Under the pieces are notes generated by a model that was given only the letters and a program-made list of their open reading frames with translations, ran no database searches and was not told where the DNA came from. A stretch of DNA of 64,000 bases, taken from a bacterium. GTDB taxonomy: Bacteria > Acidobacteriota > Polarisedimenticolia > Polarisedimenticolales > Polarisedimenticolaceae. The position numbers and the translations under genes were made by a program. This document shows, one piece after another, positions 1 to 64,000 of this stretch. The stretch spans positions 248,001 through 312,000 of the forward strand of contig JAAELQ010000116.1 in the NCBI GenBank assembly GCA_024226515.1, in the 5' to 3' direction. Positions within the stretch are counted from its first letter, which is position 1. The number at the start of each line of letters is the position of its first letter.

Positions 1-3000
1 GCGCGGGGCTCGAAGCGCAGGCCGAGGATGTCGAACGTCGCCTGGGAAGCACGCTCGATGACGGTCGGGTGCGTGGCCCAGATCGAGTAGGCGCCCGCCT
101 CACCCGACACCGGCTGGAATGTCAGCGAGAAATCGCCGTTCGAATCGGTGTCGGCAAAGAAGAACCGGTCGAACCCGCGTGTGTGTACGCCTATCTTGAC
201 CGGGACGTCGGGTGCGGCGGCGCCGCTGACGGGGTCGAACGCGCGGCCCGTGATCAGCACTGCCTCGCCCTGGTCGTAGACCGTGCGATCCGGTGCTGCG
301 TCGGCGAGGTACGCCGGAGCGCCGGTGGACACCGCCTGGGTCGCGCGCAGCTCGGGGCCGACGACGTCCGGAGTAAAGCCGAGCAGGTCGGAATGAGTCC
401 GTCCGACGACTGCCTCGGCGAACAACGTCTCCGGAGCGGTTGACGGGATCGGCAGCTCGAGGTTCGTGGTCAGGAAGGAGCTTCCTCCGGCGATGTTCGT
501 GAACGATCGGTCGGCGGTGTTGATCAGCCCGGACCCGGTCTGCTGCAGTTTGCGGCTGGCCAGCACGTTACCGTCGCCGTCCTTGAGGAAGACCTCCACG
601 TCCGGGCTGGGTCCGCCGCTCTGCGAAGTCAGCGCCTGCAGGTTCGCGGTGCCGTGGTTGAACAGCTTGATCTTCAATCGCCCTGTGGTTCCGAGTACCA
701 GCGGATCGTTGAAGATCTGGATCGGCGCCGGTGGTTCGACGACCGCTAGCGTTTCGCTGCGCAGCACGCGCACCGAGGTTCCAGGAGTGCTGGACATTGT
801 CAGTTCGAGGTCCAGCACTCGTGTGGCTTCGCCGCCCGCACCGCAGGACACCACGCCGGTCAACGTCAGCGTCTCGCCTGCGGGCAGAGGTTGGCTGCCG
901 TCCACAACGGTCGTGCTGATCTCGGTCGCTCCGTTACGGAGAACGAGTCGAAGCGAGAGGCCGTTCAGCGTCTCGTTTGAGCGATTCTCGACCTCGACGT
1001 CGATCGCGTCCAGGTAGCGCCGGCTCAACACCGGAGGCTGCGCGGTGAGTCCCAGGGAGACCGGTGACAGCGTCACACTGCGTGGTGCTCCGATCTGGCC
1101 CGCTCCGTCGACGGCGAACACGCGATAGACCTGCGAGCCGAACGGATCGAACGTCGCGTCGGTCAGGGTCGTGAGCGCCTGCGGTGTCGGCGTCAACGAG
1201 ATCGCGTCGCGCTCGACCAGGTAGCCGACGACGTCGGGCTCGGGACGCGGTGTCCACGAAAGTAGGGGCACGCTGCCGTCGGGGAGATCGATACTCACCG
1301 ACTCGACCGGCGGCGGGGGAGTGTCCAGCATGAAGGAAACGCTCTCGACCGAGCTGTTGCCCGCGAGGTCCTCCGCGGTCACGACCAGTGTGTATGCGTC
1401 GTCCGTGGTCACCGGCGTGCCGCTGGCGAACGGCTGACCGTTGAGCGTGATCGTGGTCGTGTCGAGCCGGACGTCGCTGACCTCGACCACGGGAGTCACA
1501 CCGACGTCGTAGGCGACGCCGTCCGCCACGCCCTCGATGGAGATCTCCGGGGCCGTCAGATCGAGCGTGAAGCCGACGGTCTGTTGGCTCGAGTTGCCCG
1601 AACTGTCCGTCGCCGTCACGACGAGCACGTGATCACCCTCGTTGCTCTCGGTGCCGCCGCTGGCGAACGGCACGGCATCGAGCGTCGCCTCGAGTGTGTC
1701 GAGGCTGAAATCCTCGGCGGAGAATTCGATCGTGACGATCTGATTGAGAATGTCGCCGTCTTCGACACCGGTGATCGTGATCCGGGGGGAGCCCTGGTCG
1801 AACGCGATCGGTCCCGCAGTTGCAGGGTTGCTCAGGTTACCGGCCGAATCGCCCGCGACGACCGCATAGTGGAAGTTGCCGTCGCTCGGCGGTGCGTCGA
1901 GAGCCGTCGGCGTGAGCAGGCCGGTCTGCACCGGCTCGAGTCCGACGACCGAGGTGATCGGCGCCGTCGCGCGATAGAGCAGGAACGTGTCTCCCGGCGA
2001 GCCGGCGTCGGGGCTCCAGTCGGCGCGGACAGCGTCGCCCTCCAGCACCAGCGTCATGCCTGAAGGATCTCCCGGTGGCGTGCGATCGGACGCTCCGTCC
2101 GCTGCGCTGGAGAGAACGCTCTCGTTTCCGGGCGCGTCCGTCGCCGAGACCGCGTACGACCATTCTCCATCGGCCGGCGGGAGGTCGACGTACGCGGCCG
2201 AGAGCAATCCGGCCGTGATCGGCTCGGCAACCGGCGGGAAAGGCTGCCCGCCCGGAACGCGAAAGACGCTGTAGGTCGCCGCGTCGATCACGACGGCCCA
2301 GGTCAGCTCGACCTCTCCGGCGGAGCGCACGCCTGCGAGCAAGTTCTGCGGCGCGTCGGGAGCGGTCGTGTCGAGGCTCACATCGATCCCGTCCGGTGGA
2401 CCGGAGGCGACGTTGCCGAACCCGTCCTCTGCGTCGAGCTCGAAGGCCGCCGCCCCGTCTCCGAGACTCGCCTCGATCGTCAGCAGCCCCTGCCATGTGG
2501 TTGCCGAACCGGTCAGGGCGATGTCGATCGGGCCGCCCGCAGGAGGCGAGAAGCGCAGACTCGGCGTCATCGCCGCGGGTTCGTCCAACGTCAGATCGAC
2601 TGTGAAATCCCCGGGGCCGAGGACCGATTGCGCGGGTGTGAGCTGCAGCGTCCCGCGCGGGCCTTCCGTATCGACCGTCAGGGCCGGAGCGACGGTGATC
2701 TGCGACCCCCGGTTCAACGCAACGTCACGCGCCGAGAACGAGAACGCCACCGGGCCGCTCGGTGTATCCGGGGTCACATCGAACGTGCTGCTCCACGTGA
2801 GCGGTGCCCCCGTCGGGACGAGATCGATCGGGGTCGGCGTGGATTCGGCCGGCGTGACGCTGAGGAACGGCTGTGCATTGGTTTCTTCCGACGTGACCAG
2901 CGTGAGTGCGACCGAGCCCGGCCCCACGAGGCCGTCGGGGGATGCGGCGAGCGAAGCGGTCGGCTGCGTGAGGTCGACGTCCAGCTGGACCCGCTCCGAA

Positions 3001-4778
3001 AGCCCGCTCTCGTTTCCTGCCTGGTCCGTGGCCGTTACCGCGTAGTAGAACGTGCCCTCGCTCGGGGGCGTGGCCGACGTCTCGACGTTGACGATTCCGG
3101 TCTGCAGCAACGTGGCTTCACCGGTCGTGGAGAACGGCGCGGTGGCCTCGTACAGGCTGTAGCTCGCGACGTCCGGCGAACTCGGTGCGATCCAGCTGAA
3201 CCGCTTGAGCCCGTCGGGAAGTTCCTGGGCGTTGAGGAACGGGGGCGGGTCTGGTGGGCCGGTATCCACGGTGACCAACACCTCCGGCGTGGGCGGGCTG
3301 GCACCCACGGAGTCGGACGCGCTGGCGCGGATCGGGTTCTGTCCCTCCTGCAGGCCGACCGTTAGTGACCAGCCTCCGGCGGGATTGGGCGCCACACGAT
3401 CCACAACGGAACCGTCGAGCAGCACCGAGACCAGGGTGCCCGGCTCGCCGGTTCCGATCACATCGACGCTGTTGACGGCGATTAGCGTAGATCCGGTCGG
3501 TGACGTGATCGCGGGCGTCGGCGGCGGAGCCAACGCCACGGTCACGCTGCGGTCTTCGCGAGACTCGCGACCCGCGGAGTCATGGGCGATGACGCTCAGC
3601 CCGTGCGGACCTTCGGCAAGTACACGCACGTCCCAATCGAACGTGTAGTTGCTCGTCGTGTCGGTGAACTGCAGCATATCGTCCACGAGGAACTCGACGC
3701 GGTCGATTCCGGAGGCATCCGTGGCGGTCGCGGAGACGACGAGCGGTCGGGACAGGACGGCGCCCCCGGCGGGCTCGAGGACCTCCAGCGTCGGCGCGCT
3801 GACGTCGAGGCTCATCAGGGCGTTCAACACCGCGGTGTTGCCCGTGGCTGCCTGCACCTGAGCGTAGACCGTCTTCGGACCGTCCCCCTCGGATAACGTG
3901 AACGAGAGGCGGTTCGTGACGGGATCGAACGGCACGCCCGGAAACGCAATGCTCTCGCTCAGCCGCACCGAGGTCGCCGTACGAGCCGACAAGGCAAACT
4001 CGACTTGCCGTTGCAACGCGAGGGATCCGCCGATCGGCTCGAACGACATGCCGAACAGCGGGATCACGTCGGAGAACGGCGTGTAGTCCACGCCGTCGCT
4101 GACCGAGTTGCCCTGCCCCCCAGGGTTGAATAGCCCGCCGCTCGCGGTGTCGTCGCTGTCGTCGAGTGGCCCGCTCGGATGCCCCCACCATACGCCCGAG
4201 GCAAGAGCGGTCTGGCTCGGGTCCTCGCTGAGTCCGCCCCAGCTCGCGTTGCGCTCGATCAGCGAAAGCGACACCGACGCCGTTGCGCCGGGCGCCCAGC
4301 GCACGCCGACATCGTTGTCCGAGACGATCAGCCGGACCAGTGTGGACGTCGACCCCGTGGTGGCTCCGATGCCGGCATTCGCGCTGTGGCGCACCGTCAG
4401 CCCGTCGATCGTCACGGACGTGCCACGCAGGGTGAACGCATCCACACCGCCGCCTCCGCCGAACAGGACGGTCAATCCGTCCAGTTGAGCGCTCGACGAA
4501 CGCTCGAGCCACACGCCGCGCCAGTCGCCGGCGGCGGGGCTCGACGGCGCCACCCCGGTCTGGCCGGCGTGCGAGTCGTCGTTCAGGCTCGTGAACACGA
4601 CCTCGTCTTCGACGACGATCCCGTCGCGCACGACCAGTTCGCCGTCGACGTCGAACTTGACGACGACGTCACGCGCCAGCTCCAGCCCCTCGCCCGATGC
4701 CACGCCGCTCGACGCGAGCAGCGTGAGCAGCAGGGCCGGAACCCACGCCCGGGCGCGTCGTTGCGTCCGCGCGCTCAT
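1..4778 (-). CDS. Giant secreted beta-helix/Ig-like/FN3 repeat protein (partial, C-terminus off the window)
   Basis: The frame is open from the ATG at 4778 to the left edge, giving at least 1,592 residues. A hydrophobic signal peptide lies at about residues 10-28. Residues of about 30-330 read like a right-handed parallel beta-helix, with short valine/asparagine-rich turns such as IDGLTVRHSANAGIG. Ig-like bacterial modules follow. FN3-like modules recur with the phrase YAV-A-D-AGN-S near residues 580, 880 and 975, and more beta-sandwich repeats continue to the edge. The start codon overlaps the upstream stop as ATGA, so translation is coupled to the dockerin gene. The protein is probably exported and surface-associated, either adhesive or structural. 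No enzyme motif is visible and the ligand is unknown. Whether the missing C-terminus carries a sorting signal cannot be seen. Confidence 0.85.
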   Translation of the reverse strand, partial: MSARTQRRARAWVPALLLTLLASSGVASGEGLELARDVVVKFDVDGELVVRDGIVVEDEVVFTSLNDDSHAGQTGVAPSSPAAGDWRGVWLERSSSAQLDGLTVLFGGGGGVDAFTLRGTSVTIDGLTVRHSANAGIGATTGSTSTLVRLIVSDNDVGVRWAPGATASVSLSLIERNASWGGLSEDPSQTALASGVWWGHPSGPLDDSDDTASGGLFNPGGQGNSVSDGVDYTPFSDVIPLFGMSFEPIGGSLALQRQVEFALSARTATSVRLSESIAFPGVPFDPVTNRLSFTLSEGDGPKTVYAQVQAATGNTAVLNALMSLDVSAPTLEVLEPAGGAVLSRPLVVSATATDASGIDRVEFLVDDMLQFTDTTSNYTFDWDVRVLAEGPHGLSVIAHDSAGRESREDRSVTVALAPPPTPAITSPTGSTLIAVNSVDVIGTGEPGTLVSVLLDGSVVDRVAPNPAGGWSLTVGLQEGQNPIRASASDSVGASPPTPEVLVTVDTGPPDPPPFLNAQELPDGLKRFSWIAPSSPDVASYSLYEATAPFSTTGEATLLQTGIVNVETSATPPSEGTFYYAVTATDQAGNESGLSERVQLDVDLTQPTASLAASPDGLVGPGSVALTLVTSEETNAQPFLSVTPAESTPTPIDLVPTGAPLTWSSTFDVTPDTPSGPVAFSFSARDVALNRGSQITVAPALTVDTEGPRGTLQLTPAQSVLGPGDFTVDLTLDEPAAMTPSLRFSPPAGGPIDIALTGSATTWQGLLTIEASLGDGAAAFELDAEDGFGNVASGPPDGIDVSLDTTAPDAPQNLLAGVRSAGEVELTWAVVIDAATYSVFRVPGGQPFPPVAEPITAGLLSAAYVDLPPADGEWSYAVSATDAPGNESVLSSAADGASDRTPPGDPSGMTLVLEGDAVRADWSPDAGSPGDTFLLYRATAPITSVVGLEPVQTGLLTPTALDAPPSDGNFHYAVVAGDSAGNLSNPATAGPIAFDQGSPRITITGVEDGDILNQIVTIEFSAEDFSLDTLEATLDAVPFASGGTESNEGDHVLVVTATDSSGNSSQQTVGFTLDLTAPEISIEGVADGVAYDVGVTPVVEVSDVRLDTTTITLNGQPFASGTPVTTDDAYTLVVTAEDLAGNSSVESVSFMLDTPPPPVESVSIDLPDGSVPLLSWTPRPEPDVVGYLVERDAISLTPTPQALTTLTDATFDPFGSQVYRVFAVDGAGQIGAPRSVTLSPVSLGLTAQPPVLSRRYLDAIDVEVENRSNETLNGLSLRLVLRNGATEISTTVVDGSQPLPAGETLTLTGVVSCGAGGEATRVLDLELTMSSTPGTSVRVLRSETLAVVEPPAPIQIFNDPLVLGTTGRLKIKLFNHGTANLQALTSQSGGPSPDVEVFLKDGDGNVLASRKLQQTGSGLINTADRSFTNIAGGSSFLTTNLELPIPSTAPETLFAEAVVGRTHSDLLGFTPDVVGPELRATQAVSTGAPAYLADAAPDRTVYDQGEAVLITGRAFDPVSGAAAPDVPVKIGVHTRGFDRFFFADTDSNGDFSLTFQPVSGEAGAYSIWATHPTVIERASQATFDILGLRFEPR

Positions 4779-5791
4779 GGAAGAAGCCTCGATCCGACGA
4801 GAGCCTGCGCCAGCGCTAGCGCGTCGCGGATGTCCTGGTGCGAATCGAAAGTCACGTCGGCGCAGACACGGCACGGCAGGTCGCCGGCCAGACCGACGAC
4901 ATGGTCCCGGATCAACTCCGGATCGGCGGACTCGACCAGGCCGTCGGCGTTTGCGTCCCCGAGCCGGCCGTCGCACGCCCCCGCGGGCGATTCGGGGCAC
5001 GGCGCGCCGTCACGCACTTCGTTCAAATCCGCATCTGCGGGAACCACTCGGGCGTGAACCGTCGAGAATCCGTCCGGGCCGCCGACGACGATCGCGGAGA
5101 GTTGCTCGCTGCCGTCGCCCGATAGATCGAGCGATTCGTGAGTCCCGCGATCGTACAAGTTATTCAGGTCGAACAAGACCAGGTCGGTGGGCGTGGCCGG
5201 GTTCGCGTCGTCGTCGATCCCGTCGCCGACGAACGACGCAAGCGGCGACAGGGCGTCCGGGTGCCGTAGCAGAACCAGCGTTCCGGTCGTCGATGCCGCC
5301 GGGTCGACGCGCGCGATCCGGAGCCGAAGGAGATCGTTGCTGAACGGCACGGGGGCGCCGGGCCCCGCGCTGCGGGCGGTGCGACGCGCGGTGTGCACGC
5401 GCAGGGGGGCGTCCGGTGCCGACGTCGTCTCGCCCGTCTCGCTCGATGTCGTGTTCGTGAGAACGCAGTACTCCGTGTCCGGATGCAGCCCGCCGACCTG
5501 CACGAGCTGAACCCCACGCTCGGCCGCGGCCGGACCCACAGCGGGATCGCCGGTGGCCGTCGGATGAACGTTGACCCGGGCGTCGAGCACCTCGATCAGG
5601 CAGGCCGGGCCCTCGAACACTGTTGCGTCCGGAGTGGCCGGAAGGTCGGAGATCCACACGATGCGGAACGACCGTGGGGTCACGTCCCCGACGTTGAAGA
5701 AGCGTACTTCGGGCGGCCCCGCCCACGTTGCCGCGGACGCCGTCAGAACCGCCACGGCGGCGACTCGGAGCGCTCGGCCGATCCGCGTCAC
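4775..5791 (-). CDS. Secreted protein with C-terminal type-I-like dockerin
   Basis: 338 residues with an N-terminal signal peptide (about 1-24), an FN3-like domain (about 25-130) and a second beta-rich stretch. The C-terminal 65 residues contain two dockerin-style calcium loops. The first is DANADGLVESAD. The second is DVTFDSHQDIRD. Both have acidic residues at loop positions 1, 5 and 12, and a Cys pair (CRVC) lies between them. Dockerins bind cohesin domains, and the immediately upstream gene encodes three cohesin-like domains, so the two are likely partners. The gene overlaps its neighbours on both sides by ATGA (4775-4778 and 5788-5791), indicating a tightly coupled operon. The N-terminal part shows no catalytic signature, so this is not an obvious cellulosome enzyme. 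Confidence 0.85.
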   Translation of the reverse strand: MTRIGRALRVAAVAVLTASAATWAGPPEVRFFNVGDVTPRSFRIVWISDLPATPDATVFEGPACLIEVLDARVNVHPTATGDPAVGPAAAERGVQLVQVGGLHPDTEYCVLTNTTSSETGETTSAPDAPLRVHTARRTARSAGPGAPVPFSNDLLRLRIARVDPAASTTGTLVLLRHPDALSPLASFVGDGIDDDANPATPTDLVLFDLNNLYDRGTHESLDLSGDGSEQLSAIVVGGPDGFSTVHARVVPADADLNEVRDGAPCPESPAGACDGRLGDANADGLVESADPELIRDHVVGLAGDLPCRVCADVTFDSHQDIRDALALAQALVGSRLLP

Positions 5792-8694
5792 GGTGCGACC
5801 TCCAACGTGGACGGTGCGTGACTGAACGGTAAGTCGTCCAGGTCCGTGCCGATCAAGTCGATCGGTTCGAGCTCGATGGAGACGGATTCGCCGTTACCGG
5901 GGAGCAGCTCGAACTCGATACGCGCGAGACTCACGATGCCGGTCGGCGTGGCCATGCCGGCGTTCTGGAACGCGGCGAAGGCCGTGCCGCCGGATGCGAA
6001 CGTCGCCGCGTCGGCGGCCGGCGGTGCCAGGAACTCGGGAGTCACGCCGCCGTCGATCGAGACGACGCGCAGGGCCGCGGGATCGTAGAGGACACGCATC
6101 ACGTACGCTCCGACCGCGGCCGATCCGCTGTCGAGCACGACTTCGCCGACGAATGTCGCGCCGGGGTCGATCTCGCCGCACGGGAGGTCGATGCGCAGAT
6201 TGCCCGGTGGCAGGACATCGAGCGTCGTGTGGGCCGTCAGTCCCGCGATTGTCGCTGTTACGAGGACCGTTCCTGGGGACAGCGTCTGTACCAGACCCTG
6301 ATCGTCGACAGTGGCGATCGTCTCGTCGTCGCTGGACCAGTCGACGGCATGGGTCACATTGTCGAACGTGCCGTTGGTCAACTCGGCGATCGCACGCAAC
6401 TGAACGCACTCTCCGGCAAGGCGCGTTGCCGAGGTCGGCTCGATCGCGAGAGCGACCGGAACGGTGTCCTCGCTTCCGACTCCGCTCGCGAGCAGCGCGC
6501 CCGCTCCCGCGGAGCTGCCGACGTCGACACGGGCACCGGTCGGGCCCGCCTCGAGCGGCGAGAAGCGCAGCGTCAACGTCAGGTCCGCTCCCGCAGGGAT
6601 CGCGACCGGGAAAGTCGGAAGCCCCACGAGCTGGAACGCCGCGTGGCTGCTCTCGTTCAGCACGGCGTCGTCGATCGTCAGCGGGCCGGGGCCGGGATTG
6701 CGGACCAGGAACGTACGATCGAGGAATTGACCGATCGGAACTTCACCGAAGACAAGCGGGGTGGGGTCGAACGTCACGTGGTCGCAGACGTCGCCGACAC
6801 CGTCGCGGTCGGAATCGAACTGATCGTCGTTCGGCGCTTGCGGGCAGTTGTCGCACAGGTCGCCGAGCAAATCCCCGTCGGCGTTCGATTGCTGCGGATT
6901 CGAGATCGACGGGCAGTTGTCGGTTGCGTCGTCCGTGCCGTCGTTGTCGTCGTCAACGTCGCAGAGGTCGCCTGCCCCGTCGTCGTCGCTGTCCTCCTGG
7001 AAGCGGTTGAAATCGTTCGGGCAGTTGTCGCACGCGTCCCCGTGTGCATCGCCGTCGGTGTCTGACTGTCCGGGATTCGGGACGCCGGGACAGTTGTCAA
7101 GAGCCTCGAGCGTGTTGTCGCCGTCGGCGTCGGCGGTAGTGCCGGGACACGGGTCGCCGTTCGGAATCGGGTCTCCATCGCCGTTGCGGCCCAGCACCGA
7201 TTCCCCGCAGATCTCTCGCGCGACGAGGTAGTAGAGCGTCGTGCCGACGAGCGGCTGCGCCGGGTCGTCGACGACAGCCTCCGTCAGCGGGCCCCCGACA
7301 CAGGTGTGGTTGTAGGCAAAGCGCTCCGCCGCCCGGCGGTAGCCACGATACAAGCGGTACGGACCCGGATCGCCGCCGTCGTCCCATGTCAACGTCGCGG
7401 TCGCCGATGCCTTGGAGAGGGTCAGGCTGTTTCCTACCTCCGCGGGAGGAGCATTTGTCGGATCACTCGGCGCACAGTCGCACGGGTCGCCGATCCCGTC
7501 GGCGTCCAGATCGTCCTGTTGTGGATTGGCGAACTCCGGACAGTTGTCCGTGCAGTTGGCGATCGTGTCGCCATCGTCGTCGCCGTCGAAGAGATCGTCG
7601 ATCAATCCGTTACAGTCGTTGTCGATGCCGTCGCAGATCTCGGGTGCATCCGGGTTGACCGTCGGGACGGTGTCCCGACAGTCCCCGCCGCAGGACGTGA
7701 AGCCGTCCTGATCCAGGTCGAATCCCTCGTCGACCGAGCCGAAACCGTCTTCTCCCGGGCACTGGTTGTCCACGAGATCGCACAGCTCCGGCGCGCTCGG
7801 ATAGACGGCATCGTGGGTATCGACGCAATCGCCTCCGCACTCCGTCACTCCGTCTTCGTCTTCGTCGGCGCAGACCGTGAACAGCCCGTCGTCCAGCATG
7901 GTTCCGATCTGGCCCTCGTTGACACTGCCCTGCATCAGGTCGAGCGGGGTCTTGTCCCCGAGCTCGCCCACCACGCGGAATAAGACGCGCAGGATCGCGC
8001 CGTCTCCGCTGGGCGCGTCGCTGGCGAACAGCGCCACGTCCAGCAGGCCGGGGAGTGTCGCGTTGAACTCCAGACCGAACGCAGGCGTCAGTTCTGCGGT
8101 CGCGACGTCGATGACCTCCAGTACCAATGGGTTGTAGGCCAGCTCGATATCGACGCCGAGAAAACCGTCCGCCGGCAGGGCCAGGATCGGCACCCAGACG
8201 AGGTTGCCCGGCGCGCCGGTCGGATCGTCCGGCGCAACGAGCGTTGCCGTCCGGTCCACGATCGCGGCCGTGCCGTCGATCGTGACCGACGGCGTCTCGT
8301 TGACGTTGGCCTCGAGCCACGAGAGGGCAGTCGAGCCCGTCGCGATTCCGCGAAACACCACCCACGCGATGTCTCCCTCGACGTTCGCGGTTTCGGTCGC
8401 GTACAGCGAGATCCGAACTTCACCCACGACCTCCAGGTTGGTCGTCAAGACGAACTCGTCGGTCGCCTCGGTCGTGAATATTGCGGTCGGCTCGAGCAGC
8501 GAGGCGTCGTATGTGAACTCGAGATCGAACGCCAGCACGTCGTCGGTCGACGTGACGTGGATCGGCACGACGAGGTCGCCGCCCGGACCGGTCTCGACGC
8601 CCGCGGGTAGGCTGATCGTGGCTTGTGCGTTCGCGACGCCGACGGAAAGCGCGACTAGGAACATCGCGAGCGCTGTGGGTATCATGCGCATCAT
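5788..8694 (-). CDS. Multi-cohesin scaffold-like secreted protein with MopE-type and thrombospondin-3 repeats
   Basis: 968 residues. Order: signal peptide (1-23), cohesin-like domain (about 25-145), second cohesin-like domain (about 150-275), two Cys-rich putative metal-binding motifs of the MopE type (about 275-368, with CGGDC and CDGIDNDCNG), TSP3 calcium repeats (about 368-405), an FN3-like segment, a long TSP3 array rich in D-x-D-x-D-G and DNCP (about 505-640), an ASH/HYDIN-like beta-sandwich (about 640-740), a Big_2 domain (about 745-825) and a third cohesin-like domain (about 830-965). The start is supported by GGAG eight bases upstream and by a TATAGA hexamer at 8712-8717 on this strand. 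Cohesin identity rests on the alternating beta-strand pattern and on phrases such as LAFDLEFTYDASLLEP. Most likely a surface scaffold for the downstream dockerin protein. Confidence 0.85.
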   Translation of the reverse strand: MMRMIPTALAMFLVALSVGVANAQATISLPAGVETGPGGDLVVPIHVTSTDDVLAFDLEFTYDASLLEPTAIFTTEATDEFVLTTNLEVVGEVRISLYATETANVEGDIAWVVFRGIATGSTALSWLEANVNETPSVTIDGTAAIVDRTATLVAPDDPTGAPGNLVWVPILALPADGFLGVDIELAYNPLVLEVIDVATAELTPAFGLEFNATLPGLLDVALFASDAPSGDGAILRVLFRVVGELGDKTPLDLMQGSVNEGQIGTMLDDGLFTVCADEDEDGVTECGGDCVDTHDAVYPSAPELCDLVDNQCPGEDGFGSVDEGFDLDQDGFTSCGGDCRDTVPTVNPDAPEICDGIDNDCNGLIDDLFDGDDDGDTIANCTDNCPEFANPQQDDLDADGIGDPCDCAPSDPTNAPPAEVGNSLTLSKASATATLTWDDGGDPGPYRLYRGYRRAAERFAYNHTCVGGPLTEAVVDDPAQPLVGTTLYYLVAREICGESVLGRNGDGDPIPNGDPCPGTTADADGDNTLEALDNCPGVPNPGQSDTDGDAHGDACDNCPNDFNRFQEDSDDDGAGDLCDVDDDNDGTDDATDNCPSISNPQQSNADGDLLGDLCDNCPQAPNDDQFDSDRDGVGDVCDHVTFDPTPLVFGEVPIGQFLDRTFLVRNPGPGPLTIDDAVLNESSHAAFQLVGLPTFPVAIPAGADLTLTLRFSPLEAGPTGARVDVGSSAGAGALLASGVGSEDTVPVALAIEPTSATRLAGECVQLRAIAELTNGTFDNVTHAVDWSSDDETIATVDDQGLVQTLSPGTVLVTATIAGLTAHTTLDVLPPGNLRIDLPCGEIDPGATFVGEVVLDSGSAAVGAYVMRVLYDPAALRVVSIDGGVTPEFLAPPAADAATFASGGTAFAAFQNAGMATPTGIVSLARIEFELLPGNGESVSIELEPIDLIGTDLDDLPFSHAPSTLEVAP

Positions 8695-8976
8695 CCCGAT
8701 TACTCCGCGCGAGTCTATAACGGATGACCGCCGTGCCGGAAGCCCCTGTCGTGCGGATTGCGAGTCGATTATCGAGTCATGCGGTCGAGAGGTCGCTCAG
8801 CTTCTCGATGAGATCGATGTCATTTCCGGTCGCAGAGGATTTAGAAGAAATTCATGTGCGAAAAATCAACTTGCTAAACTCCAGGCACGCTTCCGAATGC
8901 CCCGGGAGTCGTTCCTCGCGTTAAACTTGCGGGCTCCGCGAATCGTAGTTCGTGTGAGGGTGTCAGGAGAACAGGC
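8695..8976. other. Divergent intergenic region between scaffold operon and kinase gene
   Basis: A 282-base gap with lower GC than its surroundings. It must hold both the leftward promoter for the cohesin operon (TATAGA on the minus strand, 18 bases before its start) and the rightward promoter for the kinase gene. The kinase start has a good ribosome-binding site (AGGAG, seven bases before the ATG at 8977). I see no convincing gene here. Confidence 0.6.
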
Positions 8977-11697
8977 ATGTCCCAGTGTCCGAAGTGCGTC
9001 AGCGTGGTCCCGGCCGGTAGCCGGTTCTGCAACAGTTGCGGAACGCCGGTCGGCACGGTCTCCATGCGCACCGAGACCTCCATCCCCAGCGGAGCCACAC
9101 CGGTCGGCTCGACCGATGCGCCGGCGACCGGGGTGGGACGCCTGTCCACGGCCACCCCGGCCGACCCGCGATTCCTGCCCGGCAGCCTGCTCGACGAGCG
9201 CTACCGAATCGTCGGCCTGCTCGGCAAGGGCGGCATGGGCGAGGTGTATCGCGCAGACGACACCAAGCTCGGCCAGCCGGTGGCGCTGAAGTTCCTGCCC
9301 GCGGCGCTCGAGAGCGACCCCGATCGCATGGCGCGCTTCGTCAACGAGGTACGCGTCGCCCGTCAGGTCTCGCACCCCAACGTGTGCCGCGTCTACGACA
9401 TCGGTGAGATCGACGGGCGGCACTACATCTCGATGGAGTTCGTCGACGGCGAGGATCTGGCCTCGTTGCTGCGCCGCGTCGGGCGCGTGACGGGCGAGCG
9501 CGCAGTGCAGATCGCGCGGCAGATCTGCGCCGGCTTGGCCGCGGCGCACGCGCGTGGAGTGATCCACCGCGATCTCAAGCCGGGCAACATCATGATCGAC
9601 GGCCGCGGCGACGCGCGGCTGAGTGATTTCGGCCTCGCCGGCCTGGCCGACGGATTCGAGGGTGCCGAGATCCGCGTCGGCACGCCGGCCTACATGGCGC
9701 CCGAGCAGCTCGCCGGCAAGGAGGTCACGACCCGTAGCGACATCTACGCGCTGGGACTGGTGTTGTACGAGCTGTTCACCGGCGCGGCCGCGTTCAAGGC
9801 CGACACGGTCGAGGACCTCAAGCGCAAGCAACTCGACACGCGGCCGACGCCGGCGTCGGTCGTCCCCGACCTCGATCCGGCCGTCGAGAGCGTCGTCCTG
9901 CGTTGCCTGGACAGCGACCCCGAACAACGGCCGGAGACGGCGATGGCGGTCCTGGCGGCCCTCCCCGGCGGCGACCCGCTGGCCGCCGCGCTCGACGCGG
10001 GCGAGACGCCGTCACCCGAGATGGTGGCGCGCGCCGGCGTTCAGGGCGGACTGCGTCCGGCGTGGGTCGCTGTGGCGCTGGTGCTGTTCGTCGCCGCGAT
10101 CGTGGGCGGCCGGTTCCTGTCGTCCAGAGCGCACATCCTGGGGCACGTCGCGTTGCCCAAGGGCCCGCAGGTGCTGGCCTCGGAGGCGCGTGCGCTGACC
10201 GAACGCCTGGGCTACCCCGAGGCGCCGGTGGACCGCGAGTACGGCTTCTTCACCGACAGCCAGTACATGGAGTTCGTGGAGTCCGAGAACGACGGCCTCG
10301 ACCGCTGGAGCGCGCTGGGCAGCGTGCGGCCGTCGCCCATCCGCTTCTGGTACCGCGAGAGCCCGCGCCCACTGGTCCCCATCGGGCTCGGTGGCGGAGT
10401 CGGTACGGGCAACCCGCCGATGGCCCTGGCGGGCATGACCCGGATGTTCCTCGACCCCGACGGCCGGCTGACCGGCTTCCTGGCCGTCCCGCCCCAGTTC
10501 GATGAGAGCGTCCCACCCGAGAACGGGGAAAAACCGGCCGATTGGTCCGTCCTCTTCGCTGCGGCCGGCCTGACCCAGGTTGATTTCGAGTCCGTTGCGC
10601 CGCAGTGGAATCCGCTGGTCGACTGCGACGAGCGTGCGGCATGGGAGGGGCCGGCCCCCGACGATCCCCAGCGGACGCTGCGCGTCGAGGCCGGGGCCTA
10701 CCGCGGCCTTCCGGTCTATTTGATGATTGCCCCTCCCTGGCGCGAGGCGACACGGCAGGGGCCCGCACAGATCAGCACGGCGAACCAGGCATCGGCCATC
10801 ATCATCATGCTGCTGATCCTGGCGCTGTTGCTCGTCAGCGGCATCGTCGCGCGCCGCAACCTGCGACTGGGGCGAGGGGACTGGCGTGGCGCGTTTCGCA
10901 TGGCGTCCACGCTGTTCGTGTTGGCGATGACGACATGGTTGCTGACGGCGCATCACGTGAAGTCGACCGTGTCCGAGGTCGCCAAGCTCGGCCGCGCGGC
11001 CCAGGTGGCGTTGTTCATCTCGGCCATCGTCTGGGTCTTCTACCTGGCGCTCGAGCCCTACGTGCGGCGTATGTGGCCCCACGCGCTGGTCTCGTGGGCC
11101 AGGCTGCTGAGCGGGCGCGTGCGCGACCCACTGATCGGTCGCGACCTGGTCGTCGGAGGGCTGATCGGTTCGGCGATCTACCTGCTGGCGCTGCTGGCCA
11201 AGCTCGGGCCCGGATGGGCCGGCAGGACCCCGCCGCGTCCGCTGGAGTCCATCGCCGTGCTGCACGACGTGGGTACGGCGTTCAGCCTGCTGGCGGCGTT
11301 GCCGACCAACGCGCTGGCGGTGTCGATCGGATTGCTGTTGCTGGTGCTCCTGCTGCGCCTGGTGCTGCGACGCACATGGGCGGCCGTGGGGGCGGCGTTC
11401 GTGTTGATGGCCGGGCTGCAGATGCTGCAGAGCGCCAGCGTGGGCCTCGGGTTCGCGTTCTCCGTGGCGACCTGGGGGTTGATCCTGCTGGCCATGACGC
11501 GCTTCGGCCTGCTGGCGACGACTTTCAGCCTGTTCTTCGCCTACATGTGCCTGCAGACGCCCGCGGCGACCGACCTCTCGGTCTGGTACTCCGGGCGTGT
11601 GTTCGCGCTGCTGGCCGTCACGGCCGGGCTGTACTTCTACGGCGCTTACATCAGCCTCGGCTCCCGTTCCTTCTTCGAGGATCCGCTCGAGCGCTGA
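8977..11697 (+). CDS. Membrane Ser/Thr protein kinase with N-terminal zinc ribbon and polytopic C-terminus
   Basis: 906 residues. CPKC and CNSC at about 4-21 form a double-CxxC zinc ribbon. A Hanks-type kinase domain spans about 75-335. It has the glycine loop GKGGMGEVY, catalytic Lys105, HRDLKPGN at 197-204, DFG at 217-219 and APEQ in the activation segment. One membrane segment at about 361-380 is followed by a roughly 220-residue extracytoplasmic region, then about nine further membrane segments from residue 605 to the end. The kinase should phosphorylate Ser/Thr on cytoplasmic targets. The large external and membrane regions suggest sensing or transport-linked control, but their fold is not one I recognise. 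All key kinase residues are present, so it should be active. Confidence 0.93.
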   Translation: MSQCPKCVSVVPAGSRFCNSCGTPVGTVSMRTETSIPSGATPVGSTDAPATGVGRLSTATPADPRFLPGSLLDERYRIVGLLGKGGMGEVYRADDTKLGQPVALKFLPAALESDPDRMARFVNEVRVARQVSHPNVCRVYDIGEIDGRHYISMEFVDGEDLASLLRRVGRVTGERAVQIARQICAGLAAAHARGVIHRDLKPGNIMIDGRGDARLSDFGLAGLADGFEGAEIRVGTPAYMAPEQLAGKEVTTRSDIYALGLVLYELFTGAAAFKADTVEDLKRKQLDTRPTPASVVPDLDPAVESVVLRCLDSDPEQRPETAMAVLAALPGGDPLAAALDAGETPSPEMVARAGVQGGLRPAWVAVALVLFVAAIVGGRFLSSRAHILGHVALPKGPQVLASEARALTERLGYPEAPVDREYGFFTDSQYMEFVESENDGLDRWSALGSVRPSPIRFWYRESPRPLVPIGLGGGVGTGNPPMALAGMTRMFLDPDGRLTGFLAVPPQFDESVPPENGEKPADWSVLFAAAGLTQVDFESVAPQWNPLVDCDERAAWEGPAPDDPQRTLRVEAGAYRGLPVYLMIAPPWREATRQGPAQISTANQASAIIIMLLILALLLVSGIVARRNLRLGRGDWRGAFRMASTLFVLAMTTWLLTAHHVKSTVSEVAKLGRAAQVALFISAIVWVFYLALEPYVRRMWPHALVSWARLLSGRVRDPLIGRDLVVGGLIGSAIYLLALLAKLGPGWAGRTPPRPLESIAVLHDVGTAFSLLAALPTNALAVSIGLLLLVLLLRLVLRRTWAAVGAAFVLMAGLQMLQSASVGLGFAFSVATWGLILLAMTRFGLLATTFSLFFAYMCLQTPAATDLSVWYSGRVFALLAVTAGLYFYGAYISLGSRSFFEDPLER

Positions 11698-11706
11698 CGC
11701 GCCGAG

Positions 11707-11736
11707 TTTGGCCCGCCAAAACCTCGGCGGTATACT
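11707..11736 (+). promoter_or_regulatory. Promoter with perfect palindromic operator upstream of the DtxR-type gene
   Basis: TTTGGC-CC-GCCAAA (11707-11720) is a perfect inverted repeat. Ten bases later comes TATACT (11731-11736), a strong -10 match, so the palindrome occupies the -35/spacer region. A repressor bound there would block RNA polymerase. The two-base centre makes an RNA hairpin unlikely. Autoregulation by the downstream DtxR-family product is the simplest reading, but the sequence is not the canonical DtxR box. Confidence 0.5.
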
Positions 11737-11765
11737 CCGGAGAGAACGACTCCGGAGGACCTGCC

Positions 11766-12245
11766 GTGCATCGCAAGAACATCGTCTCGGATACGCACGA
11801 GATGTACCTCAAGGCTCTCTACGAAGTTCGCGGCAAGCACAACGTCGCGCGCGTCAGCGACCTGGCGCACGAGCTCCGCGTCAGCCCCGGCACCGTCTCG
11901 GGAGTGTTGAAAAAGCTGGAGCGATTGCAGCTGATCGATCACGAGCGGTACGGCGTGGTCGCGCTGACGCCCGCCGGGCGCCGCGTCGCCGAATGTGTGA
12001 TCCGGCGCTACGAAACGATGCGCGACGTGCTCGTCGAGGTGTTCGGCGTCGACGCCGAGACGGCAGAGGTCGACGCCTGCATGATGGAGCACGCCGTCAG
12101 CCCGGCGACGCTCAACCGGATCCAGTCGTTCCTCGAAAGCGCGCGTACCGGCAAGGTCAAGCTGCCGGCGAGGAAGGCACGATCCAGGACGGACCCGTGC
12201 GCCCGCTGCGAGGAAGCCGGCGCCTGCCAGGCCGCGGCGGGGTAG
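11766..12245 (+). CDS. DtxR/MntR-family metal-dependent transcriptional regulator
   Basis: 159 residues from a GTG start preceded by GGAGGA five bases upstream. Residues of about 5-65 form a winged helix with the DtxR pattern (TVSGVLKKLERLQLI as recognition helix region). The next 60 residues resemble the dimerisation and metal-binding domain: DACMMEHAVSPATLNRI carries the usual Cys/Glu/His metal ligands. There is no SH3-like third domain. The tail contains a CARCEEAGAC cluster that may bind metal. The family senses Fe(II) or Mn(II) and represses uptake genes. No transporter gene lies next to it here, so its regulon must be elsewhere. Confidence 0.85.
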   Translation: MHRKNIVSDTHEMYLKALYEVRGKHNVARVSDLAHELRVSPGTVSGVLKKLERLQLIDHERYGVVALTPAGRRVAECVIRRYETMRDVLVEVFGVDAETAEVDACMMEHAVSPATLNRIQSFLESARTGKVKLPARKARSRTDPCARCEEAGACQAAAG

Positions 12246-12252
12246 GAGAGCG

Positions 12253-15090
12253 CTAGCTCGTCGCCTCGTCCAGCAACTGCCAGAACGAGCGGAACGACTG
12301 CCCGGTCGCCCGCGTCAGTCCGATCTCGCACGTGCGGCTGCTGCTGTAGTGCCCGCACTCGTCGCCGCGGTTCAGCTCCCGGGCGCTGTCGCGCGTCGCG
12401 GCGCGCGTGAGCTCCGGATGCATGAGCCCGCGGTCGCCGGCGAATCCGCAACAGCTCTCGGTCTGCGGCACGCGGCTCTCTTCGCTGCACGCGCCGATCA
12501 GGGCTTCGAGTTTGGAGGTCAGCTGCATGCGGCGCACCGAACAGGTCGCGTGCGCGACGCGAACGCCCGGTAGCCTGCGCGGCCGTAGCGCGGCCAGCAA
12601 GACGTCGTGCGCGAACTCGACGCCGTCCAGAACGGTCAGCGCCCCGTGGCGCGAACGCGATCCCGCGTCGAGGTCGGGTCCCGCGCACTTCAACGCCTGG
12701 GCGCAGGGGCTGGAGTCGATCAGCACCGGCAGTCGTCCGCCGTCGCTCCAGCGATGGAGGGCGTCGACCGTGCGGGTCGCCGCGACGCGCGAGGCGCGCC
12801 CGTAGCCCTTGGAGCCGAACGGCAACCCGCAGCAGTGCCCGGCCGCGTCGGGCGGGATCCACAGCCGCACGCCGGCCTTGCCCGCGACGCGCAGCACCGT
12901 GTCGGGCAGCGCGCCGGAGGCGGACGATTGCTCGGCCACGACACGCGAGACGCACGACGGCAGATAGATCGCGGCCGCGTCGCGTCGCGCCGCGCTCGTC
13001 GTACGGCGGGTCGCGGCGCGCGGCAACGCCCCGGCCCAGTCCGGGATCGAGCGTCCGAGCGCGCTGCGGGCCGCCCGAGCGACCGCCGCCAGGCCGTGTT
13101 GCCCCACGAGGAGCTCCGCGGCGCCCGCGGCGCGCAGGGCGAACCTGGCGCCGCGCTCGAGCAGCTCGAAACGCCCGGCGGCGACCGCGGTCAGCTCGCT
13201 CCGCGCCGCCGGGTGCCGCTCGCGCCGCAACCGCTTGACCAGCGCTCCGGTGTCGATTCCGACCGGGCAGCCGAGTGCACACAGCCCGTCGGCGGCGCAG
13301 GTCTCGATCGCCTCGTAAACGTAGTCCGACTCGAGCTCGCGCAGCACACCGCCGTCCGGGTCCTCGACGCGCAGGCGCGACATCTCGCGCCGCACCACGA
13401 TGCGCTGGCGTGGCGTCAGCGTCAGGTCGCGGCTGGGGCACAGCCGCTCGCAGAACCCGCACTCGATGCAACGATCGACCTCGGACTCGACCTCGGGCAG
13501 CTCCTTCAGGTGCGCCACGTGCGCGCGCGGGTCGTCGTTGAAGATCACGCCCGGATTGACGAGGCCGTCCGGATCGATCAGCCGCTTGATCCGCAGCATC
13601 GCCGCGTGCGCGCGATCTCCCCACTCGTACGCCAGGAACGGCGTCATGTTGCGCCCGGTGCCGTGCTCGGCCTTCAGCGCGCCGCCGTGCCGTCCCGCGA
13701 CCAGTCGAGCCAGCCTGCGCATGAAGCCGTCGTAGCGCTCCACGTCCGCCGCGTTGTCGAAGGCCTGCGTCAGCACGAAGTGCAGGTTTCCGTCCTTGGC
13801 GTGACCGAACAGGATCGCGTCGTCGTAGCCGTAGTCCGCGAACAGCCCCTGCAGCTCGGACACGCCGCGCGCAAGGCGATCCACCGGGAAGACGACGTCC
13901 TCGATGATGAACGACGTCCCCCGGCGCCGCATCGCGCCGACCGACGGGATCAACCCCTTGCGCACCCGCCACAGCAGCGCCTGACGCTCGGGGTCGCGAG
14001 TCAACTCGGGCGCGGCCGCCAGCGGTAGGGATTGCACCTGAACGCGGCAGGCGTCGATCGCCTGCTGCAACTCCGTCTCGTCCCTGCACTGGTACTCGAT
14101 CAGCAGCGCCGCGCCCTGCGCCGGGAGGTCGCGGATCGATCCGGGAAGGCCCGGCTGCGTCTCGACCGCGCTCAACGACGCACGGTCCATCAGCTCCAGC
14201 GCCCGCGCGCCCGACGCGCGCAGCGACTCGATCGACGCGCACGCGCGGGGCACGTCCTCGAAGAACAACAGTCCCGTATAGCGGCAAGGGTCGTCGGGGA
14301 CCGTGCGCAGCACGGCCTCGGAGATGAAGCCCAGCGTGCCCTCCGAGCCGATCATCAGGTGCGAGAGGATGTCGACGGGACGCTCGAAGTCCAGGAACGA
14401 GTTGAGCGAGTAGCCCATCGTGTTCTTCAGCGAGTACTTCCGCCGTATGCGTTGCGCGAGCGAGTCGTCGTGCTCGATGTTGCGTTTGAGCTCGAGCAGT
14501 CCCGCGACGATGTCCGGCGCCGCGCGGCTCAGGTCGGCGTCCGCCGTGGGGTACTCGGTATCCACGGTCGTTCCGTCGGGCAGGACGAAGCGCAGCGCGT
14601 CGAGCGTGCGATAGGCGTTCTGCGTCGTGCCGCAGCACATGCCGCTGGAGTTGTTGGCCAGGATGCCGCCGAGCATGCACGCGTCGATCGATGCCGGGTC
14701 GGGGCCGATCTTGCGGCGGAACGGGCGTAGCATGCGATTGACCGCACCGCCGATCACGCCCGGTTGCACGCGAACCTGCGCTCCGTCGTTCTCGACTTTC
14801 GCGTCGCGCCAGTGACGCGAGACGACGACGAGGATGCCGTCGGTGACGGCCTGACCGGAGAGGCTCGTGCCCGCGGCGCGGAACGTCAACGGAATGCGAC
14901 GCTGTCGACTGAAGCGAAACAGCGCGCGGATCTCGTCATCGTCACGCGGCATGACGACGACCCGCGGCACGAGTCGATAGACGCTGGCGTCGTTGGCCCA
15001 CGCGAGACGATCGATCGCGCGCGCATGCACACGGCGCTCGTCGAGAAGCTCTTTCAACGCGGATTCGATTTCGCGATCGCGGGGTTCCAT
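12253..15090 (-). CDS. FAD-linked 2-hydroxyacid dehydrogenase fused to a Fe-S/CCG electron-transfer module (YdiJ/Dld type)
   Basis: 945 residues from the ATG at 15090. A longer frame to 15210 exists, but the extra residues are non-conserved and a TATACA hexamer lies just upstream of 15090. A PCMH-type FAD-binding domain occupies about 45-260 (RAAGTSLSGQAVTDG, LGGILANNSSG). An FAD-oxidase C-terminal domain follows to about 520, with HAKDGNLHF. Two Fe-S clusters are indicated by CIECGFCERLCP (about 541) and CAADGLCALGCP (about 597). Two CCG domains (HCCG near 750, SCCG near 877) resemble the GlpC/HdrB cofactor module. The architecture matches E. coli YdiJ, which oxidises D-2-hydroxyglutarate or related D-hydroxyacids and passes electrons to the respiratory chain. 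The substrate is not set by sequence alone. Confidence 0.9.
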   Translation of the reverse strand: MEPRDREIESALKELLDERRVHARAIDRLAWANDASVYRLVPRVVVMPRDDDEIRALFRFSRQRRIPLTFRAAGTSLSGQAVTDGILVVVSRHWRDAKVENDGAQVRVQPGVIGGAVNRMLRPFRRKIGPDPASIDACMLGGILANNSSGMCCGTTQNAYRTLDALRFVLPDGTTVDTEYPTADADLSRAAPDIVAGLLELKRNIEHDDSLAQRIRRKYSLKNTMGYSLNSFLDFERPVDILSHLMIGSEGTLGFISEAVLRTVPDDPCRYTGLLFFEDVPRACASIESLRASGARALELMDRASLSAVETQPGLPGSIRDLPAQGAALLIEYQCRDETELQQAIDACRVQVQSLPLAAAPELTRDPERQALLWRVRKGLIPSVGAMRRRGTSFIIEDVVFPVDRLARGVSELQGLFADYGYDDAILFGHAKDGNLHFVLTQAFDNAADVERYDGFMRRLARLVAGRHGGALKAEHGTGRNMTPFLAYEWGDRAHAAMLRIKRLIDPDGLVNPGVIFNDDPRAHVAHLKELPEVESEVDRCIECGFCERLCPSRDLTLTPRQRIVVRREMSRLRVEDPDGGVLRELESDYVYEAIETCAADGLCALGCPVGIDTGALVKRLRRERHPAARSELTAVAAGRFELLERGARFALRAAGAAELLVGQHGLAAVARAARSALGRSIPDWAGALPRAATRRTTSAARRDAAAIYLPSCVSRVVAEQSSASGALPDTVLRVAGKAGVRLWIPPDAAGHCCGLPFGSKGYGRASRVAATRTVDALHRWSDGGRLPVLIDSSPCAQALKCAGPDLDAGSRSRHGALTVLDGVEFAHDVLLAALRPRRLPGVRVAHATCSVRRMQLTSKLEALIGACSEESRVPQTESCCGFAGDRGLMHPELTRAATRDSARELNRGDECGHYSSSRTCEIGLTRATGQSFRSFWQLLDEATS

Positions 15091-15213
15091 CGGCACGCGA
15101 GGCAGTGTATACTTGAGTTGGGTGGGACGTATCGCGGAGTCGACTGCCGCGATCTCTCGGGGTCGGGGTAACGGACCTCCACCGTATGGAGCCCGCGTCG
15201 TCCCACGCACTAG

Positions 15214-16347
15214 CTATTCTTCGGGCGATTCGTCCGCGTCGCTCTCGCTCTCGCTGACGGCGAAACGAACCTCTTCACGCGCGCCTTCCTTGTAGAGTTC
15301 CTCGATCGCGGTCTCGAATACGTACGAGCCGGGTTCGAGCGAGTTCTCCTCCACAGTGTCGAACACCGTCTGGCAACGCGTCTTGTTTCCCTCGTCGTCG
15401 AGCACTAGCGCCACCGGAGCCAGGTAGTCCGGCTCGTCACCCGCCCGGATCGCGCGCTTCACGGTTCGATCCGGGGCGTTGTTCGAGCGCACGAGGCAGG
15501 CCTTGTTCCTCGCGTACAGCGTGTCCGGCCGCTCGGTCTGCTGGACCAGCAGCGGCTCGAACGCCTCCCGCGCGCCGATCAGATCGCTGAGCCACGGCGC
15601 CGACGAGTCGTGCGCAGCGTCGCCGCTAGACTTGACGACGATGTTGTCGCCCGCGGGCCGGCCGAGAATCGAGTCGACCAGCATCAGCTCGCGGCGCGGG
15701 ACCTCGGGGATCCGGACCTCGAGCTCGATCGACGACGGGTCGGTTCCCTCGGGATCCGAGACGACCACGGAGATCGAGTATTTTCCCGGGGCCAGCGTGA
15801 TCGGCTCGAGGAACGTAAACCGGCGCCCGCCCGCGCGTTTCGCGCCCGGCGCGAGCGATACGCGCCGGTTGAACTTGTGCTGCACCAGATTGCCGTGCGT
15901 GACCACCGCGCCGAAATCGCGGATCGCCTCGTCGGCCTCGCCCTCCGCGAACTCCACCGGAAAACTGACCGCCAGCAACGTCTCCCAGCTCTTGGGACTC
16001 TTCGGGTGCAGCGGAAAGACGTGGCTGCGCACGATGCCGTTCTGGAACATCTCGGGCGCCAGGAACGCGGTGCGGATCATCGACTCGCGCTTGGCCGACG
16101 GCGAGCGGAACAGGTAGGACGACGGGTGCACGACGCGCAGCCCCGGGCGGCGCACCTTGAGAGAGACGTGGCGCGGGGTATCGTCGAGGCCGCTCCTGTC
16201 GTAGAAGCCGACTGCGTAGCGACAGCCCAGATCACGCTGCGCGCGGGCCAGCGCCAGCGACAGGTCGTTGGTGTAGCGCGTGAATCGGCCCCCCGTGTCC
16301 GAGGCGAGTCGTGCGAGCATCGGCGGACCGCCGGCGGATTCGCACTG
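15214..16347 (-). CDS. C-terminal portion of interrupted VWA-domain protein (TIGR03436-like)
   Basis: This frame continues directly, without a shift, from the gene at 16348-17163 after one TGA. It begins with nine codons and then an ATG at 16320, giving 368 residues if initiated there. The first 50 residues (LARLASDTGGRF, YTNDLSLAL, CRYAVGFYD) are the last strand and helix of a von Willebrand A fold, which are missing from the upstream piece. The remaining roughly 300 residues are beta-rich with no recognised catalytic motif and an acidic tail. No good ribosome-binding site precedes the ATG. The product is therefore probably made only as part of the full protein, or the gene is broken. Confidence 0.7.
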   Translation of the reverse strand, partial: QCESAGGPPMLARLASDTGGRFTRYTNDLSLALARAQRDLGCRYAVGFYDRSGLDDTPRHVSLKVRRPGLRVVHPSSYLFRSPSAKRESMIRTAFLAPEMFQNGIVRSHVFPLHPKSPKSWETLLAVSFPVEFAEGEADEAIRDFGAVVTHGNLVQHKFNRRVSLAPGAKRAGGRRFTFLEPITLAPGKYSISVVVSDPEGTDPSSIELEVRIPEVPRRELMLVDSILGRPAGDNIVVKSSGDAAHDSSAPWLSDLIGAREAFEPLLVQQTERPDTLYARNKACLVRSNNAPDRTVKRAIRAGDEPDYLAPVALVLDDEGNKTRCQTVFDTVEENSLEPGSYVFETAIEELYKEGAREEVRFAVSESESDADESPEE

Positions 16348-17163
16348 TCAGCCGCCGCCGGGCGTGGGTAGCCCGGCGCTGTCGAACGGCGTCAGCAGGC
16401 CCGCGGCGTGCACGGGATAGAACACGACCCTCGACGCCGCGGCGCGCGCGGAGAGCTCGGCGAACGGAGCGTCCCACTGGTCGGCGCTGCCGGGGATATT
16501 CGAGAACAGTACGACCCCTTTGGGGCCCGGCATCACGCCCAGTAGATCCACCAGCGCCTCGAGCGAGGCGAAGAAGCCCAACTCCGTCGTGTGCTCGAAC
16601 GACGGCTGCCACAGCGAGATGTCGTACTCCATGCGCTTCAGCGCCGCGAACGTCGTCTGCGGGTCGTCGTCGAAGTCCTGTTCGATGCGCAGCCCACCGG
16701 TCAGGGCCACGAGCATGACCTCGTCTCCGGGCTGCGTCACATGCCGGACCATGTCCCGCGCCATGACGAGCACCTCGGTCCGCGTCAACTGGTGCATGTG
16801 CGGGTAGTCGAACGCCAGCACGATGCGCCGGCCGTTTTCGGGCGCCGGCAATGCCTCTCTCCGCGCCACGCGCGAGACGGGCACCGGCTCGCCGAGGGAG
16901 CCGGCCGAGCAGTCGACGTCCAGCGTGTCGACCTCCACGGGGCGCCCCGCGACCCGGATCTCGAAGTCCTCCGCACCCAGACCGTCGACGGTCCGCCCGT
17001 CGGAGTCGAGCACCACCGCGTCGAGGATCACGAGGCGCACGCGGATCTCCTCGGTCACGTTCGTGCGCAGCGGGTCGGTCGGTTCCTCGGCGACGACCGC
17101 GACGGCTGCAACGAGCGCGGCGAGCAGCAGCACGACTCGATCGAGGATGCGGTCTCGGTTCAT
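16348..17163 (-). CDS. N-terminal portion of VWA-domain protein (TIGR03436-like), ended by in-frame TGA
   Basis: 271 residues. A signal peptide (about 8-26) is followed by the acidobacterial VWFA-type start: VRLVILDAVVLDSDGRTVDGL, then EDFEIRVAGRPV (quoted separately). VWA core strands follow: RIVLAFDYPHMHQ, DEVMLVALTGG, GVVLFSNIPGS and VVFYPVHAAGL. The usual MIDAS DxSxS is altered to DYPHM. The frame stops at TGA (16348-16350) inside the VWA domain, and the remainder continues in the same frame downstream. This family is exported and thought to mediate binding, but its role is unknown. Alternatives are a nonsense mutation, a base-calling error, or recoding. Confidence 0.75.
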   Translation of the reverse strand: MNRDRILDRVVLLLAALVAAVAVVAEEPTDPLRTNVTEEIRVRLVILDAVVLDSDGRTVDGLGAEDFEIRVAGRPVEVDTLDVDCSAGSLGEPVPVSRVARREALPAPENGRRIVLAFDYPHMHQLTRTEVLVMARDMVRHVTQPGDEVMLVALTGGLRIEQDFDDDPQTTFAALKRMEYDISLWQPSFEHTTELGFFASLEALVDLLGVMPGPKGVVLFSNIPGSADQWDAPFAELSARAAASRVVFYPVHAAGLLTPFDSAGLPTPGGG

Positions 17164-17271
17164 CGGTTCTCCCTGGTCGGCACGGCTCCGGCGATTCTAC
17201 CCCAGGAGGGGGCGTGGCGTTGTCCCGGCTGACCGCGTGAGGTATCTTTCGGGCGCTCGCACGGAATACCT

Positions 17272-18009
17272 ATGAACCGAAAGCACGAACTGATCCCCAG
17301 CCAGGCCATGGGCCGCCGGATGCACCTGTGGCGCTACGGCCACTTCGGCACGCCGTTGCTCGTCTTTCCGTCCGCGTCGGGCATGGCGCACGAATGGGAT
17401 TCGCACGGCATGGTCGAGGCGCTGGCCGACCTGATCCTGCGTGGCAAGCTCAAGCTGTACTGCTCGGAGAGCAACGTCGCCGAAGCATGGACGCGCAAGG
17501 AGAGCGACCCGGCGTGGCGCATCTCGCGTCACCAGGCGTTCGAGCGCTACGTCGTGTCGGAGCTCGTGCCGTTCATTCGCGCCGACTGCCGGTCCGAGAA
17601 CATGCCCATCGCCCTCAGCGGAACCAGCCTGGGTGCGTACTACTCGGCCAACTTCGCGTTGAAGTTTCCGTCGATCTTCAACTACGCCCTGTGTCTCAGC
17701 GGACGCTACGACGCAACCTGGTTGACCGACGGGTATTCCAACGACGACATCTACTTCAACAACCCGATGGCCTACGTGCCGAACCTGTCCGGCGACCGGC
17801 TGGAAGACGTGCGCAGCAACACGCACCTCGTACTCGTCTGCGGTCAGGGCAAGTGGGAAGACGGCAACATCGAAGAGACCCACGCGTTCGCCGACACGCT
17901 CGCGGCCAAGGGCATCAGCCACCAGCGCGACCTGTGGGGTCACGACGTTTCCCACGCATGGAAGTGGTGGCGCCGCCAGGCCCGTTACCATCTCGGTGAA
18001 GCTCTCTAG
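17272..18009 (+). CDS. Putative esterase (alpha/beta hydrolase, D-type)
   Basis: 245 residues with no signal peptide, so cytoplasmic. The nucleophile elbow is GTSLGAYY (Ser near 120). A late His is carried in GHDVSHAWKWW, and an acidic residue in the VCGQGKWED region completes a likely triad. It belongs to the esterase-D-like/Fes-type group whose members hydrolyse acyl esters; the substrate is unknown. A second gene of nearly identical length and layout lies at 45595-46329 and shares the region around MPI-Y/W and the YYFN/DVYFHTPLEYMP segment, so the two are paralogues. The start is ATG; a TATCTT hexamer lies 35 bases upstream in a gap shared with the divergent VWA gene. Confidence 0.85.
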   Translation: MNRKHELIPSQAMGRRMHLWRYGHFGTPLLVFPSASGMAHEWDSHGMVEALADLILRGKLKLYCSESNVAEAWTRKESDPAWRISRHQAFERYVVSELVPFIRADCRSENMPIALSGTSLGAYYSANFALKFPSIFNYALCLSGRYDATWLTDGYSNDDIYFNNPMAYVPNLSGDRLEDVRSNTHLVLVCGQGKWEDGNIEETHAFADTLAAKGISHQRDLWGHDVSHAWKWWRRQARYHLGEAL

Positions 18010-18147
18010 CAAGCTGCTCAGCCACCCACCGGCACCCGAACTTACGAATTGGTGACGCGCCCCACGAAATTGGGCGTGGCCTGCACCTCCGCCGCGGCCG
18101 CATATTCCATGCAGAACCGCGAGATGTTCGAGGGAGGATCAGGGCAC

Positions 18148-18654
18148 ATGCTCGTTCGTTATGCGGAGGAGAGTTTCCAAAAGGGCATTCGCGCGTTGAA
18201 CGGATGCCGCATACGTGAGGCCCTCGCGTTCTTCGAGGCGGCGATCGAACTGGAGAAGAGGTTCGGCGTGCAGATTCCACAGGCGCGTTACCTGTCGTTC
18301 TACGGCCTGTGCCTCTCGCTGCACGGAAGGCGGTTGCACGAGGCGGTGGACGTCTGCCGCCTCGCGGTCAAGCTCGACGAGTTCAACGCCGACATGCACG
18401 CGAACCTGACGCGCGTGCTGCTCGCCGCCGACCTGAAGCGCGAGGCGTACCAGACGCTGGCGCGTGGACTGCGCACGCACTCCGACCACGTCAGCCTGCG
18501 ACGGCTGTGGCGTCAGATGGGCGCCCGGCGCAAGCCGGTGATTCCGTTTCTCGGTCGGGGCAACCCGATCAACGTGGCGCTGGGTCGGATGGTGGCGGGT
18601 GGCAAGAAGGCACCGCCCTCGGGCGCCGCTCGCCGCGTCAGTCGAGGCGCTTGA
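18148..18654 (+). CDS. TPR-like helical repeat protein
   Basis: 168 residues from the ATG at 18148, chosen because GGGAGGA precedes it and the helical domain begins at once (YAEESFQKGIRALNG). Longer in-frame starts exist (18049, 18124), but the added residues are low-complexity. Three helical pairs of TPR type are visible (REALAFFEAAIELE, HEAVDVCRLAVKLDEF, ANLTRVLLAADLKREAY). A basic, glycine-rich tail may contact nucleic acid or a membrane. No enzyme motif. The 3' end overlaps the convergent OmpA gene by 17 bases. Confidence 0.7.
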   Translation: MLVRYAEESFQKGIRALNGCRIREALAFFEAAIELEKRFGVQIPQARYLSFYGLCLSLHGRRLHEAVDVCRLAVKLDEFNADMHANLTRVLLAADLKREAYQTLARGLRTHSDHVSLRRLWRQMGARRKPVIPFLGRGNPINVALGRMVAGGKKAPPSGAARRVSRGA

Positions 18655-20125
18655 GCTCGACCCGTCGATTCAGCGCGCGTCCCTCGGGCGTTTCGTTGTC
18701 CGCGATCGGTTGCCTGTCGCCGTAGCCGCGAGCCTCCAGCCGATCCCGGTCCACGCCGAGGTCGATCAGATAGGCGCGTACCGCCTCCGCGCGTCGCGTC
18801 GACAGCCAGCGGTTCAGGGTCTCGGAGCCCGAGTTGTCGGTGTGGCCGCCGACCTCGACGCGCACGTCCGGAACCTGCTGCAACGCCTCGACCACGTTGG
18901 CCAGGGCCTTCTCGGCCTCGAGCGTCAGCGTCTCGCTGCCCAACTCGAACGCGACGCCCTCCAACACGACCGTCTCACCGACGTCGATCCGCGTCGAGGG
19001 CAGCATGCAGCCCTGCGCGCCGACGGTCTCACCCGCCGGTGTGTCCGGGCAGCGATCGATACCGTCGTAGACTCCGTCGCCGTCGTCGTCCCTTGCACAC
19101 CCGATCTCATCGACCTCGACGCCGACGGGCGTGTCCGAGCAAAGGTCGATTCCGTCGTAGCTTCCATCGCCGTCGCTGTCCAGCGGGCAGCCGCTGGCCG
19201 AGACCACGACGCCGGTCGGCGTGTCGGGGCACATGTCGGCGCCGTCGTCCACGTCGTCGCCGTCGGTGTCCATGCGGCACCCGCGCTCGTCCACCTGCGC
19301 TCCGCCGCGTGTCGCGGCGCAATCGTCCTCGACGTCGGGTACGCCGTCGCCGTCCGTGTCCGGTCGACAACCGTCGGAGTCGACCTTCGAGCCCTGAGGC
19401 GTTCCACGGCAGACGTCGAGCCCGTCGAACACGCCGTCACGGTCGGTATCGACGGGGCAGCCGAACGGATCGACCATCACGCGCAGCGGAGTGCCGTCGC
19501 AGCGGTCCTTCGGATCCGGCACGCCGTCGTCGTCGTCGTCCTTGACCGAGCTTCCGGGGCCCCAGCTCAGGCCGAAGAGAAACCGTGCTTGAGTGATGTC
19601 CTCGCTGCGGTCGTCGAAGATCAGGCCGTCCTCGGCCAGTGTGTGATCGACGCGCAGCTCCCAGCGATAGCGCATTCGGCCGCTGACCCAGATCCGCTGT
19701 CCGGCGCCCGCCGTGGCGAACGCGCTGGTGAAGTCCGTCGCCGAGTCGAACTCGATCGAGCTGAATCCGACGCCGCCCGTCACGAACCAGCGCACGCTGC
19801 GGTCCGGGTTGAACAGATAGTCTCCGCCGACCCGCGCGCTCCATTCGTCGGCGTCGCCGCGGAAGGTCCGCGTGTCGTAGCGCGTGAACAGGACGTCGCC
19901 GTAGACGCCGATGTTGCGATGGAAGACCCAGCCGACGCGTCCGCCGAGGCTGGCCTCGAGGTCGGACAGCTCCGGCCCGGAGAGGTCTTCGTCGGGTAGC
20001 GTCAATCCGCCAAGCAGGCCGAATTCGAGCCCGCGCGTGTCGTCCGCGCCGCTCGCCGGCAGCGCGGTCAGCCCGACGCATAACCCGATCGCGCACAACG
20101 CGATCGGCGAGATCCTGCCGCCCAT
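18638..20125 (-). CDS. OmpA-family outer-membrane protein with barrel and thrombospondin-3 repeats
   Basis: 495 residues. The ATG at 20125 is chosen because AGGAGG sits five bases upstream and the signal peptide follows directly. An eight-strand-like beta-barrel occupies about 25-185. A calcium-binding TSP3 linker (D-x-D-x-D-G, about 190-375) has six repeats ending in DxCPDTP-G. A C-terminal OmpA domain (about 385-495) carries the peptidoglycan-binding signature GHTDNSGSETLNRWLSTRRA and ARGYGDRQPIADN. The protein anchors the outer membrane to the cell wall, with the TSP3 segment acting as a calcium-stiffened spacer. All conserved OmpA residues are present. Confidence 0.92.
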   Translation of the reverse strand: MGGRISPIALCAIGLCVGLTALPASGADDTRGLEFGLLGGLTLPDEDLSGPELSDLEASLGGRVGWVFHRNIGVYGDVLFTRYDTRTFRGDADEWSARVGGDYLFNPDRSVRWFVTGGVGFSSIEFDSATDFTSAFATAGAGQRIWVSGRMRYRWELRVDHTLAEDGLIFDDRSEDITQARFLFGLSWGPGSSVKDDDDDGVPDPKDRCDGTPLRVMVDPFGCPVDTDRDGVFDGLDVCRGTPQGSKVDSDGCRPDTDGDGVPDVEDDCAATRGGAQVDERGCRMDTDGDDVDDGADMCPDTPTGVVVSASGCPLDSDGDGSYDGIDLCSDTPVGVEVDEIGCARDDDGDGVYDGIDRCPDTPAGETVGAQGCMLPSTRIDVGETVVLEGVAFELGSETLTLEAEKALANVVEALQQVPDVRVEVGGHTDNSGSETLNRWLSTRRAEAVRAYLIDLGVDRDRLEARGYGDRQPIADNETPEGRALNRRVELKRLD

Positions 20126-20222
20126 CGATCCTCCTGCCCGGCGCACCGGAACTCACTCCGGACGCCGCGACGGGGGAGAATAGCAAACCGCGGTGGCGAA
20201 AGCGGCGTTCAGGCCGCCATGC

Positions 20223-20228
20223 CATAAT
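20223..20228 (+). promoter_or_regulatory. Candidate -10 element for the tricorn-like gene
   Basis: CATAAT lies 47 bases before the GTG start. No clear -35 is seen. A strong purine-rich Shine-Dalgarno (GAGGAGGAGG, 20262-20271) sits just before the start. Confidence 0.35.
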
Positions 20229-20275
20229 CCCCGTCCTTCCAAAACCAACTTGTATTCGTTCGAGGAGGAGGTCCA

Positions 20276-23200
20276 GTGGGCCGGAAAAGGACAGTTCTGG
20301 TTGCGTTCATCCTGTGCCTCGTGCCGGCCCTCGTGGCCCAGGCCGAGGAGGCGCGCATTCTGCGCTTCGCCGACATCCACGAGGGGGTCATCGCCTTCGT
20401 CTACGCCGGCGACATCTGGACCGTCCCGTCCACGGGAGGGGACGCTCGGCGGCTGACCTCCCACCCGGGAATGGAGCTGTTTCCCAAGTTCTCGCCCGAC
20501 GGCAGCCATATCGCCTTCAGCGCCGAGTACGGCGGCAACAGGCAGATCTGGGTCATGCCGACCGTGGGCGGCGCGCCGCGGCAGCTGACCTACTACAACG
20601 ATGTGGGCCCGATGCCGCCCCGCGGCGGATTCGACTACCGCGTCCTGGACTGGACCCCGGACGGCAAGGAGATCCTGTTCCGCGCCAACCGCCTGCCCTG
20701 GGGCGTGCGGATGGGACGGCCGTACACGATCCCGTTCGAGGGCGGCATGGAACGCCCGCTCGAGGTGCCGGAGACCGGAGGCGGGATGTTCTCGCCGGAC
20801 GGCAAGCAGTACGTCTTCACGCCGATCGATCGCGAGTTTCGCACGTGGAAGCGCCACCAGGGCGGCCGTGCGCAGAACGTCTGGCTCTACGACCTGAAGC
20901 GCGGCGAGGCGCGGCAGATCACCGAGTACCGGGGAACCGACAACCAGCCGCTGTGGGTCGGCGACAAGATCTACTTCACGTCGGATCGCGAGAACGGGCG
21001 GCTGAACCTGTGGTCGGCCGATCCGCAGGGCGGCGGTTTTGCACGAGTCACGAAGCACGACGACTTCGACGTCTTGTGGCCCAGCGCCGGACCGAGGCAG
21101 ATCGTCTACGAGTGCGGCGGGTTCCTGTACCGCCTGGACCCGAGTACGGGCGATTCCAAGCGCGTACCGGTCGAGGTCACCGGCGATTTCATCGACACGC
21201 TGCCTTCGTACCGCAAGGCCACGGGACAGGTGACCTCCGTCGAGATCTCGCCCAGCGGCAAGCGCGCGGTCGTAGTCGCTCGGGGCGACGTGTTCACGGT
21301 GCCCGCGGAGAAGGGTGAGACGCGCAACCTGACGCGAACGCCGGGGACGCGCGAGCACAGCGCCACCTGGTCGCCCGACGGGATGTGGATCGCCTACCTG
21401 GGTGATGCGACCGGCGAGTACGAGATCTACCTGCGCAAGCAGGACGGCAGCGGCGAAGAGCGTCGCCTGACCGGCGGCGCGAGCGTGTGGAAGTTCCCGC
21501 CGTTGTGGTCGCCCGACAGCACCCGGCTGGCCTACGGCGACCGCGATCAGAAGCTGATCATCGTGGACGTCGAGGACGGCGGTGTAGTCGAGGTCGACCA
21601 CTCGCCGACCAACAACATCCGCGACTACCGGTGGTCGGCCGACGGATCGTGGCTGGTCTACACGAAGCTCGACGATTCGCGATTCAGCTCGATCTTCGTC
21701 TACGACGTCGAGGCCGGAGAAGTGTCGCGCTTGACCGACGAGCTGACCAACGACTACTCGCCCGTGATCGACCCCGAGGGGCGCTACCTGTACTTCCTGT
21801 CGGACAGGGACTACAACCTCACGTTCAGCGGATACGAGTTCAACTACTTCTACACCGACCCGACGCGTATCTACGCGGCGACGCTGCAGGCGGACGGGCC
21901 CGCGCTGCTCGCCCCGAAGAGCGACGAGGAGCAGCCCGCGGACGAAGAGTCGGGCGGCGGCGACGAGGCCGCGGAGAAGGCGGACGACGACGCGGAGGCG
22001 GAGGATGCGCGCCTCGAGATCGACGTCGAGGGGTTCGGCGACCGCGTGGTCGCGTTGCCCGAGCCGGCCGGCAACTACACCGGGCTCAGCGCGACGGCCG
22101 GGGGCGTGTTCTACCTGGCGGGCGACCCCGGCTCGCGCGCGCTCAAGGGTTTCTCGATCGAGAGCGAGAAGGCCGAGACGTATCTCGAGGGTGTCAACGG
22201 CTACGAGATCTCGGCTGACGGTAAGAAGGTGCTGTACCGCGCGCGCGGTGGGGTGTACGGCATCGTCGATCTGGCTCCGGGCAAGAAATCGGGCGACGGC
22301 AAGCTCTCGCTCGACGGGCTCGAGCTGCGCGTCGAGCCGCCGGCCGAGTGGCAGCAGATTTACGCCGACGGCTGGCGCATCACGCGCGACTGGTTTTACG
22401 ACGCGGGGATGCACGGCCTGGACTGGGACGCGATGCGCGAGCTGTACCAGCCGATGGTCGACTCGCTGCGCTATCGCGGCGATCTCGACTACATCCTCGG
22501 CGAGCTGGGCGGAGAGTTGAACGCGGGGCACTTCTACGTCAATTGGGGCGACATGCCCTCGGTCGAGCGCCGGGACGGCGGTCTACTCGGGGCCGAGATC
22601 GAGGCCCACGGTTCCGGCTACTTCCGCATCGCCAGGATCTTCTCCGGTGAGAACTGGCATCCGGATTTCCGTTCGCCGCTGACCGAGGCCGGCGTCGACG
22701 CCGACGAGGGCGACTTCATCCTCGCCGTCGACGGTGTGCCGGCGACCGATGCGCAGAACGTCTACGAACTGCTGCAGAACGCCGCGGGTCGCACCGTGCG
22801 GCTGCTGATCAACGACAAGCCGAAGCTCGACGGGGCGCACGAGGAGCACGTGCGGCCGATCGCGCGCGAGACGAACCTGCGCTACCTCGACTGGATTCGC
22901 ACGCGGCGCGAGATCGTCGAACGCCTGTCGGACGGACGCATCGGCTACGTCCACATGCCCAACACCGCGGGCGCCGGCAACCGCGAGCTGCGCAAGTACT
23001 TCTACCCGCAGGCGCACAAGGAGGCGTTGATCTTCGACGTGCGTTACAACGGCGGCGGCTTCATCCCCGACCGCATGATGGAGCTGGTCGGGCGACAGCC
23101 GCTGAGCTACTGGAAGCGTCGCGGTGTGCCCCCGATGCGCACGCCCGGCTACGCGCACAGCGGGCCCAAGGCCTGCCTGATCAACGCGTACTCCAGCTCC

Positions 23201-23539
23201 GGCGGTGACGCCTTCCCGTACTACTTCCGCAAGATGCAGCTCGGGCCGCTGATCGGCACGCGGACGTGGGGCGGCCTGATCGGGTTGTCCGGCAACCCGG
23301 GCTTCATGGACGGGGGTTCGGTGAACGTCCCGACCTTCCGCTTCATGGACACCGACGGTAACTGGGACGTCGAGAACATCGGCGTGGCGCCTGACGTTCG
23401 CGTCGTCGACCGACCGGACCTCGTGGCGGGCGGACAGGACCCGACGCTGGAGAAGGCGATCGAGGTTCTAATGAAGGAGCTCGAGCGCAATCCGCCCCAG
23501 ATGCCCGAGGCGCCCGAGCCTCCGCGCATGGATCGCTAG
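20276..23539 (+). CDS. Tricorn-type protease (S41 family) with beta-propellers, PDZ and signal peptide
   Basis: 1,087 residues from a GTG with a very strong Shine-Dalgarno. A signal peptide covers about 5-23 (VLVAFILCLVPALVAQA), so it is exported, unlike the archaeal cytosolic tricorn. WD40/PD40-like propeller blades occupy about 28-540 with repeated FSPDG, WTPDG and WSPDG turns. An acidic linker (about 543-581) is rich in Glu/Asp. The second propeller remnant and the C1 domain (about 590-760) contain AGHFYVNWGD, which supplies the conserved His. A PDZ-like domain (about 770-860) follows. The S41 core (about 880-1065) contains the serine cluster SSSGGD at 973-978, the likely nucleophile. The enzyme probably degrades oligopeptides in the periplasm. 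Confidence 0.93.
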   Translation: MGRKRTVLVAFILCLVPALVAQAEEARILRFADIHEGVIAFVYAGDIWTVPSTGGDARRLTSHPGMELFPKFSPDGSHIAFSAEYGGNRQIWVMPTVGGAPRQLTYYNDVGPMPPRGGFDYRVLDWTPDGKEILFRANRLPWGVRMGRPYTIPFEGGMERPLEVPETGGGMFSPDGKQYVFTPIDREFRTWKRHQGGRAQNVWLYDLKRGEARQITEYRGTDNQPLWVGDKIYFTSDRENGRLNLWSADPQGGGFARVTKHDDFDVLWPSAGPRQIVYECGGFLYRLDPSTGDSKRVPVEVTGDFIDTLPSYRKATGQVTSVEISPSGKRAVVVARGDVFTVPAEKGETRNLTRTPGTREHSATWSPDGMWIAYLGDATGEYEIYLRKQDGSGEERRLTGGASVWKFPPLWSPDSTRLAYGDRDQKLIIVDVEDGGVVEVDHSPTNNIRDYRWSADGSWLVYTKLDDSRFSSIFVYDVEAGEVSRLTDELTNDYSPVIDPEGRYLYFLSDRDYNLTFSGYEFNYFYTDPTRIYAATLQADGPALLAPKSDEEQPADEESGGGDEAAEKADDDAEAEDARLEIDVEGFGDRVVALPEPAGNYTGLSATAGGVFYLAGDPGSRALKGFSIESEKAETYLEGVNGYEISADGKKVLYRARGGVYGIVDLAPGKKSGDGKLSLDGLELRVEPPAEWQQIYADGWRITRDWFYDAGMHGLDWDAMRELYQPMVDSLRYRGDLDYILGELGGELNAGHFYVNWGDMPSVERRDGGLLGAEIEAHGSGYFRIARIFSGENWHPDFRSPLTEAGVDADEGDFILAVDGVPATDAQNVYELLQNAAGRTVRLLINDKPKLDGAHEEHVRPIARETNLRYLDWIRTRREIVERLSDGRIGYVHMPNTAGAGNRELRKYFYPQAHKEALIFDVRYNGGGFIPDRMMELVGRQPLSYWKRRGVPPMRTPGYAHSGPKACLINAYSSSGGDAFPYYFRKMQLGPLIGTRTWGGLIGLSGNPGFMDGGSVNVPTFRFMDTDGNWDVENIGVAPDVRVVDRPDLVAGGQDPTLEKAIEVLMKELERNPPQMPEAPEPPRMDR

Positions 23540-23542
23540 GTC

Positions 23543-24343
23543 CTAGCGCGGCACGCGGAACGAGATGCCGAGGCCGGCGTACCAGTCGCCGGCCTCGTCC
23601 GACAACCCGACCCCTGCCGCGGCGTCGAGCTGGACGTTGTCGCGCACGAGCCAGGTGACTCCGCCGTCGAACGCGTTGGCGGGCCCGCCCGAATCGCTGA
23701 GCGCGGCGTCGCCGAACAGCTCGACGTAGTAGCCGAAGCGCTCTCCCCCCGAGATGCCGAGGGCCACGGTCCACTCCAGGCGCGAGAACGTATCCCGGTC
23801 TCCCGAGGAGTCGGTGACCGTCTGCCAGGCGGCGCCGAGGTTGTAGCCCAGCGACAGACGCTCGGTCAGTCCGTTGGCCAACGCCAGCCGGAACGACGGG
23901 TCGGCCCGGTCCGTCGTGAACTCCTCGTCCCCGACCGGCAGTCCGAGGGATGCGATCAGCGCGCCCTGCGGCCGTCGCCCGTTCTCGTCGAACAGTCCGA
24001 CCTTGAACCCTACCGACGCATCCGCCGACCCGTCGGTATCCACCGAGCCTCCGGGAGTGTCGGCCTCCGTCCACCGGTAGCCGTCGTACCCCAGTCGCAG
24101 CTCCCAGCGCTCGGCGAGACCGACGCGCACCAGCGTCTCCGGGAACGAATCCGCGGTCGTGTCGTCCCCGTCCCCGTCCTCCGCGTGCGTCCAGCCGACC
24201 TCGAACTGCACCGCGTTGCGAGGCACCACCTCCGCCGATTCCGTCTGATCCGGTCGATCGGTAACCAGCTCCTCGGCGCCGGCAAACCCGACGAGCCCCG
24301 AAAACAGAAGAAAAACAAGCCCCCAACCAATTTTAGGCATCAT
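23543..24343 (-). CDS. Outer-membrane channel of the MetA/transporter type
   Basis: 266 residues from the ATG at 24343 (tandem ATGs; AAGGA upstream). The signal peptide covers about 2-22 and is followed by ELVTDRPDQTESA, the hallmark opening of the phenol-degradation MetA-like outer-membrane family (PF13557). The rest alternates beta-strands and turns and ends in an aromatic-basic motif (GISFRVPR) typical of barrel proteins. These proteins are thought to be outer-membrane channels, but no substrate is known. Only three bases separate its stop from that of the convergent tricorn-like gene. A G-rich tract on its coding strand lies 37-72 bases upstream. Confidence 0.85.
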   Translation of the reverse strand: MMPKIGWGLVFLLFSGLVGFAGAEELVTDRPDQTESAEVVPRNAVQFEVGWTHAEDGDGDDTTADSFPETLVRVGLAERWELRLGYDGYRWTEADTPGGSVDTDGSADASVGFKVGLFDENGRRPQGALIASLGLPVGDEEFTTDRADPSFRLALANGLTERLSLGYNLGAAWQTVTDSSGDRDTFSRLEWTVALGISGGERFGYYVELFGDAALSDSGGPANAFDGGVTWLVRDNVQLDAAAGVGLSDEAGDWYAGLGISFRVPR

Positions 24344-24379
24344 GAAACATCCTTTTTGGCAGCCCAAAATACCACGCGA

Positions 24380-24414
24380 CCCCACGACCCCACCCCGACC
24401 CCCCACCCCGACCC
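24380..24414 (-). promoter_or_regulatory. G-tract array with G-quadruplex potential upstream of the channel gene
   Basis: On the minus strand six runs of three to six G lie within 35 bases (C-runs on the plus strand at 24380-83, 24388-91, 24393-96, 24399-404, 24406-09, 24412-14), with one- to four-base spacers. That satisfies the G3+N1-7 quadruplex pattern. A TATTTT hexamer (24366-24371, minus) lies between it and the start, so the tract would occupy the -35 region. Confidence 0.5.
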
Positions 24415-24503
24415 AGGTTGATTTCGGAGAGGTCAGTTTCGGTCATGTTTGGGCAGTTTTCGCAGGTGGCAGGGGCGAAGCGGCGATTCGGAGCGTAGGG
24501 CTC

Positions 24504-25337
24504 CTAGCGTCGCGCAGGGAAGCGGTCGGCCGCTTCGGCCCAGGCCTGCGCCACCTCGACGTCCAGCAGGTGGCTCGGGCGGACGTTCTTCAGCGCCGCC
24601 AGCATGACCGAACGCACGTCGGGGATCGTTCGCTCGAGGGTCGCGAGCAGTTTCTTGATCTCGACGCGTTTCAGGTCGGCCTGCGAGCCGCAGAGGTTGC
24701 AGGGCAGGATCGGGTAGCCCACCTCGGTGGCGTGCCGCGCGATGTCGGACTCGGAACACTCGATCAGCGGGCGGATCACGCGGAAGCGGCCGTCGTTGGT
24801 CACGTAGTCCGCCGGCATCGCCTGCAACCGGCCGGAGTAAAACAAGTTCAGCAGCAACGTCTCCAGCGAGTCGTCACGATGATGCCCCAGCGCGATCTTG
24901 TTGCATGCCACACGCTCGGCCGCGGTGTAGAGGATTCCGCGGCGCAGCCGCGAGCAGACGCGACAGTAGGTCGGCCGCGCTTCGCCCTCGGCCTGCGCGA
25001 TGACCGCGGAGTACGTGTCCTCGCGCACAACCTCGTGCGGGAGATCGAGGCCCTCGAGCCACGCACGCAGCGGGGCGCCGTCGTAGCCGGGCTGCCCCTG
25101 GTCCAGGTGCCAGGCGACCAGCTCGAAGCGCACGGGCGCCTTCCTGCGCGCCGCGGCCAGCAGATCCAGCAGGGTGTAGCTGTCCTTGCCCCCGGAGACC
25201 GCGACCAGGATCCGGTCGCCGTCCTCGATCAGGCCGTAGGCGCCGACGGTGGCCAACATCCGCCGCGAAAGCCGTCGGCGCAGCGGTTCGGCGCCGGCGC
25301 GTTCGCCGGTCGGTTCCGGGGCGGAAATACGAAGCAT
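24504..25337 (-). CDS. ttcA: TtcA-like tRNA 2-thiocytidine synthetase (PP-loop ATPase)
   Basis: 277 residues from the ATG at 25337. The PP-loop SGGKDS (about 50-55) activates a tRNA base by adenylation. Paired cysteines CRVC (about 125) and CNLC (about 218) match the TtcA/TtuA Fe-S ligands, and GHHRDDSLETLLLNL is the characteristic central motif. TtcA thiolates C32 of certain tRNAs in the cytoplasm. The protein is somewhat shorter than the roughly 310-residue E. coli enzyme. A TtuA-type 2-thiouridine activity is less likely because the extra zinc-finger cysteines of TtuA are not evident. It is transcribed away from the unknown gene at 25453. Confidence 0.88.
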   Translation of the reverse strand: MLRISAPEPTGERAGAEPLRRRLSRRMLATVGAYGLIEDGDRILVAVSGGKDSYTLLDLLAAARRKAPVRFELVAWHLDQGQPGYDGAPLRAWLEGLDLPHEVVREDTYSAVIAQAEGEARPTYCRVCSRLRRGILYTAAERVACNKIALGHHRDDSLETLLLNLFYSGRLQAMPADYVTNDGRFRVIRPLIECSESDIARHATEVGYPILPCNLCGSQADLKRVEIKKLLATLERTIPDVRSVMLAALKNVRPSHLLDVEVAQAWAEAADRFPARR

Positions 25338-25452
25338 GACGGTATCGTAGCAGGGGCCTGCCTCGTCCCCTTTGCGCCTGCCCCGTCCGGCCCCCATATT
25401 CGATTCATGGGCGGGCCGTCCTGCTCGACCCGGTACTCCACGGTCAAACCCC

Positions 25453-26202
25453 TTGAAGAAGAAGTGGAACAACGCACGCGACGTATGGGAGATCGTTGTC
25501 GACGATCCCAACGACCACGCGCTGGCGCGATTCGAGTTCCCTCCGGCGGCGCACCACTGGCTCTCCAGTCCCAGCCGTTGCCTGAGAAGTCTCGAGCCGG
25601 CGCGTGAGATCTCCGCGCCGTTCTTCAATCGTCTGCGGCACTTCGTACGCGACGGACGGGTCCGCGTGAGCTGCCTCGTCCGCGAGCGAAAGTCGAAGCC
25701 GATCCGTCACTCGGTCATTCTCGGAACCGACGATCACCCGAAGTCGATCGCGATGCCGCTCGACAACTCGGCGCGGCCGGACTGGAGCCCGTTTCCTCGG
25801 CTGTCGCCCGAGTTCCGCAGCGTGGCGGAACTGGTCGCCGGGTCCGCCCTGGGCGGTCTCGTCTCGCCGCCGCTCGTCTTCCCCTGCGCCGTGTGGGCCA
25901 ACTGGAAGAGCGTCTTCCCATGTCGAGCCGGCAGCCGGGAGAACCTGGTGCCGGCCGAGCTGACGCAGATCGACGAGCCGATGGCGATCCTGCAGTGCAA
26001 CTTCTCCGGTGTGATCACCTTGTTGCGCGCGCCGGGAACGCTGGTGCTGGCCGATCTGTGGGGGCAAGTGCGGCTGGAGGACAATCCGTCGCCGCAGGAG
26101 TGGCTCGTCGCGCAACTCGAGGGTCGGGCCCAGCCGTCGCCCGAGTCGCTGGGCCGGCGGTCGAAGAAGGTCGCGACGGGAGGCGGAGCGGAGGGTCCGT
26201 AG
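25453..26202 (+). CDS. Conserved-looking protein of unknown function
   Basis: 249 residues from a TTG. An alternative TTG at 25372 would add 27 low-complexity residues; neither has a convincing ribosome-binding site, so the start is uncertain. The N-terminal half is mixed alpha/beta with a basic middle (VRVSCLVRERKSKPIRHS), and the second half is hydrophobic but has no clear membrane span. The tail is Gly/Lys-rich. I recognise no catalytic or binding motif. Codon use with G/C-rich third positions supports this strand over the overlapping antisense frame at 25444-26280. It stands alone between divergent ttcA and a convergent barrel gene. Confidence 0.6.
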   Translation: MKKKWNNARDVWEIVVDDPNDHALARFEFPPAAHHWLSSPSRCLRSLEPAREISAPFFNRLRHFVRDGRVRVSCLVRERKSKPIRHSVILGTDDHPKSIAMPLDNSARPDWSPFPRLSPEFRSVAELVAGSALGGLVSPPLVFPCAVWANWKSVFPCRAGSRENLVPAELTQIDEPMAILQCNFSGVITLLRAPGTLVLADLWGQVRLEDNPSPQEWLVAQLEGRAQPSPESLGRRSKKVATGGGAEGP

Positions 26203-26224
26203 CCCGGACCCCCCACACCGAAAC

Positions 26225-26893
26225 TCAGAATCGAGCGCTGATACCGGCGAGGAAACCGTCGGTGTCGATATCGCCGTCACCGAATCCGACCTGCGTGAAC
26301 TCGACGTTCTGCAGACGATAGCCCGCGCGCACCGCCATGAACGGCAGCGCCTTCCAGGCCACGCCGACCTCGATGTCGGAGCCGCTGATGTCCTCCAGAT
26401 CGGTGGTCGGCGTCGACGCGTCGTCCAGCTCGGGCATGTAGGAGCCCTGGCCGTAGGCGTAGAACAGGCCGAAGCTCACGCGGCCCTCGACCGACAGACG
26501 CACGCCGGACGTGTCGCCGTTCATGCCGACCATGTTCAGGTCCATCTCCTGCCAGCCGGCCCCGACGGCGATGAAGTTGTCGTCGGTCGGAGAGAACACG
26601 CGCCACATCAAGTCCAGGCTGGTGTAGCTCGACTCGTTGTCGAGGACGCTGATGTCGTCGTAGTCGGTGTTGAAGAATGAGCCGCGCACGCCGTAGCGTT
26701 GCAGGAACCACACCTCGGCGCGCAGGCCCGGCGTGTTTCCGTCGGACGACAGATCGGCCAGGCCGCCGGTGTCGTAATTGTTGGCCCAGTACACGGCTCC
26801 GACTTCGCCGTCGACCGGCCCCATCGCCGCGGCCGGCGCGGCAAACAGGCACACGAGCGCCACCGCCCACAAGGCAGTCTTCATCGCTTTCAT
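26225..26893 (-). CDS. Small outer-membrane beta-barrel protein
   Basis: 222 residues. Signal peptide at 1-23 (ALWAVALVCLFAAPAAA). The mature part is a run of amphipathic strands separated by Asp/Gly turns and ends in GISARF, whose terminal Phe is the usual BAM-recognition residue. Eight strands are likely. GGAG lies eight bases before the ATG. It probably sits in the outer membrane as a small porin or structural barrel; function cannot be assigned further. It lies downstream of, and on the same strand as, the CRTAC1 operon, separated by a hairpin. Confidence 0.8.
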   Translation of the reverse strand: MKAMKTALWAVALVCLFAAPAAAMGPVDGEVGAVYWANNYDTGGLADLSSDGNTPGLRAEVWFLQRYGVRGSFFNTDYDDISVLDNESSYTSLDLMWRVFSPTDDNFIAVGAGWQEMDLNMVGMNGDTSGVRLSVEGRVSFGLFYAYGQGSYMPELDDASTPTTDLEDISGSDIEVGVAWKALPFMAVRAGYRLQNVEFTQVGFGDGDIDTDGFLAGISARF

Positions 26894-26924
26894 GGAGAGT
26901 CTCCTTCGGTCACGGAACCACGCG

Positions 26925-26939
26925 GAGGGCGCGGCCCTC
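26925..26939 (-). terminator. Short GC hairpin between CRTAC1 operon and barrel gene
   Basis: GAGGGC-GCG-GCCCTC forms a six-base-pair stem with a three-base loop 45 bases after the CRTAC1 stop. There is no T-tract, so termination is only a possibility. Confidence 0.3.
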
Positions 26940-26983
26940 GGAACCCCTACCTACAAACGTAGGCCGGAGACGCCCGGGAGCAA

Positions 26984-28711
26984 TCAGGGCTCGGTCTTGA
27001 CGATGCCCTTGCCCTGGCGCACGGTGATGCGCGAGTTCGGCGGGACGTCGGTCAAGACTTCGGTCTCGCCGCCGGGCCATGCGATCTCGATGCGCCGCGG
27101 TGATTTCTTGCCCAGTCCGAAATGCAGGCGCGGGTCGAAGCCGGACAGGTACGATCCCCCGCCCTTGCGCTGCCGGTGCCACGAGCTCTCGCCGTCGCGC
27201 ACGGTCACCCGCGCGCCGATCGCGTCGCGATTCGCGTCCGCGCCGATCAACTGCACCTGTAGGGAATTCCCGGGGTCCGGTGTCTCGTTGCGCAACAGCA
27301 GCATCCCCTCGTCGAGCGAGGTCAACAGCACGTCGACGTCACCGTCGTTGTCCGGATCGCCGAAGGCCGCTCCGCGGAACGACCGCTCGACGGCCATCCC
27401 CGCCCCGCAGGACTCGGCGGCCTCGTGGAAACGCTTGCCGTCCCGGACGAACAGGTGATTACGTTGTCGAAATCGTGTGCCCAGGTCCGCCCCGTCCACT
27501 TGTGGGTAGACGTGGCCGTTGGCGATGAACAGGTCCATGTCGCCGTCGTGGTCGAAGTCGTAGAACGCAGTGCCCCACGACAGCGCCAGGTAGGTCACGC
27601 TCAGCCCGGCCGGTCCCGAGTCGTCCACGAAGAACCGCCCCCCGAGGTTGCGGTACACCGTGTTGGTGTCATGCGCGAAGTTGGTCACGACGATGTCGAC
27701 CCAGCCGTCGCCGGTGTAGTCGCCGAAGTCGGTGCCCATCCCGGCCTGCGGTTTGCCGTCGGTGTTCAACGCCGAGAGGGTCTTCACGCCGACATCCTCG
27801 AACGTGCCGTCGCCGCGGTTGCGCCACAGCGAGTTGGCCACGCTGTCGTTGGCCACGTACAGGTCCTGGTCGCCGTCGTTGTCGTAGTCCGCGGTGACGA
27901 CGCCCAGCGCGTAGCGCGGCCTGGCGAGCCAGACCCCGGCGGCCTTCGTCGCGTCGGTGAACGTCCCGTCGCCGTCGTTGCGATACAGCACGTCCTGCAG
28001 CGGCACGCGGCCCAGCGGACCACAGTAGACCGGTAGCGACTTGTAGACGCAGCTGGCCTCCAGCGCCTCGGGAGTCCCGCGCCGCGGCGTCTTCCCGGGA
28101 CCGTCTTCCATGTACGCCGCGACGTAGAGATCGAGGTCGCCGTCGTTGTCCATGTCGAAGAACGCCGCCGAGGTCGAATACGAGTCGTGGTGCCCCACGC
28201 CGGCCTTGGTCGTGACGTCCTCGAACGTGCCGTCGCCCCGGTTGCGGTACAGCACGTCGCGCCCGAGGTTGGTGACGAAGATGTCGGGGTTGCCGTCGTT
28301 GTCGTAGTCGCCGACGGCCACGCCGTAACCCCAGCCGCGGTGACCCACACCCGCCTTGTCCGTCACGTCGACGAACTTGCCCTTGCCGTCGCCGCGGTAC
28401 AGCCGGTTGGGCTCACCCTCGCCGGGTTTGCGGTCGTGGGTCGAGCCGTTGGCGACGTACAGGTCGAGGTTGCCGTCCCCGTCGTAGTCCAGCCACGCCG
28501 CGCCGGCGCCCATCCCCTCGTGCAGCCAGCCCTTCGACCCCGGCTCGTCGCCGCACACGTTGTCGTAGCCCGCCAGCCCCGACTGTGCCGTGGCGTCGAC
28601 GAAGATGGGGCGCACCTGTGGCGCGCTCTCCTCGGCGCACGGCCCGACGAGAGCCAGCGCGGCAACGACGGCGATCCCCACCCGGGCCCAGATCGATGTG
28701 CAGCGTGTCAT
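26984..28711 (-). CDS. CRTAC1-family FG-GAP/VCBS beta-propeller protein with UnbV/ASPIC domain
   Basis: 575 residues. Signal peptide (about 8-26). About seven VCBS/FG-GAP blades occupy 45-460, each with the calcium loop D-D-N/G-D-G-D-L/P-D (WLDYDGDGNLDLYVAN, VGDYDNDGNPDIFVTN, FFDMDNDGDLDLYVAA). The C-terminal UnbV/ASPIC domain (about 490-570) reads IGARVTVRDGESS, then HFGLG and IEIAWPGGETEVL. The family is exported and calcium-stabilised. It is abundant in Acidobacteria and related phyla but has no established activity. The stop of the upstream TPR gene lies seven bases before this start, so the two are cotranscribed. Confidence 0.92.
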   Translation of the reverse strand: MTRCTSIWARVGIAVVAALALVGPCAEESAPQVRPIFVDATAQSGLAGYDNVCGDEPGSKGWLHEGMGAGAAWLDYDGDGNLDLYVANGSTHDRKPGEGEPNRLYRGDGKGKFVDVTDKAGVGHRGWGYGVAVGDYDNDGNPDIFVTNLGRDVLYRNRGDGTFEDVTTKAGVGHHDSYSTSAAFFDMDNDGDLDLYVAAYMEDGPGKTPRRGTPEALEASCVYKSLPVYCGPLGRVPLQDVLYRNDGDGTFTDATKAAGVWLARPRYALGVVTADYDNDGDQDLYVANDSVANSLWRNRGDGTFEDVGVKTLSALNTDGKPQAGMGTDFGDYTGDGWVDIVVTNFAHDTNTVYRNLGGRFFVDDSGPAGLSVTYLALSWGTAFYDFDHDGDMDLFIANGHVYPQVDGADLGTRFRQRNHLFVRDGKRFHEAAESCGAGMAVERSFRGAAFGDPDNDGDVDVLLTSLDEGMLLLRNETPDPGNSLQVQLIGADANRDAIGARVTVRDGESSWHRQRKGGGSYLSGFDPRLHFGLGKKSPRRIEIAWPGGETEVLTDVPPNSRITVRQGKGIVKTEP

Positions 28712-28718
28712 CCGTCCC

Positions 28719-29477
28719 TCAGTCGCTCGCCACCTGAGAGGTGGTCGGGCGCTCTTCCCAGATCCGCACGTGGATCGCGAACTCGCGCTCCGCCTCCTCG
28801 GGTCGCCCGAGCTGCAGCAGGACCTGTCCCATCGCGTAGTGCGCCGACTCGTGCTGCGGAACCTCCTCCAGCAACAGCGCCAGCATCTGTCCCGCGCGGG
28901 CGTACGCGCCCATCGTGATGTCGAGCGATGCCATGCGGTACAGCGCCTCGTAGGAGGCGGTGGCTTCCGCGGTCTTCGTCGGTTCGAGCTGCAGCAGTCG
29001 CTCCCACGAACGATAGGCCTCCGGGAATCTGTCGGCCTGCTTGAACGCGTCGCCCAGGTGCAGGTGCGCGTTGAAGTAGCGTGGGTCGATCTCGATCGCG
29101 CGCTCGTACCAGTCGATGGCCTCGTCGATCCGGCCGCGGCGCAGATCGACGTTGCCCAGGTTGTGCAGTGCGACGGCGTTGCGCGGCGCGAGCTCGATCA
29201 ACCGGTGGTACGTCGTCGCGGCGTCGTCGAGGCGCGACAGGTTGCTGTAGGCCAGACCGAGGTCCATCAGACTGCGCTCGTCGGCCGATGAGCGCGCCAG
29301 TTCCTCGAAGTGAACCAGCGCTTCTTCTTCGCGACCCTGCTCGTGTAACTGCAGCGCGACAGCGCGCAGGGCGACCGGATCATCGATCTCGGACGTCTCC
29401 GCGCCGTCGCCGGATGACGCGCACCCGCTCGCCGGCACCACGAAAATCAGCAGGAAGAAGGCCAGCCACCGTCGCAT
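28719..29477 (-). CDS. TPR-repeat lipoprotein, partner of CRTAC1-family gene
   Basis: 252 residues from the ATG at 29477, chosen because it starts directly with a lipoprotein signal (FFLLIFVVPASGC, cleavage before Cys near 18). Five to six TPR units follow: ALRAVALQLHEQGREEEAL, DLGLAYSNLSRLDDA, NLGNVDLRRGRIDEA, HLGDAFKQADRFPEA and AMGQVLLQLGRPEEA. It should be membrane-tethered and act as a protein-interaction platform. CRTAC1 and TPR genes often occur side by side, and the seven-base spacing here suggests joint function at the envelope. Confidence 0.85.
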   Translation of the reverse strand: MRRWLAFFLLIFVVPASGCASSGDGAETSEIDDPVALRAVALQLHEQGREEEALVHFEELARSSADERSLMDLGLAYSNLSRLDDAATTYHRLIELAPRNAVALHNLGNVDLRRGRIDEAIDWYERAIEIDPRYFNAHLHLGDAFKQADRFPEAYRSWERLLQLEPTKTAEATASYEALYRMASLDITMGAYARAGQMLALLLEEVPQHESAHYAMGQVLLQLGRPEEAEREFAIHVRIWEERPTTSQVASD

Positions 29478-29643
29478 GTCACCACCCGAAGGCCCGAAAA
29501 ACCCCGAAACGGGCCCCCTCGACCCTGCCATAGTACGCTTCTCGGGCATTTCCGGCTAAAATCTCTACGGATTCGAGCCCGAGTTCGGGGTATTTTTGTA
29601 GGACAGGTTTGTGGACAGAGTGGGGAGTCTGGGGGACAACGGG

Positions 29644-30915
29644 GTGGAGCACGTGTCTAGAATTGAAAGAGTTTCCCGCCGTCGCAGTCCACGTCCAGTG
29701 CGATCGCCCGCGCGACCCATCGCGCCGGCCGATCCGACCAACGGCGCGCCGACCGCACAACAAGCGATCGGAAGCTTCCTGCGCGCCACGCGTGAAGCGC
29801 AGCAGCTGACGCAGGAACAGGTCGCCGACCTGACCAAGGATTCGCCGTGGCAGATTTCGAGAGCCGCGGTCAGCGCGATCGAGCGCGGTCAGAATTTCCC
29901 CGGCCTCGAGGCGATGCTGGCGCTGTCGAACGTGCTCTACATCGACCCGAAGGAACTGGTCGAGAGAGCGCGCGTCGCCGCCGTCACTCCCGAGGGCAGC
30001 GAAGATCTCTCCTCCGCGGAGCTGGAAAAGAAGGCCAGCGACAGATTCTGGGAGGGCGACTACCGCTCGGCGCTCGGGATCTACAACGCGATCATCGACC
30101 GCGTGTCGCACGAGTTCGAGGACGACCCCAAGAAAATGTCGGTCTCGCTCGCGCCGCTCGAAATCCGTCGCGCGACCTGCCTGAAACGCGCAGGCGCGCT
30201 GCAGGTCGCCATCGGCACGGCCGAACGCGCGATCGCCTTGTCGATCGACGCTCCGAAGATCCAGGCCGAGGCGTACGTCGTGCTGGCCGATCTGCAGTGC
30301 CTCCGCGGCCACCTGCCGCTGGCCGGCGACGCCGCGCGTCGCGCGCGTGAGCTGTCGGTCGACTCCGACCCGCGCCTGTCGGGCTGGGCCTGGATGGTGC
30401 AGGCCCAGGTGCATTACCTGTCCGATCGGTTTGCCGAAGCCCGCGAAGCCTTCCAGGAGGCCCACGATCGCGCCCGACTCGCCGGCGACGAGCTGCACCT
30501 GACCCATATCGAAGGCGATATCGGCATGTGCTGGCTGGCCGAGGGTCGGTTGGACCAGGCCCGCGAGTGGTTCCAGCGCGCGACCAAGCATGCCAAGGTG
30601 CGCCGGCAGCCGGTGCTCGAGGCCAGCTGGCTGGTCGAGCTGGGACGGCTCGACCTCGAGCAGGGCAATCTGGCCGAGGCCGAGGCCCGGGCGGTCGAGG
30701 CGCTGAACCTCGCCGTGCCGCGCGGCCACAACCTGACGCAGTTCCGCGCCGAGTGGCTGCGGCACAACGTGGTCCTTCGCACCGAGCCGGGGCGCCGCGA
30801 TCGCGTCCGCCTGGCGCTGCTGCGCAAGCTGTACCTCAAGCTGGACCAGCACGAGGGCATCGCCGAGATTCGCGAATTCAAGCAATCGGTCTTGCGGGGC
30901 GACGCGGACGCCTGA
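29644..30915 (+). CDS. XRE-family HTH regulator with C-terminal TPR domain
   Basis: 423 residues from the GTG at 29644, chosen for GGGGGA seven bases upstream; a GTG at 29611 would add 11 residues. A disordered basic segment (to about 40) precedes a lambda-repressor HTH (about 42-105: [19 protein letters not shown] and [18 protein letters not shown]). Residues 130-415 form six or more TPR units. This HTH-plus-TPR layout is shared with RRNPP-type and similar regulators, in which the TPR binds a peptide or protein and gates DNA binding. No peptide gene is visible. Only 17 bases separate it from the EF-G gene, so the two are probably cotranscribed. Confidence 0.85.
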
Positions 30916-30932
30916 ATAATCTCTCGTCAGAC

Positions 30933-32941
<2,009 letters not shown>

Positions 32942-32963
<22 letters not shown>

Positions 32964-34378
32964 ACGGCCGAGATCCCTTCCTGAATCGCCTTCTTGTTGA
33001 GCTCGATCAACTGCGGCCGCGACTTGCAGACGACCGGTAGCGCCGCCAGCACCGCCTCGTGCGACACCGCGCAGCCGATCTCCAGCAGCGCGCCCAGCAC
33101 GACCATGTTGGCCACCGTCGGGTCGCCCAGCCGGTCCGCGATCTCGTTGGCCGCCACGGGCACCACCTCGACGTCGTCGCGTTCGGGCGGCTGATCGACC
33201 ATCGAACTGTTGTAGAGAATCGCGCCGCCCGGGGCCACGTCGCGCGCGAAGCGCTCGATGCTGGGCTGGTTCATCGCCACCAGCACGCTCGGGTTCTGGA
33301 TCACCGGCGAGCCGATCTCTTGCATGGACAGCGTTACCGAACAGTTTGCGGTGCCGCCGCGCATCTCCGGGCCGTAGGACGGCATCCAGGAGACCTGGCG
33401 CCGCGCCAGCATGCCCGCCTGGGACAGCATCTGCCCCAGCAGCAGCACGCCCTGGCCACCGAACCCGGAGACCTTGTAGCGCGCCTCGTCGATGCTGGTC
33501 GTGTGGTCGGGCAGATCGACGTCGGATTGCTCGACCTCGGCGCCGATGATCGCCGGGATGTCGCGCTGGGCGACCTCGCGGCGTCGGCGCGGGTGCCCGA
33601 GCTCCAGCTCGTGTCCGTCGCGGTACACGCCCAGCGGGAAGGTCTTCGTCATCTCCTCCAGGTTGTAATGCGCCGCGTCGACGGGCGACATCTTCCAACT
33701 GGTGGGGCAGGGGGAGAGGATCTCGACCAGCGAGAAGCCCTTGTTGTTGACCTGATTCTCGATCGCCTTGTGCACGGCCTTGCGCGCCTTGTTGTTGTGC
33801 TTCGGGTCGCCGACGGCGACGCGTTCGAGATAGTACGGGGCGTCGAGCGTGGAGAGGAGTTCGCACACTCGGATCGGGAACCCATCGTTCTCCGCGTGAC
33901 GCCCCGTGGGGGTCGTTGTCGTCTTCATGTCCATCAGCGTGGTGGGCGCCATCTGGCCGCCCGTCATGCCGTAGATCGCATTGTTGATGAAGAAGATCGT
34001 GACGTTCTCGCCGCGGTTGGCCGCGTGCAGGATCTCGTTGCCGCCGATCGCGGCCAGGTCGCCGTCACCCTGGTAGCCGATGACGAGGCTGTCGGGATTG
34101 GCGCGCTTCAACGCGGTCGCCGCAGCAGGCGCACGACCGTGCGCGACCTGTATGTTGCCGACGTCGAAGTAGTAGTACGCGAACACCGCGCAGCCGACGG
34201 GACTGACGAACACCGTGTTGTCCTGCAGGCCGAAGTCGTCGATCGCCTCGGCGACATACTTGTGCACGACGCCGTGGCCGCAACCCGGACAGTAGTGCGT
34301 GGTCCAGGTCTGACCCGCCTTGCGTTCGAACTCCTCGTGAATGCTGGTAGGGCAGCGGTGTTTGAGCTCAATGGACAT
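32942..34378 (-). CDS. 2-oxoacid:ferredoxin oxidoreductase, fused beta (TPP) and gamma subunits
   Basis: 478 residues. The beta part (about 1-240) has CPGCGHG (Fe-S ligand and TPP region) and the TPP/Mg motif [15 protein letters not shown] with [11 protein letters not shown]. After a roughly 50-residue linker the gamma part (about 295-478) begins with [15 protein letters not shown] and contains [14 protein letters not shown], the standard POR gamma signatures. The complex oxidatively decarboxylates a 2-oxoacid (probably 2-oxoglutarate, judged from KorA-like alpha) to acyl-CoA with ferredoxin reduction, or runs in reverse. These two subunits are usually separate genes. The start overlaps the alpha-subunit stop by 11 bases. 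Confidence 0.92.
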
Positions 34379-35429
34379 GGCATTCCTCCCGCGTCCCGGC
34401 CAGAACCTCCAGGATCTCTTCGGGGCCGGGGAGCACCCCTCCCTGGCGTCCGTAGAACGACACCGGACGCTCGCCGTTGACGATGACGCGCACGTCCTGG
34501 ACCATCTGCCCGTCCGAAAGTTCGACGACCATGAAGCGCTCGGCGCGGTCGACCGCCGCTCGGATCGGTTCGGAGGGGAAGGGCCACAGCGTGACCGGCC
34601 GGATCAGCCCCGCGGCGATCCCGCGCTCGCGCGCCATGTCGACGACGGAGCGCAAGATGCGTCCGACGATGCCGTAGCCGACGAAGACCGTTGTCGCATC
34701 TTCGATACGGTACGTGCGCCACTCGGGCAGGTCCTGCGCGGCGATCGCGTACTTGGCCATCAGCTTGCGGTTGTGGTCCTCCAGGTCGTGATAGTCGAGG
34801 AAGATCGAGGCCACGAGGTTGCCGCGGGTCTCGGCGTCGCCACGGACGGCCCAGTCGTGCACCGGAGGAGTGATCGGATCGGTCGGGAACTGTACCGGCT
34901 CCATCATTTGACCGGTCGGCCCGTCCGCCAGCACGACCACGGGGTTGCGGTAGCGGTCCGCGACCTCGAACGCCTTGATCGTCAGGTCGCACATCTCCTG
35001 CGCGAACGCGGGCGCGTACACGATGTTGTGGTAGTTGCCGTGTCCGCCGCCCTTGACCATCTGGTTGTAGTCGCTCTGCTCGGGTCCCAGATTGCCCAGG
35101 CCCGGCCCGCCGCGCATGATGTCGGCGATGACGCACGGGAGCTCGGCGCCGGCGAGGTACGACATGCCCTCCTGCATCAGCGAGATGCCCGGCCCCGAAG
35201 AGCCGGTCATCGTGCGCTCTCCGGCCGCGGCGGCGCCGTAGATCATGTTGATCGCAGCCGTCTCGGATTCGGCCTGCAAGAAGGTGCCGCCGATCTCCGG
35301 GAACAGCCTGGCGGCGGTCTCCGTGATCTCACTGGCCGGTGTGATCGGATAGCCGTAGAACGATCGGCAGCCGGCGAGAATGGCTCCTTTGACGATGGCT
35401 TCGTTGCCTTTGACCAACTGGGTCCCCAT
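34368..35429 (-). CDS. korA: 2-oxoacid:ferredoxin oxidoreductase alpha subunit
   Basis: 353 residues from the ATG at 35429, favoured by GGGAG six bases upstream; the ATG at 35441 is possible. The N-terminal pyrimidine-binding domain shows [25 protein letters not shown] and [12 protein letters not shown]. The transketolase C-terminal-like domain II lies at about 230-340 ([16 protein letters not shown]). It forms the catalytic heart of the complex with the beta-gamma fusion. It sits between the ferredoxin gene (26 bases upstream) and the beta-gamma gene (overlapping). Confidence 0.92.
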
Positions 35430-35455
35430 TTGAGCTCCCATCCGACTGCCGCCGT

Positions 35456-35689
35456 TCAAGCCACGTTGCGGTCGAGATAGACCGTCAACGCCGCCGGTTC
35501 GGGACATGCGTAAAAACAGACGCCGCAACCCGTACAACCCGTGTTCTCTAGGAACCTCGCCGGGTGGTACCCCAGCCGGTTCAGCTCGCCCGAGAGCGAC
35601 AGCGAGTGGGTCGGGCACGCGGCCACACACAGTCCACATCCCTTGCATCGATCGTCGTCGACACGGACTTGTCCGGTCCTCTTTGCCAT
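35456..35689 (-). CDS. korD: 2-oxoacid:ferredoxin oxidoreductase delta subunit (2x[4Fe-4S] ferredoxin)
   Basis: 77 residues. Two clusters are marked by [12 protein letters not shown] and [12 protein letters not shown], a classical bacterial ferredoxin fold. The start ATG at 35689 follows AGGAGA. It is the first gene of the operon and should carry electrons between the TPP catalytic unit and external ferredoxin. The 196-base gap upstream is shared with a divergent gene and must hold the promoter. Confidence 0.92.
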
Positions 35690-35885
35690 GGATGTCTCCT
35701 CGGTCGGTGGAATTGCACAGCCCGTGCCAAGCGTCCTGCTGCGCTGTACCCGAAAAACCGGCCTTTTCGCGGAATTCCGGACGTCTTCTCCTGACCGACC
35801 GGCGCGCTTTGACTCTGATCGGTGGGCGTAGTCGCCCAGTGCGGTTCGGCTATCATCCGCTGCACGGAATTCGATGGAGGAAGCG

Positions 35886-36896
35886 ATGGATCGAGCGCCG
35901 CGCGTCGTGCAGTACGGTCTGGGCCCGATCGGAGTCGAGTGCGTCCGCACCCTGCTGGAGCGCGGTGAGCCGGGGACCCTCGTCGGCGCCGTGGACATCG
36001 ACCCGCAGAAGGTCGGACTGGACGTCGGACGGCTTCTGGGCCGAACCGATCCCGTCGGGGTGACGGTAACCGACGACGCGGGGGCGGTGCTGCGCGAGAC
36101 CGATCCCGACGTCGTCCTGCACACGTCGTCGTCGTTTCTCGACCGGGCCGCGGGGCAGCTCGAGGCGTGCATCCGCGCCGGGGCGCACGTGGTCTCGTCC
36201 TGCGAGGAACTGCTGTACCCGTACGACCGGCATCCCGAGATCTCGCGCAGGCTCGACGCGCTGGCCCGCGAGCACGGCGTCGGCGTTCTGGGAACCGGCG
36301 TCAACCCGGGCTACGTGATGGACTCGCTGGCGCTGATGGCGACCGGCGTGTGTCGCAGCGTGCGACACGTGAGGGCGGTCCGCGTCGTGGATGCCGCGTT
36401 GCGACGCCTGCCGCTGCTGCGCAAGGTCGGCGCGGGCCTGACCCCCGAGCAGTTCCAGGCGAAGAAGGCCGCGGGCGGGTTCGGCCACATCGGCCTCGTC
36501 GAGTCGCTGCGTCTCGTCGCGGCGGGCCTCGGCCTGACGCTCGACCGCGTGGACGAGCAGCTGCATCCGGTCCCGGCCGCGTCCGAGATCGTGACGCCGG
36601 AGGTGACCGTCGCCGCGGGAGCGGTGGCCGGGATCCACCACACCGCGGCGGGTTTCGTCGACGGCGACGAGCGCGTGAAGCTCGACCTCGAGATGTACGC
36701 CGGGGCGCCCGACCCCCACGACGCGGTCGTCGTCCTCGGCGACCCTCCGGTCGACCTCCTCATCCGCGGCGGTGTGTTCGGCGACACGGCGACCGTGGCC
36801 GTGCTGCTCAACGCGATCCCGCGCGTCGCCGAGGCGGCGCCGGGCTTACTGACGATGGCCGACATCCCGTTGCTGCGGGCTCGGGCAGGTTCCTAG
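35886..36896 (+). CDS. NAD(P)-dependent 2,4-diaminopentanoate-dehydrogenase-like oxidoreductase
   Basis: 336 residues from the ATG at 35886 (GGAGGAAG just upstream). The Rossmann motif [15 protein letters not shown] lies at the N-terminus. The middle has LHTSSSFLD and [16 protein letters not shown], and NPGYVMDSL is a family hallmark. It resembles dihydrodipicolinate reductase and, more closely, the diaminopentanoate dehydrogenase (Ord) family, which deaminates amino acids reversibly. It is the first gene of a co-directional set running to 40570. The substrate is not determined, and no other ornithine-fermentation gene (ortAB, oraSE) is visible. Confidence 0.8.
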
Positions 36897-36899
36897 GAG

Positions 36900-37526
36900 A
36901 TGGACCTCGAGTTGCTGACCGACGGGCCGGCGGACTCCGCCTCGATCGTGGTGCTGGCGCACGGCGCCGGCGCGCCGATGGACTCGCAGTTCATGAACGC
37001 GATGGCCGAGGGGCTGGCGTCGCGCGGGGTGCGCGTCGTGCGCTTCGAATTCCCGTACATGCGCGTGAGGCGCGCGCAGGGGTCGAGGAAGCCGCCCGAC
37101 CGAGCCCCCGTGTTGCGGGCCACGTGGGAGAGCGTCGTGGCCGAGCTGGGCGGTCCCGCGGACCTCGTCATCGGCGGCAAGTCGATGGGCGGCCGCATCG
37201 CGAGCATGGTCGCGGACGACCTGGGCGTGCGCGGCGTCGTCTGCCTGGGCTATCCGTTTCATCCGCCGGGCAGGCCCGATACCTTGCGCACGGCGCACCT
37301 CGAGCAGCTACGCACGCCGACGCTGATCGTGCAGGGGACGCGGGACGCGCTGGGCAGCCGCGAGGAGATCGCCGGCTACGCGCTGTCGGATTCGATCCGC
37401 GTCGAGTTTCTCGAAGACGGAGACCACTCGTTCAAGCCGCGCAAGCGGTCGGGCCACACGCCGCAGGAGCACCTGGCTTCCGCGGTCGCAACGGTGGCCG
37501 ACTTCGCGCTGGAGCCGACGTGTTAG
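36900..37526 (+). CDS. Alpha/beta hydrolase of the Tex30/KANL3 type
   Basis: 208 residues, starting three bases after the previous stop. VVLAHGAGAPMDSQFM forms the oxyanion region. The nucleophile elbow is GGKSMGGR (Ser near 98). The acid is in QGTRDALGS and the His in DGDHSFKPRKRS, so the triad is complete. This is a cytoplasmic hydrolase family with unproven substrates. Tight spacing ties it to the upstream dehydrogenase. Confidence 0.85.
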   Translation: MDLELLTDGPADSASIVVLAHGAGAPMDSQFMNAMAEGLASRGVRVVRFEFPYMRVRRAQGSRKPPDRAPVLRATWESVVAELGGPADLVIGGKSMGGRIASMVADDLGVRGVVCLGYPFHPPGRPDTLRTAHLEQLRTPTLIVQGTRDALGSREEIAGYALSDSIRVEFLEDGDHSFKPRKRSGHTPQEHLASAVATVADFALEPTC

Positions 37527-37573
37527 ACTCAGCACCCGAACCGGGCGCTTGACGGGCCGCCAAGGGGGGCGCA

Positions 37574-38686
<1,113 letters not shown>

Positions 38687-38696
38687 GGTCGGCGAG

Positions 38697-39638
38697 ATGA
38701 CGCGGCCGACGATCGACGACGTGCGCGCTGCGGCGAAGCGCATCGAGGGGCACGTCCATCGCACGCCGGTCATGACCTCGCGCACGCTGGACGACGAGCT
38801 GGGCGCAAGCGTCTTCTTCAAGTGCGAGAACTTTCAGAAAGTGGGCGCGTTCAAGGCGCGCGGCGCGTGCAACGCGGTCTTCGCGCTGGACGACGAGGCG
38901 GCCGCCCGCGGCGTCGTCACGCACTCTTCCGGCAACCACGGCGCCGCGCTGGCCTACGCCGCCTCGCGCCGCGGCGTTCGCTGCACCGTCGTCATGCCGG
39001 ACGACGCGCCGCCGATCAAGGTCGACGCCGTCCGCGGCTACGGCGCCGAGATTGTCCTGTGCAAGCGCGCCGAGCGCGAGACGACGTGCGACCGCGTCTT
39101 GAGCGAGACCGGGGCGTCGCTGATCCACCCGTACGAGAACCCGTACGTCGTGGCGGGGCAGGGGACGGCTGCGCTGGAGTTGATCGAGGAGGTCGGTGAC
39201 CTCGATCTGGTGCTCGCTCCGGTGGGGGGAGGCGGGCTGCTCTCCGGGACCGCCGTCACCGTCTCGGTGCTGTTGCCCGACGCGGTCGTACGCGGGGCCG
39301 AGCCGGAGATGGTGGACGACGCGGCCCGCTCGCTCGCCACGGGAGCCCTCCAGCCCGCGGTCAGGCCGCCGAATTCGATCTGCGACGGGCTGCTGACGGG
39401 ACTCGGCAAGCTAGCTTTCTCTTTACTGCGCGAACGTGACGTGACAGTCGTCACGGTATCCGACGACGAAGTCGTCGAGGCCGCGCGGTGGATCCTGCAA
39501 CGCATGAAGATCGTCGTCGAGCCGTCGGGCGCGACCGTCATCGCGGCGCTACGGCGCATCCCGGCCGACGTCGCCGGCAAGCGGATCGGTGCGATCTTCA
39601 GCGGGGGCAATACCGACATGGCCTGGTTGGCGCGTTGA
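38697..39638 (+). CDS. Threonine/serine dehydratase or serine racemase (PLP fold type II)
   Basis: 313 residues. PLP lysine in KVGAFKARGA (about residue 53); SSGNHGAALAYAA binds the cofactor phosphate and substrate; the glycine-rich loop is PVGGGGLLSG. The C-terminus carries SGGNTDM, the usual serine contacting the pyridine nitrogen. There is no ACT regulatory domain, so it belongs with the short catabolic/racemase group. It would deaminate Thr or Ser to the 2-oxoacid, or racemise Ser. Its stop overlaps the next start (TTGA, 39635-39638), so translation is coupled. Confidence 0.9.
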   Translation: MTRPTIDDVRAAAKRIEGHVHRTPVMTSRTLDDELGASVFFKCENFQKVGAFKARGACNAVFALDDEAAARGVVTHSSGNHGAALAYAASRRGVRCTVVMPDDAPPIKVDAVRGYGAEIVLCKRAERETTCDRVLSETGASLIHPYENPYVVAGQGTAALELIEEVGDLDLVLAPVGGGGLLSGTAVTVSVLLPDAVVRGAEPEMVDDAARSLATGALQPAVRPPNSICDGLLTGLGKLAFSLLRERDVTVVTVSDDEVVEAARWILQRMKIVVEPSGATVIAALRRIPADVAGKRIGAIFSGGNTDMAWLAR

Positions 39639-40570
39639 CGGGCGAAGGCGGCATCGTCGAAGCGGTGGGCGGGACACCGCTCGTGGAGTTGCGCCGCATC
39701 GTTCCGGGGAATAGCGCGCGCGTGCTCGTCAAGCTCGAGAGCCACAACCCGACCGGCAGCATGAAGGACCGCATGGCGCTCTCCGTCGTCGACGGAGCGC
39801 TGAAGTCGGGGCGATTGACCGCGAACGGGACGCTCGTCGAGTACACGGGCGGCAGCACCGGGACCTCGCTCGCGTTCGTGTGCGCGGCTCGCGGGATCGC
39901 CGTCAAGGTCGTCTCGTCCGACGCGTTCAGCAAGGAGAAGCGCGATCACATGCGCGCGCTCGGCGCCGAGGTCATCGAGATCCCCAGTGAAGGCGGCGGG
40001 ACCACCCGGGAATTGATCCAGGAGATGATCGCGCGCGCTGCGAAGCTCAGCGAGAAGCCGGGGGCGTTCTTCGCGGATCAGTTCAACAACCCGGACGCGG
40101 CCGCCGGCTACGCGCCGCTGGCCGAGGAGTTGTGGGCGCAATCGGGCGAACAGGTCGATGCGTTCGTCCAGTCCGTCGGTACGGCACAGTGCATCACCGG
40201 CGTGTCGAACGCGCTCCGCGCCAGGAGCGCCGAGATCCGCATCGTCGCCGTCGAGCCCGCCGAGTCGAGCGTCCTCTCCGGCGGCGAGTCGGGCGCCCAC
40301 AAGATCGAGGGTGTCGGTCCGGGTTTCGTCCCCCCGATGTGGAGACCGGATCTCGCCGGCGAGGTCCTGCAGGTCTCCACGGACGAGGCGAAGGAGATGA
40401 CCCGACGCCTCGCGCGTGAGGAGGCGCTGTTCGCGGGCACGTCCTCCGGAGCGAACGTGGTGGCCGCGCTGCGCGTCGCCGAGCGGCTGGGGCCGAACAG
40501 AACCGTCGCGACGCTGCTCTGCGACTCGGGCCTCAAGTACCTCTCGACCGATCTGTATTCGAGCGGTTGA
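39635..40570 (+). CDS. Cysteine-synthase-family PLP enzyme
   Basis: 311 residues from a TTG overlapping the upstream stop by TGA sharing; the conserved GGTPLVEL starts at residue 13, as expected for the family. The PLP lysine is in NPTGSMKDRM. The substrate loop is TGGSTGTSLA rather than the usual TSGNTG, so the substrate may differ from O-acetylserine. SVGTAQCITGVSNAL is the phosphate loop region. The reaction is a beta-replacement on a serine derivative. Two fold-type-II PLP enzymes in one coupled pair is unusual for plain cysteine biosynthesis. Confidence 0.88.
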   Translation: MTGEGGIVEAVGGTPLVELRRIVPGNSARVLVKLESHNPTGSMKDRMALSVVDGALKSGRLTANGTLVEYTGGSTGTSLAFVCAARGIAVKVVSSDAFSKEKRDHMRALGAEVIEIPSEGGGTTRELIQEMIARAAKLSEKPGAFFADQFNNPDAAAGYAPLAEELWAQSGEQVDAFVQSVGTAQCITGVSNALRARSAEIRIVAVEPAESSVLSGGESGAHKIEGVGPGFVPPMWRPDLAGEVLQVSTDEAKEMTRRLAREEALFAGTSSGANVVAALRVAERLGPNRTVATLLCDSGLKYLSTDLYSSG

Positions 40571-40641
40571 TCGAAAGCGTCCCGGGTCTGTCCGTAATCG
40601 CCCGCACCTCCCCACCGTAATAGAGACAGGTGGGAGGCGAT

Positions 40642-41535
40642 GTGGACGCACGCAGTGCCTGGCGAAAGTACGGGTGTATCGGGTGTCTCGGTCTCGTTGC
40701 GCTCGTTCTGACGATCGTGCTGGTCGTGGCGGGGCTGGCGTTGCTGACCGCTCGGCCCGAGCAGATGGAAAGCCGCGTGCTGACGCCCGAGGTCGTCGGG
40801 GGCGGACGAGTCGTGCTGGCGATCGAGGCGGCGGAGTTGCACGTCCGGCCCGCGGTGCCCGGCGAGTCGCTTCGCGTCGAGGCGCGCTTCGACGTGAACG
40901 CATTCGCACTCGAGGGCGAACTCGACCCCGGCGCCGGCGGCGACTGGATCTACCGCGTGACCTTCGGGGCGGCCGAGGACTCCGGGGCGTTCTCCGGCCT
41001 CATGTCGGTGGCCCGCGGCTCGCCCTCGCGCGTCGACGTGTTTCTGCCCGTGGACTCGCCCCTCGATCTCGTCTTGAACCTGCGGAAGGGCGGGGCCGTC
41101 GTGCGGCTCGGTGGACTCCGGCTACGGAGCGCCGAGCTGGAGTTCGAGTCGGGCGCGGTCGATCTCGACGTCGACGAGCCGTTGCGCGAACCGATGCAGA
41201 GCCTCTCGATCAGCACCACCAGCGCGGGGGCGTTGATCAACAACCTGGGCAACGCCAGTCCGCGGCGTCTCGACGTGACTTACCGCATGGGACAGATCGA
41301 CATGGGCCTGTTGGGGAATTGGGTCGCCGACGCGGAGATCTCCATCGACGGGGGAACGGGAGGTGGAGTCGTCCATCTTCCGTCCGGCGTGGTCCTGGAG
41401 GGACTGGAGCGTCGCGGAGTCGCGCCGCCGAGAGAGCCACGTCCGGACCTGCCTACGCTCAGATTCACGGTCTCCACCGGAATGGGCTGGCTGGAGTTCT
41501 CCGACTGGGCGATGCGAGACAACCCATCCGACTGA
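40642..41535 (+). CDS. Single-span membrane-anchored protein with beta-solenoid-like exterior
   Basis: 297 residues from the GTG at 40642 (GGGAGG just upstream; a GTG at 40630 adds four residues). One membrane span at about 12-34 (GLVALVLTIVLVVAGLALL). The remaining 260 residues are beta-rich and outside the membrane. They alternate short strands and resemble putative adhesin-type (DUF4097-like) solenoids, with rows such as LRLRSAELEFESGAVDLDV. No catalytic motif. A TAATAG hexamer (40618-40623) precedes it. Function unknown. Confidence 0.75.
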   Translation: MDARSAWRKYGCIGCLGLVALVLTIVLVVAGLALLTARPEQMESRVLTPEVVGGGRVVLAIEAAELHVRPAVPGESLRVEARFDVNAFALEGELDPGAGGDWIYRVTFGAAEDSGAFSGLMSVARGSPSRVDVFLPVDSPLDLVLNLRKGGAVVRLGGLRLRSAELEFESGAVDLDVDEPLREPMQSLSISTTSAGALINNLGNASPRRLDVTYRMGQIDMGLLGNWVADAEISIDGGTGGGVVHLPSGVVLEGLERRGVAPPREPRPDLPTLRFTVSTGMGWLEFSDWAMRDNPSD

Positions 41536-41554
41536 GCGACGGCGGGTGGGGGGG

Positions 41555-41560
41555 TACAAT
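41555..41560 (+). promoter_or_regulatory. -10 element giving a near-leaderless transcript
   Basis: TACAAT ends ten bases before the ATG at 41571. With a normal start site the message would have almost no 5' leader, and no Shine-Dalgarno is present. Confidence 0.45.
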
Positions 41561-41570
41561 CCACCCGTAG

Positions 41571-42368
41571 ATGCGAACACTCGTCGTCATCGCCGCCGTT
41601 GGAATCGTCGCCGCTCTTCTCGTCGTGGTCGCGATCCTCGCCGTGCAGCGCAAGATGCTGTTTCCGCGCCCGAGCCCGCCGCCGCACGATGTGACCACGG
41701 AGACGGCCGGCGTCGAGAAGCTGCGTGTCGGGAAGACCGAGTCCGTCGAGGCGTGGTTGCTGGAACCGCTCGAGAAGACGGAGCGGCACCCGGCCATCAT
41801 CTTCGGCCACGGGAACGGCGAGCTCATCGACCACTGGGTCGCCGAGTTCGAACCCGTTCGCGCCTGGGGCTTCGCGGTGCTGCTGGTGGAGTACCCCGGG
41901 TACGGCAGGTCGTCCGGTTCGCCGTCGCAGGCTGCGATCACCGAGACGTTCGTCGCGGCCTATGACTATCTTGCGTCGCGGAGCGACATCCGACGCGACG
42001 CGATCGTCGGCTACGGCCGATCGCTCGGTGGCGCTGCGGTGTGTCAGCTGGCCGCGCGCCGCGACGTGGCGGCGCTGATCCTCGAGTCGACGTTCACGAG
42101 CGTCGCGGACATGGCCGGCACGCTCGGGGTGCCACGCTGGCTCGTGCGCGACCCGTTCGACAACATAGCGGTATTGCGAACCTACCGGAATCCCGTCCTG
42201 CTCCTACACGGCCGGTCGGACGGCATCGTCCCGTTCTCGCACGCGGAGGCGTTGCACTCGGCGGCACGCGCCTCCGTCCTCGAACCGATGGACTGCGGCC
42301 ACAACGATTGCGAGCGACCGTGGAGACAGATCGACGATTTTCTCGGACAGAGAATCCATGCGGAGTAG
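41571..42368 (+). CDS. Membrane-anchored alpha/beta hydrolase (ABHD13/17-like)
   Basis: 265 residues. N-terminal signal anchor (about 4-26). FGHGNGELIDHW is the oxyanion segment, and VEYPGYGRSSGSPS is typical of the BAAT/ABHD17-like group. The nucleophile is in GYGRSLGGAAVC (Ser near 146). The acid is in LHGRSDGIVPF and the His in DCGHND. The triad is complete and the domain probably faces the periplasm. The substrate is unknown. There is no ribosome-binding site; the -10 element lies directly upstream. Confidence 0.88.
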   Translation: MRTLVVIAAVGIVAALLVVVAILAVQRKMLFPRPSPPPHDVTTETAGVEKLRVGKTESVEAWLLEPLEKTERHPAIIFGHGNGELIDHWVAEFEPVRAWGFAVLLVEYPGYGRSSGSPSQAAITETFVAAYDYLASRSDIRRDAIVGYGRSLGGAAVCQLAARRDVAALILESTFTSVADMAGTLGVPRWLVRDPFDNIAVLRTYRNPVLLLHGRSDGIVPFSHAEALHSAARASVLEPMDCGHNDCERPWRQIDDFLGQRIHAE

Positions 42369-42423
42369 GTCGGCGATCTCGCAGCACCCACAAACCGGAA
42401 TACCGAATCCGCCTCAAACGCCG

Positions 42424-42429
42424 TATAAT
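42424..42429 (+). promoter_or_regulatory. Promoter -10 of the toxin-antitoxin pair
   Basis: A perfect TATAAT lies 32 bases before the antitoxin start. The -35 region is weak (TACCGA, 17-base spacing). Confidence 0.55.
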
Positions 42430-42461
42430 CGACGTAGGTCCCACACCTCAGAGGTGCGAAA

Positions 42462-42659
42462 TTGGAAGCAAAGCAAGCCGTTCTAGAGCTTCTCGACCGT
42501 CTGCCCGATGACTGCAGCCTGGACGACGTTCAATACCATTTGTACGTCCTGCAATCCATAGCGCGTGGTCAGGCCGACGCGGACGCGGGTCGGACGATGT
42601 CCCATGAGGACGTTGCACGGGAGCTTCGCAGACGGTGGTTGGCCGACGTCGCCGGGTAG
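42462..42659 (+). CDS. Putative antitoxin of a ParE-type module
   Basis: 65 residues from a TTG. It is a short helical, acidic-then-basic protein (LLDRLPDDCSLDDVQYHLYVL, cut here in description, then ELRRRW). Its C-terminal 25 residues overlap the toxin reading frame start by 25 bases. Gene order (antitoxin first), size and overlap are typical of type II modules, where the antitoxin binds the toxin and the shared promoter. The family is one of the small "addiction module" helical proteins; no ribbon-helix-helix signature is clear. Confidence 0.7.
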   Translation: MEAKQAVLELLDRLPDDCSLDDVQYHLYVLQSIARGQADADAGRTMSHEDVARELRRRWLADVAG

Positions 42660-42946
42660 TCTGGACCACTGAAGCCCAATCCACTCTGGAAGAAGCCCTC
42701 TCCTACATCGCTCACGAGTCTCCGCAAGGAGCGCGGTCTGTCTTGAGACAGTTACTGGAAGGCAGTGCGAGTCTCGCGACGATGTCCGAGCGCGGGCGAG
42801 TTGTGCCGGAGCAAGACAACTCGTCCATTCGTGAGATCTTTGTGGGGAGGTTCCGGCTGTTGTACGAGGTACAACCGTCCGAGGTCCGGATTCTCAGCTT
42901 CCTGCATGGTGCTCGAGACTTCGAGCAGTGGCGCCGGGACGACTGA
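42635..42946 (+). CDS. parE: ParE/RelE-family toxin
   Basis: 103 residues from a GTG overlapping the antitoxin. VVWTTEAQSTLEEALSYIA is the first helix pair of the ParE fold, and the C-terminal strand block REIFVGRFRLLYEV followed by VRILSFLHGARDFEQW matches the ParE consensus closely, including the HGARD signature. ParE toxins poison gyrase, while RelE homologues cleave mRNA; the HGARD ending favours the ParE side. Low third-position GC relative to neighbours (for example gagatctttgtg) hints at horizontal origin. Confidence 0.82.
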   Translation: MVGRRRRVVWTTEAQSTLEEALSYIAHESPQGARSVLRQLLEGSASLATMSERGRVVPEQDNSSIREIFVGRFRLLYEVQPSEVRILSFLHGARDFEQWRRDD

Positions 42947-42967
42947 GATACGAAGGGCGCTCGAACG

Positions 42968-42993
42968 AAAAACGGGGCCCCGGAGGGCCCCGT
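42968..42993 (-). terminator. Rho-independent terminator of the sugar-dehydrogenase gene
   Basis: The stem ACGGGGCCC / GGGCCCCGT (9 bp) with loop CGGA lies at 42972-42993. It is followed on the minus strand by TTTTT (plus-strand A-run 42968-42972). It starts 26 bases after the stop codon of the gene at 43020. This is the best intrinsic terminator in the window. Confidence 0.85.
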
Positions 42994-43019
42994 CTCATCA
43001 AACCGATTGAAGCCGCGAT

Positions 43020-44627
43020 TCAGGGACAGACCGAGTTGGTGTCCACCACACGCGCGGTGCCGTCGGACATCTTGCCCGGACGGCTTTCCTCGCCCAGGTT
43101 GTTCAACGCGGTCACGATGTAATAGAAGACCTCGTCTTCGTTGGGCGTGTCCGGATCGCCGCCGGTCCAGAAGGCATCCGGGCCCTGGTGCGTGCAGAGG
43201 TAGATGCCGGCCGGATCGTCGATGGCGCGGTAGACCTTGTAGTCGCTGATCGGGTGGCCGGTACTGACCTCGAGGTCCTCCCAGGTCATGTTGCCGTCGT
43301 AGCGCAGCTGCGGCGCGTTCGGCCCGGAGACCTGCATGATGTCGAGCGTCGGGATGACGCGGTAGACCTGACCGCCGAGGTCGGCGATGTAGATCTCGCC
43401 GCGCGAGTCCTCGCCGAAGGACGAGATGCTGTTGATCGTGTAGCTCGGCGTGTCGAGGTCGGACGTGCGGAGGATGTCCGGCGCCGCGGTGCAGTTCTGG
43501 TCGGTGCGGAACGTGCGGATGTAGGACGTCGAGTAGTCCGCGAAGAAGTACGAGCCGTGCAGGTCGGTCATGCGGCAGCCGCGGTAGACGAAGCCGCCGG
43601 TGATCGAAAAGCCGGGCGTCGAGCCTTGCGGATACTCGCGGAGCGGCTTGGTGTGCGGGATCGACTGACAATCGGCGATCGTGACTCCGCTGCAGGTGGC
43701 GCAGGAGTTGGCCTCGAAGAAGACCCAGCCGTAGTTCTCGCCGCCGATGCTGTTCGCCTTCTGGCAGTCGATCTCCTCGATCTGGTTCTGCCCCACGTCG
43801 CCGATGTAGAGGGCGCCGGTGAGACGGTCGAAGGAGAAGCGCCACGGGTTGCGCAGGCCGGTGGCCCAGATCTCGTCGAGACCCGGGGTGCCGCCGTCGA
43901 ACGGGTTCCCGTTCGTCGTGTAGGGCAGGGTGTCGACGCGCAGGCGCAGCATCTTGCCCAGCAGGGTGCTCGTGCTCTGGCCGTTGCCGTCGCCGCCGCC
44001 CGGATCGCAACCGCCGCCGCCGTCGCCCACGCCGGCGTAGAGGTGGCCGTCGGGGCCGAACGCGATCTGGCCGCCGTTGTGGTTGCTGAACGTCGGGTGC
44101 GTCATCGTGATGACGGTCGTGGCGCTGCCGGAGTCCGCGATGTTGGGGTTGATCGACACCTTGTAGCGGTTGATCTGCTGGTTGCCGCTGTTGTTGGTGA
44201 AGTAGACGAAGAACTCGCCCTCGTTGGCCGACCCGATGTTGTTGTAGTCCGGGTGGAAGGCCAGGCTCAGCAGGCCCTGCTCACCGCCGTAGTTGACGAT
44301 GCCCTGGATGTCGAGGAAGATGCCGCCGAGCAACGAACCCGTCGTCAGGTCGAGGATGCGGATCCGGCCCCGCTGCTCGACGATGAACAGTCGGTCGTCG
44401 CGCCCGTTCGTGCCTTCGGGCGGAGAGATCATATGGACCGGGGCCAACAGGCCGGTGGCGACCTGGGCCGTCGTCAACAGGTTGGTGAAGTCACCGACGG
44501 TGGCGCCGTCGAAGTCCGAGACGTCGGAGATGCCGGTGCAGTCCTGCGTCTGGGCCAGCGCGGGTACGGTAATGAAGACCGCGGCGATCAGGGCCGTTAC
44601 GAGCAGTCGAGTCAGTCTGGAATTCAT
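43020..44627 (-). CDS. Secreted PQQ-dependent sugar (glucose/sorbosone) dehydrogenase-like protein
   Basis: 535 residues from the ATG at 44627. Signal peptide (about 5-25, ending PALAQ). A six-bladed GSDH propeller spans about 55-430 with the family landmarks LLSLAFHPDY, HNGGQIAFGPDGHLYAGVGDGG, LGKMLRLRVD, EIWATGLRNPWRFSFD and GDVGQNQIEEI. Residues 440-535 form an FN3-like module. The enzyme would oxidise sugars in the periplasm using PQQ and pass electrons to a quinone or cytochrome. No PQQ biosynthesis gene is in the window. The catalytic His and Arg of soluble glucose dehydrogenase appear conserved (HNGG, GLRNPWR). Confidence 0.9.
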   Translation of the reverse strand: MNSRLTRLLVTALIAAVFITVPALAQTQDCTGISDVSDFDGATVGDFTNLLTTAQVATGLLAPVHMISPPEGTNGRDDRLFIVEQRGRIRILDLTTGSLLGGIFLDIQGIVNYGGEQGLLSLAFHPDYNNIGSANEGEFFVYFTNNSGNQQINRYKVSINPNIADSGSATTVITMTHPTFSNHNGGQIAFGPDGHLYAGVGDGGGGCDPGGGDGNGQSTSTLLGKMLRLRVDTLPYTTNGNPFDGGTPGLDEIWATGLRNPWRFSFDRLTGALYIGDVGQNQIEEIDCQKANSIGGENYGWVFFEANSCATCSGVTIADCQSIPHTKPLREYPQGSTPGFSITGGFVYRGCRMTDLHGSYFFADYSTSYIRTFRTDQNCTAAPDILRTSDLDTPSYTINSISSFGEDSRGEIYIADLGGQVYRVIPTLDIMQVSGPNAPQLRYDGNMTWEDLEVSTGHPISDYKVYRAIDDPAGIYLCTHQGPDAFWTGGDPDTPNEDEVFYYIVTALNNLGEESRPGKMSDGTARVVDTNSVCP

Positions 44628-44770
44628 ATTAGGAAGACTCCTTGGACATCCGTGATCGGGGCAAACGAGCGCGCTCGACTCCCCAGGGCAACCCGCAGAT
44701 TCTATACGCCGAACCTCGGCGCGCGGCAATCGATCGGGCGCCTGAAAAGGCCCCGAAGGTTCGATTTTGC

Positions 44771-44784
44771 TCCACATATGTGGA
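44771..44784. promoter_or_regulatory. 14-bp perfect palindrome upstream of sugar-dehydrogenase gene
   Basis: TCCACATATGTGGA is a perfect palindrome 144 bases before the dehydrogenase start, in the gap after the yceI stop. It could be a dimeric operator. No identified regulator is adjacent. Confidence 0.35.
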
Positions 44785-44799
44785 ACCGTCGAGAATCCC

Positions 44800-44830
44800 C
44801 ACGATCCGCTCGTTGAATCCGCGGATCGTG
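44800..44830 (-). terminator. Hairpin after yceI-family gene
   Basis: CACGATCCGC / GCGGATCGTG, a perfect 10-bp inverted repeat with an 11-base loop, starts 17 bases after the stop codon of the yceI-family gene. No T-tract follows, so it may terminate weakly or stabilise the 3' end. Confidence 0.45.
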
Positions 44831-44847
44831 AGGCCGCTGAACAGCGC

Positions 44848-45474
44848 TCAACCCTTCGCCGACGCGATCAGGTCCAGCCGGATCACGACCTCGTCGCGGA
44901 TCAGGTCGTCGGCGCGGCCCTTGTACTCGATGGCGAAGTCGAAACGCTGGATGAAGAACTCGGCCCGGGCCGTCACCCTGTCCTCGGCCACGTCGATCGT
45001 CGCCGGAAACGAGATGCTCTTCTCGACGCCGTGCAGGTCGAGGTTGCCGGTGATCGTGTAGCCGCCGTCCGCCGCGACGATCTCGGTCGACTCGAACGAC
45101 GCCTTCGCGAACTTCTCGACATCGAAGAAGTCGCTGCCCTTGAGGTGGTTCGTCAGCCGGTCGTCGTCCGAGAACAGCGACGTGGTGTCGATCTCGACCG
45201 AGACGCGCGACGCGGTCGGGTCGCCGTCGACCACGGTGATCTCGCCGGTGAAGGCGCTGAATCCGCCGTCGTGGCTGCCGGTGAGCTTCGAGCCGGTGAA
45301 CTCGACCTTCGACTCGGCGTCCAGCGTGTAGGCCTTGCCCTCGGCGTCGCCCGCCGCGCTCTCGACCGGCTCGGAGACGACGGCCTCCGGCTTGTCGCTG
45401 GCCGGGTTCGAGCAACCCACGGCGCCGAGCAGCGCCAGGGATGCAAACAGAAACACGAGTCTTTTCCAAGACAT
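44848..45474 (-). CDS. YceI-family lipoprotein
   Basis: 208 residues with AAGGAGA before the ATG. Lipoprotein signal with cleavage before Cys in LGAVGC (about 21). The YceI lipocalin-like barrel spans about 45-205: YTLDAESKVEFTGSKL, HDGGFSAFTGEITV, FDVEKFAKASFESTEI and ITGNLDLHGVEKSISFPA. YceI proteins bind long-chain polyprenoid or fatty lipids in the periplasm; lipidation would hold this one at a membrane. It is divergent from the esterase at 45595. Confidence 0.92.
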   Translation of the reverse strand: MSWKRLVFLFASLALLGAVGCSNPASDKPEAVVSEPVESAAGDAEGKAYTLDAESKVEFTGSKLTGSHDGGFSAFTGEITVVDGDPTASRVSVEIDTTSLFSDDDRLTNHLKGSDFFDVEKFAKASFESTEIVAADGGYTITGNLDLHGVEKSISFPATIDVAEDRVTARAEFFIQRFDFAIEYKGRADDLIRDEVVIRLDLIASAKG

Positions 45475-45594
45475 GAATTCGATCTCCTTGATTTCGTAGG
45501 AAGTGGGACCCGCCGCCGGCGTTTGCCGTCCTGGCGGTCGATCCGTACGGTAGCAAAGAATGCGGAGGCCGCCGAACGACGAGGAGGGGCCGGG

Positions 45595-46329
45595 GTGAGC
45601 GTCCGGCGACAGGCCTGGAAATCGGGGAATACCGGGCGGGAAATGCCGATCGTGCGCTACGGCGACCGCGGCACGCCCGTGCTCTACATCCCGACCTCCG
45701 GCGGCGACGAGACGGAGTTCGAGCGCTACGGCATGCCCGAGGTCTGCGCTCCGTGGATCGACGCCGGCAAGATCCAGGTCCTCTCGATCGACGGCTTCGG
45801 CCCGCGCACGCTGTTCGACGACGCGCTCGATCCCACGAAGCGCTTTGCGGCCTACGCGCGCTTCGAGCGCTACGCCGTCGACGAGCTGTTGCCGCACATC
45901 AGGCAAGAGACCGGCGTCGAGCGGCCGGTCGTTCTCGGCGCCAGCTACGGCGCCCTCGTTGCGGCCAACCTGATCTTCAAGCACCCGGAGCGCATCGACA
46001 TGGCGTGCGGCCTCGGCGGGGTCTACGGGATGTGGCACCGGCTCGACCGTCATCACGACGACGACGTCTACTTCCACACCCCGCTCGAGTACATGCCGCC
46101 CCTCGCGGACGAGCGGATCCTCGCGGCGATCCGCGCGACGCGCGGGATCTCGATCTACGCTGCCGGCAGCGACGAGTGGCTGCACAGCTCGCTCGACATG
46201 GTCCGCGTGCTGCGCGAGCGCCGCCTGCCGCACAGGGTCGAGGTCTGGCCGTCGCCCGCGAGCCACGACGAGTACTGGTGGCGCATGCAGTTGCGTCAGT
46301 TCCTGGCGCGCGAGCTCCTGAGACCCTGA
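45595..46329 (+). CDS. Putative esterase (paralogue of the 17272-18009 product)
   Basis: 244 residues from a GTG with GAGGAGGGG six bases upstream. The nucleophile elbow is GASYGALVA (Ser near 113). An acidic residue lies in AAGSDEWLHS and the His in SPASHDEYWW. It shares length, gene layout and several segments with the esterase at 17272 (RYGDRGTPVLYIPTSGG aligned with RYGHFGTPLLVFPSASG). It is cytoplasmic with unknown substrate. Its stop TGA abuts directly the stop of the convergent quinone reductase (TGATCA at 46327-46332). Confidence 0.85.
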   Translation: MSVRRQAWKSGNTGREMPIVRYGDRGTPVLYIPTSGGDETEFERYGMPEVCAPWIDAGKIQVLSIDGFGPRTLFDDALDPTKRFAAYARFERYAVDELLPHIRQETGVERPVVLGASYGALVAANLIFKHPERIDMACGLGGVYGMWHRLDRHHDDDVYFHTPLEYMPPLADERILAAIRATRGISIYAAGSDEWLHSSLDMVRVLRERRLPHRVEVWPSPASHDEYWWRMQLRQFLARELLRP

Positions 46330-47304
46330 TCAGGGCAGCAGGACGGTCGAGCCGCGCGTGCGACGACCCTCGAGGTCGCGGTGCGCCTGCTCCGCGTCGC
46401 ACAGCGCGTAGGTCTGGCCGATCTCGACCGTCAGCACTCCGGTCTCGAGCAGCCGCAACAGCTCGCTCGACGCCTGCTCCAGTTCTTCGCGTTGTGCGAT
46501 GTAGTGCACCAGCGACGGTCGCGTCAGGAACAGCGAGCCCTTGGCCGCCAGCTGTCCGATGCCGAACGGCTCGACCGCACCCGAGGCGTTGCCGAAGCTG
46601 ACCATCAGGCCGCGCGGCTGCAGGCAGTTCAGCGACATCTCGAACGTATCGCGTCCGACCGAGTCGTAGACCACCGGCACGCCGCGGCCGCCGGTCAGCT
46701 CCTTCACGCGCTCGGCGACGTCTTCCTCGCGATACAGGATCGTGTGATCGCATCCGTGCGCGCGCGCCAGCTCGGCCTTCTCCGCGCTGCCCACCGTGCC
46801 GATCACGGTCGCGCCGAGATGCTTGGCCCAGCGACAGGCCAGCAGCCCCACGCCGCCGGCGGCGGCGTGCAGCAGGATCGTCTCGCCCGCCGCCACCGGA
46901 TACGTCCGGCGCAGCAGGTACTCGACGGTCAGGCCCTTCAGCATCACCGCCGCGGCGGTGCGGTCGTCGACCGCTTCCGGCAGGCGCAGCACGTCGCGCG
47001 CCCCGATCGTGCGCGTCTCGGCGTACGACCCCGCGTTCATCGGATAGGCGACTCGATCGCCGACGGCCAGCGTGTCCACGCCCTCGCCCAGCGCCTCGAT
47101 CACGCCCGCGGCCTCGCGGCCCAGCACGGCGGGAAGCTCGGGCAGGGGATAGAGCCCCGACCGGTGGTAGGTGTCGATGAAGTTCAGTCCGATCGCGGTG
47201 TGCCGCAGCAGCACCTCGCCCGGCCCGGGGGCGCCCACCTTGACGTCTTCCCAGATCAGCTTTTCCGGACCGCCCGTCTCGTGAATGCGAATCGCCTTGC
47301 TCAT
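46330..47304 (-). CDS. qor: NADPH:quinone oxidoreductase (zinc-free MDR family)
   Basis: 324 residues. GroES-like N-terminus with LRHTAIGLNFIDTYHRSGLYP, a quinone reductase signature. The Rossmann motif is HAAAGGVGLLACRWAK. No zinc-binding Cys/His set. The enzyme reduces quinones with NADPH in the cytoplasm. The start lies seven bases after the stop of the UbiD-type gene, so they form one transcript. It may reduce the product or cofactor of that decarboxylase step, but this is inference. Confidence 0.92.
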   Translation of the reverse strand: MSKAIRIHETGGPEKLIWEDVKVGAPGPGEVLLRHTAIGLNFIDTYHRSGLYPLPELPAVLGREAAGVIEALGEGVDTLAVGDRVAYPMNAGSYAETRTIGARDVLRLPEAVDDRTAAAVMLKGLTVEYLLRRTYPVAAGETILLHAAAGGVGLLACRWAKHLGATVIGTVGSAEKAELARAHGCDHTILYREEDVAERVKELTGGRGVPVVYDSVGRDTFEMSLNCLQPRGLMVSFGNASGAVEPFGIGQLAAKGSLFLTRPSLVHYIAQREELEQASSELLRLLETGVLTVEIGQTYALCDAEQAHRDLEGRRTRGSTVLLP

Positions 47305-47311
47305 GGTTCCC

Positions 47312-49180
47312 TCAATCGAGATGCGCCCGCGACGAGTCGCCCATCTCGACCCCGTCGGGGAAGTACTCGCGCCAGCGCTCGGTCACCAACGCGTCCGTCC
47401 GGTCGTCGCAGAACAGCTCGCCGGGAAACTCCGGCCGTACGCGTGCGTCGACGACGATCGGTGGCCGGTACGAGACGTGGTTGCGCACGACCCGCGTCTC
47501 GGCCGCGTGGATGTCCGCCGCGGGCTCGAAGCGCGTGAACGTCGTCCACAGGAAGTTGATCGGGCTCGCCGCCGCGCGCTCGGGCTCGTCGGTCAGCACG
47601 ACCAGCGGCCAGTCCGCGAACGCCGCCTCGCGCGCGAGGCGCGCGGCGAGCTCGGGGTCGTCCGCGAAACTCGCGCCGCCCACGACGAGGCAGCCCGGGC
47701 AGAACACGCGCACGTCTGTCGTGCCGGCGGGTGCGCCGCCGGCGGCGGGCCTGAACTCGCGCGGCAGCTCGCGCACGGGGTCGCCCAGCCCGAGCCAGAC
47801 GCCCTTCGAGCCCTCGTTGACCACCGGGCCCGTGTAGTCCAGCGTGTCCATCGACAGGTTGGAGAAGACGTACAGGTCGGTCTCGGGCCGTGTGCGCTCC
47901 AGCAGGTGCGTCAGCGTCGCGGTGAAGTCGCGCAGGTCGACCGGCCGATCCAGTACGAAGAGGAACTTCGTCAGCGATAGCTGACCCTCGCCCAGAATGC
48001 GAAACGCCGAGGCCATCGCCTCGCGCTTGTAGCGCTGCCGCACAACGGCCGCGGCCAGCGAGTGGTATCCCGTCTCGCCGTACGACCAGAGGTCGAGCAC
48101 GGCGGGCATCACCAGCGGAAACAGCGGCGACAGCAGCTCCTGCAGCAGGTCGCCGATGAAGAAGTCCTCCTGCCGCGGCTTGCCGACCACGGTCGCGGGG
48201 TAGATCGCGTCACGCCGGTGGGCCATGCGCTCGACGTGGAACACCGGGTAGTCGTGGCGCAGCGAGTAGTAGCCGTAGTGGTCGCCGAACGGTCCCTCGG
48301 GGAGCCGCTCGGTCGGCGGGACGTGACCGATCAGCGCGAACTCCGCCTCGGCCACCAGCGGGTGCGGCCCCGGGCCCTCGCACGTGGCCAGCTTCCGTCC
48401 GGCGATCAGCGAGGCCAGCATCAGCTCGGGCACGTTCTCGGGCAGCGGCGCGATTGCGGAGAGGATCAGCGCCGGTGGGCCGCCGAGGAAGACCGTCACC
48501 GGAAGCGGGCGCCCCGCCGCCTCCGCCTCGGCGTAGTGATAGCCGCCGCCCTTGCCGATCTGCCAGTGCATGCCGGTCGTCGAAGGATCGTGGATCTGCA
48601 GCCGGTACATCCCGAGGTTGGGGATGCCGCTCTCGGGGTGTTCGGTGTAGACCAGCGGCAGCGTGACGAACGGTCCGCTGTCCTCGGGCCACGTGGTCAG
48701 CGCGGGCAGCCGGTCCAGTCGCGGTTCGCCGACGCACTCCGCGACCGCACCCGCGCGCCGACGCTTCGTGCCGATGCGCAACAGGTCGAGGCCCACGTCG
48801 CGCGCGCCCCACAGCTTACGCGGCGTCGGGGGGACCAGCTCGTGGGCCAGCTCGGCCAGCCGCGCGATCAAGCGTTGCGGGCGTCGGCCGAACGCCAACT
48901 CGGCGCGCCGCGTCGTCCCGAACAGATTCGTGACCAGCGGGAAATCGGCACCCTGGACGTTGGTGAACAGCAGCGCGGGCCCGCCCGCGGCGATCACGCG
49001 ACGGTGGATCTCGGGGACCTCGAGTCGTGCGTCGACTTGGCGGTCGACGACGGCGAGGTCGCCGTCGCGGCGCAGCTGCTCGACGAAGCCGCGCAGGTCA
49101 GCGAATTCCAGATCCGGCAATGGGCACCCCGGCAATCGACCGGGATTGTTATCCCAAACCGGGCGGGAAGCGCAACCCAT
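47312..49180 (-). CDS. UbiD-family (prenylated-FMN) decarboxylase
   Basis: 622 residues from the ATG at 49180; a TTG at 49120, just before DLEFADLRGFVEQL, is a reasonable alternative. UbiD landmarks are GIPNLGMYRLQIHD, MHWQIGKGGGYHYAEAE, TVFLGGPPALILSA and PEGPFGDHYGYYS, the last with the catalytic acidic region. The family reversibly decarboxylates aromatic or alpha-beta-unsaturated acids, using prFMN made by UbiX. No ubiX is in this window. It is longer than E. coli UbiD (about 497), as in many aromatic-acid members. An associated quinone reductase follows. Confidence 0.88.
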   Translation of the reverse strand: MGCASRPVWDNNPGRLPGCPLPDLEFADLRGFVEQLRRDGDLAVVDRQVDARLEVPEIHRRVIAAGGPALLFTNVQGADFPLVTNLFGTTRRAELAFGRRPQRLIARLAELAHELVPPTPRKLWGARDVGLDLLRIGTKRRRAGAVAECVGEPRLDRLPALTTWPEDSGPFVTLPLVYTEHPESGIPNLGMYRLQIHDPSTTGMHWQIGKGGGYHYAEAEAAGRPLPVTVFLGGPPALILSAIAPLPENVPELMLASLIAGRKLATCEGPGPHPLVAEAEFALIGHVPPTERLPEGPFGDHYGYYSLRHDYPVFHVERMAHRRDAIYPATVVGKPRQEDFFIGDLLQELLSPLFPLVMPAVLDLWSYGETGYHSLAAAVVRQRYKREAMASAFRILGEGQLSLTKFLFVLDRPVDLRDFTATLTHLLERTRPETDLYVFSNLSMDTLDYTGPVVNEGSKGVWLGLGDPVRELPREFRPAAGGAPAGTTDVRVFCPGCLVVGGASFADDPELAARLAREAAFADWPLVVLTDEPERAAASPINFLWTTFTRFEPAADIHAAETRVVRNHVSYRPPIVVDARVRPEFPGELFCDDRTDALVTERWREYFPDGVEMGDSSRAHLD

Positions 49181-49186
49181 CAGGCC

Positions 49187-49212
49187 GGCAGGCCGCGTTT
49201 CTGCGGCCTGCC
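49187..49212 (-). terminator. Strong hairpin between CBS gene and UbiD gene
   Basis: GGCAGGCCGC / GCGGCCTGCC, a perfect 10-bp stem with a six-base loop, lies seven bases after the CBS-gene stop and seven bases before the UbiD start. It lacks a T-tract, so it may act as terminator or attenuator. Confidence 0.5.
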
Positions 49213-49218
49213 CCCTTC

Positions 49219-49758
49219 TCAGGAGACCTTGGCCTCCTCGGACTTACCGTCGTTTTCCCGCGGCTCGTCCTCCCGCGAGTCGCGGGACTGCTTGAGGCTC
49301 TCGGTCGTGCCCGGGATCGCGTGCAGCAGGTCGATCGCGGAGACGATGCCCTGCACGCGCAGCTCCTCGTCGACGACCACCAGGCGGTGGATCCACTTCT
49401 CGATCATCATCGCCGCCGCCTCGGTGATCGGGCGGTCGGCCCCGATGCAGTAGGCCAGCGGGGACATGACCTCCTCCACCCGAGCGGTGCGCACATCGGC
49501 CAGTTGAAGTTCTTTCAGCTCCTCGTGCGACACCGACAGCGGCGAATCGTTGTAAAACGCCGCGCCGTCCACTCCGGATGCGAAGTGCCAGGCCAGCAGG
49601 TCGGTCTGGCTGACCACGCCGACCAGACGGCCCTCCTCGTCGACGACCGGCGATCCGTGGACCTTCTCCTCGAGCATCATGCGTTCGAGCTCGTGGACCT
49701 CCTTGTCGCGCTCGACGCACAGCACATCGCGCGTCATGAAGTCTTTGACCAGTGCCAC
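49219..49758 (-). CDS. Tandem CBS-domain protein
   Basis: 179 residues. CBS1 at about 5-60 (KDFMTRDVLCVERDKEV, GSPVVDEEGRLVGVVSQTDLL) and CBS2 at about 95-155 (VEEVMSPLAYCIGADRPI, RLVVVDEELRVQGIVSAIDLL) form a Bateman module. Such modules bind adenosine nucleotides and usually regulate another protein. There is no attached effector domain. The tail is charged and disordered. It is divergent from the globin-coupled kinase, with which it may share a redox or energy theme. Confidence 0.92.
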   Translation of the reverse strand: MALVKDFMTRDVLCVERDKEVHELERMMLEEKVHGSPVVDEEGRLVGVVSQTDLLAWHFASGVDGAAFYNDSPLSVSHEELKELQLADVRTARVEEVMSPLAYCIGADRPITEAAAMMIEKWIHRLVVVDEELRVQGIVSAIDLLHAIPGTTESLKQSRDSREDEPRENDGKSEEAKVS

Positions 49759-50063
49759 GAAGCTCTCCTTTCCCCGCCGCCACGCGGACGTTCGAATCGA
49801 GAGGGTTCATGACAGCAAGGGCCGCGCCATGACGTGGACCCCGGAGGTCCCCTTCCCGGAGAGCCGTGGCCGCTCGGGGTGGGGCAGGACGCCCAACGTG
49901 GGCGATCCGGCGCACGGCGAAACACGACTTTCGCCCGGTCGGTCGGGCCGTTTCCCCGGTTTGCGGCCAGTGGCACGGATCGTGCCATTCTCCCTCGCAG
50001 GCCGCGGTGGGCGGTGACCGGAACCACACTTCGACGGGGAGTTCGGGTGTTACCATCTGCGGC
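49759..50063. other. 305-base divergent intergenic region
   Basis: The longest gap in the window, between the CBS gene and the globin-coupled kinase. It holds a sigma-54-like site that is also palindromic (49971-49987) and otherwise GC-rich sequence with short open frames. I find no credible gene or RNA. Confidence 0.6.
49971..49987 (+). promoter_or_regulatory. Sigma-54-type -24/-12 promoter or 7-bp palindromic operator
   Basis: TGGCACG-GATC-GTGC fits the sigma-54 consensus TGGCACG-N4-TTGC at all but one position and has the required GG-N10-GC spacing (GG 49972-73, GC 49984-85). The same bases form TGGCACG-GAT-CGTGCCA, a perfect 7-bp inverted repeat. The predicted start is about 66 bases before the kinase ATG. 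Confidence 0.55.
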
Positions 50064-51323
50064 ATGTCACGACGCTCACGGCGCTCCGGGTCCGGACGCG
50101 GAAAGGGCGCCGTGAGGCCGGCGGCCAACCAGACAGGGGCGTCCCGCGCGGAGCGACGCGGCCCCGAGCCCGAGACGTTCGAGGTCCGGCGGCGCTACGT
50201 CCGTTTCAGCGAACAGGACGCCGCGATGCTGTCCGAGGTCGGGGGCGTCGTCGCGCGCCACGCCGACTCGATCGTGGACCGCTTCTACAACCACCTGGTG
50301 AAGTTCGAGCCCCTGCGCTCACTGCTCTCCGACGATGGAACGGTGGAGCGGCTGAAGGCGTCGCAGAAGCAGTACCTGAAGAGCCTCTTCGCGGGCACGT
50401 ACGACGACAGTTACGCCGAGAGCCGCCTGCGCATCGGCGCCGTCCACGATCGGATCGAGCTCGAGCCCCAGTGGTACCTGGGGGCCTACGGCCTGTACCT
50501 CGACATCTTGCTGCCGTACGTGATTCAGTGCTACCCGGATGATGCAGCTCGCGCGACGCGCGCCGCCACTGCGCTGGGCAAGCTGATGATCCTCGACGTC
50601 CAGGTTGTTCTGGACGCGTACTACGAGACGCGCGAGCGGCGGGCGGTAGAGAAGAGCGAGCAGCTCGCCGCGGTGGGCGAGCTGGCCGCCTCGATCGCCC
50701 ACGAGGTGCGCAACCCGCTCGCCGGGATGAAAGGCGCGCTCGAGGTCCTTCGCGGAGAGTTGTCGGTCAAGCCGTCGAACCTCGAGATCGTGGACGAGCT
50801 GCTGGCGCAGATCGTCCGGCTCGAGGGGCTCGTGCGCGACCTGCTGACCTACGCGCGCCCCCGCGCGCTCAGCCCGCGTGCGTTCGACCTGCATGAGCTG
50901 ATCGACCGCGTGCTGCGCCTGTACAAGGACGAGGCGGACGTCAACGGCATCACCGTGCACCGAGTGAGCGCGCCGGGCACGGGGCGCATCTTCGCCGACC
51001 CGCAGGCCATCGAGCAGGTGTTCATCAACTTGATTCACAATTCGATTCAGGCGATGGAAGACGGTGGGACGCTGACGGTCGACGCCCAGTCCGCCGGCGG
51101 TTTCCTGCTCGTCTCGCTCCAGGACACCGGCAAGGGCATCCTGCCGGCCGATCTCAAACGGATCTTTCAGCCGTTCTTCACCACCAAGCACCGCGGGTCG
51201 GGCCTGGGGCTGTCGATCGTGCGCAAGCTGGTCGAACAGCACAAGGGCACGGTCGAGGTGACGAGCCAACTGGGACACGGCACCTCGGTCAAATTCCGCA
51301 TTCCGGAGAGCGAGACGGATTGA
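50064..51323 (+). CDS. Globin-coupled sensor histidine kinase
   Basis: 419 residues. A basic leader (1-38) is followed by a protoglobin domain (about 42-190), with proximal heme ligand His128 (RIGAVHDRIEL), distal Tyr75 (DRFYNHLV) and Trp137. The transmitter follows. The HisKA phosphoacceptor is His213 (SIAHEVRNPLAG), the N box NLIHNSIQAM, G1 DTGKGI and G2 GSGLGLSIV. It has no membrane span, so it senses dissolved O2 (or CO/NO) in the cytoplasm, like the Anaeromyxobacter globin kinase AfGcHK. It overlaps the response-regulator gene by one base, making a clear two-component pair. Confidence 0.93.
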   Translation: MSRRSRRSGSGRGKGAVRPAANQTGASRAERRGPEPETFEVRRRYVRFSEQDAAMLSEVGGVVARHADSIVDRFYNHLVKFEPLRSLLSDDGTVERLKASQKQYLKSLFAGTYDDSYAESRLRIGAVHDRIELEPQWYLGAYGLYLDILLPYVIQCYPDDAARATRAATALGKLMILDVQVVLDAYYETRERRAVEKSEQLAAVGELAASIAHEVRNPLAGMKGALEVLRGELSVKPSNLEIVDELLAQIVRLEGLVRDLLTYARPRALSPRAFDLHELIDRVLRLYKDEADVNGITVHRVSAPGTGRIFADPQAIEQVFINLIHNSIQAMEDGGTLTVDAQSAGGFLLVSLQDTGKGILPADLKRIFQPFFTTKHRGSGLGLSIVRKLVEQHKGTVEVTSQLGHGTSVKFRIPESETD

Positions 51324-52726
51324 TGGCACGTGAACGCATCCTCGTCGTCGATGACGAGAAACTGATCCGCTGGTCGGTCCGTTCTCGGCTGCAGCAGGAG
51401 GGCTACGCCGTCGAGGAGGCGGCCGACGGCAAGCACGCGTTCGAGCTGCTCGAGCACAGCGATTGCGACCTGCTCGTGCTGGACTACCGGCTGCCCGACA
51501 CGACCGGCATCGACATCCTGGAGAAGGTCCGCGCCGAGCACCCGGAGATCTCGGTGCTGATGATGACCGCCTACGGCACCGTGGAGAGCGCCGTTCAGGC
51601 GATGAAACTCGGAGCTTTCGACTACCTGACGAAGCCCGTCAACCTCGACGAGTTGAGCGTCGTGGTCCAGAAAGCGCTGGAGACGACGCGGCTGCGGCGC
51701 GAGGTGCGTCGTCTACGCACCGAGCAGCGCGAGACGCACGGCAAGGTCCGCCTGATCGGCACGAGCTCCGCGATGCAGGAGGTGCTGGATCTCATCGACA
51801 AGATCTGTGTCAGCCAGGCGACGACCGTCCTGATCGAGGGCGACAGCGGAACCGGCAAGAACGTCGTCGCGAAGGCGATTCACTACGGCAGCCCGCGCGC
51901 GGACCGGCCGTTCGTCAACATCACCTGTTCCGCGTTGACCGAGACGCTGCTGGAGAGCGAGCTGTTCGGTCACGAGCGCGGCGCGTTCACCGACGCGAAG
52001 ACGCAGAAGAAGGGGTTGCTCGAGGTCTCCGAGGGTGGAACGGCGTTCCTCGACGAGATCGGCGAGATGGGCCCTGCGATGCAGGCCAAGCTGCTGCGCT
52101 TTCTGGAAGAGAAGACGTTCAAGCGCGTCGGCGGCACGCGGGACATCCGCGTCGAGGTTCGCATCGTGGCGGCGACGAACCGCAACCTGGAGCAGGCCGT
52201 GCGCGAGGGGCGGTTCCGCGAGGACCTGTACTACCGCCTCAAGGTGATCCCGATCCACCTGCCGTCGTTGCGCGACCGGCGCGACGACGTGCCGCTGCTG
52301 GTGCAGCATTTTCTCGACGAGTTCAACGCCGAGTTCCGCAAGAACACCAACGGCGTCAGTCGCGAGGCGATGGAGCACCTGACGGCCTACGACTGGCCGG
52401 GCAACATCCGCGAGCTACGCAACGTGCTCGAGCGGATCATGATCCTCGAGGACAAGGAGCAGATCGGTCTGGAGGACCTGCCGTCCGAGATCGTGGGCAA
52501 CGCTCCACAGACCGGCGAGAATGCCACCGTCGGACGGACCCGGTCGGACGTCGTGTTGCCGCTGGGAACGCTGACGCTGGAGGACCTCGAGCGCGGGGCG
52601 ATCGAGCAGGCGCTCGAGCGCACGTCGCGCAATCAGGTCAAGGCCGCCAAGCTGCTGGGAATCTCGCGCGACACCCTGCGCTACCGCATGAAGAAGTTCG
52701 GCCTGCTCGATCGTTCGGACGACTAG
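51323..52726 (+). CDS. NtrC-family sigma-54-dependent response regulator
   Basis: 467 residues from the ATG at 51323 (TGATG overlap). Receiver with phosphoacceptor Asp54 and Lys104. AAA+ domain: Walker A GDSGTGKN (173-180), Walker B AFLDEIGEM (241-249), arginine-finger region DLYYRLKVIPI. The sigma-54 contact loop reads GAFTDA (220-225) rather than GAFTGA. The C-terminal Fis-type HTH (about 425-460) is KAAKLLGISRDTLRYRMKK. It should receive phosphate from the globin kinase and activate sigma-54 promoters in response to oxygen level. The promoter-like site at 49971 could be autoregulated. Confidence 0.95.
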   Translation: MARERILVVDDEKLIRWSVRSRLQQEGYAVEEAADGKHAFELLEHSDCDLLVLDYRLPDTTGIDILEKVRAEHPEISVLMMTAYGTVESAVQAMKLGAFDYLTKPVNLDELSVVVQKALETTRLRREVRRLRTEQRETHGKVRLIGTSSAMQEVLDLIDKICVSQATTVLIEGDSGTGKNVVAKAIHYGSPRADRPFVNITCSALTETLLESELFGHERGAFTDAKTQKKGLLEVSEGGTAFLDEIGEMGPAMQAKLLRFLEEKTFKRVGGTRDIRVEVRIVAATNRNLEQAVREGRFREDLYYRLKVIPIHLPSLRDRRDDVPLLVQHFLDEFNAEFRKNTNGVSREAMEHLTAYDWPGNIRELRNVLERIMILEDKEQIGLEDLPSEIVGNAPQTGENATVGRTRSDVVLPLGTLTLEDLERGAIEQALERTSRNQVKAAKLLGISRDTLRYRMKKFGLLDRSDD

Positions 52727-52771
52727 CAGCCTGCCCGATGACTCGGACAGGCTCCTGGCAGGCCGAGCTAG
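52723..52771. terminator. Hairpin region shared by convergent regulator genes
   Basis: CTAGC (52723-27) pairs with GCTAG (52767-71) and GCCTGCC (52729-35) with GGCAGGC (52757-63). An alternative inner pair is AGCCTG/CAGGCT (52728-33/52748-53). It spans both convergent stop codons and could end transcription from both sides. Confidence 0.4.
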
Positions 52772-53262
52772 TTCGGGCAGCGCGGTAGAGACATGCCGTT
52801 CGGTGTCAACGCGTCGAGATCGGAAGGCGCCGGAGCGATGCGGCCGTTGGCCCGCGGAGCGCTCACCAGCGACTCCAGCGAGATCCCGCGCAGCGCGTTC
52901 TCGATGCTCTTCTGCACCTGGGGCCAGACCAGCGACGCGGGGCAGTCCCGCGCCCACTCGCAGCCCTCGGGATCGCACGAGCAGCTGGTCAGCGATAGCG
53001 GCCCCTCGATCGCCGTAACGATGTCCAGCATCGAGATCTCGGCCGCCGACCGGGCCAGCGCGAACCCTCCGTTGACGCCGCGCGATGACTTCAGCAGGCG
53101 GGCGCGCACGAGCCGGCGCAGAATCTTGGCCGTGAAACTCGACGGGATGCCCTGAGTCCGCGCGACGTCACTGCGCAGGGCGACCGCATCCTCGGGCAAG
53201 CAGCCGATGAAGATCATCGCCCGGATGGCGTAGTCGCCGGCCTTCGTCAGGCTCATTCCCAT
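52768..53262 (-). CDS. Rrf2-family transcriptional regulator with cysteine cluster
   Basis: 164 residues; GGAGG lies before the first ATG (53262), and the ATG at 53256 fits the family start MSLTKAGDYAIRAM. Winged helix at about 10-75 (IPSSFTAKILRRLVRARLL, RGVNGGFALAR). Cysteines 94, 96, 101 and 107 (CSCDPEGCEWARDC) lie where IscR/NsrR-type members hold a [2Fe-2S] or [4Fe-4S] cluster. It probably senses Fe-S status, NO or redox. An inverted repeat sits 19 bases upstream of its start. Confidence 0.9.
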   Translation of the reverse strand: MGMSLTKAGDYAIRAMIFIGCLPEDAVALRSDVARTQGIPSSFTAKILRRLVRARLLKSSRGVNGGFALARSAAEISMLDIVTAIEGPLSLTSCSCDPEGCEWARDCPASLVWPQVQKSIENALRGISLESLVSAPRANGRIAPAPSDLDALTPNGMSLPRCPN

Positions 53263-53280
53263 AACCTACCTCCGTACTCA

Positions 53281-53300
53281 AAAGGTCCACAAAAACCTTT
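53281..53300 (-). promoter_or_regulatory. Candidate Rrf2 operator
   Basis: AAAGGT-N8-ACCTTT, a perfect six-base inverted repeat in an AT-rich 20-base stretch, lies 19 bases before the rrf2-type start. The position suits autorepression. Confidence 0.45.
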
Positions 53301-53330
53301 AAGCATGTAGTGTGCCACGCCGATGGGGCT

Positions 53331-53336
53331 TATAAT
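53331..53336 (+). promoter_or_regulatory. -10 element for the orphan receiver gene
   Basis: A perfect TATAAT in an AT-rich setting, 89 bases before the GTG at 53425. No -35 match is clear. Confidence 0.45.
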
Positions 53337-53424
53337 CAAAGAGGAATAGGATGATCAAGGCAGGTGTTGGGGTGCAACAGGCCCACAGGATGGGGCATTC
53401 GACCCAGCGGGGAGTCTCCGCGTC

Positions 53425-53802
53425 GTGGAATCAACCATGACGAGGATCCTGCTGATCGAAGATGAAGACCGTTTTCGTGTGGATTGCCGGCGCGCTCTCG
53501 AGCGCGACGGCTACGAGGTGCTCGACGCGCCCAGCGCCGGCGTCGGACCCGAGCAGCTCGACCTCCAGGTGCCGGACCTCGTGATCTACGACGTCCAGGG
53601 CCAGGACCCCGGCGAGGGCGTGGAAGTGGTCAAGAGCCTCGTCAACCGCTGCCCGCGCGTCCCGGTGCTGGTGGCCATGGACGAGCCGGAGTCGGCCTCG
53701 CAGTCGATGCGCGACGTGGCCGACGCGTTCCTCCGCCGCTCGGCGGGCCAGCGCTCGATCCGGGACAAGGTTCGCCGGCTGCTCGTGCCCGATTCGTACT
53801 GA
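53425..53802 (+). CDS. Orphan single-domain response regulator (atypical receiver)
   Basis: 125 residues from GTG 53425 (an ATG at 53437 is also possible). CheY-like fold: LLIEDEDRFRVD holds the acidic pair, and the phosphoacceptor is Asp56 in LVIYDVQGQD. The usual Thr/Ser after strand 4 is replaced (VLVAMDEPES) and the conserved Lys is Arg (FLRRSAG). Phosphorylation signalling may therefore be altered or lost. No output domain. It lies beside the Rrf2 gene and downstream of the globin kinase pair, and could accept or compete for its phosphate. Confidence 0.82.
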   Translation: MESTMTRILLIEDEDRFRVDCRRALERDGYEVLDAPSAGVGPEQLDLQVPDLVIYDVQGQDPGEGVEVVKSLVNRCPRVPVLVAMDEPESASQSMRDVADAFLRRSAGQRSIRDKVRRLLVPDSY

Positions 53803-54072
53803 ACTCGGGAATCCCCGCTATACTCGACGGTGGCCGAACGGAAGGGTGTGAGTGATTCGCCCCGTCCGCGACGCTGGGTGATCGGACGGCCGTTCCGATG
53901 ACGCCGGTCCGTTGATCGTCCCCGGTTCGGTCGCCGATCGCCCGAAGAACCCAAGCGCCCTAGTGGAGGCTGAGCCGAAGTCCGGTCGGGGCGAATCGCC
54001 CGTATCATCGGTCGAAATCGGAGGGCGTGCGCGCGACGGTCGAACCTCGCGCTGCACGTGCACAGCGAGGGC
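53803..54072. other. Non-coding 270-base stretch with TATACT
   Basis: TATACT lies at 53818-53823, followed by a GTG that would encode only 23 basic residues. The rest is GC-rich with several short inverted repeats and no convincing gene. It could hold a small RNA, but no known RNA family was recognised. Confidence 0.4.
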
Positions 54073-54867
54073 TCAGTCGCGCTCGACGAGATCGAACACC
54101 TTCGGCGAGACGCCGTTACGCGCCGTCACGGATCCGTCGCGCGAATCCACCACGACCTCGTAGACCAGGACCTTGTTACCCGGCCCCCAGGCGCTGACCG
54201 CGACCTGGTACGGACCCGCGTGGCCCGACGGGGCGACCTCCTGCGAGTTGTAAAGGCACTCGAGCGGCCCCGTACCGGGCCGGGCGCGCCGCCGGTCGAC
54301 CGGCTCGTTGACGCAGAGCGGAGCTCCCACCATGTCGTCCGCGTGGCGGACTCGACCGAGGATCGTGGCGTCTTTCGAGTCAATCGTCGTGTGGTAGCGC
54401 AGAATCTTCGTGCGCGGCCCGAACAGCGACGACGCGCGCTGCATGCCGGGATGCGCCGCCTCGGATCGGGGGTTCTTGCGGACGTCCTCCTCGCGCAGGA
54501 TGTCGAACAGCTTCGGGTCGATGCGTCGGCGCGACACGACCTCGCCCGTGCGAGTGTCGAGCATCGCCTCGTAGACGAGGATGCGATTGTCCGAACCGAA
54601 GGCCGAGAGCGCGAGGCGGTACGTGCCGATCGGGGCGGGCTCGGCCAGCGGCCCGGTCACGGGTGCGCCGGCCATCAGGGTGTACTGCTTGGACGAGACG
54701 GCGCGCTCCTCGGCGACCGTGCCGTCGGGCGCGAGGATCACCTCGTGCACCGAGCGCCCCCTGGGGTGGATCTCGAAGCCGAGCCTCGCGGCCTCCTCGG
54801 CGCTCGCCGCGGCGGAGAGCAGAACGACCAGTCCGGCGAGCAGCGCCCGCCGCGGGTTGATTCGCAT
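54073..54867 (-). CDS. Secreted protein with internal duplication, function unknown
   Basis: 264 residues. Signal peptide at 1-23 (LLAGLVVLLSAAASA). Two copies of a roughly 45-residue unit are visible: YRLALSAFGSDNRILVYEAM and YQVAVSAWGPGNKVLVYEVV, each followed by D-R-G-V and a final PK-FDI/LV. The unit is probably beta-rich (propeller blade or PepSY-like). No enzyme motif. A Cys pair is in the second half (CVNEPV and LECLYN). It is transcribed away from the TlpA-like gene. Confidence 0.7.
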   Translation of the reverse strand: MRINPRRALLAGLVVLLSAAASAEEAARLGFEIHPRGRSVHEVILAPDGTVAEERAVSSKQYTLMAGAPVTGPLAEPAPIGTYRLALSAFGSDNRILVYEAMLDTRTGEVVSRRRIDPKLFDILREEDVRKNPRSEAAHPGMQRASSLFGPRTKILRYHTTIDSKDATILGRVRHADDMVGAPLCVNEPVDRRRARPGTGPLECLYNSQEVAPSGHAGPYQVAVSAWGPGNKVLVYEVVVDSRDGSVTARNGVSPKVFDLVERD

Positions 54868-54921
54868 ATCGGTTCCTTCCTCCCCTCGCTGCTCTCATTA
54901 TCCCCCGGAATCCCGCCCGCG

Positions 54922-54927
54922 TATACT
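54922..54927 (+). promoter_or_regulatory. -10 element of the TlpA-like gene (near-leaderless)
   Basis: TATACT ends nine bases before the ATG at 54937. No Shine-Dalgarno is present, so the transcript probably starts at or near the initiation codon. Confidence 0.5.
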
Positions 54928-54936
54928 CGGCCCGGT

Positions 54937-56526
54937 ATGTCCGACCGAGTTCGACGCCTGCTGCTCGCACTCTGCACCCTGTTGGTCGCTGTGGGGAGCG
55001 TCCGCGCGGAGTCCGCGACCGGACGGGTCGTGGACGCCTCCGGGGCTCCTGTCGCGGGTGTCGAGATCGCGGCGGAGTGGCGCATGCCGCCGCCCGAGAC
55101 TCCGGCCGGGCCGGCAGAACCCCTGGGCGAGGTCGTCGTGACGGACGCAGAGGGCCGCTTCGAGTTGCCCGTCGCGGAGCCACCGGCGCGGCGAGGCTGG
55201 ATCGCGCTCGACCCCGAACGCTCACGCGGGGCGTGCTTCGCGGTCGAGGCGGGCACCGACCCGATCGTAACGCTCGAGCCCCTGGTGGAGGTGCGCGGGC
55301 GCTACGCGATGGAGTTGCGCGGCGAGCGTCCGTCGAGCGTCGGCACTGTCCTCGTTGCCGACAACGCCGTCCTGCGGTCGGACTCCGTGGGCGAATCGTT
55401 CCTGTTCCGCGTGCCCCCGTCGAGGTATGCCCTGTGGTACGTCAACGGCGAGTTCGGCGACGACGCACGGACCTCGACCGGCCGCGACGTGCGCGTCGAA
55501 TCGACTCCGGTGGACGTGGGCAACGTATCGATCACGCTCCCGCGGATCCTGCGGCACGGTGGCGTGACGCGGCCCGCCACCGACGGCGTTTCGATCGCGC
55601 CGGTATGGCAGCGCTCCGACTCCGGCCTGACTCCCTTTCGCGGAGCGACGACCGATGCGTCGGGGAGTTACTCGCTTCCGTTGCCGGTGTACCGCGAGGA
55701 GGCGGAGCTCGCGCTGCTGGCGCTCGATGCCGAGCGCACGGTCGGCGGGGTGATCCGGCTCGATCCCCGCCGAGACGAGTCCGCGCGGATCAACTTGAAG
55801 CCGCTGGCGCGGTTGCGCGCGCGCTTTGTCCTGGAGGGCGGGGGTGACCCCGTCGCGACCTGGTGCAGCTTCAGCGTCGGTCGCCGGGGGTTTCACTTCA
55901 TCCAGGGGAATTTCGAGGACGGCCTCCTCGACGTCTCGCTGCCGCCGGGCAAGTACTGGCTGTGGCACCAGTCCGAGGACTCCGTGCGGTACGCCCGCAG
56001 GATCAAGCTGCCCAGGCGCGGCCGCGATCTGGGAACACTCGAGATGGCCACCACGAAGCTGGCGAAGCTGCGTGGCACGCCCGCGCCGGAACTCGATGTG
56101 ACCCACGCGCGCGGCGACTTCCCGGAGGAGGGCCTCGCCGGATATCGTGGCAAGTGGGTCCTCATCGATTTCTGGGGCCACTGGTGCGGCCCGTGCATTC
56201 GCGCCTTCCCGGGGCTGTTGACGTTGTACGACGATTACGCGGACCTGCACGACCGATTCGAGATCCTGGCCTTCCATCACGATTCGGTCGACGATTTCGA
56301 CGAGCTGGACGACCTCGTCGAGGCGTACGCCGAGGAGTGGTGGGGCGGTCGTGAGTTTCCGTTTCCCTCCCTGCTCGACACGACGGGTGAGACGGTGAAG
56401 CGGTACGGCGTTACGGCCTGGCCGACGATGGTGCTGATCGACCCCGAGGGGCAGGTCGCCGCCTACGGCCACGCGAAGCAGTTGCTCGAGGACAAGCTGC
56501 GCGAGCTGCGCTCAGTCGCGCCGTAA
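54937..56526 (+). CDS. Secreted TlpA/thioredoxin-like protein with N-terminal carboxypeptidase-regulatory-like domains
   Basis: 529 residues. Signal peptide (about 6-24). A carboxypeptidase-regulatory-like beta-sandwich follows (about 28-110: GRVVDASGAPVAGVEIAAEW, TDAEGRFELPV), then further beta-sandwich modules to about 380. The C-terminal thioredoxin fold (about 385-525) has the redox motif WCGPC (about 413) and a cis-proline region AWPTMVLIDPEG. It probably reduces or isomerises disulfides, or delivers reducing power, at the periplasmic face. The long beta-sandwich front part is unusual for TlpA and may mediate surface or cell-wall binding. The 3' end overlaps the convergent transporter by 15 bases. 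Confidence 0.88.
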   Translation: MSDRVRRLLLALCTLLVAVGSVRAESATGRVVDASGAPVAGVEIAAEWRMPPPETPAGPAEPLGEVVVTDAEGRFELPVAEPPARRGWIALDPERSRGACFAVEAGTDPIVTLEPLVEVRGRYAMELRGERPSSVGTVLVADNAVLRSDSVGESFLFRVPPSRYALWYVNGEFGDDARTSTGRDVRVESTPVDVGNVSITLPRILRHGGVTRPATDGVSIAPVWQRSDSGLTPFRGATTDASGSYSLPLPVYREEAELALLALDAERTVGGVIRLDPRRDESARINLKPLARLRARFVLEGGGDPVATWCSFSVGRRGFHFIQGNFEDGLLDVSLPPGKYWLWHQSEDSVRYARRIKLPRRGRDLGTLEMATTKLAKLRGTPAPELDVTHARGDFPEEGLAGYRGKWVLIDFWGHWCGPCIRAFPGLLTLYDDYADLHDRFEILAFHHDSVDDFDELDDLVEAYAEEWWGGREFPFPSLLDTTGETVKRYGVTAWPTMVLIDPEGQVAAYGHAKQLLEDKLRELRSVAP

Positions 56527-57363
56527 CGTACGGGCGACCGTCGTGCCGAGGATCACGGCACAGCCGGCCAGCGACCATCCGCCCGGCGCTTCGCCGTGCA
56601 CCAGCCAGGCCCACACCGCGGCCAGCACCGGCTCGATCAGCAGCAGCAGCGAGATCTCCAGCGCCGGCAGATGCTTGACGCCTCTCGTCATCGCCACGTA
56701 GGCCAGGCCGATCTGGAACACACCGAGGTACGACACGACCGCCCAGTCCTGAAGCCCCACGTCCGCGAGCGGGAACGCCAGCGGCAGGCAGACGAGACAG
56801 GTGATCGCGTTGCCCGCCAGCACGGCCCGTCCGGTCTCCGCCTCGTCGCGGTTACGCTTGGCCAGCAGGCGCAATCCGGCGATCGTCAGGGCCCACGAGA
56901 GGCCGCACGCCACGGCGAACAGGTTGCCGCGGAACGGATCCGGCGCGGTCTGTTGCGCCGGCTCGCTGCCGACGAAGAACAGGCCGAGGCCGAGCGCCAT
57001 GATCGCGGTGAACGCGTAGTCGCTGCGCCGCGCGCGTTCGCCCAGCAGCCAGGGGCCGAACAGCAACAGGTACATCGGCGCCGTGGACTGGAGGAAGATC
57101 GAGTTCGCCGCGGTCGTCAGCCGGTTCGAGACCACGTAGAGGATCATCGTCGCCGCGTAGACCGCGCCCACCAGCACGGTCGAGCGGCGCCAGCCGCGGC
57201 GCCAGGAGGGCATCAGCAGCAGCAGCGTCACGAAGGCGAAGCCCGAGCGCAGGCCGGCCACCTGCCAGGCGGTCAGCGACGCGGCCTTGATCGCCGCGCC
57301 GCCGGTCGAGAACAGCAGCGCGCAGATCAGGATCTGCAGGCGATGGGTGACGGCCGACGACAT
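56512..57363 (-). CDS. EamA/DMT-superfamily transporter
   Basis: 283 residues from the ATG at 57363 (GGGAG six bases upstream; an ATG at 57375 is in frame). Ten membrane spans as two EamA repeats (about 10-140 and 150-280): LQILICALLFSTGGAAIKA and WALTIAGLRLLAKR open the halves, and PALEISLLLLIEPVLAAVWA is the repeat hallmark. It lies in the inner membrane and exports or imports a metabolite of unknown nature. An 87-bp inverted-repeat element sits just upstream. Confidence 0.9.
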   Translation of the reverse strand: MSSAVTHRLQILICALLFSTGGAAIKAASLTAWQVAGLRSGFAFVTLLLLMPSWRRGWRRSTVLVGAVYAATMILYVVSNRLTTAANSIFLQSTAPMYLLLFGPWLLGERARRSDYAFTAIMALGLGLFFVGSEPAQQTAPDPFRGNLFAVACGLSWALTIAGLRLLAKRNRDEAETGRAVLAGNAITCLVCLPLAFPLADVGLQDWAVVSYLGVFQIGLAYVAMTRGVKHLPALEISLLLLIEPVLAAVWAWLVHGEAPGGWSLAGCAVILGTTVARTLRRD

Positions 57364-57375
57364 GGCGGCTCCCAA

Positions 57376-57462
57376 AAGGGGTCAGACTGTGCATTGTGCA
57401 TCGGGAGCAGGGGTGGCCGTACCTCTCCCGCTCGAAATGCACAATGCACAGTCTGACCCCTT
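57376..57462. mobile_element. MITE-like element with 26-bp perfect terminal inverted repeats
   Basis: The left arm 57376-57401 and right arm 57437-57462 are perfect reverse complements. Each carries an end AAGGGGTCAGAC and a tandem TGTGCAT-TGTGCAT. An inner pair CGGGAG/CTCCCG (57402-07/57425-30) extends the fold. The 87-bp unit has no coding capacity. The GGGGTCAGAC-type end recalls elements mobilised by REP-associated Y1 transposases (memory, unchecked). No target duplication is evident. It lies between two same-strand genes. Confidence 0.7.
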
Positions 57463-57466
57463 CTGT

Positions 57467-58978
57467 TTACAGGCGGTAGACGGGTCGCAGCTTGCCGTCG
57501 AGGTGCCGCATCAACGCGTGATGGCTCAGCGGCTCGCCGCTCAGCTCGCTGCACAGCGCGTCCGCGCTGTCGCGACGCCCGCGCGCGTGGATGTTTTCGC
57601 GCAACCACTGCAGCAGCCCGCCGAACTCGCCCCGGGTCATGTCGGCGTCGAGATTCGGCAGGGCGCGTTGGACGGCCTCGAAGAACTGAGCGGAGAAGAG
57701 ATTGCCCAGCGTGTACGTCGGGAGGTAACCGATCGAGCCCATCGCCCAGTGGATGTCCTGCAGGCAGCCCAGCGCATGACTCGGCACGTCCAGCCCGAGG
57801 TCGCGCTTGATCCGCTCGTTCCACGCCCCGGGCAGGTCCGCCACCGGAAGGTCACCGCGCAACAGCGCGCGCTCGAGGTCGAAGCGCAGCATGATGTGCA
57901 AGTTGTAGGTCGCCTCGTCGCTCTCGACGCGGATCAGGTGCGGCTCGACGATGTTGGCCGCCTCGTACATCGAGTCGACCGTGCAGTCCGAGAGCGCGTC
58001 GCCCAGCATGCGCTGCGCCTCGGGCAGGGCCCAGGTCCAGAAGGCGCGCGAGCGCCCGACCTGGTTTTCCCACATGCGCGACTGGCTCTCGTGGATTCCG
58101 AGCCCGACGGGCTCGCACAGCGGCTGCCCCCAGCGCTCGGCCTTCGGCAGTCCCTGCTCGTAGAGACCGTGCCCGGCCTCGTGCATGGTCGAACCCAGCG
58201 CGTCGGCGAAGTGGTCCTCGCGGTAGCGCGTCGTGATCCGCGTGTCGCCGGGTGCGACGCCGCTCGAGAACGGATGGACCGAGACGTCGAAGCGGCCCGC
58301 GCCCATGTCGAAGCCGAGTCGCTTCAACACGAACAGGTTGAACTCCTTCTGCTTGTCGATGGAGATCTTCGCGCGATGCGGCGCGTCGGAGGGCCGGTAG
58401 TCGGCGGCGGCGATCTCCGCGATCAGCGGCGTCAGGCTCTCGCGCAGCGGACCGAACAGGCGCTCGATCTCGGCCGACGTCATCCCCGGCTCGTAGTCCT
58501 CCAGCAGTGCGTCGTACTGCTCGCCGCCGTCGGGGACGCCGTAACACTCGGCCTTGCGCCGGGCCAGACCGAGCTGCTTCTCGAGCCACGGCTCGAACTT
58601 GGAGAAGTCGCTCTGTTCGCGGGCCTCTTTCCAGGCCTGCAGCGCGAGCGAGCTGGTCTCGTTCATCTCGGCGACGAGATCCGCCGGGATCTTCCGTGCG
58701 CGGTCGTAGTCGCGGCGCAGCTCGCGTACGTTGGCCGCGGCGTCCCGATCGGACATCACCTGCGCATCGGCCTCGCACTGCGACAGCAGCTCGCCGACGC
58801 GCGGATGGGTCACGCGCTCGTGCGCGATCCGGCCGAGCAGGGCCAGCTCTCGCGCGCGGAAGGCGGCGCCCCGCTCGGGCATCATCGTCTCCTGGTCCCA
58901 GCCGAGAAGCCCGCCCACCGAGTACAGCGTCGCGGCTTCACCGAGCCGCTCGAACAGTTCCGAATACGCGTCCGACAT
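57467..58978 (-). CDS. Carboxypeptidase Taq (M32 metallopeptidase)
   Basis: 503 residues, the normal length for M32. Zinc site HEAGHGLYEQ (two His plus the catalytic Glu), the distal ligand region HESQSRMWENQVGRS and the DPFSSG-like VHPFSSGVAPGDTRIT motif are intact. The opening YSVGGLLGWDQETMMP is family-specific. It removes C-terminal residues from peptides in the cytoplasm with broad specificity. Its stop codon lies four bases from the inverted-repeat element. Confidence 0.95.
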   Translation of the reverse strand: MSDAYSELFERLGEAATLYSVGGLLGWDQETMMPERGAAFRARELALLGRIAHERVTHPRVGELLSQCEADAQVMSDRDAAANVRELRRDYDRARKIPADLVAEMNETSSLALQAWKEAREQSDFSKFEPWLEKQLGLARRKAECYGVPDGGEQYDALLEDYEPGMTSAEIERLFGPLRESLTPLIAEIAAADYRPSDAPHRAKISIDKQKEFNLFVLKRLGFDMGAGRFDVSVHPFSSGVAPGDTRITTRYREDHFADALGSTMHEAGHGLYEQGLPKAERWGQPLCEPVGLGIHESQSRMWENQVGRSRAFWTWALPEAQRMLGDALSDCTVDSMYEAANIVEPHLIRVESDEATYNLHIMLRFDLERALLRGDLPVADLPGAWNERIKRDLGLDVPSHALGCLQDIHWAMGSIGYLPTYTLGNLFSAQFFEAVQRALPNLDADMTRGEFGGLLQWLRENIHARGRRDSADALCSELSGEPLSHHALMRHLDGKLRPVYRL

Positions 58979-59008
58979 GAATCGACCCCCAGGAGAGATG
59001 AAGTCCGG

Positions 59009-60286
59009 CTAATGTAGCAGCCGCATCGGCTGCGGGGCGCCGTAGGTCAGCGAGCGCCAGAGCCACTCCGCCGGGCCGTAACGGAAGCGCGACAGCCACC
59101 AGGCGCTCAGCGGGATCTGGATCAGATACATCGCAACGGTCATCCCCAGGCCGACCGACGGGGAGATGCGTCCGTACAGCCCGAAACCGTAGCTGTTGGC
59201 CAGCGTCGTGAAGACCAGCGAGTGCATGAGGTAGTTGGTCAGCGCCATCCGGCCCACCGCGGCCAGCGGCTGCAGGCGCCGCCGCCACGCCTCGCCGCGG
59301 CGGAGCAACGCGATCGAACCGACGTAGAAGAAACACAGGCACAGCGCCGAGACGCTGGTCGCCAGCGTCTGGACGATCGTCAGCGGCGCGAGCGTCATCG
59401 GCGGCAGCGTGTTCATGATCGCGAGTACCGCCGCGCCCGTTGCCAGACCGACGATCAGCAGCAGCGGCAGCGCGCGTCGGATCGTCGCCGCGTGCTCGTC
59501 CAGCCGATCGAACGTTCGCCGCCGTCCCAGATTGAAGCCGATCAGGAACATCGCGAGGATGTTGGGAGAGAAGATCCAGCTGAAGCTGTAGATCGTGCCG
59601 AGCTGGCTCAGCCGCTCGGTGAGGATCTCGCCGTGAGAGCCCGACGCGTACGTCTCCCGAGCTCGAGTCAGGGCCTCCGCCGCCGCCGCGGCGGACTCGA
59701 CGAAGCTCTGCTCGATCTCGGCCGCGGACTCCGGGAACATCCGTCCGATCTCGATCAGCCCGGTGAAGCCTCCGATGATCAGCACCGGCAGGCAGAGCAG
59801 GATCACGGTCCAGACGGCGAGCGTGCGGTTCGAGCGGTTGCGGAACGCCAGCAACACGAAGCCGATCAGCGCGTACATCACGAGGATGTCGCCGAACCAG
59901 ATGCCGACGGCGTGGATCAGGCCGATCAGCAGCAGGAGCCCCAGGCGCCGGGCGAAGAAGCGCGCGAACGGCCGGCCGCGCTCGGTGGCCCGCTGCAGCT
60001 GGATCGCCGCCCCGACGCCGAACAGCAGCGAGAACAGTGAGTAGAACTTGCCCTGGGCCAGCAGCACGATCGCGCCGTGGACCGCCCGGTCGATCGGACC
60101 CGGCCACCAGTGGGTGCCCGATAGGTCGAGGTACAGCGGCGCGAAGAACATGCGCATGTTGACCAGTAGGATCCCGAAGATCGCGAACCCGCGCAGCACG
60201 TCGAGCAGCTCGACGCGGTCGCCGGACGTCACCGGCCGCAACGGCGCCGGGGCCGGTGGCTGGACGGCTTCCGGGAGAGTCTCCAT
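59009..60286 (-). CDS. DUF418-family membrane protein
   Basis: 425 residues. The N-terminus VELLDVLRGFAIFGILLVNM is the DUF418 signature. Ten to eleven membrane spans follow, with FSLLFGVGAAIQLQR and a C-terminal GRMALTNYLMHSLV / LSRFRYGPAEWLWRSLTYG block typical of DUF418 and related acyltransferase-like membrane proteins. Inner membrane, function unproven. No associated acyl donor gene is adjacent. Confidence 0.9.
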   Translation of the reverse strand: METLPEAVQPPAPAPLRPVTSGDRVELLDVLRGFAIFGILLVNMRMFFAPLYLDLSGTHWWPGPIDRAVHGAIVLLAQGKFYSLFSLLFGVGAAIQLQRATERGRPFARFFARRLGLLLLIGLIHAVGIWFGDILVMYALIGFVLLAFRNRSNRTLAVWTVILLCLPVLIIGGFTGLIEIGRMFPESAAEIEQSFVESAAAAAEALTRARETYASGSHGEILTERLSQLGTIYSFSWIFSPNILAMFLIGFNLGRRRTFDRLDEHAATIRRALPLLLIVGLATGAAVLAIMNTLPPMTLAPLTIVQTLATSVSALCLCFFYVGSIALLRRGEAWRRRLQPLAAVGRMALTNYLMHSLVFTTLANSYGFGLYGRISPSVGLGMTVAMYLIQIPLSAWWLSRFRYGPAEWLWRSLTYGAPQPMRLLH

Positions 60287-60336
60287 CCGGTCATCTTAAC
60301 GGCAAACCGGGGCTACCCACGGCGGCGATCAGCGGG

Positions 60337-60342
60337 TATTCT
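60337..60342 (+). promoter_or_regulatory. Candidate -10 of acyltransferase gene
   Basis: TATTCT lies 25 bases before the TTG start at 60368; GGGAGG sits between. Confidence 0.3.
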
Positions 60343-60367
60343 GGTAGCCCACCTGCGGGAGGGACCG

Positions 60368-61177
60368 TTGGCCGACAATCAGGACGACTGTTCGCCCGAG
60401 TACCCGATTCTCCGCGAGAACCTCCCCCCAGAGGACATCGAGACGGGGAAGTACATCGTCCGTTTCGCGCGCGACGCGGGCGAGTTGGACGCGTTGCAGA
60501 GGCTGCGCTTCGACGTGTTCAACGTCGAGATGAAGGAAGGGTTCGACGAGTCGTGGGAGACACGGCGCGACGCAGACCGCTTCGACCCGTTTTGCCACCA
60601 CCTCGTCGTCATCGAGAAGGCCTCGGGCGACATCATCGGCACCTACCGCATGATGACGGGCGAGATGGCCGACCGGAATCACGGTTTCTACTCCGCCGAC
60701 GAGTTCAATCTGTCGGGCTTCCCGGACGAGATCCTGAGCAACTCGGTGGAGATCGGCCGGGCCAGCATCGCCAAGCCGTTCCGGAACCGGCAGGTGCTGT
60801 TCCTGCTGTTCCGCGGGCTCGCCCGCTACATGGTGCACAACCGGAAGCGGTACCTGTTCGGCTGCTGCTCGCTGACCAGCCAGGATCCGGCCGAGGGGCG
60901 TCGGGTGATGGACTATCTCGACGCCAGCGACCACGTTCACGGCTCGATTCGCATCGATCCGCAGCCGGACTGGCTGTGTTATCCCGAGGACGCGGACTCG
61001 CCGGCACCGGCGCACGAGGACGTGAAGCTGCCCAAGCTGTTCAGCCTCTACATGAGGATGGGAGCCCTGGTCGTCGGCCCGCCGGCCATCGACCGCTACT
61101 TCAAGACCATCGACTATCTGGTGCTGATCGACATCCAGGGGCTCGATCCGGTGACCCGCCGGCTGTACTTCGGGTGA
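60368..61177 (+). CDS. GNAT-fold N-acyltransferase (OlsB/hemolysin-like)
   Basis: 269 residues from a TTG with GGGAGG upstream. Core motifs: ELDALQRLRFDVFNVEM, DRFDPFCHHLVV, GTYRMMTGEMA and VEIGRASIAKPFRNR. These match the PF13444 acyltransferase group that includes OlsB, which N-acylates ornithine from acyl-ACP to start ornithine-lipid synthesis. The C-terminal IDRYFKTIDYLVLIDI is also typical. Ornithine lipids are one option; other amino-acid lipids are possible. No olsA neighbour is visible. Confidence 0.82.
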   Translation: MADNQDDCSPEYPILRENLPPEDIETGKYIVRFARDAGELDALQRLRFDVFNVEMKEGFDESWETRRDADRFDPFCHHLVVIEKASGDIIGTYRMMTGEMADRNHGFYSADEFNLSGFPDEILSNSVEIGRASIAKPFRNRQVLFLLFRGLARYMVHNRKRYLFGCCSLTSQDPAEGRRVMDYLDASDHVHGSIRIDPQPDWLCYPEDADSPAPAHEDVKLPKLFSLYMRMGALVVGPPAIDRYFKTIDYLVLIDIQGLDPVTRRLYFG

Positions 61178-61184
61178 GGGGCCG

Positions 61185-61202
61185 GGGCCATGGAAATGGC
61201 CC
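61185..61202 (+). terminator. GNRA-loop hairpin after acyltransferase gene
   Basis: GGGCCAT-GGAA-ATGGCCC, a 7-bp stem with a GNRA tetraloop, eight bases after the stop. No T-tract follows. Confidence 0.4.
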
Positions 61203-61233
61203 GTGGGACGGAACCCCCGGCGGCCGGGCGGCG

Positions 61234-61239
61234 TAGAAT
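61234..61239 (+). promoter_or_regulatory. Candidate -10 of DinB-like gene
   Basis: TAGAAT lies 27 bases before the ATG at 61267; AAGGA (61256-60) serves as ribosome-binding site. Confidence 0.35.
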
Positions 61240-61266
61240 AGGCGACGTCTGCTATAAGGAACCCCG

Positions 61267-61809
61267 ATGAACCTCGTGGAACACCCGGCCGGGCAGAGCA
61301 TTTACTTCCTGAAGCAGGGTTGCGATTTGCTGCGTCGCCTCGACGACGGGCTTTTCTCGCGCCAGGCGCCCGGGCCGTTCCGCGGCGGCGTGGGCGGCCA
61401 GTTCCGGCATTGCCTGGACTTCTACCGCTCTTTTCTGGACGGGATCGGGGCCGGCCGGGTCGATTACAGCGCCCGCGGGCGGGACCGTCGGACCGAGACC
61501 GACCGCGACCACGCCATCGCCGTGACCGAGGGTCTGATCGAGGGGCTGCTGGCCCTGACGCCGGCCCACGCCGAGACCCCGCTGGACGTCAAGCCCGAGC
61601 TGTCCGAACGCGAGGATCTCGCCTGGTCGCGCTCGACCGTGCAGCGCGAGCTGCAGTTCCTGGTCAGTCACACTATCCATCATTACGCTCTGATCGTGGC
61701 GCTGCTGATCGGCGAGGGATTCGACCTCGGCGACGAGTTCGCCGATTTCGGCGTGGCTCCTTCCACGCTGGGGCACTGGGAGACCGCCGGGCTGACAGCC
61801 GGTTCCTGA
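61267..61809 (+). CDS. DinB-like four-helix metalloprotein
   Basis: 180 residues. Four-helix bundle with conserved His in FRHCLDFYRS and HTIHHYALI, which together give a DinB-type metal site. The family includes thiol-dependent transferases (bacillithiol, mycothiol) and damage-inducible proteins; the fold does not set the substrate. Start ATG with AAGGA. The fusion gene at 61835 begins 25 bases downstream and is probably cotranscribed. Confidence 0.8.
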   Translation: MNLVEHPAGQSIYFLKQGCDLLRRLDDGLFSRQAPGPFRGGVGGQFRHCLDFYRSFLDGIGAGRVDYSARGRDRRTETDRDHAIAVTEGLIEGLLALTPAHAETPLDVKPELSEREDLAWSRSTVQRELQFLVSHTIHHYALIVALLIGEGFDLGDEFADFGVAPSTLGHWETAGLTAGS

Positions 61810-61834
61810 TCCCGGCCTCCCGGTTCACGAAGTC

Positions 61835-64000
61835 GTGGGCCGCATAGCTCGCATCCTGCTCGTTCTCTACTGCGTCCTGCTCGTGGTGTCGTGGGTCGTG
61901 CGCTGGGTGCGCAGCGACGAAGCGCCTCCGCCGACCGCGCCGTCGCTGGAGGTGGCCGCGGTCGACGGCGCGCGCACGACCGACGGGCGCGTGCGGCTGG
62001 TGTTCGACGAGCTGGGGCCGGACGAGGGGCCCGACGGCACCGCGGTCATCCTGTTGCACGGTAGCCCCGGAAACCGCCACGACTTTCGCAGCGCAGCGCC
62101 CGTGCTCGCTCGACGTCATCGAGTGATCGCGCCCGACCTGCCGGGCTTCGGCGAGTCGACGTTGCAGGTCCCGGACTACTCGCTCGTCGCGCACGCCGAC
62201 TACGTCCTGCAGCTGATGGACGCGCTCGCGATTCGCCGCGCGCACCTCGTGGGCTTCAGCATGGGCGGCGGCGTCGGCCTGTCGCTGTACGACCGGGCTC
62301 CCGACCGAGTCCTCTCGTTGACGCTGCTCTCGGCCATCGGCGTGCAGGAGCTGGAGCTGTTCGGCAACTACCCGATGAACCACGCCGTCCACGGCGCGCA
62401 GCTGGGCGGTATGTGGCTTCTGGTTCACGGGTTTCCGCACTTCGGCGGTCTGGACCGGGCGTTCTTCGGTCTGCCGTACTGCCGCAATTTCTACGACACC
62501 GACCAGCGCCCGCTGCGTGGGATCCTCGAGCGCTTCGAGCCGCCGATGCTGGTGGTGCACGGCGAGGACGACTTCCTCGTTCCGGCGCAGGCCGCGCGCG
62601 AGCACCACCGTGTCGTCCCGCACAGCGAGCTGCAGATGTTGCGCGGCAGTCACTTCCTGATCTTCCGCCGCGGCGAGGAGATCGGAGCGCGGCTGGCGCG
62701 CTTCGTCGGATCGGTCGACCGGGGGGAGGCGCCCGTCCGCGCGGGCGCCGAGGCGACGCGTGTCGTCGCCGCCGCGGGGCCGCGCTTGCCGCCGCCGCCG
62801 TTCACCGGTTTCGCGCTGATCCTGATGCTGGTCCTGATCGTCGTATCGACGCTGGTGACCGAGGACCTCACCTGCATCGGGGTCGGTCTGATGGTCGCGC
62901 AGGGCAGGTTGGAGTTCCTTCCCGGCGTCGCGGCCTGCTGCTTCGGGATCTTCATCGGCGATGTCGGACTGTACCTGGCGGGCCGCTGGCTGGGCCGTCC
63001 CGCGATCCGGCGCGCGCCGCTGCGCTGGATGATCGGAGTGGACAGCGTCGACGCGTCGTCCGATTGGTTCCGCCGCCGCGGGCCGATCGTCATCGTGCTC
63101 AGCCGCTTCGCCCCCGGCTTCCGCATCCCGACGTACTTCGCCGCGGGGCTGCTGCACACGAGCTTCCTCAAGTTCTGCGGCTACTTCGTCCTGGCGGTCG
63201 TGTTGTGGACACCCGCGCTGGTCGGCGCGGCGACGCTGGCCGGCGAAGGTGCGTTCGAGTATTTCGAGACGTTCCAGGAGCACGCGATCTGGGCCTTCGT
63301 CGCCCTCGGCCTGTGGATCTTGATCGTCGTCAAGCTGATCCTGCCGCTGTTCTCGTGGCGTGGACGGCGACGGATGGTCGGCCGCTGGCGCCGGCTGACG
63401 CGCTGGGAGTTCTGGCCGCCGTGGGTCTTCTACCCGCCCGTGCTGGCCTGGGTCGTGTGGCTCGGCATTCGCCACCGCAGCCCGTTGCTGTTCACCGCCG
63501 CGAACCCGGCGATCGAGGCCGGCGGTTTCATCTCGGAGTCGAAGTGGGAGATTCTGCGTGGGCTCGAGGACTCGGGCTCGTACATCGCCGCGGCGCAGCT
63601 CGTGCCGTGTGACGCGGACGTCGCGGCGCGTGCCGCCGTCGTGCGGTCGTTCATGACGTCGCGCGGCCTCGACTTCCCCGTGGTGCTCAAGCCCGACACC
63701 GGGCAGCGCGGCTCCGGGGTCGCCGTCGTGCGTGACGTCGCGGCGGTCGAGGCCTATCTGTCGGCGGCGCCGTACGAGGTCGTGGTCCAGGAGTACGTGC
63801 CCGGTCACGAGCTGGGGATCTTCTACGTTCGCCGTCCCGACGAGGACGAAGGACGCATCATCTCCATCACCGACAAACGGATGCCCGAGGTCGTGGGGGA
63901 CGGGCGAAGCACGGTCGAGGAGCTGATCCTGGCCGACCCGCGCGCGGTCGCGATGGCCGACCACTACCTCGCGGCGCAGGCCGCCCGCCGCGCCGACGTC
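61835..64000 (+). CDS. Alpha/beta hydrolase - DedA/VTT membrane domain - ATP-grasp fusion (partial, right edge)
   Basis: 722 codons are open from a GTG at 61835 to the edge. An N-terminal membrane anchor (about 5-24) precedes an alpha/beta hydrolase (about 55-295): HGSPGNRHDF, nucleophile VGFSMGGGVG (Ser near 145), acid HGEDDFLV, His GSHFLIF. Next a DedA/VTT domain (about 325-520) with FGIFIGDVGLYLAGRWLGR and SRFAPGFRIPTYFAAG, then two further spans. After a linker, an ATP-grasp domain (about 575-722) carries LKPDTGQRGSGVAVV, QEYVPGHELGIFYV and VGDGRSTVEELI. No stop separates the parts. The VTT part would sit in the inner membrane and the ligase would use ATP. The start lacks a Shine-Dalgarno, so the exact N-terminus is uncertain. 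Confidence 0.88.
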   Translation, partial: MGRIARILLVLYCVLLVVSWVVRWVRSDEAPPPTAPSLEVAAVDGARTTDGRVRLVFDELGPDEGPDGTAVILLHGSPGNRHDFRSAAPVLARRHRVIAPDLPGFGESTLQVPDYSLVAHADYVLQLMDALAIRRAHLVGFSMGGGVGLSLYDRAPDRVLSLTLLSAIGVQELELFGNYPMNHAVHGAQLGGMWLLVHGFPHFGGLDRAFFGLPYCRNFYDTDQRPLRGILERFEPPMLVVHGEDDFLVPAQAAREHHRVVPHSELQMLRGSHFLIFRRGEEIGARLARFVGSVDRGEAPVRAGAEATRVVAAAGPRLPPPPFTGFALILMLVLIVVSTLVTEDLTCIGVGLMVAQGRLEFLPGVAACCFGIFIGDVGLYLAGRWLGRPAIRRAPLRWMIGVDSVDASSDWFRRRGPIVIVLSRFAPGFRIPTYFAAGLLHTSFLKFCGYFVLAVVLWTPALVGAATLAGEGAFEYFETFQEHAIWAFVALGLWILIVVKLILPLFSWRGRRRMVGRWRRLTRWEFWPPWVFYPPVLAWVVWLGIRHRSPLLFTAANPAIEAGGFISESKWEILRGLEDSGSYIAAAQLVPCDADVAARAAVVRSFMTSRGLDFPVVLKPDTGQRGSGVAVVRDVAAVEAYLSAAPYEVVVQEYVPGHELGIFYVRRPDEDEGRIISITDKRMPEVVGDGRSTVEELILADPRAVAMADHYLAAQAARRADV

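Follow-up and report, generated by a model that had tools for sequence, protein, structure and literature searches.

The window, which is the whole 64,000-nucleotide stretch of acidobacterial DNA that we analyzed (GCA_024226515.1, contig JAAELQ010000116.1, positions 248,001 to 312,000), contains on its minus strand a frame of 650 codons that, in the ORF translation, extends from an ATG at 17163 to a TAG at 15214–15216. The sole internal stop of this frame (15214–17163) is a TGA at 16348–16350. It separates a first piece of 271 residues (16351–17163, minus strand), which contains most of a VWA domain and an N-terminal hydrophobic helix that by eye resembles an export signal, from a second piece of 377 codons (15217–16347, minus strand), which contains the end of the TIGR03436 region and a beta-rich C-terminal part. 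When the second piece is counted from its own start it is 368 residues long (15214–16320, minus strand), and what lies between the two pieces is the TGA and nine sense codons (Q C E S A G G P P); these boundaries and the shared frame had been given correctly in the preliminary description of the locus. The codon alignment additionally places a Cys codon, TGC (16342–16344, minus strand), two residues past the TGA. Read through the TGA, the whole VWA coding sequence (15214–17163, minus strand) would encode 649 residues, including one predicted selenocysteine (Sec) at residue 272, followed by the TAG.

Both pieces match a single NCBIfam model, TIGR03436, and do so in the right order, with model positions 5–225 in the first and 246–321 in the second. 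The read-through protein gives one match to this model, which scores 129.6 bits and exceeds the curated cut-off (81.25), while the separate pieces score 81.1 and 40.4 bits. GC3 is of the coding type in both (0.91 in the first and 0.88 in the second), and judged by sequence both pieces are coding. Long open frames by themselves mean little here because the DNA is GC-rich, and what lifts the finding above chance is that six further loci have a TGA in this very linker.

An AlphaFold2 model built from six sequences is of modest quality (mean pLDDT 59.5), and within this model residues 110–291 (16291–16836, minus strand) form a clear Rossmann-like VWA fold, with structure comparison giving Z-scores of up to 15.1 and an rmsd of 2.7 over 154 aligned residues (1sht). 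Foldseek matches to proteins other than VWA domains (transglutaminases and beta-glucuronidases, TM 0.12–0.16) were set aside as beta-sandwich resemblance, and a sequence search of the PDB with a profile returned nothing significant, its one match having an E-value of 0.25. The TGA falls within a flexible loop (residues 259–300; 16264–16389, minus strand) that connects strand 246–252 to helix 300–312 and in which nearly all residues have a pLDDT under 50. Loops after strands in VWA folds face the metal-binding side, and the loop that would carry Sec may therefore sit there in the modeled protein. The usual metal motif of VWA domains is DxSxS; the window protein reads DYPHM at this place, so that the site is probably not a standard metal site. 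A hydrophobic helix at residues 3–22 of the model, judged by eye to be a signal peptide, suggests that the protein is probably exported.

The gene neighborhood gives no functional lead, as no neighbor common to all compared stretches was found (the window, relatives G004, G002, G005, G010, G007 and G008, and G000:C40 from the window's own genome, G000). The exceptions are one other ORF pair common to the window and G010, and protein-kinase-like ORFs near four of the genes, such kinases being common in this phylum. The window's own protein-kinase-like ORF (8977–11697) has a start that by eye looks like a zinc ribbon, and ORFs resembling it occur close to the VWA genes of G002, G005 and G007. 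Directly downstream of the VWA gene is a large minus-strand ORF (12253–15210) with, by eye, the look of a GlcD-type FAD oxidase with an iron-sulphur domain. Two TGA-free VWA paralogues have neighbors of their own. In G003:C60 (L170, 4078–6613), the paralogue (4078–5997) stands beside a gene that by eye resembles a BCP-type peroxiredoxin (6003–6494), just beyond which is a tRNA-Sec gene (6520–6613). In the window's genome (G000:C172; L169, 3065–9014), the paralogue lies about 3 kb from a TGA-containing SelD gene, and the genes between the two resemble, on visual inspection, a 1-Cys peroxiredoxin and a membrane protein of the TerC type.

The TGA in homologous genes

When the second piece was used as a query against 100 relatives, matches were found in 57, and several of the top ones had open frames of just 377–410 residues. 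The short length of these frames is due to in-frame TGAs in the same linker, just past the VWA strand. In total, a linker TGA is present at seven loci in six genomes: the window, G002, G005, two copies in G004 (G004a and G004b), G010 and G007. Across these loci there are ten in-frame linker stops, all of which are TGA, with no TAA or TAG; by comparison, the terminal stops of the same seven genes are TAG in five and TGA in two (G002 and G004b). G004, which is assembled as one contig, carries two VWA copies in tandem (L103, G004:C1:2469000-2476000), each with two TGAs split by one Gly codon, and this contig matches CP011806.1 (Acidobacteria bacterium Mor1) in position.

With a full-length profile at an E-value of 1e-40, the 41 genomes of the class yielded the subfamily at 20 places, spread over 11 genomes, and seven of these places have the linker TGA. 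Searched with the full-length profile at 1e-60, with three candidates scored per genome, 10 of 396 genomes of the phylum contain it, and from these sequence searches it looks confined to this class at those thresholds. All nine aligned members match TIGR03436. Two strict peptide patterns, run over the genome contigs, picked up six loci, three of which are among the seven with the TGA. Several other candidates were opened and rejected. Among the TIGR03436 matches listed for 60 relatives, the sole row with an internal stop (G047:C19) has a TGA that is terminal, as are the TGAs flagged in G000:C40 and G000:C231 and the third TGA of G002:C8; in L034, L113 (G016:C112, flagged with three TGAs) and L114–L117, the TGAs are terminal or lie beyond a terminal stop.

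The recurrence bears directly on whether the window's TGA is a nonsense mutation that has made a pseudogene, or a base-calling or assembly error at one codon. A lone stop in an otherwise intact frame is what such a lesion or error would look like, and the assembly of the window's genome is fragmented (320 contigs) with an estimated contamination of 5.15%. The same-linker TGA at six other loci in five other genomes argues strongly against this explanation, as do the tandem copies with two TGAs each in the one-contig genome. Furthermore, in comparisons of the window with G002 and G005 the region past the TGA is conserved to much the same degree as the one that precedes it, which is not the behavior of a pseudogene: identity to the window past and before the TGA, respectively, is 48% and 50% for G002, and 39% and 41% for G005. 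The weakest comparison is with G007, which is 41% identical to the window in the N-terminal part and 31% in the C-terminal part. We consider a lesion or error extremely unlikely. Among the four options that had been listed for this codon, recoding is favored, while nonsense mutation and base-calling error are not supported, given the TGA at seven loci in six genomes.

In a tree of 18 sequences the TGA carriers do not form one clade and branch supports are weak; the TGA label requires three changes, a number as low being reached in 7 of 500 shuffles. This sequence-based pattern fits an old trait with losses, without demonstrating it.

A second explanation is that the TGA ends a first protein and that internal re-initiation makes a second. 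Start codons are available for this in some of the genes, with an in-frame ATG ten codons past the last TGA in the window and in G002, and an ATG immediately after the second TGA in G004a. In G005, the first start is a TTG at codon 14, and G004b, G010 and G007 have no in-frame ATG, GTG or TTG in the 59 codons past the last TGA, which excludes a restart for these three. Judged by eye, the 16 nt that precede the window's ATG contain nothing like a Shine-Dalgarno sequence, and the second product would lack an export signal. The structural model also places the break before helix 300–312. We therefore regard a split gene as extremely improbable. Homologues normally split at this point had been named as an observation that would refute an interrupted gene; taken literally, homologues do contain the TGA, but the three genes that lack a start within those 59 codons cannot be ordinary split genes.

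The linker motif and the downstream hairpin

The linker, which the preliminary description had set apart from a catalytic center, bears a short motif in which TGA and Cys codons, and hence putative Sec and Cys, interchange. With U denoting each TGA, the window reads UQC (GGG-U-QC), G002 reads UGU (PG-U-G-U), G005 reads UGL (PG-U-GL), G004a and G004b both read UGU (EG-U-G-U and GG-U-G-U, respectively), G010 reads CPGU (CPG-U) and G007 reads CGU (GCG-U-G). In the codon alignment, the first motif column is TGA in five of seven genes (the window, G002, G005, G004a and G004b) and Cys in G007, while the second is Cys in the window, TGA in G002, G004a, G004b and G007, and Leu in G005, which has no second Sec or Cys. 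G010 has a CxxU spacing and cannot be aligned to the two columns. The preliminary description had pointed to Trp, Arg or Cys as informative codons in homologues; Cys does occur, in G007, and neither Trp nor Arg was found in the motif columns of relatives. Of 13 TGA-free places 11 were examined, and one of these has a Cys in the linker (G008, NSCPG), with a further Cys just before the linker in G007:C9 (VDCRG). As Cys homologues are few, the classical support that they lend to a Sec assignment is thin.

Downstream of the TGA is a hairpin that we predict to be the core of a bacterial SECIS element (16321–16333, minus strand; CGGCG-GTC-CGCCG). It has a 5-bp stem and an apical GUC loop whose G lies 19 nt after the TGA, and in the window's own sequence an outer 6-bp stem (GUGCGA/UCGCAC) extends it to 16311–16345 (minus strand). 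The 5-bp stem and its loop are present exactly as first described. At that time the hairpin was played down because such stems are common in GC-rich DNA; by the comparisons that follow, it is a conserved, covarying hairpin at selenocysteine-type spacing. In all seven genes the stem has 4 bp or more and its loop of 3–5 nt contains GU, and the loop G lies 19–22 nt past the last TGA: the window, G002, G005 and G004b share a distance of 19 nt, G004a and G010 have 21 nt, and G007 has 22 nt. Under a background rule that permitted loops of 3–6 nt, 117 of the 4470 codon starts of these genes are followed by a GU-loop hairpin of at least 4 bp, a rate of 2.6% in which the true sites are counted. When the stem must be at least 5 bp, it is present in six of the seven genes, G007 having a 4-bp stem, against 56 of 4470 codon starts, and this stricter rule gives 1.7% over all positions on both strands of the window.

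To count pairs we used ungapped sequences registered on the loop, since MAFFT placed gaps inside the hairpin alignment; this register was hand-chosen and favors the structure. In it, stem pairs 2, 3, 4, 5 and 7 are paired in all seven genes with 4, 2, 2, 3 and 2 pair types, respectively, pairs 1 and 6 are paired in five of seven each, and pair 8 in four. Over the first six stem pairs, 38 of 42 cells pair. Sliding one arm lowers this to 13–22, and 14 of 5000 arm swaps reach the observed level; given the relatedness of the sequences and the hand-chosen register, these covariation figures serve as guides and not as probabilities. The folding energy of the window's hairpin is not unusual when compared to shuffled sequences (z = −0.47, with 61 of 200 shuffles folding as well), and none of the Rfam SECIS families matched, even at an E-value of 10. 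In the SelD genes of the same genomes, which provide an internal control, the hairpins nearest the TGA have loops that mostly lack GU, so the loop rule is not common to that control.

Selenocysteine machinery and probable decoding of the TGA

The genome of the window encodes SelA (530 bits), SelB (327 bits) and tRNA-Sec (70.8 bits), each above cut-off, and the three components whose presence had been put forward as a check on recoding are thus all found. ARAGORN identifies the tRNA as tRNA-SeC with anticodon tca. Additionally, SelD in this genome contains an in-frame TGA itself (ASGG-U-AGK), as it does within the G-U-A-x-K stretch in all nine genomes tested, the window's included; we take this TGA to be at the catalytic position. 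SelA, SelB, tRNA-Sec and SelD are all above cut-off in five of the six genomes that carry the linker TGA. In the remaining one, G010, which is 75% complete, SelA, tRNA-Sec and SelD are above cut-off and no SelB is, the best match (187.6 bits) probably being EF-Tu. SelA is above cut-off in 83 of the 100 relatives' genomes, and with machinery this common its presence is necessary for Sec decoding without being specific to the genes described here.

The TGA could also be read through with a standard amino acid by a near-cognate tRNA, or belong to a code in which TGA stands for Trp or Gly. UGA is the leakiest of the stop codons, which lends this explanation some weight. Against it, TGA also terminates genes in these genomes, for example in G002, G004b and two paralogues in the window's genome, and is therefore not a sense codon throughout. 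The motif columns hold no Trp or Arg, with Cys and TGA interchanging in them apart from one Leu, and both a covarying hairpin and the Sec machinery are present. We judge this reading very unlikely.

Taken together, the sequence comparisons leave us highly confident that the TGA at 16348–16350 is decoded as selenocysteine, and that the gene is intact and encodes one protein of 649 residues. In the mechanism that we propose, reading of this TGA as Sec would yield a single product, with the downstream covarying GU-loop hairpin acting as a SECIS element that recruits SelB, and the protein would then be exported. Sec and the Cys two residues on, or the Sec–Sec and Cys–Sec pairs of relatives, would form a selenenylsulfide or diselenide pair, located on the Gly-rich flexible loop of the VWA domain and outside the cytoplasm. 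We favor a redox-active or metal-binding site as the role of the Sec/Cys pair, at about even odds. More tentatively, and with doubts that outweigh our confidence, these proteins could constitute a new class of exported selenoprotein, a VWA domain whose flexible, Gly-rich loop bears a paired selenol motif (U-x-U, U-x-C or C-x-U). Outside the cytoplasm, the pair would then switch the binding face of the domain under redox or metal gating.

Relation to known selenoproteins

The candidate SECIS resembles that of E. coli fdhF, in which GU in the apical loop lies 19 nt past the UGA, the same spacing as in the window, G002, G005 and G004b. The protein encoded by fdhF, formate dehydrogenase H, is unrelated, and its Sec sits in a molybdenum active site, whereas here it would sit on a flexible loop of a VWA protein. 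Within TIGR03436 (acidobact_VWFA), which the whole read-through protein matches above cut-off, the genes described here differ by their TGA/Cys linker motif; in the flagged distant members that we opened, TGA is terminal.

Selenoproteins with UxC, CxU and CxxU motifs, such as thioredoxin-like Sec.1 and Sec.2, share the one- or two-residue spacing between Sec and Cys (PMC13188914). Compared to those that this review describes, the proteins in this study differ in their VWA fold, their Gly-rich linker and the UGU motif, in which two Sec would be one residue apart. Table 1 of the same 2026 review comprises 119 prokaryotic selenoprotein families and subfamilies, and this table includes no VWA or TIGR03436 family and no one-residue U-x-U motif; a term search of the review's main text found no occurrence of Willebrand, VWA or VWFA. 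The same terms were absent from three further papers, and among the listings and passages that our literature searches covered, nothing links VWA or TIGR03436 with selenoproteins. Within this literature and on the sequence evidence, the genes apparently represent an undescribed selenoprotein group inside TIGR03436, the acidobacterial VWA family. Recoding of UGA to Sec is itself well known, and what appear to be new are the VWA fold as its setting and the U-x-U motif.

Annotation that treats every TGA as a stop would label these genes as broken or split. If our reading is true, selenium use reaches a protein family that is widespread in Acidobacteriota, by way of two Sec separated by a single residue in a VWA fold instead of a thioredoxin-like one, and the motif may offer a first handle on the function of these VWA proteins.

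Follow-up and report, generated by a model that had tools for sequence, protein, structure and literature searches.

The window, i.e. the entire 64,000-nucleotide stretch analysed here (positions 248001-312000 of its contig, in a 6.5 Mb genome of 320 contigs), ends inside a forward-strand gene for a three-domain membrane protein. The open frame begins with a GTG codon at window position 61835 and has no stop codon by 64000; extension of the contig to the right, as proposed in a preliminary description of the same DNA, located the stop of this frame 429 bases further on, at window-equivalent position 64429, completing a protein of 864 aa. From the N-terminus it comprises a membrane anchor (residues 4-22, 61844-61900, hydropathy peak 2.63), an alpha/beta-hydrolase domain (residues 60-290, 62012-62704), a VTT/DedA domain with the helix that follows it (residues 330-500, 62822-63334) and a membrane-attached ATP-grasp ligase domain (residues 557-864, of which 557-722 lie within the window at 63503-64000), the last preceded by a short hydrophobic element that opens with the motif WEFWP (residues 524-528, 63404-63418). 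The preliminary description had proposed a single polypeptide carrying these three domains, and this is confirmed by the one 864-aa frame and by 53 homologous triple fusions of like design. Upstream on the same strand lie the genes for an OlsB-family N-acyltransferase of 269 aa (60368-61177; PF13444, E=1.6e-28), the first gene of the cassette and two genes upstream of the fusion, and for a DinB-like protein of 180 aa (61267-61809; DinB_2, E=1.5e-5) separated from the fusion gene by 25 bases, giving an operon with the order OlsB, DinB, fusion.

The hydrolase domain matched Abhydrolase_1 (PF00561) over residues 70-171 (Pfam; E=7.9e-32, 111 bits against a cut-off of 25.8) and also PF12697 (Pfam; E=1.4e-16), and contains an HGSPG motif at residue 75. 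The complete catalytic triad noted in the preliminary description was borne out: Ser142 lies in a GFSMGG nucleophile elbow and is conserved in 47 of the 53 triple fusions, with Asp246 (49/53) and His273 (48/53) as its partners, so that the domain is predicted to be a serine hydrolase of the alpha/beta-hydrolase fold.

VTT proteins shift lipids from leaflet to leaflet. The middle domain belongs to the DedA/VTT family, as had been proposed, with a match to VTT_dom (PF09335) over residues 350-465 that exceeds the curated Pfam cut-off (E=3.1e-14, 53.9 bits against 33.9), and it thereby resembles the lipid transporters UptA, YqjA and TMEM41B, but differs from them in being fused at both ends. Its marked residues are E343, D376, R424, G428 and R430; E343 and R430 are present in all 53 triple fusions and R424 in 52 of 53, and aligning the 19 VTT-ATP-grasp proteins gave a consistent picture. 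In YqjA the essential residues are E39, D51, R130 and R136 (PMC7818093); E343 of the fusion matches YqjA by motif and the R424/R430 pair has the spacing of R130/R136, all being 98-100% conserved, whereas D51 has no evident counterpart. The preliminary description had considered a lipid or an undecaprenyl-linked substrate, of which the lipid is upheld by the OlsB-, OlsA- and OlsF-type acyltransferases described below. The undecaprenyl-linked substrate was rejected for lack of support, as the protein scored 51.6 bits against the 250 required by the equivalog model for UptA, the undecaprenyl-phosphate transporter (NCBIfam), and the neighbour families examined included no recognisable cell-wall or polyprenyl gene.

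For the ATP-grasp domain, the Pfam RimK match was weak (E=0.002, 18.2 bits against a cut-off of 21), and cyanophycin-synthetase models (NCBIfam) matched residues 608-698 with E-values of 1e-9 to 6e-9. A true cyanophycin synthetase was rejected, since the match is confined to those residues and the equivalog scores are far too low (36.9 bits against 877 and 34.4 against 850). An AlphaFold2 model of the homologous domain of locus L005 (12 sequences, pLDDT 87.5) had as its nearest solved folds in Foldseek cyanophycin synthetases and bifunctional glutathione synthetases (E 2e-11 to 4e-10, TM about 0.5), followed by D-Ala ligases, and a profile-to-PDB sequence search returned matches in a similar order. 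K619 and E659 are invariant in the 53 triple fusions and, with the GDG of residues 688-690, lie inside the window; D774, E793 and N795 (each 52/53) lie beyond its end. This fold, together with the conserved Lys, Mg-binding Glu and Asn, predicts an ATP-grasp ligase. Ligases of the cyanophycin/GshAB type form acyl phosphates that are then coupled to amines. The sequence GDGRSTVEELI at residues 688-698 (G688, D689 and G690 94-98% conserved) had been called cyanophycin/YheC-like; the cyanophycin-synthetase/GshAB-like character holds for both motif and fold, the pattern GDGxxTxxELI being shared with these enzymes, but YheC was not matched in any search. Identity is nevertheless approximately 20% and the TM-score about 0.53, and the fusion has no Mur-ligase part and carries the WEFWP element and a short helix in place of the pre-ATP-grasp domain. 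WEFWP is invariant in two homologue alignments, and stand-alone ATP-grasp homologues also carry the element, sometimes as WEYWP or YEFLP; for the L005 homologue AlphaFold2 predicts a helix of 13 residues here, not long enough to cross a membrane.

The side of the membrane on which the hydrolase lies was compared by hydropathy, charge bias and AlphaFold2 secondary structure, and the three disagree. The flanks of the anchor have mean charges of +2.6 on the N side and -0.4 on the C side across the 53 homologues, with the N side more positive in 45, which favours a periplasmic hydrolase, but the four long helices modelled between hydrolase and ATP-grasp domain in the L005 homologue, being an even number, would place hydrolase and ligase together in the cytoplasm. 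The published DedA model contains two inverted re-entrant loops (PMC7818093). The full-length model of the L005 homologue (pLDDT 85.9, pTM 0.54) is unreliable as to domain placement, and the matches listed in a full-length Foldseek search were mostly hydrolases, which is uninformative on the other two domains.

A scan of a genome collection returned 15 loci, 14 of which were clear homologues, many at full length, from the Acidobacteria, Rhodothermales, Gemmatimonadetes, Planctomycetota and Verrucomicrobia, along with ATP-grasp-only forms in Hydrocarboniphaga. Matches were present in 41 of 297 genomes in the window's own phylum, and an ATP-grasp-domain profile identified 7 of 249 genomes in the phylum of Hydrocarboniphaga, 21 of 199 in that of a planctomycete locus, 21 of 195 in that of a verrucomicrobial locus and 46 of 247 in that of the Rhodothermales locus (here called Bacteroidota). 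These genomes are a sample and many are metagenome-assembled. Searching genomes for the domain triplet, as the preliminary description had advised, resulted in a set of 91 loci comprising 53 hydrolase-VTT-ATP-grasp fusions, 19 VTT-ATP-grasp fusions, 18 ATP-grasp proteins alone and one hydrolase-ATP-grasp protein with a degenerate middle; the loci are not independent, as L011 and L068 are identical in the aligned domain and several others share one genus. Genes were taken as open frames with profile hits, with no gene caller, and the profiles were built from these same loci. The same three-domain order recurs in all 53 triple fusions across at least five phyla, which excludes a chance, frameshift or assembly join, and a second objection, that the domains are always separate in homologues, was likewise rejected, as most homologues are fused.

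Four Pseudomonadota loci (L192-L195) have VTT and ATP-grasp as touching but separate genes, and represent the unfused state. On a rapidly built ATP-grasp-domain tree, in which many inner branches are poorly supported, the architectures cluster yet require 15 changes between them, which implies that parts were repeatedly gained or lost. Six Bacteroidota-type fusions (L160-L165) have the catalytic serine of the hydrolase replaced by Gly or Lys, and in five of these (L160-L164) a separate alpha/beta-hydrolase with an intact elbow adjoins OlsB. Another fusion (L008:5623-8646) has a VTT domain without the conserved Asp376 and Arg424, at a locus without the usual neighbours, and is perhaps a decaying copy. 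Both this degenerate VTT domain and the dead-hydrolase group indicate that parts can be lost.

Conserved neighbours, a further check suggested in the preliminary description, were evident up to about 8 kb from the ATP-grasp gene. An OlsB-family N-acyltransferase was found near 65 of the 91 loci, a DinB-like gene near 64 and a TANGO2-family gene near 39, with at least one of the three near 85; an OlsA- or OlsF-type acyltransferase was nearby in 58. The cassette is conserved across Acidobacteriota, Planctomycetota, Verrucomicrobiota, Gemmatimonadota, Rhodothermota/Bacteroidota and Pseudomonadota, and gene order and strand vary, with OlsB before, after or on the strand opposite to the fusion, so that the linkage does not reflect inheritance of a single block. 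Two types of aminolipid synthase accompany the ATP-grasp gene, i.e. separate OlsB and OlsA (PF01553) genes and OlsF-like fusions (PF19576 with PF13444), the latter, in Hydrocarboniphaga and a planctomycete, reaching 387-389 bits with the OlsF model (E about 1e-115), below the equivalog cut-off. The OlsA-type neighbour matched lyso-ornithine-lipid O-acyltransferase models at 8e-39, also below their equivalog cut-offs. This conserved linkage with OlsB-, OlsA- and OlsF-type N- and O-acyltransferases marks an aminolipid cassette, and the association of the fusion protein with aminolipids is strong.

In the window genome, the OlsB-family gene is the only PF13444 gene found, and the OlsA-type gene is unlinked, on contig 151; it scores 286 bits with the OlsA-type profile of the cassette, and the runner-up reaches 83. 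The window OlsB belongs to the PF13444 family, and its E-value with OlsB models was 2.9e-36; its scores of 125 and 115 bits are far below the ornithine-lipid equivalog cut-offs of 320-350 (NCBIfam; 125 against 320 for the better), and the amino acid is therefore not assignable as ornithine. The cassette DinB proteins conserve H48, H135, H138 and H139 at 98-100%. Among Bacteroidota genomes, a strong PF13444 hit (E<1e-20) was present in 16 of 25 that carry a stand-alone ATP-grasp gene and in 3 of 20 that lack it (Fisher p=0.002, uncorrected for kinship, the comparison genomes being the first in a list and not a drawn sample). The remaining 9 of the 25 had no strong PF13444 hit, and the link to OlsB is thus not obligatory in that branch.

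The favoured reading of these observations, given an even chance of being right, is that the fusion protein is the membrane module of the aminolipid cassette, with the ATP-grasp domain extending the head group, the VTT domain flipping the lipid and the hydrolase trimming it. As expected from their families, the OlsB-family enzyme would acylate an amino acid at its amino group with a 3-hydroxyacyl chain, and a second acyl chain would come from the OlsA-type or OlsF-type enzyme. The WEFWP element would hold the ATP-grasp domain at the inner leaflet, where it would use ATP to activate a carboxylate, most probably the one left free on the lipid head group, and couple it to an amine, e.g. a second amino acid; the head group would thereby become amidated or of dipeptide type. 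Transfer of this product, or of its precursor, from one leaflet to the other would fall to the fused VTT domain, and trimming of an acyl ester or a head-group ester to the serine hydrolase. A membrane-anchored ATP-grasp beside OlsB and OlsA would most simply act on the free carboxyl of an aminolipid, and the nearest ATP-grasp folds, those of cyanophycin synthetase and GshAB, join amino acids, which by analogy may be counted towards such an extension. A point against this scheme is that it assigns no evident role to the DinB, YHS and TANGO2 neighbours.

The closest relatives of the ligase, GshAB, Ddl and cyanophycin synthetase, as a rule use soluble substrates, and the ATP-grasp could instead produce a soluble peptide, e.g. 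a dipeptide or thiol precursor, for subsequent acylation by the OlsB-family enzyme, while the VTT and hydrolase domains would work on the completed lipid or on another target. Ten Bacteroidota loci, in which a stand-alone ATP-grasp occurs with DinB and often TANGO2 and no nearby OlsB, would fit this explanation; however, a lipid substrate is favoured because the ATP-grasp is fused to VTT in 72 of the 91 loci and carries the membrane element even when it stands alone, and a soluble peptide product is judged rather unlikely. An improbable explanation is that the cassette serves lipid remodelling or stress, with acyltransferases, hydrolase and TANGO2 turning over acyl chains while the ATP-grasp attaches a tag to, or otherwise modifies, some protein or metabolite of metal or redox balance, for which the DinB histidines of a metal site and the Rieske/ferric-reductase-like and YHS-like genes near 23 and 20 loci, respectively, can be cited. 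Yet the Rieske and YHS genes are less constant than OlsB (65/91) and absent at the window locus, and no conserved candidate for a protein tag was seen among the neighbours. Least probable is that independent enzymes were fused for co-localisation only, with the hydrolase an accessory lacking a fixed place in the pathway; 37 of the 91 fusion or ATP-grasp proteins have no hydrolase, and the intact hydrolase beside OlsB in five of the six dead-hydrolase fusions points the same way, but retention of the serine in 47 of 53 fusions from several phyla counts against this.

Relative to known systems, the aminolipid reading is closest to ornithine, glycine and glutamine lipid synthesis (OlsB/OlsA, OlsF, GlsB/GlsA), with which the cassette shares PF13444 together with PF01553 or PF19576, although its enzymes fall below all equivalog cut-offs. 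In the consulted passages of a review (PMC11631085), OlsB links a 3-hydroxyacyl chain to an amino acid through an amide and OlsA or OlsF adds the second chain; beside these two acyltransferases, those passages name no partner of the ATP-grasp, VTT, DinB or TANGO2 kind. The open-access literature contained no description linking ATP-grasp with DedA, OlsB/ornithine lipid or aminolipid, none of an ornithine lipid-DedA association or a lipodipeptide ligase, and nothing on ATP-grasp with N-acetylglutaminylglutamine, an absence that is weak evidence with subscription journals outside its scope. Flavolipins are glycine-serine dipeptide aminolipids of Bacteroidota with a biosynthetic route recorded as unknown (PMC10191378), and building their head group would call for a ligase that uses ATP to add an amino acid to an acylated one. 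At least one genome (G954), however, has a short, GlsB-length PF13444 gene and no ATP-grasp. The fusion family may be regarded as a candidate, not an answer, for dipeptide-type aminolipid synthesis.

A broader proposition, possible but doubtful, is that the cassette represents an undescribed multi-phylum aminolipid pathway in which one membrane protein extends the head group by an ATP-dependent peptide bond, flips the lipid and hydrolyses it, with TANGO2 acting on the N-acyl amide in many lineages. If true, this pathway would account for the synthesis of dipeptide-type aminolipids and give a clue to the ancestral role of TANGO2. Aminolipids are widespread and the enzymes that extend their head groups poorly known, and the cassette supplies named genes for knock-out, including in the cultured Hydrocarboniphaga effusa AP103.

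TANGO2-family genes lie beside N-acyl amino-acid lipid enzymes at, for example, L009:5228-5968, L016:5267-5956, L167:8977-9687 and L193:9795-10544, tying bacterial homologues of this human disease protein to such lipids, and are absent from the window genome. The cassette members resemble the family in keeping Cys2 (95%) and the NRDE motif (98-100%). Human TANGO2 was recently proposed to be a cysteine Ntn-hydrolase (PMC13044924) and has been reported to bind acyl-CoA (PMC11867700), and the tie of bacterial homologues, with their N-terminal cysteine, to N-acyl amino-acid lipids fits both. At 20 loci, including Bacteroidota and Pseudomonadota, a YHS-like protein of approximately 150 aa, its family named by eye, accompanies DinB, TANGO2 or ATP-grasp (among them L166-L172, L174, L186, L192-L195 and L016:4293-4739). 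The Rieske and ferric-reductase-like membrane protein near 23 loci (e.g. L009:1194-2240, L059:8024-9091 and L062:12723-13793) suggests a redox partner of the cassette. In the window genome, a DUF5916/CBM9-like outer-membrane-type protein is encoded just downstream of the fusion (L003:12447-14822) and a similar one a few genes further on (L003:16019-18295), a pair that is not conserved in the neighbourhood of other loci.
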